Positions 1-43,932 of a DNA stretch of 43,932 bases are shown here, piece after piece. Under the pieces are notes generated by a model, which saw nothing but the letters and a program-made list of their open reading frames with translations, was not told where the DNA came from and did no database searches. Position numbers and translations under genes: made by a program. Origin of the DNA: a virus; IMG/VR virus record IMGVR_UViG_3300046656_000535, positions 1 to 43,932 of that record; one strand, given 5' to 3'. Each line of letters opens with the position of its first letter. The first letter of the stretch is position 1.

Positions 1-916
1 CGACGACGAGCGACGCGGCGCGCTTGCCGTCCCAGCACTTCACGTCCGTGCAGGTCGCGTTCTCGACCGCGCTCGCCTCGCCGGGCTCGACGCCGAAGAG
101 CGCCGGCCGGGCGCACGACGTCTTCGGGCACTTGAGGCAGGAGCCGGCCGAGCGCTGCAGCTTCTCGTCGTCGAGCTTCCAGGTCGCGAGGCGCAGCGGG
201 CGCAGGTAGGCGCGCAGCTCGGCGCGGACCTCGTCGACGCTCGTGAGCGAGCTCTCGCCCCAGCCGCGGCGGACCCACTCGTTCTTCGGTTCCTTCCCGT
301 CGAACTCGAACCGCTCGAGCAGGAAGGCGTCCTGGCTGCGCGCGTCGACGAGCGCGAGCTCCTCGAGCCACGCCGGCGGCCAGAGCTTCAAGGGGCCGTC
401 CTTGATCGCGCGTCGCGCGAGCGGCGAGAGCTGCGCCAGGTTCTCGCGGCGCGCGACCCAGAAGACGGACCGCCCGAGTCCCTTCGCGACCTGCTCCTGC
501 GTCGCCTGCTCGCGCAGCGCGCCGACGATCGCGGCCTCCTCGAGCGGGTCCAAGTCCTTCCGGTCGGCGTTCTCGGCGAGCAGCACGACGCCGGCGGCCG
601 CGGTCCCCTTGAAGAGCAGCGCCGGCACGCGGAGCCACGCGAGCTCGCGCACCGCGGCGAGGCGCCTGTGGCCGGCAAGCACGTCGAACCGGCCGCCCCC
701 CTTCGGCCGCACGACGATCGGCTGCAGCAGGCCGAGCTCGCGGATCGACTCGACCAGCACGGGGTCGGGCCGCGATCGCGACGCCGGGTTCAGCGGGCTC
801 GCGTCGAGCTGCGCGAGCTCGACGTGCTCGACCGCGCTCGGCAGCGCGACCGGCGGCCCCTCGAGCTCGGCGACGGCCGCCCCCGCGGCCTTCGCTCCTT
901 CGTTTCGTCGCTCCAC
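1..916 (-). CDS. ParB/Spo0J-family protein, N-terminal part (continues at 43932)
   Basis: This is a ParB-family DNA-binding protein; here are its first 305 codons. The start is the GTG at 916-914, with AAGGAG eight bases upstream. Residues about 30-115 form the ParB N-terminal (CTPase/nuclease-like) domain, including the G-H-R-R box near residue 82. A helix-turn-helix region follows at about 139-165. Near residues 265-305 lies a cysteine cluster (CxxC, then C-x3-C-W) typical of one ParB subgroup. The frame is open through base 1 and continues in phase at 43932, ending at 43118, about 576 aa in total. It heads a minus-strand operon. No ParA was recognised, so classical plasmid partition is not supported; gene regulation or DNA condensation are alternatives. 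The family call is strong, the role is unknown. Confidence 0.9.
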   Translation of the reverse strand, partial: MERRNEGAKAAGAAVAELEGPPVALPSAVEHVELAQLDASPLNPASRSRPDPVLVESIRELGLLQPIVVRPKGGGRFDVLAGHRRLAAVRELAWLRVPALLFKGTAAAGVVLLAENADRKDLDPLEEAAIVGALREQATQEQVAKGLGRSVFWVARRENLAQLSPLARRAIKDGPLKLWPPAWLEELALVDARSQDAFLLERFEFDGKEPKNEWVRRGWGESSLTSVDEVRAELRAYLRPLRLATWKLDDEKLQRSAGSCLKCPKTSCARPALFGVEPGEASAVENATCTDVKCWDGKRAASLVV

Positions 917-971
917 GGCGTCAGCTCCTTACGATGTCCTTCGGGTCGGGCGCGGCCGGCGGTCGCGCTCA

Positions 972-990
972 GGTTTCACATTAGAAAACC
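972..990. promoter_or_regulatory. Operator-like dyad, copy 1
   Basis: The 19-bp imperfect palindrome GGTTTCACATTAGAAAACC lies in the 139-bp gap between the divergent ParB-like gene and the gp48-fusion gene. It is AT-rich against a very GC-rich background. Two related sites occur at 15872-15890 and 16692-16710, each upstream of a minus-strand gene and in the same orientation. Read on the minus strand it contains TCTAAT, which could serve as a -10 element for the ParB operon. Operator or promoter function is inference. Confidence 0.45.
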
Positions 991-1055
991 CCGGACGGAG
1001 GGCAAGCGGTCCCCGCGCCGGGGCGCGCGCCCCGAGGGGGGGGCGGGAGGACTGC

Positions 1056-4013
1056 ATGGGCGCCGTCATCACGCGGACCCGCCAGGCGCCGGCGCTCGCC
1101 GCCTCCGCGGCCTTCCCGGGCACGACCGTGGCGCTCTCCGGCCAGGACTCGTGGAAGGTCGACAACGTCACGCCCGACTGCGCGCTGCAGGCCGCGGCGA
1201 TGTTTTGGGACTGGGGGGACGGCGCCGTCGGCTTCGGCTTCCGGGCCTCGCACATTTACCCGGCGCCGGGCACCTACCTGCCGGTCCTCACGATCCGCTG
1301 GAAGGACGGCACGACCTCGAGCGCCGCCTACTCGCTCGTCGTCGGGCCCGCGCCGACGTTCGCCGAGTTCAAGAAGTTCGTGAACTACGCGACCGGGAAC
1401 GACGCGAACGACGGGCACGACGACGCGCACGCCTACAAGACGTTCGAGCGCGCGGCCGCGGCCTGGAACTCCTACCGCGGCGGCGGCTCGACCGTGAAGC
1501 CGGTCGGCGTGATCGCGGTCAAGGCCGGCGACCCGTTCACGTACGACGCGCTCAACTCGACCGACGGCTTCGGCAACCCGCACGACGCGACCGTCAGCTT
1601 CGGGCCGCTGCTCGTCACGACGTACGGCGCCGGCGGCCGCGCGGAGTTCGTCGCGACGGCCGGCGCGAGCAGCGCCGACGGCTTCCGGCTCTCGCAGGGC
1701 GGCCACGACCACCCGTTCGAGGAGTTCCCCGGCGACCCGTACTTCAACCCGAACGCCTACAACAACTTCGTCCTGTGGGACGGGATCAACTTCACGTTCA
1801 CGAAGCGGAACCAGGACGTCGACACCTGGAACGTGCTCGGGTTCGACCACGTCGCCACCGAGCTCCGCAACTCGAACGTCGTGAAGGCCGGGCTCGGGCT
1901 CTCGGCCGGCGGCGGCGGGCCGCCGCACGGTTCCTGCGTCTTCAACGTCACCGCCGACCAGCCGTGGCGCAACGGCCTCTTCTGGTCGTGCGCCGAGTCG
2001 ACGCTCGACACGGTCACGATTTCCGGCGCGGGCTCGCTCCCGGACCGCGACTGCGCGCTCTACAGCTCGGCCGGCCTCGACCACTGCAGCGCGCGCAACG
2101 TCACGCTGATCCACGGCTCGCCGGGCCTGCCGGTCTACGGCTTCAAGACGACCGGCTGCAACAAGCTCTGGGTCGAGAACCTCGAGACGCACGACGTCCG
2201 CACGGCGTTCGACATCGGCGGCAACAACGACCCTCCGGAGAACCACGAGGAGACGCACGACCTAGTCATCGACGGGATGCGCGCCTACGGGACGACCGAC
2301 GTCGGACTCTGGCCGGACTACCTGCGCCGCGTGAGCGTCCGGAACGCGCAGTTCTACGGCGGCTGCAGCTTCGCGGCGATCGTCATCGGCTCGTACAACG
2401 CGACGCAATACATCGACGGCTTCGAGGTCCTGAACTCGACGTTCTCGCAGATCCTCGGCGCCGGCGTCTTCTTCGGCCGCGGGCTCCTCGGCGACGGCGA
2501 CACCTGGTCGCGCAACCTCCGGGTCCAGAGCTGCATCTTCACCAAGCCGTTCGGCGCCCAGGGGGTCGATCACAACTTCTTCGAGGTCAGCGCCGGGACG
2601 GGGCTCGCCAACACGACGCTCGGCGGGAACCACTACTTCCGGACCGGCGACGACCTCGACTCCGCGCACTTCGCGTCGACGCCGGGCGGGGAAATCTCGT
2701 TCCGCACCTGGCGTGACAGCTTCGCGACCGACCCCGGATCGGACTTCGGCGACCCGCTCTTCACCGACGAGCTCGGCCTCGACCTGTCGCTCGCGAGCGG
2801 CTCGCCATGCATCGACACCGGCCTCGTCACCGGGATCGACCTCGACGCCGTGCGCCGCGCGCGGCCGCAGGGGCCCGGCTGGGACAAGGGCGCGCTCGAG
2901 GCCGACGACTCGGGCGACGGCTTCTTCGGCAGCGGCGAGCTCGGCGCGGCCGGCACGACGCTCGACGCGGCGGGCCTCGAACAGCTCGAGGGCTCGGGCG
3001 AGTTCGCAGCGCCGGCGCCGGCGCTCGAGGGCGAGGGCTCCGGCGGGTTCGTAGGAACGGGCGAGTTCACCGCCCCCGGAATCGAGCTCGACGCTCGCGG
3101 CGGAATCCCTTTCTCCGGCGGCGGCGGCGCGGGGGTCCTCGCGTCGCCACCGGAGCTGGACGGCTCTGGCGAGCTCTCGTTTCTCGGATCCGCGCCCGAC
3201 CTCCCGGCCCCCGTCCCTGAGATCGAGGGCGACGGCGGCTTCCCCTTCGCCGGCGGCGGCGACGCGCTGCTCGCGCCGTGTGCGACGCTCGAGGGCTTCG
3301 GCGGCCTGCCGATCTTCGGCTCGGGCGAGTTCCTGGCGCCGTGCGCGACGCTCGCCGGCCACGGCGACGCGAAGCTCGTCGAGCCTCCCGTCGACCCCGG
3401 CGCGCCGATCCTCGGCGAGGACCTGGTCGAGCGCGTCGCGACCGCTCTCGCCGACCTCTTCCCGCCCGGACTGCTCTACAAGCCGGTCGCGAGCGGGCAC
3501 CTCTACCAGCTCCGACTCGCGCTCGCGGACGAGGCCGTCGAGCTGCGCGAGCGCGCGCGCTACCTGCTCGACGTCGAGCTCGACCCGCGCCGGACGCTCG
3601 AGCTCCTGCCGGACTGGGAGCGCTGGTACGGCCTGCCCGACCCCGCGCTCGCCTCGCTCGGGCCGCAGACGGTCGCGCAGCGGCGCGCCGCGCTGCTCGC
3701 GAAGATCCGCGCCGTCGGCGGCCAGTCGCCGGCCTACTTCGTCACGGTCGCGGCGACGATCGGCTTCACGATCGAGATCGAGGAGTTCGACCGCACCAAG
3801 GTCGGCGACAAGGTCGGCTCCCCGATCCTCGTCGGCGACTGGGAGTTCGTGTGGAAGGTGCACGCGCCGCGCTCGACGATCCGGCACGCGCGCGCCGGCG
3901 CGAGCTTCGCCGGCGACCGGATCGGCGAGTGGGGGAACGCTCCCCTCGAGGCGCTGCTCGCCGAGCTCAAGCCGGCGCACACCATCCTGCTCTTCGCGTA
4001 CGATCTAGACTGA
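1056..4013 (+). CDS. PKD / beta-helix tail protein fused to Mu gp48-like (DUF2313) baseplate domain
   Basis: A 985-aa virion protein. The start is the ATG with GGGAGG just upstream; frames further upstream are shadow of the ParB gene. Residues ~20-97 are PKD-like (WDWGDG, then a HxYxxPGTY strand). Residues ~108-610 begin with a GNDANDG motif and read as a right-handed beta-helix of the pectate-lyase type, Asn/Gly-rich. Residues ~621-780 are glycine/proline-rich repeats of the form GxGEFxAPxxxLxG. Residues ~785-985 match the Mu gp48/DUF2313 baseplate family: LLPDWERWYGLPDP, QRRAALLAKIRAVGGQSPAY and the end LKPAHTILLFAY. gp48 normally follows gp47 directly, but here it sits about 11 kb further round the circle. 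The extension is probably a tailspike or adhesin displayed on the baseplate; enzymatic activity is unproven. Confidence 0.85.
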   Translation: MGAVITRTRQAPALAASAAFPGTTVALSGQDSWKVDNVTPDCALQAAAMFWDWGDGAVGFGFRASHIYPAPGTYLPVLTIRWKDGTTSSAAYSLVVGPAPTFAEFKKFVNYATGNDANDGHDDAHAYKTFERAAAAWNSYRGGGSTVKPVGVIAVKAGDPFTYDALNSTDGFGNPHDATVSFGPLLVTTYGAGGRAEFVATAGASSADGFRLSQGGHDHPFEEFPGDPYFNPNAYNNFVLWDGINFTFTKRNQDVDTWNVLGFDHVATELRNSNVVKAGLGLSAGGGGPPHGSCVFNVTADQPWRNGLFWSCAESTLDTVTISGAGSLPDRDCALYSSAGLDHCSARNVTLIHGSPGLPVYGFKTTGCNKLWVENLETHDVRTAFDIGGNNDPPENHEETHDLVIDGMRAYGTTDVGLWPDYLRRVSVRNAQFYGGCSFAAIVIGSYNATQYIDGFEVLNSTFSQILGAGVFFGRGLLGDGDTWSRNLRVQSCIFTKPFGAQGVDHNFFEVSAGTGLANTTLGGNHYFRTGDDLDSAHFASTPGGEISFRTWRDSFATDPGSDFGDPLFTDELGLDLSLASGSPCIDTGLVTGIDLDAVRRARPQGPGWDKGALEADDSGDGFFGSGELGAAGTTLDAAGLEQLEGSGEFAAPAPALEGEGSGGFVGTGEFTAPGIELDARGGIPFSGGGGAGVLASPPELDGSGELSFLGSAPDLPAPVPEIEGDGGFPFAGGGDALLAPCATLEGFGGLPIFGSGEFLAPCATLAGHGDAKLVEPPVDPGAPILGEDLVERVATALADLFPPGLLYKPVASGHLYQLRLALADEAVELRERARYLLDVELDPRRTLELLPDWERWYGLPDPALASLGPQTVAQRRAALLAKIRAVGGQSPAYFVTVAATIGFTIEIEEFDRTKVGDKVGSPILVGDWEFVWKVHAPRSTIRHARAGASFAGDRIGEWGNAPLEALLAELKPAHTILLFAYDLD

Positions 4014-4040
4014 TCCGCAGGCCCCCCGCAGGAGCGAACC

Positions 4041-4700
4041 GTGAGCGACCCGAACGCGAAGAAGCGAGCGGCCGGCAAGGTCGTCGTCGAGGGCCAGGCC
4101 GGCGCGGCCGTGCCGAAGGGCACGGTCTTCCACCGCGCCGACGGGCACCCGTTCGAGACGACGACGGCCGCGACGATCGGCGAGGACGAGTCGGTCAAGG
4201 TCGACGTCGTCGCGCGCGTCGCCGGCGTCGCCGGCCAGTGCGTCCCGGGCACCATCCTGCACTGCAAGGAAGAGCCCGAGCACTTCTGCGCGGACTGCAT
4301 CGTCGACGTGGACGGGCTCGTGATCGCCGGCGCGCCGCCGGCCGTCGCGCCGAGCTCGAGCGCCGCGCCGGAAGCTTCCGCCGGCGTCGACGCGCCGCAC
4401 GAGCTCGCCGGCCGCAATGCCGAGCGGCCCGAGGCGCCGAAGAAGGGCGCCGGCGCGGCCGCGCTCAAGCGCGCCCCCGACGCGCCGGTCGAGGTCCCGA
4501 CCTGCTTCGCGCACGTCCAGGTCAACGGGCGCGGCGCGCTGCGCGTGAAGGCGACCTACCGCGGGAAGAAGAAGGACGGGACGCACTCCGCGACGGTCGT
4601 CCTCACCGACGGCCAGGGCCGTTTCGTCGAGCACGAGCTCGACGACGTCGCCGAGCACGACCCGAAGAACCCGACCTGGCCTTCGATCGAAGTGCCGTGA
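4041..4700 (+). CDS. Small protein with baseplate-J-like beta domain
   Basis: A 219-aa protein starting at GTG with AGGAG seven bases upstream. Residues ~13-75 (AGAAVPKGTVFHRADG, then a GQCVPGTIL turn) resemble the beta-sandwich domain found inside baseplate J/gp47 proteins, which this genome also has in its own gp47 at 35587. A C/H-rich patch follows, then an Ala/Ser/Pro linker (~100-150). The C-terminal ~70 residues form a separate beta-rich domain (VQVNGRGALRVKATYRGKKKDG). It lies directly after the gp48 fusion, and its TGA overlaps the next GTG, so it is probably a virion component. The family resemblance is by eye; the function is inferred. Confidence 0.6.
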   Translation: MSDPNAKKRAAGKVVVEGQAGAAVPKGTVFHRADGHPFETTTAATIGEDESVKVDVVARVAGVAGQCVPGTILHCKEEPEHFCADCIVDVDGLVIAGAPPAVAPSSSAAPEASAGVDAPHELAGRNAERPEAPKKGAGAAALKRAPDAPVEVPTCFAHVQVNGRGALRVKATYRGKKKDGTHSATVVLTDGQGRFVEHELDDVAEHDPKNPTWPSIEVP

Positions 4701-5425
4701 CGACGACCGGCGAGGCGCTCTCGGTCGCGACGAACGCGCCCGAGGTCCTCGCGAAGCTCCGCGCGTTCCCTCGCGACCAGCTCCCCTTCGCGGTCGCGCT
4801 CTCGCTCACGCGCCTCGCCGTCGCGCTGCGCGACGTCGAGCGCGCGCGCTGGAAGAGCGAGTTCAAGGTGCGCGCGGAGTGGACGACGCGCCAGGTGACG
4901 TTCGACGTCACGCGGAAGAAGGAATGGCCGAACCCGTCGGTCAAGGTCGGCGACCTCTACCGGCCGGCCGCGACGCTCGAGACGGGCGGCGCGAAGGGCC
5001 CGGACGCCGGCTTCACCGACGTCTTCGTGCCGACGCGCTTCGTCGCCGCGCAGCGCAGTTCGAGCACGGGCCGGCTGCCGGTCGCGCTGCAGCCGAAGAG
5101 CCTGATCGGCCGCGGCCTCGTGCACGTCGAGACGCTGCCCGGCCTCGGGAAGGCGCTCGTGTTGAACGAGCGCGTCGGCAAGACGGCGAAGGTGCTCGCG
5201 AGCGGGAAGATCGGCGCCGGCCGCCAGCGCTTCGGCGCGACGCGCATCAACGCGGCGGCCTTCACGAAGACGGGGCAGCAGCGCGCGCTCTTCCTCCTAC
5301 GGTCCGACGTGAAGATCCCCGAGCGCTTCGGGTTCGGCCGCGCGGCGTCGGAGTTCGTGCGGAAGAACTACGCGGCTATCTTCCTGCAGGCGATGGACTA
5401 CGCGGTCGCGACCCGGCGGGCGTGA
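4697..5425 (+). CDS. Minor tail protein-like (possible gpZ-type)
   Basis: A 242-aa protein whose GTG overlaps the TGA of the previous gene (GTGA). The N-terminus (LPFAVALSLTRLAVALRDVE) resembles the helix at the start of minor tail protein Z-like proteins, which are usually near the head-tail or tail-completion genes. The remainder has basic and aromatic strands and ends with a helix containing RKNYAAIFLQAMDYAVATR. There are no signal peptide, membrane segments or catalytic motif. Coupling to the J-like protein and position before the pectate lyase suggest a tail-associated role. It could also be an unrelated virion protein; this is a weak family call. Confidence 0.45.
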   Translation: MTTTGEALSVATNAPEVLAKLRAFPRDQLPFAVALSLTRLAVALRDVERARWKSEFKVRAEWTTRQVTFDVTRKKEWPNPSVKVGDLYRPAATLETGGAKGPDAGFTDVFVPTRFVAAQRSSSTGRLPVALQPKSLIGRGLVHVETLPGLGKALVLNERVGKTAKVLASGKIGAGRQRFGATRINAAAFTKTGQQRALFLLRSDVKIPERFGFGRAASEFVRKNYAAIFLQAMDYAVATRRA

Positions 5426-5438
5426 GGGGGGAACGCGC

Positions 5439-6683
5439 ATGGCTTCCGGCCGTCCCTGTTTCATCGGCGCGCAGGGCTACGGGTCGACGACGCCCGGCGG
5501 CCGCGGCGGCCCCGTGCTGCGCGTCACGACGCTCGAGGACGACAACCCGGCACCGCCGGGGAGCTACCGCGCCGCGGTCCGCACGGCCGGCCCGCGCCAC
5601 ATCGTGTTCGACGTCGAAGGCCGGATCGAGCTCGTGCGGCCGATCAAGTTCGTCGACCCCTTCTGCACCGTGCACGGGCAGACGGCGCCCGGCGAGGGGA
5701 TCGTGCTCTCGGGCGAGGAGACGCGGATCCAGACGCACGACGTCGTGATCCGGCACATGAGAATGAGGACCGGCGATGACCACGTCCCGGTCGACGGCTG
5801 GGACAACGCCGACGCCTGCAACACCGGCACGCCCGACGACCTCGGCGGCGTCTTCAACGTGGTCATGGACCACTGCTCGCTCACCTGGGGCACGGACGAG
5901 ACGCTCACCGCCTGGTACAAGACGCACGACGTCACGTTCCAGCACTGCATCATCGCGGAGGCGCTCTTCTTCGGGAACCACCCGAAGACGACGGGGCCGC
6001 CGTTCCAGGGTCACTCGATGGGGCACTTGGTCGGCGACGTCGGCCCCTATCCGCCGCACGACCCGGCCGCGACGTTCTCGCACAAGGTCAGCTCGCACCA
6101 CAACCTGCTCGTCTCGTGCAACGAACGGATGCCGCAGTTCTCGCTCTGCGACGAGGTCGACTTCCGCGGGAACGTGATCTACAACTGGGGCGAGGCGCCG
6201 CTCGAGCTCGAGAAGCCGGGCGGACCGGACCCGCTCGGCGTCAAGCGCGTGAACGTCTACCGCAACGCCTGGCTCCCCGGCCCGAACCGCGGCACGCACC
6301 CGACGTGCATCGCCGTGCGCGACGACGCGAGCGACACGCGGCTCTACATCGCGGAGAACTTCGGGCCGATCGGCCGCACGATGATCCGCGACCCGCGGTT
6401 CGACAACTGGAACTTCGTGCGCCTCTTCGGAGGCACCCAGCTCCCCGAGGAGGTCGGCCCCGTCCGCTACCGCCTCGACGTGCCGTTCGACTGCCCGCGC
6501 GTCTGCGTCGCACCGACCGAGCAGAACATCCCCTACGTGATCGCGAACGCGGGCGCGATGCGGAAGGGCCCGGACGGGACGGAGCGGCGCGACGCGACCG
6601 ACCGTCGCATCGTGCAGACGGTCCTCGACGACAACGGCGCGCTCATCAACTCGCCGCACGACGTCGGCGGATACCTTCGTTGA
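5439..6683 (+). CDS. Pectate lyase-like polysaccharide lyase
   Basis: A 414-aa protein with an ATG preceded by a GA-rich ribosome-binding site. It matches pectate-lyase-type parallel beta-helix enzymes: a GxGxxTTPGGRGG opening, a VTTLED strand, GQTAPGEGI at residues 80-88, a VIRHMRMRTGDD strand, a MDHCSLTWGTDE strand and the NVIYNWGEAP turn. The family cleaves acidic polysaccharide by beta-elimination. There is no N-terminal signal peptide, so it is probably released at lysis or mounted on the virion rather than secreted. It belongs to the tail-gene cluster, which favours a depolymerase role on host capsule or biofilm polysaccharide. Which Asp and Arg residues are catalytic was not established from sequence alone. 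Confidence 0.85.
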   Translation: MASGRPCFIGAQGYGSTTPGGRGGPVLRVTTLEDDNPAPPGSYRAAVRTAGPRHIVFDVEGRIELVRPIKFVDPFCTVHGQTAPGEGIVLSGEETRIQTHDVVIRHMRMRTGDDHVPVDGWDNADACNTGTPDDLGGVFNVVMDHCSLTWGTDETLTAWYKTHDVTFQHCIIAEALFFGNHPKTTGPPFQGHSMGHLVGDVGPYPPHDPAATFSHKVSSHHNLLVSCNERMPQFSLCDEVDFRGNVIYNWGEAPLELEKPGGPDPLGVKRVNVYRNAWLPGPNRGTHPTCIAVRDDASDTRLYIAENFGPIGRTMIRDPRFDNWNFVRLFGGTQLPEEVGPVRYRLDVPFDCPRVCVAPTEQNIPYVIANAGAMRKGPDGTERRDATDRRIVQTVLDDNGALINSPHDVGGYLR

Positions 6684-6803
6684 ACCGCTCGAGGTCGGGA
6701 ACCCCGCGCGCTCGAACCCTCCTGCCCGGGGGGCGCCCGGCAACCCCGACGCGGCGCGCCAGGACGCGCCAGGGCGCGCGGCGGCGGGCGCGCGCCTCGA
6801 GGC

Positions 6804-6821
6804 CCGCCCCCCGGGGGGCGG
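6804..6821. terminator. Perfect GC palindrome after the pectate lyase gene
   Basis: CCGCCCCCCGGGGGGCGG is a perfect 18-bp palindrome in the 242-bp gap downstream of the pectate lyase stop. It can form a very stable stem, but no T-tract follows and there is no loop in the perfect form. It may be a pause or processing site rather than a classical intrinsic terminator. Confidence 0.3.
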
Positions 6822-6895
6822 CCGTCACGGGTCCTTCCAGAGCGTCGGCGCTTCGGGGGTGACGCGGAGTTCGGGGGGGGGCACTACCGGAACCT

Positions 6896-6910
6896 GGAAA
6901 CCGGGTTTCC
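6896..6910. promoter_or_regulatory. 15-bp palindrome upstream of DUF6527 gene
   Basis: GGAAACCGGGTTTCC (arms GGAAACC and GGTTTCC around one base) lies 15 bp upstream of the DUF6527 ATG. It is flanked by two direct copies of GCTTCGGGGGTGAC at 6850-6863 and 6911-6924; the second copy includes the ribosome-binding site. It is a possible operator or translational control element; function is inferred. Confidence 0.35.
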
Positions 6911-6925
6911 GCTTCGGGGGTGACC

Positions 6926-7219
6926 ATGCGGTTTCGACGCTTCCACGCCGCCGACCAGTCGTACCTGCTCTGGCTTTGCCCCGGCTGCGACGACGTGCAC
7001 CAGGTCCCGGTCGGCCCGCCGAAGGGCTGGACGCTCTCCGGGACCGACGATGCGCCGACCGTCTCGCCGTCCGTCTTCACGAACCCCCAGGGCGCGGGAG
7101 GCCGGCCGAAGTGCCACGCCTTCCTCCGCGCCGGCGCGATGGAGTTCCTCGGGGACTGCACGCACGCGCTCGCCGGCACGACGGCGCCGGTCGGCGAGCT
7201 GCCCGACTGGGCGACCTGA
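6926..7219 (+). CDS. DUF6527 family protein
   Basis: A 97-aa protein. It resembles the DUF6527 family found in phages and prophages: an early CPGCxxxH motif, a PTVSPSVFT strand, then KCHAFLRAGAMEFLGDCTHALAG near the C-terminus. The cysteines and histidines probably bind a metal. The molecular function of the family is not known. The start is the ATG at 6926, preceded by GGGGG; a GTG two codons upstream (6920) is an alternative. It is the last gene of the plus-strand group starting at 1056 and converges on the minus-strand gene at 7369. Confidence 0.75.
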   Translation: MRFRRFHAADQSYLLWLCPGCDDVHQVPVGPPKGWTLSGTDDAPTVSPSVFTNPQGAGGRPKCHAFLRAGAMEFLGDCTHALAGTTAPVGELPDWAT

Positions 7220-7329
7220 GCGGCCCGCGATAGGATTCGGGCGCCTCGGAACGACCCCGCTCGGGGAGTCTCCATTCCCCGCGCGACCGCCATCACTTCG
7301 GGAGCTCGCGGCGGACCTCGTGAGCTCGA

Positions 7330-7361
7330 GCGGCCGGCCCGGCCACCCCCGGGTCGGCCGC
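7330..7361. terminator. Bidirectional hairpin between convergent genes
   Basis: A 13-bp stem (7330-7342 with 7349-7361, one G-T pair) encloses a 6-base loop (CCACCC) and is followed by CTTTCG. It sits between the convergent stops at 7219 and 7369, where a shared terminator is expected. The T-tract is poor, so efficiency is uncertain. Confidence 0.5.
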
Positions 7362-7368
7362 TTTCGCG

Positions 7369-7980
7369 TCAAGCCTCGAGCAGGACGCCGGCGCGCAGGA
7401 AGCCGTGCCAGCCGGGCACCTGGATCGACCCCCCTCCGGCGCTGCAGGTCGCGGCCGGGTCCGTCCCCTTCCCGACCGTCACGTTCGGCGGCTCGCCGAC
7501 GCGGACCCAGCAGCGGTGGGCGGCGTCGTCCTTCCGCGTGCAGTTCGACGCGCGCGAGTCGACGACCCAGTCGCGGCCGCCGGGCAGTCGGACGACGAGC
7601 GTCCGGCCGTCGGGACCGCGCGCGTAGTCGGCCATCCACGGCGCGAACCACATCGCTCCGGCCGGGGCCTGGCGCAGCTCGAGCTCGAGGTCGAACGGCC
7701 CCGTCCAGAGCTGCGCGACGAACCGCTGGCGCGGGTCCTGGTCGTCGAACACGTAGGTGCAGCCGTCGCACTTCGTCGGGAACGTGAGGCCGGAGCGCAC
7801 CGCGGCCGCCTCGCCGACGACCATCGAACTCTGCTCGCCGGCGTCGCACTCGCCGACGAACCGCGAGGCGTCGTGGTAGCTGCGGTCGGAGGGGCAGGGC
7901 TGGTCGCCGGCCGAGTACCGGCGCGCGTAGGCGCGGGCGCGGGTCGACGGCTGCAGCAGGAAGCAGGAGACGTTCGGCAC
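7369..7980 (-). CDS. Conserved phage protein, unknown function
   Basis: A 203-aa protein with an ATG and GAGGAG upstream. It contains the signatures DRSYHDASRF, CDGCTYVFDDQDPRQRF, PPGGRDW-like strands, VDSRASNC, AAHRCWVRVGEPPNVTVGKG and a final GSIQVPGWHGFLRAGV. I recognise this pattern from proteins of actinobacterial and other phages, but no function is assigned to that family as far as I know. Cysteine and histidine pairs suggest metal binding. It follows the 125-aa gene at 8005 with a 24-bp gap, so the two are probably co-transcribed. Confidence 0.75.
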   Translation of the reverse strand: MPNVSCFLLQPSTRARAYARRYSAGDQPCPSDRSYHDASRFVGECDAGEQSSMVVGEAAAVRSGLTFPTKCDGCTYVFDDQDPRQRFVAQLWTGPFDLELELRQAPAGAMWFAPWMADYARGPDGRTLVVRLPGGRDWVVDSRASNCTRKDDAAHRCWVRVGEPPNVTVGKGTDPAATCSAGGGSIQVPGWHGFLRAGVLLEA

Positions 7981-8004
7981 GGCGAGCTCCTCGAGCTGGG
8001 CGAA

Positions 8005-8382
8005 TCAGATCGCGGCGCGCTCGCGCGCGACCGCGAGGTCCTCGGGCGCGGGCTCGAGGACCTGGAAGACGGACGGGCCGGGCGCGAGGACGCGCTGCGC
8101 GCGGCGGACCCAGGCCGGCAGCTCGTCGCCGGCGCGGGAGAGCAGGAGTACTCCGACGCGCAGGCCGGGGCAGCTCGCGGCGACGAGCTGCAGCGCGAAG
8201 TGGACGAACGAGGGGTGAGGGAACCAGGCGTCGCCGACGGCCTTCGAGCGCAGGACCGGCGAGCAGTCGCCGAACCAGAGCCAGTCGAACCCGTCGACGC
8301 GGGCCGCGCGCGGCAGGACGAATCGCGGGTCGCCGGCATAGAGCTGCGCCTGCGCGGCGGCGCCTGTTAGCGTTTCGCCCAT
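8005..8382 (-). CDS. Hypothetical protein (125 aa)
   Basis: The start is the ATG at 8382, preceded on the minus strand by a G-run; a longer reading upstream would be shadow of the divergent lipoprotein gene. The protein is compact and aromatic at the N-terminus (RVDGFDWLWFGDCSP), followed by alternating hydrophobic strands and helices. There are no membrane segments and I do not recognise the family. Its ATG overlaps the ATG of the divergent gene at 8381 within CATG, so each gene's ribosome-binding region lies inside the other's coding sequence. It probably shares a transcript with the gene at 7369-7980. Confidence 0.65.
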   Translation of the reverse strand: MGETLTGAAAQAQLYAGDPRFVLPRAARVDGFDWLWFGDCSPVLRSKAVGDAWFPHPSFVHFALQLVAASCPGLRVGVLLLSRAGDELPAWVRRAQRVLAPGPSVFQVLEPAPEDLAVARERAAI

Positions 8383-8869
8383 GCGATCCCCCCTGCCGTT
8401 CCTGCTCGCGGCGTGCGCCGCGTGCGCCGGATCCCCGGACGCCGTCACCGTCTCTGGCGGCCACGGCGTCGGCACGTACGACAGCGCGGCCGGCCCGCGA
8501 TCGTACAACTCGAGCTCGAACGAGGTCGGCGTCGCGCTCACGTGGTTCCTGCCGAGCACGCGGACCATGCGGCAGGACGCCGACGCGGCCGAGATGCTGC
8601 GCCTCTTCCGTTCGATGGAGCAGCGGCAGCGCGAGGAAGCCGAGCGGCGCGAGCCGGCGACGTCGACGAACGTCACGGTCGAGGCGCCGACGGTCGAGCT
8701 ACCGCCCGGGTTCGGCGGCACGCCAGAGCCAGAGAAGAAGCCGGACGAGGACGAGGGCGCCGACCTAAAGCTCGTCATGAAGCGCGCGACGGCCGTGATC
8801 CTCGCGGGCCTCATGGCTCTCACGGTCGGGATGGTCGTGAAGAAGAAGAAGAGGCCGGCGGCGAAGTAG
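8381..8869 (+). CDS. Candidate unimolecular spanin: lipoprotein with C-terminal membrane anchor
   Basis: A 162-aa protein. A short N-terminal hydrophobic stretch leads to the lipobox L-A-A-C (Cys12, with a second candidate at Cys15). A periplasm-type hydrophilic region of ~115 residues follows. Then come one membrane helix (AVILAGLMALTVGMVV, ~137-153) and a basic tail, KKKKRPAAK. An outer-membrane lipoylation signal combined with a C-terminal transmembrane helix is the topology of unimolecular spanins such as T1 gp11, which fuse inner and outer membranes at lysis. The export signal is unusually short and no other in-frame start exists upstream. No endolysin was found nearby. The topology is visible, the function is inference. 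Confidence 0.5.
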   Translation: MRSPLPFLLAACAACAGSPDAVTVSGGHGVGTYDSAAGPRSYNSSSNEVGVALTWFLPSTRTMRQDADAAEMLRLFRSMEQRQREEAERREPATSTNVTVEAPTVELPPGFGGTPEPEKKPDEDEGADLKLVMKRATAVILAGLMALTVGMVVKKKKRPAAK

Positions 8870-8870
8870 C

Positions 8871-9080
8871 TCACCAGAGCTGGCGGCTCGATTCGTCGAG
8901 CGCCGCCTCGAAGAAGAGCAGCCGGCCATCGGAGCCGGTCGTGAACCGGCACTCGCCGCGCTCGACCATTCCGGCGAGCGAGGCCAGCAGCGAGCGCTTA
9001 TCACGCGCCTCGCGCAGCCGGCGGAGCCGCTCGCGTCGGAGCTTGCGCCGCAGCTCGAGCGCGCGGTCGCGGACCCTCAC
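8871..9080 (-). CDS. Hypothetical basic protein (69 aa)
   Basis: A small arginine-rich protein whose GTG overlaps the stop of the upstream ParB-domain gene (GTGA), implying coupled translation. The N-terminal half is strongly helical and basic (LRRKLRRERLRRLREARDK). The C-terminal half looks beta-rich (GECRFTTGSDGRLLFFEAA). No family is recognised. It could bind nucleic acid or act with the ParB-domain protein. It ends one base away from the convergent stop of the spanin candidate. Confidence 0.6.
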   Translation of the reverse strand: MRVRDRALELRRKLRRERLRRLREARDKRSLLASLAGMVERGECRFTTGSDGRLLFFEAALDESSRQLW

Positions 9081-9709
9081 GAAGGCCGCCGGCTCTTGCC
9101 CGCGTTTGCGTCGAGCGCCTTCGCGAGCGACGCCGAGATCGGATGGTGGCAGACGGGACAGCGCGGCCGACCGTCTTCGGAAGGCGGAAGGGACGGCTCG
9201 GGCGACGGCCGCTCCTTCGGCGTCGCGGTCGCGCTCGCCTCGAGCTCGTCGAGCCCGTTCGCCCCGGCCTCGAGCGCGCGGAGCTCCGCGGCCGTGAACC
9301 CGAGGCCGTCGAGCAGCTCGGGGTCGGTCGTCGTCAGACCCTCGACGAGCTGGCGCAGCTTGTCGTCGTCGAACTCCCCGCCGGTCCGGTTCAGGGTCAC
9401 GTTCAGGACGCGCTCGCGCGCCGCGTCGAGGTCGACGATCGAGACGGGCGTCGTCTTCACGCCGTAACGCGCGAGCAGGTCGAGGCGCTGGTGGCCGCCG
9501 ACGACGGTCTTCGTGCGCCGGTTCCACACGATCGGCTGCACCAGGCCGAAGGCGAGCAGGGACTTCTCGAGCTGGGCCTGGTCGTGGGACGAGATCCGGC
9601 GCGGGTTCCACGCTGCCTTCTGGCCGAGCAGCTCGGCGACGCGCATCCGTTGAATCGGGACGGCCGGGATCGACGTCCCGTCGGTCGCCGGCTCGGCGTT
9701 CTTCGGCAC
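9077..9709 (-). CDS. ParB N-terminal-domain protein with C-terminal zinc ribbon
   Basis: A 210-aa protein, GTG start with GAGGAG upstream. Residues ~20-125 are a ParB/Srx-type domain: AWNPRRIS, SLLAFGLVQPIVWN, then VVGGHQRLDLL. This resembles the N-terminal module of phage ParB-methyltransferase fusions, including the LLDGLGFTAAELRAL segment that normally precedes the methylase. Here no methylase follows. The chain continues through a Pro/Ser-rich linker to a CPVCHH motif near residue 186, which may be half of a zinc site. It differs from the ParB gene at the window junction and lacks its HTH region. Possible roles are DNA binding or nicking; neither is proven. Confidence 0.8.
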   Translation of the reverse strand: MPKNAEPATDGTSIPAVPIQRMRVAELLGQKAAWNPRRISSHDQAQLEKSLLAFGLVQPIVWNRRTKTVVGGHQRLDLLARYGVKTTPVSIVDLDAARERVLNVTLNRTGGEFDDDKLRQLVEGLTTTDPELLDGLGFTAAELRALEAGANGLDELEASATATPKERPSPEPSLPPSEDGRPRCPVCHHPISASLAKALDANAGKSRRPS

Positions 9710-9727
9710 GAAGGGCTCCTCGTTGTT

Positions 9728-9979
9728 ATGAAATCGGGCATGGGACGACGCTACGCGAGGCGGCGGGAGCGCGCGCTCTGGCCGATCCGCGTGCTGCGGG
9801 TCGGCGCCGAGTGCGACCCCGGCGTCCCGCTCCGAATCACGCGCAACGACCCGGAGCTCGACGCCGGGTTCGTGCGCGCGCGAACCTCGGAAGGCTACGA
9901 CGTCTTCGTCGAGGGGGACGAGCTCGTCGCCGCGCAGCTCGAGGAGCTCGCGGCGTTCGGCTCGAGGAGGACCGCATGA
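9728..9979 (+). CDS. Hypothetical basic protein (83 aa)
   Basis: The first ATG is at 9728 (a second, in frame, is at 9740); neither has a clear Shine-Dalgarno sequence, so the start is uncertain. The protein opens with a basic run (RRYARRRERALW), then has a beta-rich body (VLRVGAECDPGVPLRITRN) and an acidic C-terminus. I recognise no family. The gap to the divergent ParB-domain gene is only 18 bp, so the two promoters must overlap each other's genes or lie further away. Its stop overlaps the ATG of the next gene (ATGA). Confidence 0.5.
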   Translation: MKSGMGRRYARRRERALWPIRVLRVGAECDPGVPLRITRNDPELDAGFVRARTSEGYDVFVEGDELVAAQLEELAAFGSRRTA

Positions 9980-10209
9980 CGACGCTCTTCAACGGCTCGC
10001 CGGGCGTCGCGCCGGCCGTCTCGACCCAGGTGAAGCTCGAGCAGGCGTGCGCCGGCATGGCGACCCGCCTGCAGGCGCTCCAGGTCCTCGCGGCCGGGAT
10101 CGTCGGCGACGCGCACGCCACCGACGCCGCGACGATCGCGGCCGGCCTCACGGCCGAGATCGCGACCCTCGCGACGTGGGGGACGACGCCGAGCAACCCG
10201 GTCCCCTGA
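9976..10209 (+). CDS. Hypothetical Ala/Thr-rich protein (77 aa)
   Basis: The ATG overlaps the previous stop (ATGA), with GAGGAGG just upstream. The sequence is predominantly helical, low in charge and rich in Ala, Thr and Gly (LQALQVLAAGIVGDAHATD). It lacks a clear membrane segment or motif. It is part of a two-gene plus-strand unit. It ends 13 bp from the convergent stop of the 272-aa gene at 10223. No function can be proposed. Confidence 0.55.
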   Translation: MTTLFNGSPGVAPAVSTQVKLEQACAGMATRLQALQVLAAGIVGDAHATDAATIAAGLTAEIATLATWGTTPSNPVP

Positions 10210-10222
10210 GCCGCTCGCTGCG

Positions 10223-11041
10223 TCACGCGGTGGCGTCCGGGCCGTCGACGTCGGCGCGGCCGCGCCGCTTCTTCGCCGGCTTCGGCTCGGGCGGGACGTC
10301 GATCACGACGCCCGCGGCTCGCACGGCGTTCACCTGGTCGACGGCGCCACCGACCGCTCTCCGGACGGCGCGCTTGAGGTCGGCCGAGTCGCGGAAGTTC
10401 GCGCGCCGCGAGTGGAACCCGAGGCAGGCCGGGACCTTCTCGTCGAGGCCGTGCCTCGTCTGGCACGCGAGGCAGGGCGCCTGCTCGAGCGGCAGCGCGA
10501 CGCCGTCGACGAACCCCTGGTGGCGCACGTCGGCGTGGCCGCACTCGCAGGTCGCGGCGAGCGTCGTCCCCGGCGGGACCTCGGCCGGCGGCCAGTTCTC
10601 GGGAGCGTTCCGCCAGAGCTTCGGCTGAGCGGCGCCGGCGAGCTCGCGCACGCGCACCGCGACGAACTCGACGACCTCGAGCTTGACGGCGAGCGCGCGG
10701 CCGAGCCGGGCGCACGCGAGCGCGGTCGCGGCCTCGCCGCTCTCGGCCTGCACGGGCAGGAGCGCGGACGCCTCGACGCGCTGCACGGGGACGCGGAAGA
10801 CGACCTCGACCTCGAACATCGGCAGCTCGGCCGACTCGGTCGGCGACCCCTTCACGACCCGCTCGCCGGCCGAGCGCTTCGGCAGCGCGCCGCTCGCACC
10901 GAAGTCCTTGAAGAGCGAGGCGACGCACGAGCTCGCGCGCACGGCGGCGTCGCACTCGGTCGTCGCGTCGACGGCGTCGACGGTCGCGCTCACGGTTGCA
11001 CCCGCGGCGCTCACGCCCCCCACGATTCGACAGTTCCACAC
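10223..11041 (-). CDS. Hypothetical protein with Cys/His cluster (272 aa)
   Basis: The start is a GTG preceded by GAGGAG. The N-terminal half is rich in beta-type segments (MFEVEVVFRVPVQRVEAS). The middle holds a possible zinc-binding cluster, CxCGH followed ~22 residues later by CLACQTRHG. The C-terminus is basic and may form a nuclear-localisation-like tail only by chance (PKPAKKRRGR). It is the last gene of the large minus-strand operon that begins at 15739. No family is recognised; the Cys/His pattern and basic tail are compatible with nucleic-acid binding. Confidence 0.65.
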   Translation of the reverse strand: MWNCRIVGGVSAAGATVSATVDAVDATTECDAAVRASSCVASLFKDFGASGALPKRSAGERVVKGSPTESAELPMFEVEVVFRVPVQRVEASALLPVQAESGEAATALACARLGRALAVKLEVVEFVAVRVRELAGAAQPKLWRNAPENWPPAEVPPGTTLAATCECGHADVRHQGFVDGVALPLEQAPCLACQTRHGLDEKVPACLGFHSRRANFRDSADLKRAVRRAVGGAVDQVNAVRAAGVVIDVPPEPKPAKKRRGRADVDGPDATA

Positions 11042-11053
11042 GGTTCGGACTCC

Positions 11054-11539
11054 TCATTCGCCCAAGAGCTTCGGGACCTTGCCGTCGCGCACGATCCGGC
11101 AGACCTCGCCGCCGAACTCCTGCCCGACGGTCGACCCGCCGACGACGACGTCGGCGAGGAACTCCTTCTCGATCGTCGTGATGCCGGTCGCGACCGCCTC
11201 GAGCTTCGCCTTCACGACGAGCACGAGCGACCGCCACCGGCGCTTCTCTTCGTCCTCGCGCGCCGCCTCGCGCTGCAGCGCCGTGCGGATCCTCCCGGCC
11301 GGGGACTTCGCGAACTCCTCGAGGCCCGGCATCGGGAGGTCGACCCGGATCGGCAGGCGCTTCAAGGTGAAGCCGAGCTGGAAGATTCGGACCGTCACGT
11401 CGCGCCGCGCGGTCTCGCGCCAGATCGCGACGTCCTTCCAGGCGTACGCGAACGCCTCGGCGCCGGCACGCTTGAGCAGGACCTCGAGCTCGGCCTTCGA
11501 TCGGTCGACCGAGACGCTCGTCCGTTCCGCGTAGCTCAC
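11054..11539 (-). CDS. Conserved phage protein, unknown function (161 aa)
   Basis: A GTG start overlaps the stop of the upstream gene (GTGA). The protein begins SYAERTSVSVDRSKAELEVL and continues with a RDVTVRIFQLGF strand and a helix, RSLVLVVKAKLEAVATGI, followed by FLADVVV. I recognise this pattern as a widespread phage early-region protein of unknown function, but I cannot name a characterised member. There are no membrane segments. It sits in the early-type operon between genes of unknown function. Confidence 0.75.
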   Translation of the reverse strand: MSYAERTSVSVDRSKAELEVLLKRAGAEAFAYAWKDVAIWRETARRDVTVRIFQLGFTLKRLPIRVDLPMPGLEEFAKSPAGRIRTALQREAAREDEEKRRWRSLVLVVKAKLEAVATGITTIEKEFLADVVVGGSTVGQEFGGEVCRIVRDGKVPKLLGE

Positions 11540-12114
11540 GGCCGCCCCTCGCCGGCGGCGAGTGCGCGCCAGTCGACGCGCTCCGGCTGCACGGCGCCGC
11601 GCGCGTAGTCGAGGAGCCGTTCGAGCAGGCCGACCTCAACCTGGCAGGCGCTCTGGTGCGCGGCGAGCGTCGCGGCGATGTCGCGCCGGCTGCGCTCCAC
11701 TTCCGAGGGCACGAAACGGAACCGCTTCTGCCACTCGCGCCGGGCCGTCTCGACCTGGCCGAGCGAGGCGTGCTCGACGTCGACCCAGCGCTCGCCGGTC
11801 GACCGCGTCGCTCTCCCCGTCTCGAGGTCGGGAAGGAAGGACCGCTCGCCAGTCGGCACGACCAGGAAGGCGCGCCAGAGCGCGTTCCGGGCCGGCGACA
11901 CCGAGTCCTTCAGGGCCTTCTCCTGGCCGGGCAGCGCGCGCACGAGCCGCAGGAGCTCGCGGTCGGTCAGACCGTCCTTCCCGGCCGAGAGCAGCAGCAC
12001 GCGCACGCGGTCGCGCATCCGCTCGCCGCGGCCGCTCTCCTCCTCGAGCTCGACGGCCTCGATCGACGTCTCGCGCAGCTCGTGAACGGCGTGGTGTCGG
12101 GGGTCGTCTTTCAC
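11536..12114 (-). CDS. Hypothetical protein, basic/helical (192 aa)
   Basis: The preferred start is the GTG at 12114-12112, because a GGAG lies six bases upstream. An in-frame ATG at 12192 would overlap the upstream gene and has no ribosome-binding site. The protein has charged helices throughout (DRVRVLLLSAGKDGLTDRE, SEVERSRRDIAATLAAHQ). A segment around GKDGLTDRELLRLV resembles a winged-helix or HTH helix pair, but this is weak. The start codon and ribosome-binding site lie inside the repeat array at 12109-12178, which could regulate its translation or transcription. No family is recognised. Confidence 0.6.
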   Translation of the reverse strand: MKDDPRHHAVHELRETSIEAVELEEESGRGERMRDRVRVLLLSAGKDGLTDRELLRLVRALPGQEKALKDSVSPARNALWRAFLVVPTGERSFLPDLETGRATRSTGERWVDVEHASLGQVETARREWQKRFRFVPSEVERSRRDIAATLAAHQSACQVEVGLLERLLDYARGAVQPERVDWRALAAGEGRP

Positions 12115-12178
12115 CTGTAACTCCAAGAGTGTTTCACCTGTTAGGGCGTCCTTTTCACTTCCAGCGCAAGGTGAATCG
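12109..12178. repeat. Four-box TTCACCTG/GGTGAATC array, copy A
   Basis: On the plus strand the boxes are TTCACCTG at 12110, TTCACCTG at 12133, TTCACTT at 12154 and GTGAATC at 12171. Spacings are 23, 21 and 17 bp. The 32 bases 12109-12140 match 27 of 32 in copy B at 42658-42689, and the box order is the same. The array overlaps the end of one minus-strand gene and the start of the next. It uses the locally rare codons TTA and AAA, suggesting selection on DNA or RNA sequence rather than on protein. Confidence 0.65.
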
Positions 12179-12394
12179 GAGCGGCTCCTCATCGCCGAGG
12201 CCGGAGCGTTCGATCACGCGGACCCAGGCGTCCTGCAGGCCGCGCACCTGGCCGCGGCCGTAGTCGGTCGGCGAGCGATAGACGGTCACGCCGAGGAGCT
12301 GCGCCTCGTGGTTCAGCAGTTTCGCGACGCGCAGCAGCTCGGCCCGCCTCGAGACGGGCCGCCGGTTCCAGAGCCAGCGCAGCAGCGCGTTCAC
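12155..12394 (-). CDS. Hypothetical protein (79 aa)
   Basis: The GTG at 12394 overlaps the previous stop (GTGA). The protein starts with an aromatic/basic helix (ALLRWLWNRRPVSRRAELLR), followed by a beta-type VTVYRSPTDYGRGQ and a C-terminal RFTLRWK. No membrane segment is certain. Its stop codon lies in repeat array A. No family is recognised. It lies in an operon of similarly small proteins. Confidence 0.6.
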   Translation of the reverse strand: MNALLRWLWNRRPVSRRAELLRVAKLLNHEAQLLGVTVYRSPTDYGRGQVRGLQDAWVRVIERSGLGDEEPLRFTLRWK

Positions 12395-12675
12395 CGGCGG
12401 CCCCTCCGTCGCCGTCCGGCCGGACCGAGCAGGCCGCGCCGCGTCACGAGCTCGCGCGCATCCCCGAACCACCGGGTCGGCAGCTCGGCCACGGTCCACT
12501 GCTCGACGACGCGCCGGACCTTGCGGCGGCGCAGCCGGCGCTCGAGCGCGAGGGCCTCGCGGGCGACGCGCAGCAGCGCGACGAACACGAGCAGCACGAG
12601 CAGCGCGGCGGCGAGCTCGAGGAGCAGCGGCAGGCCGGCGGCGAGCGCCTGGTCGACCTCGCTCTCGGCCGTCAC
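12391..12675 (-). CDS. Small single-pass membrane protein (94 aa)
   Basis: A GTG start overlaps the upstream stop (GTGA). One strong hydrophobic helix lies at residues ~15-37 (LPLLLELAAALLVLLVFVALL). It is followed by a long basic cytoplasmic-type region (ERRLRRRKVRRVVEQW) and a C-terminal RRRRGRR. By the positive-inside rule the N-terminus faces out. A holin-like or membrane-tethering role is conceivable, but it sits in an early-type operon and not in a lysis cassette. No family is recognised. Confidence 0.6.
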   Translation of the reverse strand: MTAESEVDQALAAGLPLLLELAAALLVLLVFVALLRVAREALALERRLRRRKVRRVVEQWTVAELPTRWFGDARELVTRRGLLGPAGRRRRGRR

Positions 12676-12881
12676 CGCCGGGCCCCGCGCGCCGGCTTCT
12701 GCTTCGGCAGCTTTTCCAGGTTCGTGAGCTGTGCGAGAACGTCCTCGTGCCGGAAGCCGAAGAGCTTCGCGACGCACGCCGAGCAGAGCTCCGGCGCGAC
12801 CCACGCGCACGCCTCGCCGAACGGGTCGGCCGGCTCGCACGCGCGGTCGTCCGTGCACTTACAGACCTTGCACTTCATCAT
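12672..12881 (-). CDS. Cys-rich zinc-binding small protein (69 aa)
   Basis: The ATG at 12881 overlaps the stop of the preceding 33-aa frame (ATGA). The N-terminal 36 residues carry a dense cysteine pattern: CxVCxCTDDRAC, then CAWVAPELCSAC. This resembles small CxxCxCTDxxAC proteins common in phages and bacteria, which probably bind zinc. The C-terminus is helical and basic. The function is unknown, possibly nucleic-acid or protein binding. Confidence 0.75.
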   Translation of the reverse strand: MMKCKVCKCTDDRACEPADPFGEACAWVAPELCSACVAKLFGFRHEDVLAQLTNLEKLPKQKPARGARR

Positions 12882-12979
12882 CGGGACCCCCTCTCCTCCT
12901 GCCGAACCGGGCCCCCGCCGGCGCCGACCGCGATCGCGGCCTCGACGCGCCGGCGGCGGCCCGCGGCGATGCTCTTCAC
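12878..12979 (-). CDS. Very small basic peptide (33 aa)
   Basis: The GTG at 12979 overlaps the TGA of the upstream gene, and the TGA at 12878 overlaps the ATG of the downstream gene. Overlap at both ends is the pattern used by every neighbour in this operon and supports translation. The peptide is basic at the start (AAGRRRRVEAAIAVG). No function is recognised. The alternative is that it is only a translational bridge between the two larger genes. Confidence 0.45.
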   Translation of the reverse strand: MKSIAAGRRRRVEAAIAVGAGGGPVRQEERGSR

Positions 12980-13482
12980 GTAACCACCGGCGGGTCGTCG
13001 CACGACTCGTCGCGCACGATCGGGAGCCCGAACCAGTGGGCGCTCGCGTCCGCGATCGCGTCCTCGGCCTTCTCGAACTCGAGGCCGTCGGCCGGCGCGC
13101 AGATCACGAGCAGGCCTTCGCCGCGCTCTCCCTCGCGCTCGAGGAACCAGCAGAAGCCGCCGCTGTCGCACTTCTCGACGACGACGCGGCACTTCTGCTC
13201 GATCCACGTCAGTGGCAGCGGCGTGAGCGTCGGTCCGTCCTGAGGCGTGCTCTCGCGCAGCACGGCGCCGAGCTCGAGGAGGGCCTCGAGCGCGCGGGGC
13301 GCCGGCGGCTTCCCCGTGTCGGCGAACTCCCTCCGGATTCGGTCGAGCGCCGCGCACGCCTGCCGCGCGACGAACCCGAGAAACCGGCGCTTCGTCGAGG
13401 GCGAGAGCTCCTTCAAGGCGTCGAACTCGACGAGCCCGAGCTCCAGGTCGTCGTCGGACGGATGCGGCTTCGGGTCGGCCAC
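12976..13482 (-). CDS. Hypothetical acidic protein (168 aa)
   Basis: The GTG start is preceded by GGGGAGG. The N-terminal third is acidic (HPSDDDLELGLVEFDALKEL). A helical middle follows (KRRFLGFVARQACAALDRIR). The C-terminal part looks alpha/beta, with IEQKCRVVVEKC, FCWFLEREGE and LLVICAPADGLEF strands. Several cysteines are present but not in a recognised zinc pattern. No family is recognised. The upstream gene's stop is at 13485, overlapping the ribosome-binding site, so the two are co-transcribed. Confidence 0.6.
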   Translation of the reverse strand: MADPKPHPSDDDLELGLVEFDALKELSPSTKRRFLGFVARQACAALDRIRREFADTGKPPAPRALEALLELGAVLRESTPQDGPTLTPLPLTWIEQKCRVVVEKCDSGGFCWFLEREGERGEGLLVICAPADGLEFEKAEDAIADASAHWFGLPIVRDESCDDPPVVT

Positions 13483-13484
13483 GG

Positions 13485-13805
13485 CTACCTCCCCGGCCGG
13501 CGACGGATCACACCGGCGCGTTCGAGGAGCTTCCGCGCCCGCTCGAGCTCGTCGTCGGGAACCTCGCGCAGCAGCGCTACGGCGACGCTCAAGCTCTCGC
13601 CTTCGAGCGTCTCGACCTGAGCGTTCGTCTGACCGATCGAGACGTCCTCGACCAGGACCGCGAGCGAGCTCGGCTGCGCCACGATCGCGACCTGCTCCAC
13701 TCCGTGCGGGATCTCTTCCTCCGACGTCGTCTCGGCGACGACGAACCCCGGCTGGACCCGGACGAGGTCGCCGGCCTTCCACGCGCGTGCTTTGAACGGT
13801 TCCAA
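13485..13805 (-). CDS. Hypothetical protein with beta-barrel-like core (106 aa)
   Basis: The best start is the rare TTG at 13805, with GGGAGG seven bases upstream; no ATG or GTG is better placed after the upstream gene's stop at 13822. The opening AWKAGDLVRVQPGFVV resembles a KOW/SH3-type strand pair. Several valine-rich strands follow, then a C-terminal helix, PDDELERARKLLERAG. No known family is assigned. It lies between the 304-aa gene and the acidic 168-aa gene. Confidence 0.6.
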   Translation of the reverse strand: MEPFKARAWKAGDLVRVQPGFVVAETTSEEEIPHGVEQVAIVAQPSSLAVLVEDVSIGQTNAQVETLEGESLSVAVALLREVPDDELERARKLLERAGVIRRRPGR

Positions 13806-13821
13806 GGGCAGACCTCCCGAT

Positions 13822-14736
13822 TCAACCCGCGGCCGCCTGCGCGACGGCCGCCTCGAGCTCGAGCGGGTCGGCTCGTCGCCACGCGGCGACCAGGAAGCCG
13901 GACCCGTTCCGGACGCAACGCCCGCGGCGCAGCACGAGCGAGAGCACGGCCGCGGCGCCGCGCAGGCGCCCGGCGTCCTTCTGCGCGAGGTCGCGGTTCC
14001 GGCCGCGCAGCGCGCAGCCGGCGGCCTCGAGGCCGGCCAGGAGCGCGTGCGGCGGCGCGTCGCGCGGCAGCAGGGCGACCTGCCGGAGCTGCTCGGCGTG
14101 GCGCAGGTCGACGAGCTGGGCGACCGCGCCGGCGCCGCTCGCGGAGAGCCGCGCGGCGAGCGCCTCGACCGTCTCCCAGAGCGTCCGCTGGACGGGCCGG
14201 CGGCCCCGCCACTCGGCGAAGTGCGCGCGCCAGACGGTCGGGTTCGTGCGGGCGTCGGGGTGCGCGGCGAGCCGCTCGGCGCCGGTCGTCGACCAGAACT
14301 CCGCGGCGTCGTCGTCCTCGAGGACGTGGAACGTGTCCGGCCAGCGCGAGCGCCGGCCGTCGCCGCGCGGCAAGGTCGGGATCCAGTCGCCGGGCGCGCG
14401 CACGAGCACGAGGTCGCTCTCGAGCGCCTGCAGGTGGCCGCGGAGCCGGCGCTCGCTCGGCGCCTCGACGCCGGGGAACGTCGCGAGCCAGGAGCGCAGG
14501 AGGCCGCGCGCTCCGAGCCGCGCGACGGCGCCCGGCACGTACCAGCGGCGGCGCAGCACCGCGCCGAGCGGGCAGCGGGCGCGCAGGAGCAGGAGGACGA
14601 CGCGCAGCCGGGCGGCGAGGACGTCGCGCCGGCGCGTCGTCGCCTCGAGCACGTCGGCGAGGCGCGGCGCGACCTGGCGCACGCGCTCGACCAACCCCTC
14701 GACGTCGGACCCATCGGTAGCATCGTCGCTCGACAC
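13822..14736 (-). CDS. Putative DNA-binding protein, winged-helix-like (304 aa)
   Basis: A GTG start with a G-rich ribosome-binding site. The N-terminal ~120 residues are basic and helical and include a pattern resembling a winged HTH: a WLATFPGVEAPSERRLRGHL helix pair, then DLVLVRAPGDWIPT as the wing. The rest is helical and Arg/Ala-rich, without ATPase motifs. Its position as second gene of the early-type operon, in a genome with no recognised replication genes, makes a replication-initiator or regulator role possible. That is speculation from context. A structure comparison would decide. Confidence 0.5.
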   Translation of the reverse strand: MSSDDATDGSDVEGLVERVRQVAPRLADVLEATTRRRDVLAARLRVVLLLLRARCPLGAVLRRRWYVPGAVARLGARGLLRSWLATFPGVEAPSERRLRGHLQALESDLVLVRAPGDWIPTLPRGDGRRSRWPDTFHVLEDDDAAEFWSTTGAERLAAHPDARTNPTVWRAHFAEWRGRRPVQRTLWETVEALAARLSASGAGAVAQLVDLRHAEQLRQVALLPRDAPPHALLAGLEAAGCALRGRNRDLAQKDAGRLRGAAAVLSLVLRRGRCVRNGSGFLVAAWRRADPLELEAAVAQAAAG

Positions 14737-14815
14737 TGCGGGCCGCTCCCCCCCGGGACGGTTCGATCGCTCCGACGCCGGCCGGGGTCAACCGCCCCCG
14801 GCCGGCGTTTCCGCC

Positions 14816-15739
14816 TCACGCGCCCTGCAGCGAGATCCGGTGCGGCGCGAACTTGAGGCGAGTGCCGGCCGGCCACGCGGCGCCGGCCGGCACCCGACAG
14901 TCGGGCGGAGAGGTCAGGAAGAGGCCGACGTCGACGTCGTTGCCGACGCCGCAGGTCGCCTGCAGGAGCACCTCGCCGCTCTTCGAGTAGACGCGCAGGA
15001 AGGTCGGGGTCCCGGCCGCCTCGAGGACGAAGACCCGGATCGACGAGATGAGCTGGAGGCCGTCGGGGGAGAGGTCGATCCCACCGGGAAGGTGCAGGTC
15101 CTCGACCTCGACGAGCTGCTCCCACGCCGGGTCCGTCCCCCGGATGACGCGCGCCGGGTCGGGCACGACGCCGGCGTAGACGACGAGCGAAGCTCCTGCG
15201 ACCTGGGCCGGGGTGAAGACGGCGCGCAATCCGCAGGCGTCGGAGTCGGGGCGCACTGCCTCGATCTCGACCGGCGCGTCGCCGAAGCTCCGGACGCGGT
15301 TCTCCCGGAACGACGGGCCGGCCGACGGGACGACGAGTCGGGTCGGCTCGGGCGGAACGTGGTCGCGGATCAGCTTCCAGCGGTCGTCCTCGCGCTCGGG
15401 CCGCGGCGGCGGCTCGCCGGGCCGACCGAAGTCCTCCGGCGTCGGGAGCTGGCCGAAGGGGATCGGCCGGAGCTCCTGCATCGTCGCGGCCAGCACGACC
15501 GACAGCACCGCGAACCCCTCCGGAACGCCGAACTCGCCCCCCCTCGAGACGTGCGTCACGCGCAGCCGGATCCACTCGCCGGTCCGCTCCTGGAGCTTCG
15601 GGTCCCAGCCGTACTCGAGCAGCTCGTCGCCGGCCGCGAACGCCGGCGAGCGGTCGTCCTTCCGGAACTCGAACCGCTTCAAGCCGAGGGCGAGGAGGCG
15701 CAACTGCTCGGGGTGCACCTTCAGGACGTGCTGGAACAT
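14816..15739 (-). CDS. DUF3850 (ASCH-like) domain protein
   Basis: A 307-aa protein starting at the ATG at 15739, with GAGAGGAG upstream; longer readings enter the control region. Residues 1-82 match DUF3850, an ASCH/PUA-like fold: HVLKVHPEQLRLLALGLKRF, then EFRKDDR, ELLEYGWDP, LRVTHVSRGGEFG and a final VLSV. ASCH-like domains are linked to RNA binding or modified nucleotides. The remaining ~220 residues are beta-rich and Pro-containing, with no family recognised. It is the first gene of the minus-strand operon, downstream of a possible promoter/operator at 15872-15890. Confidence 0.75.
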   Translation of the reverse strand: MFQHVLKVHPEQLRLLALGLKRFEFRKDDRSPAFAAGDELLEYGWDPKLQERTGEWIRLRVTHVSRGGEFGVPEGFAVLSVVLAATMQELRPIPFGQLPTPEDFGRPGEPPPRPEREDDRWKLIRDHVPPEPTRLVVPSAGPSFRENRVRSFGDAPVEIEAVRPDSDACGLRAVFTPAQVAGASLVVYAGVVPDPARVIRGTDPAWEQLVEVEDLHLPGGIDLSPDGLQLISSIRVFVLEAAGTPTFLRVYSKSGEVLLQATCGVGNDVDVGLFLTSPPDCRVPAGAAWPAGTRLKFAPHRISLQGA

Positions 15740-15792
15740 GGCGTCGGGCTCCTCTCGTGGGGGTTCGTTCGGACCGGGGCGAAGTGCGGGCT

Positions 15793-15865
15793 CCTGGCGG
15801 CCGGGGTCCGCAGTCGGGCCACCGGGGAGGGGAAGGGAGGGCGGCCCGCCGTCTCGGCCGCCAGG
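15793..15865. repeat. 11-bp perfect inverted repeat in control region
   Basis: CCTGGCGGCCG (15793-15803) and CGGCCGCCAGG (15855-15865) are perfect inverted copies separated by 51 bp. The spacer is purine-rich, then holds a smaller palindrome, GGGCGGCCCGCC. It lies in the divergent region between the early-type operon and the genes leading to terminase. It could be a cos/terminase-binding region, a regulatory structure or chance in GC-rich DNA. Confidence 0.3.
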
Positions 15866-15871
15866 TCCCGC

Positions 15872-15890
15872 GGTTTCGCATTGTGGAACC
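15872..15890. promoter_or_regulatory. Operator-like dyad, copy 2, with possible promoter
   Basis: GGTTTCGCATTGTGGAACC is the best palindrome of the three related sites. On the minus strand it contains CACAAT, and TTGCAA lies 17 bp further upstream. Together they resemble -10 and -35 elements (each 4/6 to consensus) reading toward the DUF3850 operon at 15739. The dyad overlaps this -10, the usual arrangement for a repressor site. Confidence 0.5.
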
Positions 15891-16037
15891 GACCGCGGAG
15901 GATTGCAACGGGAAACCCGGAGCCAGGACCGGGCACGGGGCCGCCCGGGCACGCTTCATTCCCTTCTCTGCTTCTCCTCTTCATGCTTAGGTATGGACAC
16001 TTCGCGGTCACTTCTCGACCGTTTAGGAGCGTTCAAG

Positions 16038-16481
16038 GTGCCGAAGAAGAGGGCGGCGCGCGACCCGGGCGAGGACGACGGCGTCGGAGCGGCGCTGGTC
16101 AGCGAGCTCGCGACGCTCGACCTCGACGAGCCGGAACCGCCGGCCGTCGCGGTCGCGTGCGCGCGCGAGCTGCTCGCGCTGCACGACGGCGCGCCGCCGG
16201 TCGTGTTCGACTCGGCGACCATGCGGCTCGTGCGCGGCCGCGTGATGCTCGAGGCCGCGCGGCTCGGACGGCAGGGCGCGCTCGCGGCCGTCGACGTCGG
16301 CGAGCGGCCCGAGCTGCGCGCCGGCTACGTGCTCGCGTGGGACGCGCTGGCGCCGCTGCTCGTCTCGCGGGACGGCTTCGCGCGCGTGCTCGAGCGGCTC
16401 GAGCGGGCGGCCGGCGAGGGCGTCGGGCCGCTGCCGCGGCCGGGCCGCCTCGAGGCGCCGGGCGAGCTCGGCGAACCGTAG
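16038..16481 (+). CDS. Hypothetical protein (147 aa)
   Basis: The preferred start is the GTG at 16038, with AGGAG eight bases upstream. An in-frame ATG at 15993 would add 15 residues but has only a weak ribosome-binding site. The protein begins with a basic KKRAARD patch. It is then helical and Ala/Leu-rich, with VRGRVMLEAARLGRQGALAA and LLVSRDGFARVLERLERA. No family is recognised. It precedes the terminase genes. Its last 157 bp lie antisense to the ribbon-helix-helix candidate, so one of the two C-termini may be non-functional. Confidence 0.55.
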   Translation: MPKKRAARDPGEDDGVGAALVSELATLDLDEPEPPAVAVACARELLALHDGAPPVVFDSATMRLVRGRVMLEAARLGRQGALAAVDVGERPELRAGYVLAWDALAPLLVSRDGFARVLERLERAAGEGVGPLPRPGRLEAPGELGEP

Positions 16482-16666
16482 CCGAGGACGACAGCCTCGG
16501 AGAACTTGACCTCGCGTCCCTGCGCGCGCCCGAGCTCCTGCGCGTCCTTCTCGACGCGGGCCGCGAAGGACGCCGGCACGTAGACCGTGCGCGTCACCAT
16601 CGGCTCGCCCCAACGGAGCGGACGGCCTCCCTTGTTCACGCTCGCCACTTCGCGCTCGCCGTCCAT
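16325..16666 (-). CDS. Ribbon-helix-helix regulator candidate
   Basis: A 113-aa protein with an ATG and GGAG six bases upstream. Residues ~13-62 (GGRPLRWG, then VTRTVYVPASFAARVEKDAQ and FSEAVVLGYG) fit a ribbon-helix-helix fold: a strand of alternating residues followed by two helices. After residue ~62 the sequence becomes low-complexity Ser/Arg/Pro and overlaps antisense with the gene ending at 16481, so the tail may be dispensable. Operator-like dyad copy 3 lies 26 bp upstream of the start, suggesting autoregulation, and related dyads precede two other minus-strand units. The regulator role is inferred from fold and placement. Confidence 0.5.
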   Translation of the reverse strand: MDGEREVASVNKGGRPLRWGEPMVTRTVYVPASFAARVEKDAQELGRAQGREVKFSEAVVLGYGSPSSPGASRRPGRGSGPTPSPAARSSRSSTRAKPSRETSSGASASHAST

Positions 16667-16691
16667 CCGCTGCTCCGCTCTCGGGCCGCCG

Positions 16692-16710
16692 CGTTCTCCA
16701 TTGTAAAACA
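16692..16710. promoter_or_regulatory. Operator-like dyad, copy 3
   Basis: CGTTCTCCATTGTAAAACA shares the CATTGT core and flanks of the sites at 972-990 and 15872-15890. On the minus strand it contains TACAAT (5/6 to a -10 box) reading toward the ribbon-helix-helix gene. It also lies just upstream of the TerS gene on the plus strand. No good -35 is visible. Confidence 0.45.
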
Positions 16711-16720
16711 TCGGGCGACG

Positions 16721-17326
16721 ATGGACGAGCCCGCCACTGCAGCACGCCTGGGGATCCGCGGCTACGCGCGCTGGCGCAGCGCGCGCTACGGGCCCGTCTC
16801 GCACGCCGCCGTACGGAAGGCGATCGAGTCGCGCCGGATCGCGCAGGCGGTCGTCGACGGCAAGATCGACCCCGTCCTCGCCGACCGGCTCTGGGACCAG
16901 AACACCGACCCCGCGCAGCAGCGCCGCACCGGCCCGCGCGCGGCGAGTACTCCTCCTCCCGTCGCGCAGCCGGGCCTCTTCGCGTCGGGCGCCGAGCAGG
17001 ACGAGGCGGCGCGCCGGCAGCGCGACGACGAGGACGTCGCGGCCGTCTCGTACAAGCGCGCGTCGACGATCCGCGAAGTCTTCCGGGCGCGCCTCACCGA
17101 GCTCGAGTACCGCCAGCAGCGCGGCGAGCTCGTGAACGCCGCGGCCGTGCGAAGAGCGCAGTTCGAGCTCGCGCGGCGCGTGCGCGACCGCGTGCGGGAG
17201 ATCGAGGACCGCGTCGCCGCCCGCCTCGTCGCCGTCCCGACCGAACCGCTCGTCCGCAAGGTGCTGAACCAGGCGATCCGCGACGCGCTCGACGAGCTCG
17301 CCGGCCCGGCCGGCGCGCCGCCGTGA
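16721..17326 (+). CDS. Terminase small subunit-like protein
   Basis: A 201-aa protein beginning MDEPATAARLG. The N-terminal segment GPVSHAAVRKAIESRRI is the HTH seen in Nu1-like and related small terminase subunits. It is followed by VDGKIDPVLADRLWDQNTDP, a tail typical of these proteins. The rest is a Pro-rich linker and a long charged helical region (ARRVRDRVREIEDRVAARL), probably for oligomerisation. It precedes the large subunit by one small gene. It would recognise the packaging site and regulate TerL. Confidence 0.75.
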   Translation: MDEPATAARLGIRGYARWRSARYGPVSHAAVRKAIESRRIAQAVVDGKIDPVLADRLWDQNTDPAQQRRTGPRAASTPPPVAQPGLFASGAEQDEAARRQRDDEDVAAVSYKRASTIREVFRARLTELEYRQQRGELVNAAAVRRAQFELARRVRDRVREIEDRVAARLVAVPTEPLVRKVLNQAIRDALDELAGPAGAPP

Positions 17327-17628
17327 GCCACCAGGCGCGCGAGTGCAAGCACGAGGGCTGCGAGCTCTGCCGGTTCGCGCAGCTCGCCTGGAAGCTCCAG
17401 GAGTACGCGATCGCGCAGCTCGCCGACGACCCGCACCGCTACCTGCTCGCGGACGGCCGGGAACGGATGCGGCGCGAGCTCGAGCGCGCGTGCGTCGACG
17501 AGAAGGAAGGGCTCGCGCTCTCGGCGATCCGTCACGTCATGCAGTTCTTCGAGGACCCGCGCCTCGCCGGCGAGCTGCGCGAGCTCGTGCGCGGCGAGCG
17601 TCGAGCGAGGAGAGTGCGTGGTGCCTGA
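17323..17628 (+). CDS. Small Cys-containing protein between terminase subunits (101 aa)
   Basis: The GTG overlaps the TerS stop (GTGA). The N-terminus has a C/H cluster, ECKHEGCELCRFAQ, suggesting zinc binding. The rest is helical and charged. It overlaps the start of TerL by about 11 bp. Its placement suggests a packaging accessory, but I recognise no family. Confidence 0.6.
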   Translation: MSHQARECKHEGCELCRFAQLAWKLQEYAIAQLADDPHRYLLADGRERMRRELERACVDEKEGLALSAIRHVMQFFEDPRLAGELRELVRGERRARRVRGA

Positions 17629-19594
17629 GACGATGCCGACGCCGCAGGCCGGCGAGGAGCAGGCCGCGCTCGAGCTCGTGCTCAAGGCCTGGTCGGAGGG
17701 GCTCAGGCCCGAGTCGACGCGCTCGATCGTCGAGTGGATCGAGGCGAACCGCGTCCTGTCGTCCATCAGCTCCGCGACGCCCGGCCCCTACCGCTTCCAG
17801 AAGACGCCGTACCTGCGCGAGATCGCGGAAGTGCTCTCCCCGTCCTGCCCGATCCAGCGCGTCGCCGTCAGGAAGGGCGCGCAGATCGGGTTCTCGGAGT
17901 TCGCCGTCTCGGTCGTCGGCTACCTCATGGACCAGGTCCCCTGCCCGATCATCTACCTCCTGCCGACGACCGACCTGTGCAAGAGCGTCGCGCACCAACG
18001 GCTGCAGCCGATGATCGACTCGAGCGCGCGCCTCGCGGAGCGCGTGAGCGAGGCGAAGGCGCAGCACGGGAAGTTCGCGGACTCGGTCCGCTTGAAGCAG
18101 TTCCCGGGCGGGATCCTGGCGCTCCTCGGCGCGAACTCGCCGGCCGGGCTCCGCACGATGACGGCGCGCTACGTGATGAAGGACGAGGTCGACGGCTACC
18201 CGCCGCAGGTCGGCGAGGAGGGCGACCCGTCGGAGCTGGTCGACCGCGCCGCACGCTCGTTCGGCGGCCGTCGGAAGATCTTCGAGTTCTCGACGCCGAC
18301 CTTCCTCGGCCGCTCGCGCATCCAGCGCGCGTTCGAGGCCGGCGACCAGCGCTCGTTCGTCGTCCCCTGCCCGCACTGCGGCCACTTCCAGCGCCTCTTC
18401 TGGACGGACGAGAAGACGGGCAAGCGCGGGATCGAGTGGAGCGGCGAGGGGCCGGAGCGCGAAGTCTGGTACCGCTGCCAGGCCTGCGCGGCCAAGATCG
18501 ACGAGAGCAGCAAGGAAGCGATGCTCGCCGCCGGCGTCTGGCGGCCGAAGTTCCCGGAGCGCTCCGACTGGGAGCGGAGCTACGAAGTCTCGGCGCTCTA
18601 CGCTTCGGCCGGGAACTACTCGTGGCGCGAGGCCGTCGCGGCCTTCCAGAAGGCGAAGGACGAGCCCGAGAAGCTCCGCGTCTTCGTGAACCACACGCTC
18701 GGCGAGCCGTGGGAGGAGCGCGGCGACGCGCCGCCGTGGGAGGAGCTCTTCCGCCGGCGCGAGGACTACCCGGTCGGGACCGTCCCGAAGGGCGGCTACC
18801 TGCTCACCGCCGGCGTCGACGTGCAGCAGAACCGGATCGAGTGCGAGGTCGTCGCGTGGGGCCCGCGGCTCGAGAGCTGGTCGGTCGCCTACTTCGAGCT
18901 CGAGGGCGACGTCGCGAGCGACGCGCCGTGGGACGCGCTCGACGAGGTCCTGGTGCGGCAGTACCCGATGGCGAACGGCGGCGCGCTGCCGATCCGGGTC
19001 GCGTGCGTCGACTCCGGCTACGCGACGAACACGGTCTACGCCTACTGCCGGAACCGCCGGCCGGGCCTCGCGTTCGCCGTGCGCGGGATGCCGAGCGTCA
19101 ACGTCCTGGTCGCGGTCCCGAACTGGATCGACATCACGACGCGCGGGCGCAAGGTGCGCCGCGGCGTGCAGCTCTGGGGCGTCGGCGTCGACGTCGCCAA
19201 GCGCGAGCTCTACGGGTTCCTGCGCGGCCGCACGCCGCTCAAGGCCGGCGACAAGGTCCCGGTCGGCTTCTGCCATTTCCCGCAGTACGGCGAGGGGCAC
19301 TTCAAGCAGCTCACGGCCGAGCAGCTCATGCCGCGGAAGGACCCGCGCGGGTTCGTCAAGTACGAGTGGGTCAAGGTCTACGAACGGAACGAGCGCCTCG
19401 ACTGCCGCAACTACGCGCGCGCCGCCGCGTCGATCGTCGGCGTCGACCGTTTCAGCGACGCCGACTGGGCGCGCGCCGCAGGCGGTTATCGTACGACCCC
19501 GCCGGCGCAGCTCGCCGAGCCCGACGCCCCGCGCGGCGCGGGCTACTGGGACCGCTTCCGCAGGGGGGGGCAGGGACGATGGCACGCGACCTGA
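17618..19594 (+). CDS. Terminase large subunit, GpA family
   Basis: A 658-aa packaging ATPase-nuclease of the lambda GpA type. The Walker A-like motif RKGAQIGFSE is at ~85-94, the Walker B-like VMKDEVDGYP at ~185-195. Cysteine pairs lie at CPHCGH (~250) and CQACAAK (~288), as in other GpA proteins. The nuclease domain starts at AGVDVQQNRIECEVVAWG (~395), with DSGYATNTVY (~467) as a further conserved acidic motif. Two adjacent GTG starts (17618 and 17621) follow AGGAG and cannot be separated. It would pump DNA into the prohead and cut it. A GpA type implies cos-type packaging. Confidence 0.95.
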   Translation: MVPETMPTPQAGEEQAALELVLKAWSEGLRPESTRSIVEWIEANRVLSSISSATPGPYRFQKTPYLREIAEVLSPSCPIQRVAVRKGAQIGFSEFAVSVVGYLMDQVPCPIIYLLPTTDLCKSVAHQRLQPMIDSSARLAERVSEAKAQHGKFADSVRLKQFPGGILALLGANSPAGLRTMTARYVMKDEVDGYPPQVGEEGDPSELVDRAARSFGGRRKIFEFSTPTFLGRSRIQRAFEAGDQRSFVVPCPHCGHFQRLFWTDEKTGKRGIEWSGEGPEREVWYRCQACAAKIDESSKEAMLAAGVWRPKFPERSDWERSYEVSALYASAGNYSWREAVAAFQKAKDEPEKLRVFVNHTLGEPWEERGDAPPWEELFRRREDYPVGTVPKGGYLLTAGVDVQQNRIECEVVAWGPRLESWSVAYFELEGDVASDAPWDALDEVLVRQYPMANGGALPIRVACVDSGYATNTVYAYCRNRRPGLAFAVRGMPSVNVLVAVPNWIDITTRGRKVRRGVQLWGVGVDVAKRELYGFLRGRTPLKAGDKVPVGFCHFPQYGEGHFKQLTAEQLMPRKDPRGFVKYEWVKVYERNERLDCRNYARAAASIVGVDRFSDADWARAAGGYRTTPPAQLAEPDAPRGAGYWDRFRRGGQGRWHAT

Positions 19595-19839
19595 CCGCCG
19601 AGCTCGAGGCGCTCGAGGCCGCGATCGCGCGCGGCGTCCTGGTCTACCGCTACCAGGACCGCTACGAGGAGTTCCGCTCGCTCGACGACATGATCCGGAT
19701 CCGCGACGGCCTGCGCCGCCAGCTCGGGATCCCGACCGCGGCCTTCGGCGCGCGCGACGTGCTGGTCGAGTACAACAAGGGCATCCGGCCCGGCATCCGC
19801 GAGAGCGCCGGCGGCAACTGGCAGGGCTGGGTTCCTTGA
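19579..19839 (+). CDS. gpW-like head-tail joining protein
   Basis: An 86-aa protein whose start lies within the end of TerL. The pattern LTAELEALEAAIARG, then VYRYQDRYEEFRSLDDM and IRIRDGLRRQLG, fits the small helical gpW-like family found between GpA terminase and portal in lambda-type phages. The C-terminal ~30 residues (YNKGIRPGIRESAGG) extend beyond the usual gpW length. Its stop overlaps the TTG start of the portal gene. Confidence 0.7.
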   Translation: MARDLTAELEALEAAIARGVLVYRYQDRYEEFRSLDDMIRIRDGLRRQLGIPTAAFGARDVLVEYNKGIRPGIRESAGGNWQGWVP

Positions 19840-21449
19840 GCGCGCCGACGAACGGCGACCGCCGCGCGCCGGCCGCGAGCGCCGCCGCGCCGCGCGTCTC
19901 GCGCCTCGAGCGCGCGCTCGCGTTCCTCGCGCCCGGCGCCGCGCGCGCGCGCTACGACGCCCGGCTGCGGCTCTGGTCGGCCGAGCGCGAGGCGCTGCGC
20001 TACGAGGCCGCCGACGTCGGCCGGCGCACCGGCGAGTGGCGGCCGCAGGGCACGAGCGCGAACGTCGAGACGGCCTCGAGCCTGCGCCACCTGCGGAACC
20101 GCTCGCGCGCGCTCGGCCGCGACCGCGGCTGGGGTCGCCGCGTCGTCGAGCTCTGGACGGCGTTCCTCGTCGGGTCGGGCTGGGAGCCGATCTTCGACGA
20201 CGGCGACGCGCGCGAGGAGCCGTGGCAGGACTGGGCCGGCGCGGGCTCGACCGAGTGCGACGCGACGGCGCAGCACGAGTTCTTCGCGCTGGTGCGCGTC
20301 GCGGTCCGTTGCTGGCTCGAGTCGGGCAGCGCGCTCGTCGTGCGCCGCTGGAACCGGACGAAGGCGCTGCCGGTCGAGTTCGCGGTCTACGAACCGGACT
20401 ACCTCGACTGGGGCCGCGACGGCCGCGCGCAGGACGGCGCGACGGTCGTGCAGGGCGTCCAGTTCGACGCCGCCGGCCGCCTCGAGGGCTACTGGCTCCT
20501 GCCCGAGCACCCGGGCGGCCAGGTCGCGACCGGCTACCAGCCGGGCGCGCTCGCGCCGTCCTCGTTCTTCCCGGCCGCGGACGTCGCGCACCTCTACCTG
20601 TACGACCGCCCCGGCCAGGTGTCCGGCGTCCCGATCATGCACGCGATCCTGCTCTCGCTGCACGACTGGACCGACATGACGGACGCGAAGCTCCTCCAGC
20701 AGAAGAACGCCGCGGCGTTCGGCTGGGTCGAGCGCGACCTCTCGACCGACCCCCCCGCGGGACCGCTGCCCGACGAGACGACGCGGCCGCGCCGGCACGT
20801 CGAGCCCGGCTCGATCCTCACGGCCGACGCGGGGCGCACCATCGAACCCATGCCGACGCCCGACCCGGGGCCGTTCGAGGAGCTCGCGAGCGAGTTCCTG
20901 CACGAGCTCGCGGGCGGCGTCGACCTTCCGTTCTCGCTCTTCTCCGGCCACCTGAAGGAGATGAGCTTCTCGACCGCGCGCTCCGCGCTGATCCCCCTGC
21001 TCCGCGTCATGGACGGCAAGATCCGCGGCGCGCTGCTCCCGCGGCTCCTGCGGCCGGCGTTCCGCTGGTTCGCGCAGGGCGCCCGGCTGCGCGGGCTGCC
21101 CGGCTTCGACGACCGGCGCGCGCACCTGGTCGACTGGAACCCCCCGCCGGTCCCCCAGCTCGACCCCGTGCTCGAGAACCAGGCCGACCTCGAGAGCGTC
21201 CGCGCCGGCTTCAAGACGTTCTCCGCGGTCGTGCGCGGGCGCGGCCTGCACCGGACGCGGCACTTGGAGAGCCTGCGCTCCGAGCGCGACCAGATCGACG
21301 CGCTCGAGCTCGTGCTCGACGGCGACGGCCGGAAGTTCGGCCCGGCCGGCGCCTCGCCCGGTTACGAAGTGGCGAAGCAGCAGGCCGACGCGCAGGCGAC
21401 CACGGCCGACGCCGCGGTCCCGGCCGCGCCGGCCGCGCCGAAGAAGTAG
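19836..21449 (+). CDS. Portal protein, lambda gpB-like
   Basis: A 537-aa portal. The start is a TTG overlapping the previous stop (TTGA), consistent with coupling; no ATG/GTG is well placed. Family features include an early NRSRALGRDRGWGRRVVELW segment, a VAHLYLYDRPGQVSGVP motif before the stem helices, TDMTDAKLLQQKNAAAFG, and a FSLFSGHLKEMSFSTARSAL region near residue 370. The C-terminal ~40 residues are an Ala/Gln/Pro-rich tail. The dodecameric portal forms the DNA gate and docks the terminase and connector. Confidence 0.9.
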   Translation: MSAPTNGDRRAPAASAAAPRVSRLERALAFLAPGAARARYDARLRLWSAEREALRYEAADVGRRTGEWRPQGTSANVETASSLRHLRNRSRALGRDRGWGRRVVELWTAFLVGSGWEPIFDDGDAREEPWQDWAGAGSTECDATAQHEFFALVRVAVRCWLESGSALVVRRWNRTKALPVEFAVYEPDYLDWGRDGRAQDGATVVQGVQFDAAGRLEGYWLLPEHPGGQVATGYQPGALAPSSFFPAADVAHLYLYDRPGQVSGVPIMHAILLSLHDWTDMTDAKLLQQKNAAAFGWVERDLSTDPPAGPLPDETTRPRRHVEPGSILTADAGRTIEPMPTPDPGPFEELASEFLHELAGGVDLPFSLFSGHLKEMSFSTARSALIPLLRVMDGKIRGALLPRLLRPAFRWFAQGARLRGLPGFDDRRAHLVDWNPPPVPQLDPVLENQADLESVRAGFKTFSAVVRGRGLHRTRHLESLRSERDQIDALELVLDGDGRKFGPAGASPGYEVAKQQADAQATTADAAVPAAPAAPKK

Positions 21450-21462
21450 GAAAGGGGGGACC

Positions 21463-23556
21463 GTGGCTCTCGCGACGATCAAGCTCCGCGGCGACGGGTT
21501 CGTCGACCTGCCGCGCCTCGAGCAGCTCGCCGACGTCACGCCGGACTCGTGGGACGCGAAGGCGCGCACCTTCGAGATGATCCTCTACTCGGGCGCGCCG
21601 GTGCTGCGGCGCGGCTGGGACGGGCCGTTCACGATGCAGTTCTCGATGGAGCCCGGCGCCGTCCGGACCGGCCGCCTCGAGGCCGGGATCCCGATCCTCA
21701 TGGACCACGGCCGGTCGAACCTCTCCGACTCGCAGATCGGCGTCTCGCGGAGCTTCCGGTTCGACGAGTCCAGCGGCAGCCGCAAGCTCCACGTCGTCGC
21801 GCAGCTCTCGGCACGCGCCGAAGTGCAGCCGATCGCCGAGGACGTCGCCGCGCGCATCAAGCGGAACGTCTCCATGGGCGCGCAGCCGCACCGGGTCAAG
21901 GTGAAGGCGGCGAACGAGGAAACGAAGGCGCTCGAGCACTGGACGGTCACCGACTGGGAGGTCCTCGAGGGCTCGCTCGTCGCCGTTCCGGCCGACTTCG
22001 GCGCGACCGTGCTCGACGCTCGCGGCACGCCGTCCGGCGGCGGCCTCGCGCTGCCCGGCGTCGACGTGCAGGTGCACCGTTGTTCGGTCGTGATAGAGTC
22101 TCCGCTCGACCCCAAGACGGGTCGGCTCGCCACGGAAGACCAGGGGGAGGGCACTCGCGTGACGCCGGAAGAACTCGAAGCGAAGCGACTCGCCGACGAA
22201 GCGAAGGCCCGGTCCGACGCCGCGGCCATCAAGCTCGCGACCGACCAGGCCGCGGCCGACGCGGTCAAGCGCGAGCGCGCGCGCGTCAAGCTCGTGCGCG
22301 AGCTCTGCGCCGCGCACAAGTGCGACGAGAAGTTCACGCTCGCGCTCGAGAGCAACGAGAAGCTCTCCGACGTCGAGCTGCGCGACGCCGTGCTCGAGCA
22401 CCTGAGCACGCGCACCGCGAAGCTCCCGACGCCGATCACGGCGCTCGGCGCCGAGCCGCAGGACCACCGCAAGGCCGGCATGATCGAGGCGCTCGAGGCC
22501 CGCGTCGGGCTGCGCGAGCGGAGCAAGGTGAGCGAGGCCGGGCGGCGGTTCCTCACCGGCCCCGCCGTCTTCGCGTACGGCCGCTACCTCGAGGAGTGCG
22601 GCGAGAAGATCGACTCGCACGACGTCGAGTCGGTCGGCCGGCTCGCGTTCGGGATGATCGGCACGTCGGACCTGCCGAAGCTCTTCGAGAACATCGCCGA
22701 GAAGAGCCTGATGAAGGGCTACTCGGCGATCCCGACGACCTGGCTGCAGGTCACCGACGACTCGGTCAGCGCGCCGGACTTCAAGGACCGCGCGGTCGTC
22801 CACACGGGGCTCGGCCCCGCGCTCGTGGAAGTGCCGGAGTCGAAGGAGATTCCGAGCGGCGGGCAGTCGGAAGGCGGCGAGAAGTACCGCGTCCGGCGCT
22901 TCGCGATCATCAAGCCGTACAGCTTCGAGGCGCTCCGGAACGACGACCTCGGCGCGATCGGCCGCGAGCAGGAGAACCTCGGCAAGCAGGCCGCGCTCAA
23001 CGTCGACGCGACGCTCTGGGCGCTCGTGCTCGGCAACGGCGCCGTGATGGCCGACGGCGTCGCGCTCTTCAACTCGGCGCACGCGAACCTCGCCGGGTCG
23101 GGGAAGAACTACACGCTGGTCGGCAGCAACGCGCAGCTCGGGATCGCCGAGCTCGAGCGCGTGCTCCGCGTGCAGACGGACGACGACGGCGTCACGATGC
23201 TCGGCACGCCGCCGGCGTTCCTCATGGGTCCGGCCGCGCTCGCCTACCAGCTCCGGCAGCTCACGAGCGCCGCGATCCAGCCGAACGCGCAGAACCAGGT
23301 CCCCGTCTTCGGCTTCCTCAACCCCATCATCAACCCGCGCCTCGACGCGACGTCGGCGATCATCTACTACCTGATCGCGCCGAAGGAAATCATGCCGCTC
23401 TTCGAGGTCGCCTACCTCGACGGCAACAAGCTCCCGAAGATCGACTCGCAGGAAGGGTTCGACCAGGACGCGCTCCGGATCCGCTGCCGCTGGTACTGGG
23501 GCGGCTGCCTGACGAACCACCGCGCGATCGCGAAGAGCACCGGCGCGGACGCCTGA
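21463..23556 (+). CDS. Prohead protease - major capsid protein fusion
   Basis: A 697-aa fusion. Residues ~30-190 are a HK97/U35-type prohead protease: FEMILYSGAPVLR, His82 in ILMDHGRSNL, Ser139 in RNVSMGA, then EGSLVAVPADFG. Residues ~235-330 are a charged helical scaffold/delta-like region (PEELEAKRLADEAKARSDAA). From ~350 the capsid domain follows, with FKDRAVVHTG, FEALRNDDLGAIG, and the capsid motif ADGVALFNSAHANLAG. Protease-capsid fusions of this type are known. An internal GTG at 22159 with a strong ribosome-binding site may give a separate scaffold-capsid product. Confidence 0.9.
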   Translation: MALATIKLRGDGFVDLPRLEQLADVTPDSWDAKARTFEMILYSGAPVLRRGWDGPFTMQFSMEPGAVRTGRLEAGIPILMDHGRSNLSDSQIGVSRSFRFDESSGSRKLHVVAQLSARAEVQPIAEDVAARIKRNVSMGAQPHRVKVKAANEETKALEHWTVTDWEVLEGSLVAVPADFGATVLDARGTPSGGGLALPGVDVQVHRCSVVIESPLDPKTGRLATEDQGEGTRVTPEELEAKRLADEAKARSDAAAIKLATDQAAADAVKRERARVKLVRELCAAHKCDEKFTLALESNEKLSDVELRDAVLEHLSTRTAKLPTPITALGAEPQDHRKAGMIEALEARVGLRERSKVSEAGRRFLTGPAVFAYGRYLEECGEKIDSHDVESVGRLAFGMIGTSDLPKLFENIAEKSLMKGYSAIPTTWLQVTDDSVSAPDFKDRAVVHTGLGPALVEVPESKEIPSGGQSEGGEKYRVRRFAIIKPYSFEALRNDDLGAIGREQENLGKQAALNVDATLWALVLGNGAVMADGVALFNSAHANLAGSGKNYTLVGSNAQLGIAELERVLRVQTDDDGVTMLGTPPAFLMGPAALAYQLRQLTSAAIQPNAQNQVPVFGFLNPIINPRLDATSAIIYYLIAPKEIMPLFEVAYLDGNKLPKIDSQEGFDQDALRIRCRWYWGGCLTNHRAIAKSTGADA
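22143..22161 (+). promoter_or_regulatory. Internal ribosome-binding site and GTG start in capsid fusion
   Basis: GGGGGAGG at 22143-22150 is followed eight bases later by an in-frame GTG at 22159 (codon 233). This is the border between protease and scaffold/capsid domains. The spacing and strength match real starts in this genome. Expression from here would be analogous to the nested Nu3 scaffold of lambda C. Confidence 0.45.
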
Positions 23557-23620
23557 GCCGGCGGCGAGCTCGAGGACTCGAGGACCCGGCCTCGCGCCGG
23601 ACTGAGGGGAGAAGACGACC

Positions 23621-23950
23621 ATGAAGAACTTCGCGGGCGGCCGCGGCGAGACGTTCCCGTTCACGTCGCAGGCGAAGAGCGCCGGCGACGGCGTGCTGCA
23701 GGGCGCGCTCTTCGGCGTCTCGCTCAACACGTACCTGTCGAGCGAGACGGGGCAGATGATCATCGTCGGCGTCTACACGCTGCCGAAGACGACGAGCGAG
23801 GCGTGGACGCTCGGCCAGGCCCTCTACTGGGACGACTCGACGCACAAGCTCACGACGACCGCGGGCTCGCTCAAGCGCGCCGGCGTCGCCTACGCGGCCG
23901 CGGGCTCGGCCGACACGACCGGCCCCTGCGACCTCAACGTCGGCTACTGA
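23621..23950 (+). CDS. DUF2190 capsid cement/decoration protein
   Basis: A 109-aa protein. The pattern GVLQGALFGVSLNTY, then VGVYTLPKTTSEAWTLGQAL and YWDDSTHKLTTT, matches DUF2190 proteins. These are usually encoded directly after the capsid gene and are thought to act as capsid decoration or cement. The start is an ATG with GGGGAGAAG upstream. It lies 64 bp downstream of the capsid gene, in a gap that can form an imperfect hairpin. Confidence 0.8.
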   Translation: MKNFAGGRGETFPFTSQAKSAGDGVLQGALFGVSLNTYLSSETGQMIIVGVYTLPKTTSEAWTLGQALYWDDSTHKLTTTAGSLKRAGVAYAAAGSADTTGPCDLNVGY

Positions 23951-23966
23951 AAACAAGGGGCCCGCG

Positions 23967-24302
23967 ATGGGCTTCCGCGACGGCCTGGTAGGGCTCCAGT
24001 CGCGGGCCTTCGCGGAGTTCGGCGAAGACGCGACGTACGCTCCGGTCGGGCAGCCGGAGCGTACGTTGCGCGTCGTCTTCCGGAACGAGGGGACGAAGGT
24101 CGTGACGGAAACCGGCGCGGTCGTCACGACCCGCCAGCCGCTCTGCGACGTGCGGACGGTCGACCTGGCGCCGCTGCGTCCGATGCCGAACCAGGACGTC
24201 GTCACGATCCGCGGCGAGCCGTGGAACGTCGTCGACGTGAACGACGACGACGGCGAAGGGATCGTTACTCTTCTGCTCGGCAAGCCGAAACGGTACGGCT
24301 AG
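23967..24302 (+). CDS. Head-tail joining protein, FII-like
   Basis: A 111-aa protein with features of lambda gpFII-like head-tail connectors: FAEFGEDATYAPVG, a TTRQPLCDVRTVDLAPL segment, then QDVVTIRGEPWNVVDVNDDD and GIVTLLLGK. Such proteins cap the filled head so that the tail can attach. Its position after DUF2190 and before decoration-type proteins fits lambda-like order. Confidence 0.75.
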   Translation: MGFRDGLVGLQSRAFAEFGEDATYAPVGQPERTLRVVFRNEGTKVVTETGAVVTTRQPLCDVRTVDLAPLRPMPNQDVVTIRGEPWNVVDVNDDDGEGIVTLLLGKPKRYG

Positions 24303-24343
24303 GCGCCGAGCTCGAGTCTCGCGAGGCCGAAGGGGAGGACGCC

Positions 24344-24784
24344 GTGGGCAAGTTCAACGAGAACCAGATCGTCGATGCGCTGGACGTCCTGGTCGATTCC
24401 TGCGACCTCGGCAGCTCGGCCGCATCGGCGCACTTGAAGATGTACGACGCGACGGGCGGCGTGCCGGCGCGCGTCACCGATGCGATCACGACCCAGGTCC
24501 TCCTCGCCGACCTCGCGATGGCCAACCCGGCCTTCGACGACGCCGCGCTCGCCACGCCGGGCGCGACCGCCGCGGCCGACACGATCACCGACGACTCCGA
24601 CGCGAACGCGACCGGGACCGCGGCCTTCTTCCGGATCGTCGACCGCAACGGCGTCGCGAGGATCCAGGGCACGATCAGCGATACCGACGGCTCGGGAGAG
24701 CTCAAGCTCAACTCGGTCGCGCTCGTGCAGCACGCGCGCGTGCAGGTCAGCTCGCTCGTCGCTCGGATGCCGGAGTCGGTCTAA
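24344..24784 (+). CDS. Virion decoration-like protein 1 (146 aa)
   Basis: A GTG start with GGGGAGG upstream. The protein is beta-rich with Ala/Thr/Asp/Ser content (AAADTITDDSDANATGTAAF). It contains a FRIVDRNGVARIQGTISDTDGSGEL strand set that parallels the HYRIYDSAGTTCHEQGTV segment of the next gene. The two look like diverged paralogs. A role as a head fibre, decoration or neck-associated protein is plausible from context. There is no catalytic motif. Confidence 0.65.
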   Translation: MGKFNENQIVDALDVLVDSCDLGSSAASAHLKMYDATGGVPARVTDAITTQVLLADLAMANPAFDDAALATPGATAAADTITDDSDANATGTAAFFRIVDRNGVARIQGTISDTDGSGELKLNSVALVQHARVQVSSLVARMPESV

Positions 24785-24820
24785 GGTCGGCGGTCCCGAC
24801 CCCCTCGAGGAGCTCCCCCA

Positions 24821-25225
24821 GTGGCGATCCAGCAGTCGGTCGCGGTCCGCAACGCGATGCTCGACGCGACCGAGACGACGCCGGGGACCGCGCCGCTCCT
24901 CAAGATCCGCACGGGCGCGCCGCCGGCGAACTGCGCCGCGGCCGACACGGGGACCGTGCTCGTCTCGATGACGCTGCCGTCGGACTGGATGGCCGCGGCG
25001 AGCAGCGGCAGCAAGGCGAAGAGCGGCACGTGGTCGGCGTCCGCGAGCGCGGCCGGAACCGCGGCGCACTACCGGATCTACGACTCCGCCGGGACGACCT
25101 GCCACGAGCAGGGGACGGTCACGATCACCGGCAGCGGCGGCGACCTCACGCTCGACAACGACAACATCGCGAACGCGCAAGTGGTCACGGTCACGACCTA
25201 CTCGCGCACCGCCGGCAACGCCTGA
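24821..25225 (+). CDS. Virion decoration-like protein 2 (134 aa)
   Basis: A GTG start. I recognise the pattern of a common phage structural family: RNAMLDATETTPGTAPLLKI, TGAPPANCAAADTGTVL, then a LPSDWMAAASSGSKAKSGTW segment, a HYRIYDSAGTTCH strand and LTLDNDNI. Members lie between connector and tail genes and are annotated as head-fibre or minor structural proteins. The second half is similar in layout to the preceding protein. Exact location on the virion is unknown. Confidence 0.7.
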   Translation: MAIQQSVAVRNAMLDATETTPGTAPLLKIRTGAPPANCAAADTGTVLVSMTLPSDWMAAASSGSKAKSGTWSASASAAGTAAHYRIYDSAGTTCHEQGTVTITGSGGDLTLDNDNIANAQVVTVTTYSRTAGNA

Positions 25226-25238
25226 GCAGGAGAGCGAC

Positions 25239-25478
25239 GTGAACCCGACCCGACGCCTCGAGGTCATCGCGCGCGAGGTCGACGCGCTCCGCACCTACTC
25301 GCGCCAGGACGAGGTCGAACTGCTCGACCAGGTCGCCGCGCACGTCGCCGAACGCCGCGAGAGCGCCATCGCGCGGACCGGCGCGGCCGAGCTCTCCGAC
25401 ACGGAACGGATCGAGCGCGAGCGCGAGACGTCGCGCGCGCAGTTCCTCGCGGCGCCGGGCGACGCGCCCGCGGAGTAG
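25239..25478 (+). CDS. Small helical acidic/basic protein (79 aa)
   Basis: The GTG start has AGGAGA upstream. The protein is almost entirely charged helix (RRLEVIAREVDALRTYSRQD, ERIERERETSRAQFL), compatible with a coiled coil. It lies between decoration-like and tail genes. No family is recognised; it could be a virion accessory or assembly factor. Confidence 0.6.
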   Translation: MNPTRRLEVIAREVDALRTYSRQDEVELLDQVAAHVAERRESAIARTGAAELSDTERIERERETSRAQFLAAPGDAPAE

Positions 25479-25509
25479 CGGCCGGCCCGACTGAGGAGGC
25501 CGAACCCGC

Positions 25510-28059
25510 ATGGCTGCCGTCCGCGCAGGGATCGCCGGAGGCGGCACGTCCGGGACGACCGACCGCACGGCGACCTTCACGCCGGCCGTCGGGGACTACG
25601 CGGTCGTCGCCGTCGTCGTCAGCGCGAACGCGAACACGACCCCGACCTGCAGCGACAACAACGGCGGCACCTACACGCGCGTCCGCAACGGGCTCTTCAA
25701 CGGCTCGACGGACATGGGCTCGCTCTTCGTCCGCGACCAGCTCTTCACGAACACGACGTCCACGACGGTCACGGTCGCGACGGGTTCCAACACGAGCGGC
25801 GAGGTCGCCGGCGCGCTCGTCTCCGGCATGGCGAAGGCCGGGAACGCCGGCGTCCGGCAGAGCGCGCGCGTCGTGAACCAGGCGTCCGGCACCGCGCCGG
25901 CGCCCGTCTTCGCCTCGAACGCGCTCGCCACGAACCTCGTCCTCGGGTTCGTCTGTAACGACACGAACCCGGCGACCATGTCGGCGCCGATCAACTTCAC
26001 CGAGCAGGCCGACCTCGGGCAGGCGACCCCGCCGGTCGGCCTCGAGATCGTCAGCAACAACACGTCCTTCACGGGCACGACGGTCACGTGGAGCAGCAAC
26101 TCCGCGTCGAACTACTGCGCCTTCACCGTCGAGCTCGATGCCTCCGACGAGGGCACGAGCTCGGCCACGCTCGGCGACGTCACGGGCTCGGCCGCCGGCA
26201 CGATCGACGACTCGGGCGCGTCGAGCGCGACGCTGGGAGCGACGACGGGTTCCGCGACCGCGACCGTGGCGACCGCCGGCGCCTCGAGCGCGACGCTCGG
26301 GGCGGTCACGGGTTCGGCCGCTGCGGCGGTCGCGGTCGCCGGCGCCTCGAGCGCGACCCTCGGCGCGACGACCGGCAGCGCCGCCGGCACCGTCGCCGTC
26401 GCGGGCGCGAGCTCGGGGACGCTCGGCGCCGTCTCCGGAGCGTCGGCCGGAACGGTCGGCGAGGGCGGCACCTCGGGCTCGGCGCTCGACCCAGTCACCG
26501 GGTCCGCGACGGGGACGGTCGAGGTCCGAGGGGGGTCGGACGTCGCGCTCGACCCGACGAGCGGCGCGGCCGCCGGCGGCGTCGCGATCGCCGGCGCGTC
26601 GAGCCGGACGCTCGACGACGTCGCCGGCGAGAGCGCGGGCGACGTCGTCGAACCGATCGTCGGCGCCGGCGAGTTCCTGGCGCCGGTCCCCGAGCTGCTC
26701 GGCTCGGACCTGGTCACGATCGTCGCGACGGGCGAGGTCCTCGCCCCCGGCGCGGTCGCCGGCGACCCCCCGCCCGGGGAGGCGGGCGCGAGGGTCGAGG
26801 GCGTCGGCCGCGTCGAGCTGCCGGAGCGCGGGTCGTCGCGCTGGCGACGGCTCCGCGTGCGCCGGGCGGCCTGGCGGCGGCTGCGGTCGAGCTCGCCGTT
26901 CCACGGGCGCGTCTTCCTCGACCGGGCCGAGGCGCTGCGCCACGACGCGCGCGGCGGCGAGCTGCCGGCGCTGCTCCTGCACTCGCTCGGCGAGCAGGTC
27001 GAGCGGTTCGGCATGGCGCCGAAGGAGTATCGGCGCACGCTCCGGCTCGGCGTCGAGGTCCTGGCGCCGCGCTCGCCGGCGCGCGCCGGGCTCGCGCGCT
27101 CGGGCGACCGGACGGCCGACGTCGAGCCGGCGGTCCTCGCGCGGCTCGTGCAGGTCGTCCGGCAGGCCTTCATGCGCGAGCCGACGCTCGGCGGCGAGGT
27201 CGACTCGGTCCGGCACGCCCGCACGCGCAAAAGCTACGTGGACGAAGGGGAGGTCGCGCTCGGCGCCGCGCTGGTCGAGTTCGACGTCGTCTACTACACC
27301 GAGCACCGCGAGCGCGAGGACCTCCTGGCCGGGCCGCTCACGACGATCGCGACGACGCAACGGCTCGGCGAGGCCGACCCGGCGCGGGACCTCCTCGAGC
27401 TGCAGGCGACGCTGGAAGAGGCGGCGCGCGACGGGACGGAACCGATCGATGCCGTGCTCGGCCGCCCGATGGGTCCGGCGGAAGCGATCACGCGGCTCGT
27501 GCGGCGGCGCCTGGTCGACCGCACGAACGCCGGCAAGCGCGTGCGCCTCGGCGCGAGCGAACCCGTCGACGTCTACCGCGACGGGCTCGGGCTGCCGCTG
27601 CTCGTGCTCTGGGACGCGGCCGAGGACGCCGAGCCGTTCGGCGAGGCGCCGCGCGTCGACCTGGTCACGATGCGGCTCTCGGTCCTGATCTACTCGCCGC
27701 GCCGGCACGCCCGCGCCGGCGTCGCGCGCGCCGGCGACCGCGTCGCGGCCGCCGAGGCCGACCAGCTCGACGTGCTCGAGCACCAAGTGGAGGCGGCGCT
27801 GCTCTCGGAACCGACGCTCGGCGGGCTCGTCTCCGACGTCGAGGTCGCCGGCGTCCGCTTCGCGCACGTCGTCGCCGAAACCGGCCTCGCGGTCGCGCGC
27901 GTCGACTTCGACGTCCCCTACCTGCAGGAGTACCTCGAGGACGCGCTCGCGCGCGCCGGCGAGTTCCTGCTCGCCGCCGTCGAGTGGAAGCTCCCGAAGG
28001 AAACGCCCGCGCCGCCGCGCGTGATCGCGGCCGACGACATCGACGTTAGAGGCGGTTAG
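25510..28059 (+). CDS. Display-domain protein fused to two tail-terminator-like domains
   Basis: A single 849-aa frame. Residues ~1-212 are a beta-rich Ig/jelly-roll-like domain (TCSDNNGGTYTRVRNG start, TVTWSSNSASNYCAFTVEL end). Residues ~213-380 are tandem units of the type GASSATLGAVTGSAAGTV. At ~380-440 comes the motif GAGEFLAPVPELLG, which also occurs in the gp48 fusion. A very basic linker, RWRRLRVRRAAWRRLR, follows at ~445-460. Two related domains then follow, ~490-600 and ~690-835. Each has a (R/T)LRLGVEVL or MRLSVLIYS strand, then EPTLGG(E/L)V, then an F-D-V-x-Y strand, as in tail-terminator proteins. Its position just before DUF2635 and sheath fits a terminator. The tandem duplication and the long display head are unusual. 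Confidence 0.7.
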   Translation: MAAVRAGIAGGGTSGTTDRTATFTPAVGDYAVVAVVVSANANTTPTCSDNNGGTYTRVRNGLFNGSTDMGSLFVRDQLFTNTTSTTVTVATGSNTSGEVAGALVSGMAKAGNAGVRQSARVVNQASGTAPAPVFASNALATNLVLGFVCNDTNPATMSAPINFTEQADLGQATPPVGLEIVSNNTSFTGTTVTWSSNSASNYCAFTVELDASDEGTSSATLGDVTGSAAGTIDDSGASSATLGATTGSATATVATAGASSATLGAVTGSAAAAVAVAGASSATLGATTGSAAGTVAVAGASSGTLGAVSGASAGTVGEGGTSGSALDPVTGSATGTVEVRGGSDVALDPTSGAAAGGVAIAGASSRTLDDVAGESAGDVVEPIVGAGEFLAPVPELLGSDLVTIVATGEVLAPGAVAGDPPPGEAGARVEGVGRVELPERGSSRWRRLRVRRAAWRRLRSSSPFHGRVFLDRAEALRHDARGGELPALLLHSLGEQVERFGMAPKEYRRTLRLGVEVLAPRSPARAGLARSGDRTADVEPAVLARLVQVVRQAFMREPTLGGEVDSVRHARTRKSYVDEGEVALGAALVEFDVVYYTEHREREDLLAGPLTTIATTQRLGEADPARDLLELQATLEEAARDGTEPIDAVLGRPMGPAEAITRLVRRRLVDRTNAGKRVRLGASEPVDVYRDGLGLPLLVLWDAAEDAEPFGEAPRVDLVTMRLSVLIYSPRRHARAGVARAGDRVAAAEADQLDVLEHQVEAALLSEPTLGGLVSDVEVAGVRFAHVVAETGLAVARVDFDVPYLQEYLEDALARAGEFLLAAVEWKLPKETPAPPRVIAADDIDVRGG

Positions 28060-28082
28060 AGTTCCGCGCGGAGGCCCCTGCA

Positions 28083-28268
28083 ATGGCGGACCGTCTCTGC
28101 GTGAAGCCGTCTCGCGAGGGCCTGCTCGTCCCCGACCCCGACCGCGGCGTCTACCTCCAGAGCGGCGGCGCGTACGTGCCGGCGACCCCGTACTGGGCGA
28201 GACGCTTGAAGGACGGGGACGTGGTCGAGATCGACCAGCCGGAGCGCGAGCCGGCGACGAAGAAGTAG
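28083..28268 (+). CDS. DUF2635 protein (Mu gp38-like)
   Basis: A 61-aa protein with an ATG. The pattern VKPSREGLLVPDPDRGVYL, then GAYVPATPYWARRLKDGDVV, fits DUF2635, a short protein encoded just before the tail sheath gene in Mu-like phages. Its role is not known. The C-terminus is short and lysine-ended. Gene order supports the call strongly. Confidence 0.8.
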   Translation: MADRLCVKPSREGLLVPDPDRGVYLQSGGAYVPATPYWARRLKDGDVVEIDQPEREPATKK

Positions 28269-28305
28269 GGGCGCGGCCGAGCGCGGCCGCGAGGGGAGAA
28301 GACGG

Positions 28306-29772
28306 ATGACGACGCTCATCGCAGCGGGCAAGCGGGTCCCCGGCGTCTACGTGGCCGTCGACACGACCCGCGCCGTCCGCGGGCCCGCCACGAAGACGTT
28401 CCGCGCGATCCTGATCGGCGGGAAGACCTCGGCCGGGACGCTCGCGCAGAAGACGAAGGCGCTCGCGACCAGCGCCGACCAGGTGCGCGGCATGGCCGGC
28501 GCCGGGTCGATGCTGCACAACATGGCGAAGGCCTGGTTCGCGCAGACCCAGCGGCCGCTCTCGCTCGAGGTCCTGGCGCTCGACGACGCCGGCGGCGGCG
28601 CCGCGGCGACCGCGACGCTCGCCGTCTCCGTCAGCTCGCCGCAGGCCGGGACGATCCCCCTCATGATCGCCGGCTACTCGGTCCGCGTCGGCGTCGCGAC
28701 CGGCGACTCGGCGAACACGATCGCCGCGGCGATCCGCGCGGCCGTGAACCTGGTCGACGGGATCCCCGTCGTCGCGAGCGGCTCGGCGGCGAACGTGATC
28801 CTGACGGCCGTCCAGAAGGGCAGCGAGGGCAACTCGATCGACCTGCGCGTCGCCTACTTCGCGGACGAGGCGATGCCGACCGGCGTCACCGTCTCCGGCC
28901 CGGCGCAGCTCTCCGGCGGCGCGACGAACCCGAGCCTCGACGCGCCGACGTTCGCGGCACTCGGCGACGTGCAGTACGACGTGCTCGCCTGCGGCTTCGC
29001 CGACGCCGGCAACCTCGGGCTCCTCCACACCGAGCTCGCCTCGCGCTTCGGCCCCGACCGCCAGCTCCAGGGCTCGGCGTTCGTCGCCAAGCGCGACACG
29101 CTCGCGAACCTGATCACGTTCGGCACGGGGAAGAACTCGCCGCACATCACCTGCGTCGGGCTCGCGCCGCTGCCGACCCCCCCGTGGGAAGTGGCCGCGG
29201 CCTGCACGGCCGTCGCCGGCGGGTCCGGCGAGGCCGACCCGGCCGCCCCCGTCCAGCGCGTCGTGCTCGTCGGCGTGCTCCCGCCCCGCGAGGTCGACGG
29301 CTTCACCGCGGCCGAGCGCGAGCTCCTCCTGCACGGCGGGATCGCGACCGTCACCGCCGGCCCCGGAGGCGTCGTGCAGACGGAACGGCTCGTCACGCTC
29401 TACCAGCTCTCGCCGGCCGGCGCGCCGGACGTCTCGCTCCTCGACGTCGAGACGCTCTTCACCTGCTCGTTCATCCGCTGGGACTGGCGCCGCCGGACGG
29501 AGCTCCTGCACCCGGCCGCGAAGCTCGCGAACGACGGCACCCGGTTCGACGGGACGACCGACGTCGTGACGCCGCTCTCGCGCCGCGCGGAGTTCGCGGC
29601 CGCCTACCGCGAGTGGGAGGCGCAGGGGATCGTCGAGAACTTCGAGGACGCGATGCGCGACTCGACGTTCCTGCGCGACCCGACCGACCGCAACCGGATG
29701 AACGAGACGATCTGCCCGGACTTCGTGAACCAGTTCCGCGTGCTCGCGGTCGGGCTGCAGTTCCGCCTGTGA
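28306..29772 (+). CDS. Contractile tail sheath protein, Mu gpL-like
   Basis: A 488-aa protein starting with AAGKRVPGVYVAVDTTRA, the usual opening of Mu-like sheath proteins. The middle domain has AVSVSSPQAG, GYSVRVGVATGDSANTIAAA and VNLVDGIPV, typical of the inserted domain. The C-terminal domain has LLDVETLFTCSFIRWDWRR, then FEDAMRDSTFLRDPTDRNRM and FRVLAVGLQFRL, as in other sheaths. It polymerises around the tube and contracts on infection. It identifies this phage as having myovirus morphology. Confidence 0.95.
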   Translation: MTTLIAAGKRVPGVYVAVDTTRAVRGPATKTFRAILIGGKTSAGTLAQKTKALATSADQVRGMAGAGSMLHNMAKAWFAQTQRPLSLEVLALDDAGGGAAATATLAVSVSSPQAGTIPLMIAGYSVRVGVATGDSANTIAAAIRAAVNLVDGIPVVASGSAANVILTAVQKGSEGNSIDLRVAYFADEAMPTGVTVSGPAQLSGGATNPSLDAPTFAALGDVQYDVLACGFADAGNLGLLHTELASRFGPDRQLQGSAFVAKRDTLANLITFGTGKNSPHITCVGLAPLPTPPWEVAAACTAVAGGSGEADPAAPVQRVVLVGVLPPREVDGFTAAERELLLHGGIATVTAGPGGVVQTERLVTLYQLSPAGAPDVSLLDVETLFTCSFIRWDWRRRTELLHPAAKLANDGTRFDGTTDVVTPLSRRAEFAAAYREWEAQGIVENFEDAMRDSTFLRDPTDRNRMNETICPDFVNQFRVLAVGLQFRL

Positions 29773-29810
29773 CCCGCGGCGCGCGCGCAGGCGCGCAGGA
29801 GGAGGACGAC

Positions 29811-30194
29811 GTGGGACGGAAGACGAACCGAGTCGGCGGGATCCTGTTCCTCACGATCGCCGGCACGAGCTACCGCGTGCAGGGCGACTTCGAGATCACG
29901 CCCGGCGGGACGATCCGCACGGCGGTCGAGTGCGAGAACGCGATCGGCGGTTTCAGCGGGAAGCCGCGCACGCCGATGATCAAGGGCACGATCCTCGACC
30001 CGGGCGACCTCGACGTCGCGAGCGTCGACGCGATCGAGGACCAGCCGGTCGTGCTCGGGCTCGGCAACGGCCGCGCGTTCGTGCTCGGCAACGCCTGGTC
30101 GAGCATCGGCGCCTACACGACGAAGGACGGCGGGCTCGCGATCGAGCTCTCCGGCAAGACCGGCGAGTTCGTCGACGGCGCGTTCGCCTTCTGA
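29811..30194 (+). CDS. Tail tube protein, Mu gpM-like
   Basis: A 127-aa protein; the GTG start is preceded by AGGAGGA. Features of Mu-like tube proteins are visible: RVGGILFLTIAGTSYRVQGD, a FEITPGGTIRTAVECENAIG segment, and PMIKGTILDPGDLDVASVDA. It ends in ELSGKTGEFVDGAFAF. It directly follows the sheath gene, the usual order. It forms the rigid inner tube through which DNA passes. Confidence 0.9.
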   Translation: MGRKTNRVGGILFLTIAGTSYRVQGDFEITPGGTIRTAVECENAIGGFSGKPRTPMIKGTILDPGDLDVASVDAIEDQPVVLGLGNGRAFVLGNAWSSIGAYTTKDGGLAIELSGKTGEFVDGAFAF

Positions 30195-30222
30195 GCGGCG
30201 CTCGCGCTCGAGGAGCCAGCAC

Positions 30223-30660
30223 TTGAACGACGTGGAAGACGTGGACCTCGAGGCATTGCCGAAGCCGGAGCCGAAGCTCGTGAAGGCCGGCACGCGCGAG
30301 GCCGCGGCCGCGGCGCTCAAGCCGGAGGGCGAGGCCGAGGCGCAGGCCCGCGAGCTCGCGGAGTGGACGCCGAAGGCCGCCGCGCGCGAGTCGATCGACG
30401 TGCAGCTCGTCTACCCGATCCAGTTCGGGAGCGACAAGATCGAGCGCTTCACGATGCGGCCGGCGACGGCGCGCGTGCTCAAGCACTTCACACTGCGCCA
30501 GGCCGCGCGCACCTACGAGCACTACCTCGACTCGATCGGCCTCATGGCGAACCAGCCGCCGGCCGTGATCGAGGCGCTCGCGCCGGTCGACATGGATCGG
30601 CTCGTCACGGTCGTCGTGCTTTTCTGGACGGCCTCCCGGAGAACGCGCGCTCCATCCTGA
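30223..30660 (+). CDS. Tail assembly chaperone, frame-0 product
   Basis: A 145-aa protein starting at a TTG. Residues ~58-90 (IDVQLVYPIQFGSDKIERFT, then MRPATARVL) match the Mu gp41-type tail assembly chaperone. The reading frame ends in an atypical tail, SRRTRAPS. The -1 frame continues with a sequence typical of the family, so a programmed frameshift at 30619-30624 is likely. Frame 0 gives the short chaperone, the shifted product (about 178 aa) the long form. Both would coat the tape measure during assembly. Confidence 0.8.
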   Translation: MNDVEDVDLEALPKPEPKLVKAGTREAAAAALKPEGEAEAQARELAEWTPKAAARESIDVQLVYPIQFGSDKIERFTMRPATARVLKHFTLRQAARTYEHYLDSIGLMANQPPAVIEALAPVDMDRLVTVVVLFWTASRRTRAPS

Positions 30661-30758
30661 GAGGCCTCGTGACGCGGAGCGGGTTCACCGAGTCGGAGGT
30701 CCTCGCGATGGACGGCGCGGACCTCGAGTGGTGGGCCGAGACGATCGGGATCGACTAG
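30621..30758 (+). CDS. -1 frameshift extension of the tail assembly chaperone
   Basis: This frame encodes FLDGLPENARSILRGLVTRS, then GFTESEVLAMDGADLEWW, fitting the C-terminal part of the long chaperone form. It has no convincing start of its own and ends 13 bp before the tape measure gene. It joins frame 0 by a -1 slip at CTTTTC (30619-30624), where a Phe tRNA reading TTC can re-pair on TTT. The motif is not the classical heptamer, so the exact slip is inferred. Confidence 0.65.
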   Translation, partial: FLDGLPENARSILRGLVTRSGFTESEVLAMDGADLEWWAETIGID

Positions 30759-30771
30759 CCGGAGCGCGCGC

Positions 30772-32157
30772 ATGGCCGAGACGAGCTACCCGCTCCAGGT
30801 CGTCCTCGGGCTCGTCGACAAGCTCTCGAAGCCGTGGAGCGAGACGCTCGAGCACCTGGCGAACACCGAGAACCGCTGGGTCGCCGGCGCGGCCCGCCTC
30901 GGCCACATCGTCCTCGAGCAGGCCGTCGACGTCGTGAAGGAGGCGTTCCACTCCGGCGAGGAGATCGAGCGCTCCATCAACCGGATCCGCGCCGCGTCGC
31001 ACGGCGCCGAGCTCGAGATGATCGAGGACCGCCAGGCGCTCGTCCGGATCGGCCGGGAGACGCTCGCCGGCACGCACGAGGCCGCGAAGGCCGTCGACGT
31101 GCTCGCGCACTCCGGGAACGACCTGGCCGCGGCCTTCCTCGAGGCGACGCCCGCGCTGCAGCTCGCCGACGTCGCGCAGATGGACGTCACGGCCTCGGCC
31201 CGGATGCTCGACCGCCAGCTCGACGCTTACGGCCACACGGCCGCGAACGCCGCCGAGGACGCCGACCTGCTCGCGCGCACGAGCTTGAAGCTCGGAGAGA
31301 CGATCCCGGCCACGGCCGAGGCGTTCTCCTCGCTCGCCCCGATCGCGCGCGTGCTGCACGTCCCGCTCGAGACGGTCGCGGAAATGCTGCTCGCGCTGCA
31401 CGAGAAGGGCCTGCCGGCGGCGACCGCGGCGACCCAGGTCCGCGTCGCGCTCTCGGCGCTCAACAAGCGCGGCGCGACCGACGCGGACGGCGTCCTGCGG
31501 ATCGGCCGGGCGCTCGACACGATGCGCGAGAAGGGCATCACCGGCGCGCAGGTCCTCCAGGCGCTCGGCCAGCGCGGCGGCGTCGGCCTCGCCGGGCTCC
31601 TCGAGGCCGGCAGCGAGGGGCTGCGCGAGCAGGGCGACGCGCTGCAGCGCGTGAACGGGCTCCTCGAGCAGCACGCCGAGCAGAACCGCGGGTCGGTCGG
31701 CGCGACGAAGGAGCTCGCGAACGAATGGCAGAACTTCCTCGACGTGATCGGCAACGAGGAGACGCTCGACAACGTGGCGAAGGTCCTCGGCGTGATCGCG
31801 GGAGCGATCGAGGGAATCGCCTCGGGCGTCAACAAGGTCTTCAAGGCCGCGGAGAGCGCCGAGGGGCCGCTCGCGAAGTTCCTCTACGACTGGAAGTTCG
31901 GCGGCACCGTCACTGACCGATCCTCGAACCCCAAGGTGCAGGCGATCATGGACGCGGCCGACAAGAAGTACGGCCCCGTCGACTGGGACAAGGCCGCGGC
32001 GGCCATGCGCGACCGGCCGGAGCACGGCGAGACGAAGAAGAGCGACGTGACGATCCGGCTTAAGAACTTCCCGAAGGGCACGACCGTCGAGCAGTCGGGC
32101 GACGTCGACGTGCAGACGGACCTCGGGCTCGCCATGCCGAGCGCCGGCGGGCACTGA
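30772..32157 (+). CDS. Tail tape measure protein
   Basis: A 461-aa protein directly after the chaperone pair. It is helical, with an opening YPLQVVLGLVDKLSKPW and a central region like TP901-type tape measures (LQLADVAQMDVTASARML, TAEAFSSLAPIARVL, ATAATQVRVALSALNKRG, GVGLAGLLEAGSEG). It ends in the family-typical VTIRLKNFPKGTTVEQSG. It is short: at about 1.5 angstrom per residue, the established rule, the tail would be near 70 nm. Its hydrophobic central stretch may assist DNA injection. Confidence 0.9.
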   Translation: MAETSYPLQVVLGLVDKLSKPWSETLEHLANTENRWVAGAARLGHIVLEQAVDVVKEAFHSGEEIERSINRIRAASHGAELEMIEDRQALVRIGRETLAGTHEAAKAVDVLAHSGNDLAAAFLEATPALQLADVAQMDVTASARMLDRQLDAYGHTAANAAEDADLLARTSLKLGETIPATAEAFSSLAPIARVLHVPLETVAEMLLALHEKGLPAATAATQVRVALSALNKRGATDADGVLRIGRALDTMREKGITGAQVLQALGQRGGVGLAGLLEAGSEGLREQGDALQRVNGLLEQHAEQNRGSVGATKELANEWQNFLDVIGNEETLDNVAKVLGVIAGAIEGIASGVNKVFKAAESAEGPLAKFLYDWKFGGTVTDRSSNPKVQAIMDAADKKYGPVDWDKAAAAMRDRPEHGETKKSDVTIRLKNFPKGTTVEQSGDVDVQTDLGLAMPSAGGH

Positions 32158-32167
32158 GGAGGGCACC

Positions 32168-33358
32168 GTGGCGACCTGGCGAGAGCGACTGCAGCCGGCG
32201 AGCTTCCGCGGCTTCCCGTTCAAGATCACTGCGACCTCGACGGCGTTCGGCCGGCGCGTCGCGCCGCACGAGTACCCGTCGCGCGACCTCGAGGACTGGG
32301 GCGACGACGAGGGCAAGCGATCGCGCCTCTTCGACCTCGAGCTCTACCTGGTCGGCCCCGACCACGACCTGCAGGCGAACCGGCTGCAGGACCTCCTCGA
32401 GGAGGGGACGGCCGGCGACCTCGTGCACCCGTTCATGGGCCGGCACCTCGTCAAGCCGCTCGAGGGCCGCCGGATCGACAACCCGTCGCGCGAGACGAAC
32501 CTCACGACGTTCCAGGTGACGTTCGTACAGTTCCGCGACCAGCTCCCGGGCCCGACGACCGACGACCCCCGCGCGCTGCGGAACGCCGCGGCCGGCGCGC
32601 GCGACGCCTCGAAGGCCGGGGTCGCGGGCGGCGTCGTCTCGGAAGGCGTGCCGGACTTCGTCCGCGGGGGGACGGGGACGGGCATCACCGACGTCACTTC
32701 GGTGCTCGGCGCGCTCACGTTCGCGCAGGCCGCCGGCGACTCGGTCGGCAGCTTCGCGCGGAACGTCACGGCGCTCGCCGGGCAGGTTTCCTCGCTCGTC
32801 CTCGCGCCGGCGAACCTCGCGATCGCGATCCACGCGGCGACGGACTCGATCCGCGCCTCCGCGCTCACGCCGCAGGACGCGCTCGGCGCCTACCGGATCG
32901 CCTTCCAGGTCGCCGCGACGCCGATCCGCGGGACCTCGGCGCTCGCGCTGCAGGCGCAGCGGAACCGCGACCTCGTGATCCACGCCGCGCGCGTCGGCAC
33001 CTGCTACGGCGCGGCGCTCTGCACGACCGAGGCGACCTGGTCGTCGGCGGACGCGCTCGCCGAGGCCGAGGCCGCGGTCCTCGACCAGCTCGAGGAGCTC
33101 GAGGCCGACGCTTCGACCGAGCTCTACCGGGCGCTCGAGGAGCTGCGGACGGCGTTCGTGCAGAACCTCGAGGCGACGCTCTCGCGCGTGCAGAACCGCC
33201 GGACCGTCACGCTCTCGCGCTCGCGGCCGTCGCTCGTCGTCGCCTACTCGGTCTACGACGGGCTCGAGCGCGAGCCGGACGTCGTCCTCGTCTCGCACGC
33301 CCGCGACCCGCTCTTCGTGCCGGGCGGCGTGCCGTTTACCTTGACGGTCGATGGCTAG
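32168..33358 (+). CDS. Baseplate protein / DNA circularisation N-like (Mu gpN)
   Basis: A 396-aa protein, GTG start with GAGGG upstream. The N-terminal domain (TWRERLQPASFRGFPFKI, then GRRVAPHEYPSRDLEDWGDD and DLYL-type strands, PHPFMGRHL-like region) matches the DNA_circ_N/Mu gpN family. That family is now understood as a hub or tail-tip component. The C-terminal two thirds are helical, with many aromatic and Arg residues. It overlaps the next gene by 8 bp. Confidence 0.9.
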   Translation: MATWRERLQPASFRGFPFKITATSTAFGRRVAPHEYPSRDLEDWGDDEGKRSRLFDLELYLVGPDHDLQANRLQDLLEEGTAGDLVHPFMGRHLVKPLEGRRIDNPSRETNLTTFQVTFVQFRDQLPGPTTDDPRALRNAAAGARDASKAGVAGGVVSEGVPDFVRGGTGTGITDVTSVLGALTFAQAAGDSVGSFARNVTALAGQVSSLVLAPANLAIAIHAATDSIRASALTPQDALGAYRIAFQVAATPIRGTSALALQAQRNRDLVIHAARVGTCYGAALCTTEATWSSADALAEAEAAVLDQLEELEADASTELYRALEELRTAFVQNLEATLSRVQNRRTVTLSRSRPSLVVAYSVYDGLEREPDVVLVSHARDPLFVPGGVPFTLTVDG

Positions 33359-34460
33359 AGACGACGTCGAGGTCCGCGTCGCGGGGCAAGTCTTCACCGC
33401 CTGGGAGAGCGTCGCGATCACGCGCGACGTGCTCTCGGCGGCGGCGGGCTGCGTGCTGCAGGTCGGGCCCGTCACGCCGTTCCCGTTCCGGCCGGGCGCG
33501 CCGCTCGACGTCCGCTTCGGGAAGCACCGGCTGCTCGCCGGGTTCGTCGACCGGGCCGAGGTCGGGCCGCACGAGCGCACGATCGTCTGCCGCGACGCGA
33601 CGTGCGACCTGATCGACTGCGACCCCGACCCGGACGCGCGCCGCGAGTGGACGGACGCCGGCGTCGACGCGATCGCGGCCGACCTGGCCGCACCGTTCGG
33701 GATCACGGTCGCCGTCGAGGGCGACGTCGGCGGGCCGTTCGCGAAGTTCGCCTGCGAGCCGGGCGAGAAGGCCTGGACGGCGCTCGAGCGGGCGCTGCGC
33801 GTGCGCGGCGTGCTCGGCTTCTCGCCGGGCGACGGGCGCCTCCTCCTGAAGAAGCCGAGCAGCTCGCAGGCGGCCGTCTTCCTGCTCGAGGGCGTGAACC
33901 TGATCGACTGGAAGGTGAGCGACTCGCTCGAGGACCGCTTCTCGACCTACCGCGTCCTCGCGCAGCGGCCGACGGACAAGGTCGACTTCGGGTTCGTCAC
34001 GAACGAGTCGAACGGGCGCGCCGACGACCCCGACGTCCCGCGCTTCCGCCCGAGCGTCAAGTTCGCCGAGAGCTCGGGCACGAGCCAGGACGCGCAGGAG
34101 CGGGCCGAGTGGGAGAAGCGGGTCCGCGCGGCGCGCTCGACCTCGATCACCTGCATCACGCGCGACTGGTGCAAGGGCCGGAACGAGGACGGCACGCCGG
34201 GCGACCTCTGGAAGCCGGACGAGCTCCTGCGCGTCCGGATCCCCCGCCACGGCATCGACTCCGACTGGTACGCGCAGGTCGTCGAGTACCGACGGTCGCC
34301 GCGCGAGGGCACCCTCGCGACGCTGAAGCTCGTCCCGCTCGGCGCGCTCGCGGCGAGCCCGGAGGAGACGCCGGCGCCGAAGGACCCGCTCTCCGGGATC
34401 TTCGGCGGCGCGGCGGCCGGCTCGCTCGAGCCCGAGTTCCCCGAGGACTTCGACCAATGA
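33351..34460 (+). CDS. Baseplate hub protein, Mu gpP (gp44)-like
   Basis: A 369-aa protein. The opening DDVEVRVAGQVFTAWESVAI, then RDVLSAAAGCVLQVG and DVRFGKHRLLAGFVDRAEVG, fits the gpP/gpD-type hub family related to T4 gp27. The middle has ACEPGEKAWTALERALRVRG and a RLLLKKPSS segment, typical of the family. It forms the ring that connects tube and spike. The start overlaps the end of the gpN-like gene; the stop overlaps the spike gene (ATGA). Confidence 0.9.
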   Translation: MARDDVEVRVAGQVFTAWESVAITRDVLSAAAGCVLQVGPVTPFPFRPGAPLDVRFGKHRLLAGFVDRAEVGPHERTIVCRDATCDLIDCDPDPDARREWTDAGVDAIAADLAAPFGITVAVEGDVGGPFAKFACEPGEKAWTALERALRVRGVLGFSPGDGRLLLKKPSSSQAAVFLLEGVNLIDWKVSDSLEDRFSTYRVLAQRPTDKVDFGFVTNESNGRADDPDVPRFRPSVKFAESSGTSQDAQERAEWEKRVRAARSTSITCITRDWCKGRNEDGTPGDLWKPDELLRVRIPRHGIDSDWYAQVVEYRRSPREGTLATLKLVPLGALAASPEETPAPKDPLSGIFGGAAAGSLEPEFPEDFDQ

Positions 34461-35056
34461 ACCCGGGCCAGTGGCGCTTCGTCACGCGCGCGCTCGAGGC
34501 GCTCCGGCAGCGCGTCGGGCAGACGTTCGCGCGCTGCGTCCTCGAGTCGCTCGAGTCGACGAGCGGCCCGCTCCGGGGGACGTTCCGGGTCCTCGCCGGC
34601 GAGCGGCGCGTGGCCGAGGTCCTCCAGGGCTACGGCTTCCAGTCGCGGCCGAAGGGGGGAGCGGAGGGCCTCGTCTACTTCGTCGGCGGCGACCGCTCGC
34701 ACGCGGTCGTGGTCGAGCTCGGCGACCGTCGCGTCCTCCTCGAGCTCGCGGACGGCGAGGTCGCGGTCGCGGACGACCTCGGCCAGAAGGTGCACCTGAC
34801 GCGGTCCGGCATCGTCGTCGACGGCGGGACGCGCGAGGTCACGCTCCGGAGCTCGGTCAAGCTCACGCTCGACGCGCCGCTCGTGCAGTGCACCGGCGAC
34901 CTCGAGGCGGCCGGCGACGTCTCCGACGAGAGTGGCACGGCGCAGACGCTCGCGGCCATGCGGACGACGTTCAACACGCACACGCACTCCGCGCCGGGCG
35001 TCACGAGCGGCCCCTCGACGCTGCCGGTCCCCCCGCCGGACTCGGCACCGATGTAG
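34457..35056 (+). CDS. Baseplate spike protein, Mu gp45-like
   Basis: A 199-aa protein. The N-terminal ~65 residues contain CVLESLESTSGPLRGTFRVL, with an OB-like fold as in gp45. The centre has AVVVELGDRRVLLELADGEV and LGQKVHLTRSGIVVDGG strands, then a beta-helix stem (EVTLRSSVKLTLDAPLVQCT). The C-terminus contains FNTHTHSAPG, an HxH motif like the iron-binding apex of P2 gpV-type spikes. It would pierce the outer membrane. This supports a Gram-negative host. Confidence 0.9.
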   Translation: MNPGQWRFVTRALEALRQRVGQTFARCVLESLESTSGPLRGTFRVLAGERRVAEVLQGYGFQSRPKGGAEGLVYFVGGDRSHAVVVELGDRRVLLELADGEVAVADDLGQKVHLTRSGIVVDGGTREVTLRSSVKLTLDAPLVQCTGDLEAAGDVSDESGTAQTLAAMRTTFNTHTHSAPGVTSGPSTLPVPPPDSAPM

Positions 35057-35096
35057 GGCCGGGTTCCCTATCCTTCCTCGCCGGGAGGGCGCGAAC

Positions 35097-35573
35097 GTGG
35101 ACCTGCTGCTCGAGCTGCGCGACGACGGCGAGGGGGGCGACCTGGTCGTGCGCGACGGCGACCTCGCGCTCGGCCGGCCGCTCCGCGGGAACGTCTTCGG
35201 CTCGCTCTTCACCGACGCGCGCCGCGAGGACGAGCTGCCGGTCGTCGCCGGGACGCGCGACCGCGACCCGCGCGGCTACTGGGCCGAGGACGCCGGCGAC
35301 CGCTTCGGCTCGCGGCTCTGGCTCCGCGACCCCGGCAAGATCGTCCCGGCGCTGCTCCCCCAGCTCGAGCAGGACGTCCGCGACGCGCTGCAGTGGACGC
35401 TCGACACGGGCATCGTGCGCGAGCTCACGGTCAGCGCGCAGCGCGTCGGGTTCGACCAGGTCGAGCTGCTCGTCGTGCTGGATCGGGCGACCCCGCTCAA
35501 GTTCCAGGAGCTCTGGGACGCCGAGGACGTGCTCGAGGTCGGGCCCCTGCGGCTCCGGCTGCTCGCGCGCTAG
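35097..35573 (+). CDS. Baseplate wedge protein, Mu gp46-like
   Basis: A 158-aa protein, GTG start with GGGAGGG upstream. Family features are GDLVVRDGDLALGRPLRGNV, FTDARREDELP, GYWAEDAGDRFGSRLW and a helical middle, LLPQLEQDVRDALQW, then VQLLVVLDR-like strands. It corresponds to the gp46/T4 gp25 position between spike and gp47. It would form part of the inner baseplate that triggers sheath contraction. Confidence 0.9.
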   Translation: MDLLLELRDDGEGGDLVVRDGDLALGRPLRGNVFGSLFTDARREDELPVVAGTRDRDPRGYWAEDAGDRFGSRLWLRDPGKIVPALLPQLEQDVRDALQWTLDTGIVRELTVSAQRVGFDQVELLVVLDRATPLKFQELWDAEDVLEVGPLRLRLLAR

Positions 35574-35586
35574 GGAGGGCCTCCGG

Positions 35587-36669
35587 ATGCCGTTCCGACG
35601 ACCGACGATTGCCGAGCTGCGCGCGCGCGTCGCGACGTCCTTCGCGAGCCGCATCACCGACGAGCGCGGCCGCCCGCTCGGCACGCTGCTCCCGCGCGGG
35701 CCGCTGCGCGTGTTCGCGAACACCGTCGCCGGCGAGTCGCACGAGAACTTCGGCATGGTGGCCGACGTCGCGCGCCAGGCCTTCCCCGACACGGCCGACG
35801 CGATCTACCTCGAGCGCTACGCGGCGCAGCGCGGCGTCTCGCGCAAGGCCGCCGCGCCGGCGAATGGCCTGGTCGCCTGCACGGGCACCGTCGGCGCCGT
35901 CGTGCCGGCCGGGGCGGTCCTCACGCGGAACGACGGCGCGCGCTACCTGGTCGACGTCGACACGACGCTCTCCGCCTCGCCGCAGGACGTCGCGGTCACG
36001 GCCGAGCTCGGCGGCGCCGGCGGGAACCTCGAGGCCGGCGCGCTGCTCCAGTTCGCGACGCCGGTCCCATTCGTCGCCTCGAGCGTCACGGTCGTCGCCG
36101 ACGATGCGGGCCGCGGGCTCTCCGGAGGCCTCGACGTCGAGAGCGACGCGCGCCTCCTGCAGCGCCTCTCGCAGGTCGTGAAGACGCCGCCGCAGGGGGG
36201 CGCGGTCGCGGACTACGAGAAGTGGACGCTCGAGGTTCCGGGCGTCACGCGCGTCTGGGTCCGGCCGCTGTGGATGGGCGCGGGGTCCGTCGGCGTCACG
36301 TTCGTGCTCGACGACGACCCGACGTCGATCATCCCGACGCCCGAGAAGGTCCTCGAAGTGCAGTGCTATCTCGACGCGCGCCGGCCCGTCACGGCCGACG
36401 TCTTCGTCTTCGCGCCGACCCCCCTGCCGGTCGACGTCGAGGTCGTGCTCACGCCGGACACGACCCCGGTCCGCGCCGCCGTCGAGCTGGCACTCGCCGA
36501 GCTGCTCGAGCGCGAGGCCGACCTCGGCGAGCCGCTGCTCCTGACGCACGTCGCCGAGGCCGTCTCTACGGCCGCCGGCGAGGTCGACCACGACCTGCTC
36601 GCGCCGCTCCTCGACGTCGTCGCGCTCCCCTACGAACTGCCGACGCTCGGGACGGTCACGTTCTCCTGA
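35587..36669 (+). CDS. Baseplate protein J, Mu gp47-like
   Basis: A 360-aa protein; the ATG follows GGAGGGCCTCCGG. Family signatures are RPTIAELRARVATSF, YLERYAAQRGVSR, the beta domain ACTGTVGAVVPAGAVLTRND, then GGNLEAGALLQF, and KTPPQGGAVADYEKWTLEVPG. The C-terminus has LPVDVEVVLTPDT and LLTHVAEAVSTAAGEVDH. It is the main wedge protein of the baseplate. In Mu-like genomes gp48 follows directly; here it does not. Confidence 0.95.
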   Translation: MPFRRPTIAELRARVATSFASRITDERGRPLGTLLPRGPLRVFANTVAGESHENFGMVADVARQAFPDTADAIYLERYAAQRGVSRKAAAPANGLVACTGTVGAVVPAGAVLTRNDGARYLVDVDTTLSASPQDVAVTAELGGAGGNLEAGALLQFATPVPFVASSVTVVADDAGRGLSGGLDVESDARLLQRLSQVVKTPPQGGAVADYEKWTLEVPGVTRVWVRPLWMGAGSVGVTFVLDDDPTSIIPTPEKVLEVQCYLDARRPVTADVFVFAPTPLPVDVEVVLTPDTTPVRAAVELALAELLEREADLGEPLLLTHVAEAVSTAAGEVDHDLLAPLLDVVALPYELPTLGTVTFS

Positions 36670-36686
36670 GCGGCGCGCAGCGCGGA

Positions 36687-36692
36687 TAGGAT
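36687..36692 (+). promoter_or_regulatory. TAGGAT motif upstream of fibre gene 1
   Basis: GGATAGGATCGG lies just after the gp47 stop. TAGGAT ends 27 bp before the fibre ATG at 36720. The same motif recurs at 37964 and 41363 upstream of genes, and at 7231 after a stop. It resembles a -10 box, but no good -35 is visible. Confidence 0.35.
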
Positions 36693-36719
36693 CGGGGCCG
36701 TCTCGCGCGAGGGGGATCC

Positions 36720-37952
36720 ATGCACCGCATCGACGCGCCCGGAAACGACGGCGGGAACTTCGTCGCGCCCGACGTCGCGACCGGGGTCCCCGGCACCGAC
36801 CTCGGCGTCGAGTGGTGCGAGGACGTCCAGGAGAACCTCTGCCGCGCGATCGAGGCCGCCGGCCTCACGCTGGTCAAGGGCACGGTCGCGCTGCCGGCCG
36901 GCTTCGACCAGCTCGCGGACGCGCTGCGGATCCTCGCCGGCCGCGTGCTCACGGCCGCGCAGAAGAACCTGCTCATCAACCCCGGGTTCGACCTGTGGCA
37001 GGCCGCGACGACCTCGCCGCCCCAGTTCGACTTCTTCTCGCCGACGCTCGGGCACCCGGCCGACGACCGACCGCACGGCGGCTACACGTCCGACCAGTGG
37101 TACGTGCTCGCCGGCAACGGCTCCGGCGACGCGGGCGCCGCGACGATCACGCGCGGGATCGTGAACCCCGGCCAGGGCGTCGCGCCGCACGGGAACCGCC
37201 AGCAGCTCGTCTTCCAGCAGACGACCGCGCGCTCGCCGGGCAACCCGACGCTCGCGCAGCGCATGGAGCTGCTCGAGGAGGTCGACGGGCTGCCGCTCAC
37301 GCTCTCCGTCGCGATGAAGGTCGCGAGCGGGACTCTGCAGGTGACGCCGTACGTCCTGCAGAACTTCGGCAGCGGCGGGAGCACGGCGGTCCTCACCTAC
37401 GGCACCGCGTTCACGGTCACGACGACGATCGCGCGCTACGGCGCGCAGCTCACGCCGCCGTCGATCAGCGGGAAGACGGTCGGCGCCGGCGCCTACACCG
37501 AGTTCGGCTGGGAGGTGACGGGCGGCGGGACGTTCACGCTCACCGTCGCCGCCGCGCAGCTCGAGTTCGGGACCGTCGTCACCGACTGGTCGATGCCGGA
37601 CTTGACGACCGACCTGCTCCGCGCGCAGCGCTACTTCTTCAAGACGTACGAACCGGGCACCGCGGTCGGCGCCGTGACCCAGGTCGGAATGAGGACTTGC
37701 GACGACACGGGCAACATCACGCTCGGCGGACTGAACGTGCTCTTCGCCGTGCCGATGAGGACGATCCCGACGCTCACCGCCTACTCCCCGGCGACGGGCG
37801 CCGCCGGCAACGTCTCGCGACCGCTCGGCGTCACCGACGCCGCGATCACGGCCGTCGCCGGCACGAGTTCGCGCAGCACGGGCTACCTGCAGACGGGCGG
37901 CGTGACGGCCGGGGCCGCCTCCGTTCACGTCGTCGCGGACGCGCGGCTCTGA
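36720..37952 (+). CDS. Receptor-binding tail fibre-type protein 1
   Basis: A 410-aa protein. The N-terminal ~80 residues (HRIDAPGNDGGNFVAPD, W-x-EDVQENLCRAIEAAGLTL) match the anchoring segment found at the start of many phage tail fibres. The rest is beta-rich, with FDLWQAATT, TSDQWYVLAGNG and AAAQLEFGTVVTDWSM, which looks like a jelly-roll carbohydrate-binding domain. The C-terminus has MRTIPTLTAYSPATGAAGN. It is followed by a paralog with the same layout. Confidence 0.75.
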   Translation: MHRIDAPGNDGGNFVAPDVATGVPGTDLGVEWCEDVQENLCRAIEAAGLTLVKGTVALPAGFDQLADALRILAGRVLTAAQKNLLINPGFDLWQAATTSPPQFDFFSPTLGHPADDRPHGGYTSDQWYVLAGNGSGDAGAATITRGIVNPGQGVAPHGNRQQLVFQQTTARSPGNPTLAQRMELLEEVDGLPLTLSVAMKVASGTLQVTPYVLQNFGSGGSTAVLTYGTAFTVTTTIARYGAQLTPPSISGKTVGAGAYTEFGWEVTGGGTFTLTVAAAQLEFGTVVTDWSMPDLTTDLLRAQRYFFKTYEPGTAVGAVTQVGMRTCDDTGNITLGGLNVLFAVPMRTIPTLTAYSPATGAAGNVSRPLGVTDAAITAVAGTSSRSTGYLQTGGVTAGAASVHVVADARL

Positions 37953-37963
37953 GCGAGGACGGA

Positions 37964-37969
37964 TAGGAT
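37964..37969 (+). promoter_or_regulatory. TAGGAT motif upstream of fibre gene 2
   Basis: GGATAGGATCCG lies between the two fibre genes. TAGGAT ends 26 bp before the GTG at 37996, almost the same spacing as before fibre gene 1 (27 bp). This may be duplicated along with the gene. Confidence 0.35.
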
Positions 37970-37995
37970 CCGCTCCGCTCGCGGGAGGGAACCAG

Positions 37996-39177
37996 GTGCA
38001 CCGAACCGACGCGCCCGACAACGACGCCGGCCACTTCGTCGAGCCGGACGAGCAGCTCTCTATCCTCGGGACCGAGATCGCGGCCGTCTGGCTCACCGAC
38101 CTCGAGGAGAACGTCTGCCGGGCGATCGAGGCCGCGGGCCTCACGCTGGTCAAGGGCACCGTCGACGCGCCGGCCGGGTTCGACCAGCTCGCGGACGCGA
38201 TCCGCGGGCTCGCGGGCGCCGCGGTCGGCGTCGGGAAGAACCTGCTCGCGAACGGCGGCTTCGAGCTCTGGCGGCGCGCGACGGTCGCGCCCCCGTCCTT
38301 CGCGCTCGCCGACGTCGTCGCCGCCTACACCGCCGACCGCTGGCGCTGCGTCGCCGGCGCCGGCGGCGTCGCGACGATCACGCGCCTCGACAACGGCGCG
38401 GGCCTCGGCGTCGCGCCAGCCTCCGGCCGCTTCGCGCTCTCGTGGGCGCAGTCGACCGCCGGCACCTCGCCGCGCCTCGAGCAGCGCGTCGAGCTGCTCG
38501 AGGAGCTCGACGGGCGGACGGTCACGTTCTCCGGCTGGGTCTTCTCGGGCGCCGGCTCGAAGGACGTCGTCCCCTACGCGCGGCAGAGCTTCGGCGCCGG
38601 CGGGTCCGTCGACGTCGAGGCGCTCGGCTCGCTCTTCACGGTCGTCAACGCCGACGGCTGGACCCACTTCCAGGCGACGTTCGAACTCTCGAGCGTCGCG
38701 GGCCTCACCGTCGGCCCCGGCGCCTACACCGCGTTCGGCCTCGAGGGGCCGAGCGGGATCACGTTCGGGCTCGCCTTCTCCGCGCTGCAGGTCGAGGTCG
38801 GTCCGACGGCGACCGAGTTCGCGCTCGAGGAGAAGGCGGCGCAGCTCGCGCGCTGCCAGCGCTACTTCGCGACGAGCTACGACCAGGACGTCCCGCTCCT
38901 CACCGTCACCGAGGTCGGCGCGCTCTCGGCCGACGAGAGCGGGACGACGCTCGAGGGCATGAACCGGCCGTTCGTCGTCCCGATGCGGACGACGCCGGCG
39001 CTCGTCTTCGTCTCGCCGCGGACCGGCGCGCTCGGCCAGGTCGAGCGGCCGCCCGGCTCCGACGCGGCCGTCTCGGCCGTGCTGTTCAGCTCGAGCAAGG
39101 CGCTCGGGACTCCGGTCACGCCCGGCGCGTCGAGCGGGATCGCGTTCGCGCACTTCATCGCAGACGCCGAGCTCTAG
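37996..39177 (+). CDS. Receptor-binding tail fibre-type protein 2 (paralog)
   Basis: A 393-aa protein starting at a GTG. It shares the N-terminus of the previous protein (HRTDAPDNDAGHFVEPD, then EENVCRAIEAAGLTLVKGTV) and the same body plan: NLLANGGFELWRRATV, YTADRWRCVAGAGG, RVELLEELDGRTVTFSGWVF and MRTTPALVFVSPRTGALGQ. The two proteins differ most in the middle. The pair probably arose by tandem duplication and then diverged, as expected if they bind different receptors. Confidence 0.75.
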   Translation: MHRTDAPDNDAGHFVEPDEQLSILGTEIAAVWLTDLEENVCRAIEAAGLTLVKGTVDAPAGFDQLADAIRGLAGAAVGVGKNLLANGGFELWRRATVAPPSFALADVVAAYTADRWRCVAGAGGVATITRLDNGAGLGVAPASGRFALSWAQSTAGTSPRLEQRVELLEELDGRTVTFSGWVFSGAGSKDVVPYARQSFGAGGSVDVEALGSLFTVVNADGWTHFQATFELSSVAGLTVGPGAYTAFGLEGPSGITFGLAFSALQVEVGPTATEFALEEKAAQLARCQRYFATSYDQDVPLLTVTEVGALSADESGTTLEGMNRPFVVPMRTTPALVFVSPRTGALGQVERPPGSDAAVSAVLFSSSKALGTPVTPGASSGIAFAHFIADAEL

Positions 39178-39186
39178 GAGGACGCC

Positions 39187-39735
39187 GTGGCCGCCTACCG
39201 TTTCAAGAACGACACGACGGTCGACACGACCGGGATCGTCCGCACGGCCGACGGCGCCGTGATCCCGAGCAACACCGAGCTCGGCGCCTGGCGGGACTAC
39301 CTCGCCTGGAAGGCCGTCCCGAACACGCCCGACGCGGCGAGCGTCACGACCTCGCTCGCGACCTACCGCCTCAACGCGAAGCAGACGGTCGACGCCGCCG
39401 GCGAGCTCGAGTACCGCAAGAGCACGCTCGTGCAGAGCTCGACCGCGCCGAACTGCGCGGCCGCGTGGTTCATGCTCATCGCCGAAGCGAAGGCGATGGA
39501 AGGGGACGTCGCGCCGGCCTCGACCGCCTACCCGCTCTGCAACCAGCTCGACTCGGCGACGTTCGGCGCCACGCTCGCGGACCGCGGCGCGGCCGTCCGG
39601 ACGCTCTGGTCGGGCGTCCGCACGCGCGTCGGGAACGTGACGAACGTGCGCTTGAAGGCGCACGTCGACGTCGACGCTGCCGGCAGCAAGAGCGCGGTCG
39701 ACGCCGTGCTGGCCGCGATCACCTGGCCGGCGTGA
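39187..39735 (+). CDS. Fibre-associated protein (182 aa)
   Basis: A GTG start with AGGAGG upstream. The N-terminus contains LGAWRDYLAWKAVPNTPDAA, resembling the W-x2-Y-x2-W...NTP motif seen in small tail-fibre-associated and assembly proteins. The C-terminal two thirds are helical with Ala-rich segments. It directly follows the fibre paralogs, suggesting a fibre assembly or accessory role. Its TGA overlaps the GTG of the lipoprotein gene. Confidence 0.55.
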   Translation: MAAYRFKNDTTVDTTGIVRTADGAVIPSNTELGAWRDYLAWKAVPNTPDAASVTTSLATYRLNAKQTVDAAGELEYRKSTLVQSSTAPNCAAAWFMLIAEAKAMEGDVAPASTAYPLCNQLDSATFGATLADRGAAVRTLWSGVRTRVGNVTNVRLKAHVDVDAAGSKSAVDAVLAAITWPA

Positions 39736-40205
39736 ACCGGCGCCTCGGCTTCGTCCTGCTCCTCGCCGTGCTCGCGCTCGCGGCGTGCACGGCCGGCCAG
39801 CGCACGGCCGTCTCCGACTTCTTCGGCGGGTTCTTCTCGTCGGCGGCGCCCGTCGCGAGCGCCGCCGGCCAGCCGTGGCTCGGCGCGCTGCTCGGATGGG
39901 CCGGGCACGCTCTCCTCGAGCACCCCTACGAGTCGGCCGGCGCCACGCTCGCCGCGGCCGTCCCCGTGAACCACTGGATCAACGGCACGCCCGGAACGAA
40001 GCGACGCCGGAACGTGAGGGAGATCCGCGTCGCGAAGAAGGACGCCGGGCGCCGCACGGCCGCGCAGATGCGGCTGCTCGACGCCGACGTCGAGCACCGC
40101 AAGGCCGCCGCGCAGGCCGAGGCGAAGGTGAGGCGCGCGCTCGCGAAGAAGAACGCCGCGCTGCTCGCGGCCCGCCCCGCTCCGATCCCCGCCGGCCAGG
40201 AGTAA
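39732..40205 (+). CDS. Lipoprotein with basic helical tail (157 aa)
   Basis: The N-terminus is a clear lipoprotein signal: basic NRR, hydrophobic LGFVLLLAVLALAAC, lipobox L-A-A-C with Cys19. A hydrophobic stretch (PWLGALLGWAGHALLEH) follows. The second half is a basic charged helix (AAAQAEAKVRRALAKKNAAL). Possible roles are superinfection exclusion or an outer-membrane spanin-type partner. No family is recognised. Its GTG start overlaps the previous stop. Confidence 0.6.
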   Translation: MNRRLGFVLLLAVLALAACTAGQRTAVSDFFGGFFSSAAPVASAAGQPWLGALLGWAGHALLEHPYESAGATLAAAVPVNHWINGTPGTKRRRNVREIRVAKKDAGRRTAAQMRLLDADVEHRKAAAQAEAKVRRALAKKNAALLAARPAPIPAGQE

Positions 40206-40210
40206 CTGCC

Positions 40211-41365
40211 GTGGCTTTCTGGAAGGCGACCGCGGGCACCGTCACCGACCCCGCGGGTTCGATCCGCTCGACGGGCGCGCCGCTGCTCGACCTGTGGATG
40301 CGGATGCAGCCGGCCGACGTGGCCGAGCTCTCGGCCGAGGACTTCGCGCGCGTCAAGCTCCCGGCCTCGCCGCGGCCTCCGGGCTCGCTCCCGATCAAGT
40401 GGCGCGGCGCGGGGCCGGCCGAGGGCCACACGCGCATCCGGCGCGACGACGCGGTCGGCGGGAGCGACGCGCTGGGGATGTTCGCCGGCGTGCGCGGGCT
40501 CGTCGTCGCGGGCGTCTGGATCGACGTCGCGAACCGCGCCGGCGTCTTCACCGAGAAGGGCGGCTCCGGCGACGTGATGTTCGACCGCTGCCGATGGATC
40601 GGCAAGGGCAGCGCGTACGACCCCCACTGGACGGACACCGGCCGGTGGGGGCTCCGGCTCTACGACTTCGGCCGCCTCGTGATCCGCGACGCTTTCGCCG
40701 CGTCGATCTTCGGCGAGCACTGGCTCTACGACGAGTGCCGGACCGACGACCTCGAGATCGACGGGTTCGACGTGCGCCACTGCGGCCGCTGCGCCGTGCA
40801 GCTCGTCAACCGGCCCCCCCCGGACGGGAGCAACCCCGGCCGCGGGAACGTCCTGCTCGCGAACGGCAAGGTCACCGACGTCTGCCTCGAGCAGGGCGGC
40901 GGCGGGTCGGCGTTCCACTTCGCCGGCGGCGCGCCGGACTCGACGATCCGAATCCAGGACGTGCAGGTGAACCTCGGCTGCGACCCCTCGCTCGCGTTCC
41001 CGTTCGCGAACAACGTCACGGGCGCGATCGCGGCGCTCGACGGCGACCCGACCTTCCCCGGCGGCTACAAGGCGCTCGAGCTCGACGGCCTCGTCTCGCG
41101 CGTCGGCCTCGTCTTCGGCGGCAAGGGCTCCGCGCGGCGCGCCAACGTCGACGTCGGGAACGTCGGCGTGCTCCGGATCCGGCGCACCTACCTCGAGCAG
41201 GGACCGCTCGCGCACCAAACCGCGTTGCTCGTGCGGCCGAGCTGCGGGCCGGTCGAGATCGAGGCGTCGAGCGTCGAGGTCCACGGCCGCGTGAAGTACC
41301 GCGGCGAGCCGGAGTACCTCACCTGGCAGAGCTTCCGCGACGCGCACCCGGAGCTGTTCGGCTAG
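40211..41365 (+). CDS. Beta-helix protein (384 aa)
   Basis: A GTG start. The N-terminus (VAFWKATAGTVTDPAGSIRS) looks like a structural attachment segment. From ~75 the protein has beta-helix-like strand-turn repeats (VVAGVWIDVANRAGVF, MFDRCRWIGKG, LRLYDFGRLVIRDAFAASIF, EIDGFDVRHCGRCAVQ). A late LTWQSFRDAHPE motif resembles one in lyase-type phage spikes. It is probably a virion-associated polysaccharide-binding or degrading protein. It is distinct from the pectate lyase at 5439 and the fusion at 1056. Confidence 0.65.
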   Translation: MAFWKATAGTVTDPAGSIRSTGAPLLDLWMRMQPADVAELSAEDFARVKLPASPRPPGSLPIKWRGAGPAEGHTRIRRDDAVGGSDALGMFAGVRGLVVAGVWIDVANRAGVFTEKGGSGDVMFDRCRWIGKGSAYDPHWTDTGRWGLRLYDFGRLVIRDAFAASIFGEHWLYDECRTDDLEIDGFDVRHCGRCAVQLVNRPPPDGSNPGRGNVLLANGKVTDVCLEQGGGGSAFHFAGGAPDSTIRIQDVQVNLGCDPSLAFPFANNVTGAIAALDGDPTFPGGYKALELDGLVSRVGLVFGGKGSARRANVDVGNVGVLRIRRTYLEQGPLAHQTALLVRPSCGPVEIEASSVEVHGRVKYRGEPEYLTWQSFRDAHPELFG

Positions 41366-41368
41366 GAT
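41363..41368 (+). promoter_or_regulatory. TAGGAT motif overlapping the beta-helix stop
   Basis: GGCTAGGATCCGC includes the TAG stop of the beta-helix gene. It lies 66 bp before the next ATG at 41435, further than in the other copies. Promoter function is uncertain. Confidence 0.25.
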
Positions 41369-41434
41369 CCGCTGCGGGGAGCGCGAGGGGACGCGCCGGC
41401 AGTTCGCGGCGCCGCGTGCCAGGGGAAAGCCGCG

Positions 41435-41767
41435 ATGCACCCAGCCGGAGCGCACGCCGGGGACCCGGCGCGGCCGCTGCGCGAGCTCGAGGTCGAGGTC
41501 GCGCGCGTGCGCGGGCGCGTCGGCCGCGCCGTGACGAAGCTCCACCTCCACCTCGCGCTCGGCAGCGCGATCGCGATATCGACGACGGCGGCTTACGCGC
41601 TCGTCGAGTCGCACTCGAACCAGGAGGAGCGGACCCGCACCGCGGAGTTCGGCACGGATCGCGCGGTCATCGGCGGGTTCGACAAGCGCCTCGACGAGCT
41701 GCGGGAAACGCTCAACCGCGGGTTCTCGGAACTGCGCGAGGACTTGAAGGCGCTGCGCGGCCGATGA
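41435..41767 (+). CDS. Small membrane protein with C-terminal coiled coil (110 aa)
   Basis: An ATG with AGGGGAAA upstream. Residues ~15-35 are charged helix. A hydrophobic segment (LALGSAIAISTTAAYALV) lies at ~38-57. The C-terminal part is heptad-like (KRLDELRETLNRGFSELRED). This single-pass plus coiled-coil layout occurs in phage XhlA-like and holin-associated proteins. A lysis or membrane role is possible but not proven. Its stop overlaps the next ATG (ATGA). Confidence 0.5.
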   Translation: MHPAGAHAGDPARPLRELEVEVARVRGRVGRAVTKLHLHLALGSAIAISTTAAYALVESHSNQEERTRTAEFGTDRAVIGGFDKRLDELRETLNRGFSELREDLKALRGR

Positions 41768-42096
41768 CGTCTAGCGACGCGGAGGTCCCCACTTTGGAAC
41801 CAGCGCCGACCCTCCCGCACTCCGGCCGCGCCGCGACGCGCAGCGACGTCGTCCGCACCGCCGCGCTCTGCACGGTCCTGATCGTCGCGAGCAACTTGGC
41901 GAACTTGCCGGCCGCCTACCGGCGCGCGGCCGCGAGCGAGGACCTGCTCACGGCCTTCCAGAAGTTCGCGAAGGACTCGACCGAGTGGCGCTCGCAGCAC
42001 CACGCCGTGCTCGAGCAGCTCGCCCGCGACGCCGACCGGCAGTTCGCGGAGCTCCACGCCGAGCTCGAGGTCATCAAGGCGCACGTCGCGCGCTAG
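41764..42096 (+). CDS. Small membrane protein, partner of previous gene (110 aa)
   Basis: The ATG overlaps the previous TGA. A Pro-rich N-terminus is followed by a membrane segment at ~29-48 (VVRTAALCTVLIVASNLANL) and a charged helical C-terminus (QFAELHAELEVIKAHVAR). The two coupled single-pass proteins resemble each other in layout and may work together, for example as a holin/antiholin-like pair. This is inference. The last 23 bp overlap the convergent uracil-glycosylase-like gene. Confidence 0.5.
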   Translation: MTSSDAEVPTLEPAPTLPHSGRAATRSDVVRTAALCTVLIVASNLANLPAAYRRAAASEDLLTAFQKFAKDSTEWRSQHHAVLEQLARDADRQFAELHAELEVIKAHVAR

Positions 42097-42640
42097 GCGG
42101 CACGAGGCCGACCAGGAAGCTCCGCGCGGCGTCGACGTTCGCGCGCTCGTTCCAGAAGTGGGACGTCGCGGACGGATGCGGGAAGACGTAGCCGAGCGCC
42201 GTCCACGTCGAGCTCGGCGCCGCCGACCCGTCCGCGGCCGGCAGCGCGAGGACGTGCCAGCCGAACCACTGCGCCTCGACCGCGATGCCGAAGGCGCGCG
42301 CGACGCGACGGCCGAGGAGCACGAGCTTCACGACGCCGGCCGGGGAGTGCGCCGCGCAGAAGGCGAGCAGCTCGGCCGCGGCCGCGACGCCGGCCTCGTG
42401 CGGGAACTGCGACCCGCCCCCGATCGCGGCGCCCGGCCACTCGTCGAGCAGGTTCACGCGGCCGAAGTTCCGCGCGTACTGGCCGGGGAACCAGAGCCCG
42501 GCGAGCTCGGCCAAGCGCCTCCCGACGAACCCCGTCAGCGGCTTCTCGGGGTCCCCGTGCTGGCCGGGAGCTTCCCCGACCAGCACGGGATGGCCGAGGC
42601 GCAGGTGCGCCTCGAGGAAGAACAGCGGGCCGGACCTCAC
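42074..42640 (-). CDS. Uracil-DNA-glycosylase superfamily protein
   Basis: A 188-aa protein starting at a GTG overlapping the upstream TGA. VLVGEAPGQHGDPEKPLTGF at ~20-37 is the active-site loop pattern of family 4/5-like UDGs. NLLDEWP and HPSATSHFWN (~153-162) correspond to the second and third conserved motifs. Other features, including LVLLGRRVARAF, fit the fold. It could remove uracil from phage DNA or be a divergent, non-catalytic member. It is the last gene of the ParB operon. Confidence 0.7.
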   Translation of the reverse strand: MRSGPLFFLEAHLRLGHPVLVGEAPGQHGDPEKPLTGFVGRRLAELAGLWFPGQYARNFGRVNLLDEWPGAAIGGGSQFPHEAGVAAAAELLAFCAAHSPAGVVKLVLLGRRVARAFGIAVEAQWFGWHVLALPAADGSAAPSSTWTALGYVFPHPSATSHFWNERANVDAARSFLVGLVPPSARRAP

Positions 42641-43020
42641 GACGCGGGCGCCTCCGGTTTCACCTGTAACTCCGCGACCGATTCACCTGCACTCGCAGGT
42701 GATTCACCTGGCTCCGGGGGGTGAATCGCCTGCCGGCGCTCGAGCTCGAGCGGCGCTCCGGTCGCCGGATCGCGGAGCGCCGCGGCGAGCTGCGGCGCCT
42801 GCCGGCCGAGGAGCCCGGCGACGAGGTCGACCTCGCCCAGCAGGTCCTCGAGGCGGTCGACCAGGAAGGCGACGAACGCGATCCGGGCGGCGAGCTCGGG
42901 CGTCCGGTTCCGGACCCAGGCCGGCGGCGAGGGCGCGTCCACGGTCGCGCCGGCGGCCGCCAGGAGCGCTCGGCACTCCCGGACGGCCCGGAGGGGGGAG
43001 CGGGCGTCGGAGGGCCTCAC
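42637..43020 (-). CDS. Hypothetical protein (127 aa)
   Basis: The GTG at 43020 overlaps the stop of the small membrane peptide gene (GTGA). The body is helical (AVRECRALLAAAGATV, ELAARIAFVAFLVDRLEDLL, LAAALRDPATGAPLELERR). The last ~28 residues are Pro/Glu/Ser-rich and are encoded by repeat array B, so their composition may reflect selection on the DNA. No family is recognised. Its own stop overlaps the UDG-like GTG. Confidence 0.6.
   Translation of the reverse strand: MRPSDARSPLRAVRECRALLAAAGATVDAPSPPAWVRNRTPELAARIAFVAFLVDRLEDLLGEVDLVAGLLGRQAPQLAAALRDPATGAPLELERRQAIHPPEPGESPASAGESVAELQVKPEAPAS
42658..42728. repeat. Four-box TTCACCTG/GGTGAATC array, copy B
   Basis: Plus-strand boxes are TTCACCTG at 42659, 42682 and 42703, then GTGAATC at 42721, with spacings of 23, 21 and 18 bp. 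Copy A at 12109-12178 has the same order and spacings 23, 21 and 17. The third box sits in a 15-bp palindrome, CAGGTGATTCACCTG, at 42696-42710. The array lies in the 3' end of the 127-aa gene, 18 bp upstream of the UDG-like start. Confidence 0.65.
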
Positions 43021-43121
43021 GAGAGCACGAGGGCCAGCGCGGCCCCCAGCACGGCGACGAACACGACGACGAGCGCGCCGCCGAGGTCGCGCTCGAGGCG
43101 GCCGGGCTGCGGCGACCTCAC
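43017..43121 (-). CDS. 34-aa single-pass membrane peptide
   Basis: The GTG overlaps the ParB TGA and the stop overlaps the next GTG; overlap at both ends supports translation. After a basic RSPQPGRLERDLGG, the C-terminal 20 residues are hydrophobic (ALVVVFVAVLGAALALVLS). The peptide may be inserted into the inner membrane. No function is recognised. It is too small for a classical holin. Confidence 0.5.
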   Translation of the reverse strand: MRSPQPGRLERDLGGALVVVFVAVLGAALALVLS

Positions 43122-43932
43122 TTGCCACCGTCCTTCCAGCTCTTCGGCTCGGGGAGCTCCGTCTTCATCGCGGCGAGCTGGGCGGCGACGTCGAGCCCGA
43201 CGAGGTCGCCGAGCCACGCGAGCTGCGCCAGGAGCTCGCCGGCGCCGTCGCGCGCGTACTCGGCGTGCTGCTCGAGGGAGGCGCCGAGCTCCTCGCGCAG
43301 CTCGAGCCAGGCGTCCGCGATCGCGGTCCCGAGCTTCGGCCACGCGCCGGACTTCTTCTTCGGCGGGCCTCCGCGCCGGCCGGTCGGCGCCGGCAGGGAC
43401 CGTGCGAGCTCGTGCTCGGACGCGCGGAACATCACGAGCAGGAAGGCGCCGGCCTCGGTCGGCTTCACGTCGCCGGGGCTCCGCTTCAGGACGTCCTTCC
43501 ACTCGCTCTCGAGCACCGCGGCCGCGAGCCGGCCGAGGACCTTTCGGCAGCGCCGCTGGTGCAGCTCGGCGCGCTTCACCTTGAGGGACTTCGGCGCGCC
43601 GGCGTTCCCGTTCGTGCCGACGCTCTGGCTCTCGGCCTTCTCGCGCACCCAGAGCACCTCGCCGGCGTGCGCGCCGTCCGTCACGAGCGCCGGGCGTCCC
43701 TTCGCCTTCGACCCCGGTTCCCACTGCCACTGCTCGACGACGCGCGCGCCGCCGAGCAGGTCCTTTACGTCGAGCTCGTCTACGTCGAGCTCGTCGCCGC
43801 GCTGGTGGAAGGAATCGGGCGTCTCGGACCCGTCGGAGCGCGTCGGCAGCTTGCCGTGCACCAGGAGCAGCTTCGCGCCGTGGGGGGCGGCCGGGGGCGT
43901 GTTGGGGGCCACGAGCCGCGCCGCGCGCGGTG
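43118..43932 (-). CDS. ParB/Spo0J-family protein, C-terminal part (continues from base 1)
   Basis: This is the C-terminal ~270 residues of the ParB-like protein that starts at 916. Read across the junction, base 1 plus 43932-43931 form one Ala codon, and the frame runs on to the TGA at 43118-43120. A GTG at 43912 could look like an independent start, but there is no good ribosome-binding site before it and the in-frame continuation is unambiguous. The segment is mostly charged and helical, with a K/G-rich patch (GGPPKKKSGAWPK) near its middle, and has no domain I recognise. Its stop codon overlaps the GTG of the next small gene (GTGA), implying translational coupling. Confidence 0.85.
   Translation of the reverse strand, partial: PRAARLVAPNTPPAAPHGAKLLLVHGKLPTRSDGSETPDSFHQRGDELDVDELDVKDLLGGARVVEQWQWEPGSKAKGRPALVTDGAHAGEVLWVREKAESQSVGTNGNAGAPKSLKVKRAELHQRRCRKVLGRLAAAVLESEWKDVLKRSPGDVKPTEAGAFLLVMFRASEHELARSLPAPTGRRGGPPKKKSGAWPKLGTAIADAWLELREELGASLEQHAEYARDGAGELLAQLAWLGDLVGLDVAAQLAAMKTELPEPKSWKDGGK

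Follow-up and report, generated by a model that had tools for sequence, protein, structure and literature searches.

Virus record IMGVR_UViG_3300046656_000535 of IMG/VR (43,932 nt, positions 1-43,932; this whole stretch of analysed DNA is referred to below as the window) carries two arrays of four short boxes, separated by ~13 kb, which raises two questions: are these arrays more than a chance resemblance, and which protein could act on them? The window has a GC content of 73% and contains genes typical for a contractile-tailed phage, i.e., those of a GpA-type terminase, portal, head protease, sheath, tape measure and baseplate. The ParB reading frame on the minus strand, running from a GTG at 916 to base 1, stays open from 43932 to 43118. 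Since it reads open over both record ends, the circularity assumed in an earlier reading made from the letters alone (hereafter the sequence-only reading) is supported, and the genome is considered circular or circularly permuted. The first ~700 bases of the plus-strand ORF 243-4013, which the ParB gene overlaps, were regarded as spurious. A tRNA-Ala call at 26538-26621 sits within 63-bp coding repeats and is probably false.

The arrays and the genes surrounding them are as follows:

42657..42727, minus strand: array 1 (boxes read directly, weight-matrix scan, cluster test, GC3 dip), with boxes GTTTCACCTG (42657-42666), GATTCACCTG (42680-42689), GATTCACCTG (42701-42710) and inverted GATTCACCCC (42718-42727), and an additional inverted box AATCACCTG (42696-42704)
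12108..12177, minus strand: array 2 (boxes read directly, weight-matrix scan, GC3 dip), with boxes CTTTCACCTG (12108-12117), GTTTCACCTG (12131-12140), TTTTCACTTC (12152-12161) and inverted GATTCACCTT (12168-12177)
42637..43020, minus strand: 127-aa gene of unknown function (frame, GC3 pattern)
42074..42640, minus strand: UDG-like gene (VGEAPG motif; phrog_12275)
12155..12499, minus strand: gene upstream of array 2, with its TGA inside box 3
11536..12114, minus strand: 192-aa gene behind array 2 (weak winged-helix profile match)

The boxes share the consensus G[A/T]TTCACCTG. In array 1 the core TTCACCTG is present at 42659(+), 42682(+) and 42703(+), followed by inverted GGTGAATC at 42720, and in array 2 it is present at 12110(+) and 12133(+), followed by TTCACTTC at 12154(+) and inverted GGTGAATC at 12170; box 4 is thus inverted in both. 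The start-to-start spacing is 23, 21 and then 17 (array 1) or 16 bp (array 2), and the common box order and spacing noticed in the sequence-only reading were found again, apart from the last value, given there as 17 or 18. Read on the minus strand, each array consists of CGATTCACC, a ~10-base spacer, a GTGAA box, CAGGTGAA and then GGAGTTACAGGTGAAA. The last of these, the box-1 stretch, is identical at 16 of 16 positions, and the previously reported identity of 27 of 32 bases over boxes 1 and 2 was reproduced, while the flanks and spacers of the two arrays differ.

Array 1 encodes the low-complexity tail (AIHPPEPGESPASAGESVAELQVKPEAPAS) of the 127-aa gene product, and its box 1 ends ~17 bp before the start of the UDG-like gene at 42640, which distantly matches an LKO4 gene annotated as uracil-DNA glycosylase. 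Array 2 overlaps the 192-aa gene, whose start is most likely the GTG at 12114 inside box 1, with GGAG located six bases before it. The placement of both arrays within minus-strand operons, at or just upstream of a gene start, therefore holds in this more specific form: a coding tail in the case of array 1 and an overlapped start in the case of array 2. A scan for sigma-70 promoters was empty near the arrays.

Several tests showed that the arrays exceed chance expectation. Clusters of three TTCACC/GGTGAA motifs within 70 bp occur twice in the window, and in none of 300 dinucleotide shuffles. The ungapped 32-bp array pair scores 41.1 bits, whereas 40 shuffles gave no more than 38.6; the ten repeats with a higher score all lie within or between similar coding regions. 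The third TTCAC lies at an equal offset in both arrays (p=3e-4), as does GGTGAATC to within 1 bp (p=1.7e-5). In a weight-matrix scan of the window, seven of the eight boxes outscored every other site. The observation of twin arrays was thus confirmed, their motif clustering nowhere else in the window, and the motif scan suggested earlier, a search for equal arrays at random places, revealed none besides these two.

The second line of evidence is the codon usage. The GC3 background, calculated for 9,352 codons of the called genes, is 96.7%, and in a scan of all called genes with 23-codon windows, which ignores the box motif, the two lowest values were found at array 2 (39%) and array 1 (48%). 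The frame across array 1 stays open through the low-complexity tail, with the codon bias lost. The codons TTA and AAA appear only 2 and 4 times, respectively, in 10,512 codons, which bears out their rarity as stated in the sequence-only reading; its view that both arrays encode an ELQVK peptide applies less well to array 2, where this stretch is largely untranslated and intergenic, the upstream gene stopping in box 3 and the next one most likely starting in box 1. A structured RNA element was also considered and rejected: no fold shared by both arrays was found, a strong hairpin being present in array 1 only, and an Rfam search of the arrays gave no match. Because the ELQVK stretch of array 2 is mostly noncoding, a common RNA fold is absent and GC3 drops over both arrays, the constraint seems to act on the DNA letters, apparently kept by selection, and not on protein or RNA. 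Of the two levels at which a single factor had been proposed to act, DNA is consequently retained and mRNA is not. In a very GC-rich genome, a loss of third-position bias can thus reveal such candidate sites without comparative genomes.

Comparison with known motifs pointed to parS. All eight boxes match the bacterial parS half-site GTTTCAC at 6 or 7 of 7 positions, and the arrays are the only places in the window with four half-sites within 75 bp, a density reached in 1 of 200 shuffles. Exact GTTTCAC occurs three times in the window, i.e., in array 1, in array 2 and in front of the ParB gene. The full palindrome TGTTTCACGTGAAACA has no site within 3 mismatches in the window, which contains half-sites only. 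With 12/16, box 1 of array 1 and box 1 of array 2 come closest to the parS 16-mer in the window; at least two sites at 12/16 or better arose in 5 of 200 shuffles. The 11/16 tier comprises a site upstream of ParB, box 2 of array 2 and one site at 24351 in a structural gene. Of 840 palindromes obtained by permuting the letters, none but parS itself has its top two matches in the arrays, and among 420 permuted half-sites GTTTCAC alone yields four in each array. Since parS came into consideration only once TTTCAC had caught the eye, and as one of five motif families, 1/840 is no clean p-value; the agreement with parS is for this reason rated as strong evidence short of proof. With the motifs of Noc, KorB and F sopC the arrays do not stand out, and P1 box A matches them only via the common TTTCAC.

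These results directed attention to the ParB-type proteins encoded by the phage and to the site in front of the ParB gene:

1..916, minus strand: 5' part of the ParB gene (GTG at 916 behind AAGGAG; ParB_N and HTH_ParB)
43118..43932, minus strand: 3' part of the ParB gene (open frame across the junction; alone no family match)
972..987, plus strand: third parS-like site, GGTTTCACATTAGAAA (11/16), located 56 bp before the ParB start
9077..9709, minus strand: second ParB_N-type protein (phrog_620/498 type)

The ParB gene encodes a 576-aa protein, which matches TIGR00180 with 71.7 bits (cut-off 58.45), ParB_N with 45 bits and HTH_ParB at its cut-off, as well as Noc/Spo0J structures of the PDB (E 1e-17). 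It heads the minus-strand run holding array 1, which lies downstream, in the second gene further on. A ParA was not found in the record with PF13614, and the 576-aa protein contains no ParA-binding motif. The residues of Caulobacter ParB that contact DNA have been listed (PMC7383237), and alignment of the recognition helix showed residues equivalent to Q162, G170 and S172 in the phage protein, but V in place of R173 and R in place of N178; because of these two replacements, a target shifted from parS is plausible for the phage protein. As for the candidate binders named in the sequence-only reading, the half-parS boxes and the position of an HTH-bearing ParB upstream of array 1 favour this ParB. 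The ParB_N-type protein at 9077-9709 gave no HTH_ParB match, and no ribbon-helix-helix family was detected by Pfam, so that a factor of the latter type is not supported. The window also contains a gene with a DUF3850 (PUA-like) domain (14816-15739), and phage ParB-fold fusions to DUF3850 have been described (PMC12704722).

The 972..987 site is single, weaker than the arrays and situated inside an AT-rich island (918-986) that precedes the ParB gene. The island contains GTTTCAC and a near-palindrome GGTTTCACATTAGAAAACC, and is a candidate promoter/operator. The other strongly AT-rich stretch of the window, 15944-16050 (54% AT at most), is apparently intergenic, and the motif TTGCAA-17-CACAAT on the minus strand near it marks a likely promoter region.

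We tentatively prefer, granting it somewhat less than an even chance, a reading in which an orphan ParB of the phage uses the arrays as half-parS sites, either for loading or as operators. Each array would be a cis-acting DNA element of four half-parS boxes, with box 1 as a degenerate full parS. The phage's own Noc/Spo0J-like 576-aa ParB, working without a ParA partner, would bind the arrays and, in analogy to KorB, Noc and P1 ParB, load there, probably by forming a nucleotide-dependent clamp; for KorB, a function as CTP clamp in the silencing of genes has been described (PMC11790492). Bound ParB may then influence the minus-strand transcription units by repression, road-block or local compaction, with the UDG-like gene and the winged-helix-like gene affected at their starts, and the weaker single site before the ParB gene would perhaps provide feedback on its own gene. 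A wider proposal, which we hold to be doubtful, is that a ParA-less ParB controls genes from half-parS arrays, placed in a coding tail and at a gene start, onto which it loads, or else that the arrays mimic host parS half-sites, drawing host ParB and coupling the phage to the segregation of its host. Orphan proteins of the ParB fold occur widely, phages included (PMC12704722), where they are common; here, one phage offers a short pair of candidate sites along with the protein.

Other explanations have to be weighed against ParB loading. The arrays might be operators of another phage regulator, in the first place the 192-aa winged-helix-like protein, which would regulate itself at array 2, lying over its own translation start, and control the UDG-like gene via array 1. 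Repeated asymmetric boxes combined with an inverted box suit multi-dimer operators, and the protein weakly matches phrog_1123 (E 1.3e-4), a general winged-helix profile that picks out regulators of the Crp, MarR and GntR types in a Thalassospira genome. However, this weak match is accompanied by nothing from Pfam, NCBIfam or PDB and by a structure model with pLDDT 38.6, too poor to use, and the parS half-site likeness would have to be a coincidence, which makes such operators rather unlikely. Lower still is our estimate for iteron-type sites of replication or copy control, where an initiator would bind four boxes approximately two helical turns apart, with one set at the initiator gene and the other elsewhere. 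The first three boxes are indeed 21-23 bp apart and AT-rich for this genome, and array 2, unlike array 1, is AT-rich and adjoins the winged-helix-like gene. A comparable arrangement is present in Bifidobacterium phage Bbif-1, where four CTGTTTGCAC boxes (7592-7700), mostly at 24-bp spacing (33/24/24), lie in a linker region; the gene concerned, of winged-helix replication type, follows parB directly, and the boxes look like an embedded iteron origin. Against iterons speak the presence of two arrays 13 kb apart, the inverted fourth box, the lack of an AT-rich unwinding stretch beside array 1, a cumulative GC skew without a turning point at array 1 or array 2, and the fact that no initiator was recognised.

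A role in translation initiation, similar to that of the SAS/ESAS elements of cluster K mycobacteriophages (PMC3203893), was judged very unlikely. In this scenario GGAGTTACAG would extend the ribosome-binding site, and a protein or RNA would act on the inverted repeat located upstream, with its ~10 bp spacer; the position near gene starts and the GGAG before the GTG of array 2 are in line with it. The window, though, has two copies compared with 11-19 in cluster K, the GTG in box 1 of array 1 would give an 8-codon peptide, the UDG-like gene carries a separate GGAGG of its own, and the SAS consensus GGGATAGGAGCCC has no match within 2 mismatches, in addition to the missing common RNA fold. Least credible of all, and highly improbable, is a non-functional repeat that is mobile or arose by recent duplication: it would account for the near-identity of boxes 1 and 2 at two places, but not for spacers and flanks that diverge while boxes and spacing hold, for the differing gene contexts, or for a codon bias broken most strongly at the arrays.

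Relatives were sought in several collections. Exact and two-box array patterns gave chance-level matches and no array in IMG/VR, blastn of the arrays against phages likewise gave chance-level matches only, and no array-bearing relative was found in IMG/VR and the phage collection. The UDG-like, 192-aa and 43118-43912 proteins have no relatives in IMG/VR. Two close relatives by terminase there (94% and 86% nucleotide identity) cover 15.4-22.2 kb of the window only, short of both arrays, and the terminase shares at most 42% with GTDB genomes. The phrog_17260 gene, located behind the 192-aa gene, has relatives at 80 loci, none of them with an array; its plasmid matches include one of 74% in Miltoncostaea oceani and otherwise only shorter ones. 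A relative of ParB (31%) was detected in one Hymenobacter plasmid, and the phages VarioGold, Aval and Bbif-1, with distant ParB proteins, contain no such GTTTCAC cluster.

Parts of the array layout are known from parS arrays, iterons and start-associated sequences, and the earlier statement that no described element has this layout was too strong. Chromosomal ParB-parS systems share with the arrays the half-site GTTTCAC, matched by all boxes at 6-7/7, and a ParB with ParB_N and HTH, but here the half-sites form arrays without a full palindrome, no ParA was found, and the ParB is longer, with a divergent recognition helix. Mycobacteriophage RedRock likewise has two loci of repeated motifs, parS-L and parS-R, in a phage genome with ParB (PMC7157519); they contain eight direct 8-bp copies each and are accompanied by ParA, whereas the arrays have four boxes, 16-23 bp apart and the last one inverted, and no ParA. 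Cluster A stoperators (20-30 asymmetric sites of 13-14 bp with an HTH repressor) were rejected, as the window has no other full-strength boxes and HTH_3 is absent. The SAS/ESAS elements also combine a box over the ribosome-binding site with an upstream inverted repeat, but differ in sequence and in copy number, only two copies of box 1 being present in the window. The lambda origin, with its four 18-bp iterons inside gene O (PMC3349717), resembles the arrays in having four boxes at approximately two-turn spacing, and the iterons of Myxococcus plasmid pMF1 are dispersed and partly inside genes (PMC3235114); the present case differs from both in its two arrays, the inverted fourth box and the lack of an AT-rich stretch adjoining array 1. 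In the case of KorB and its OB sites in plasmid RK2 (PMC11790492), OB itself is absent here (best 9/13) and no KorA partner was identified, but the likeness lies in the mode of action, with a ParB-family protein and sites acting on transcription, which is known for RK2 and predicted for this phage.
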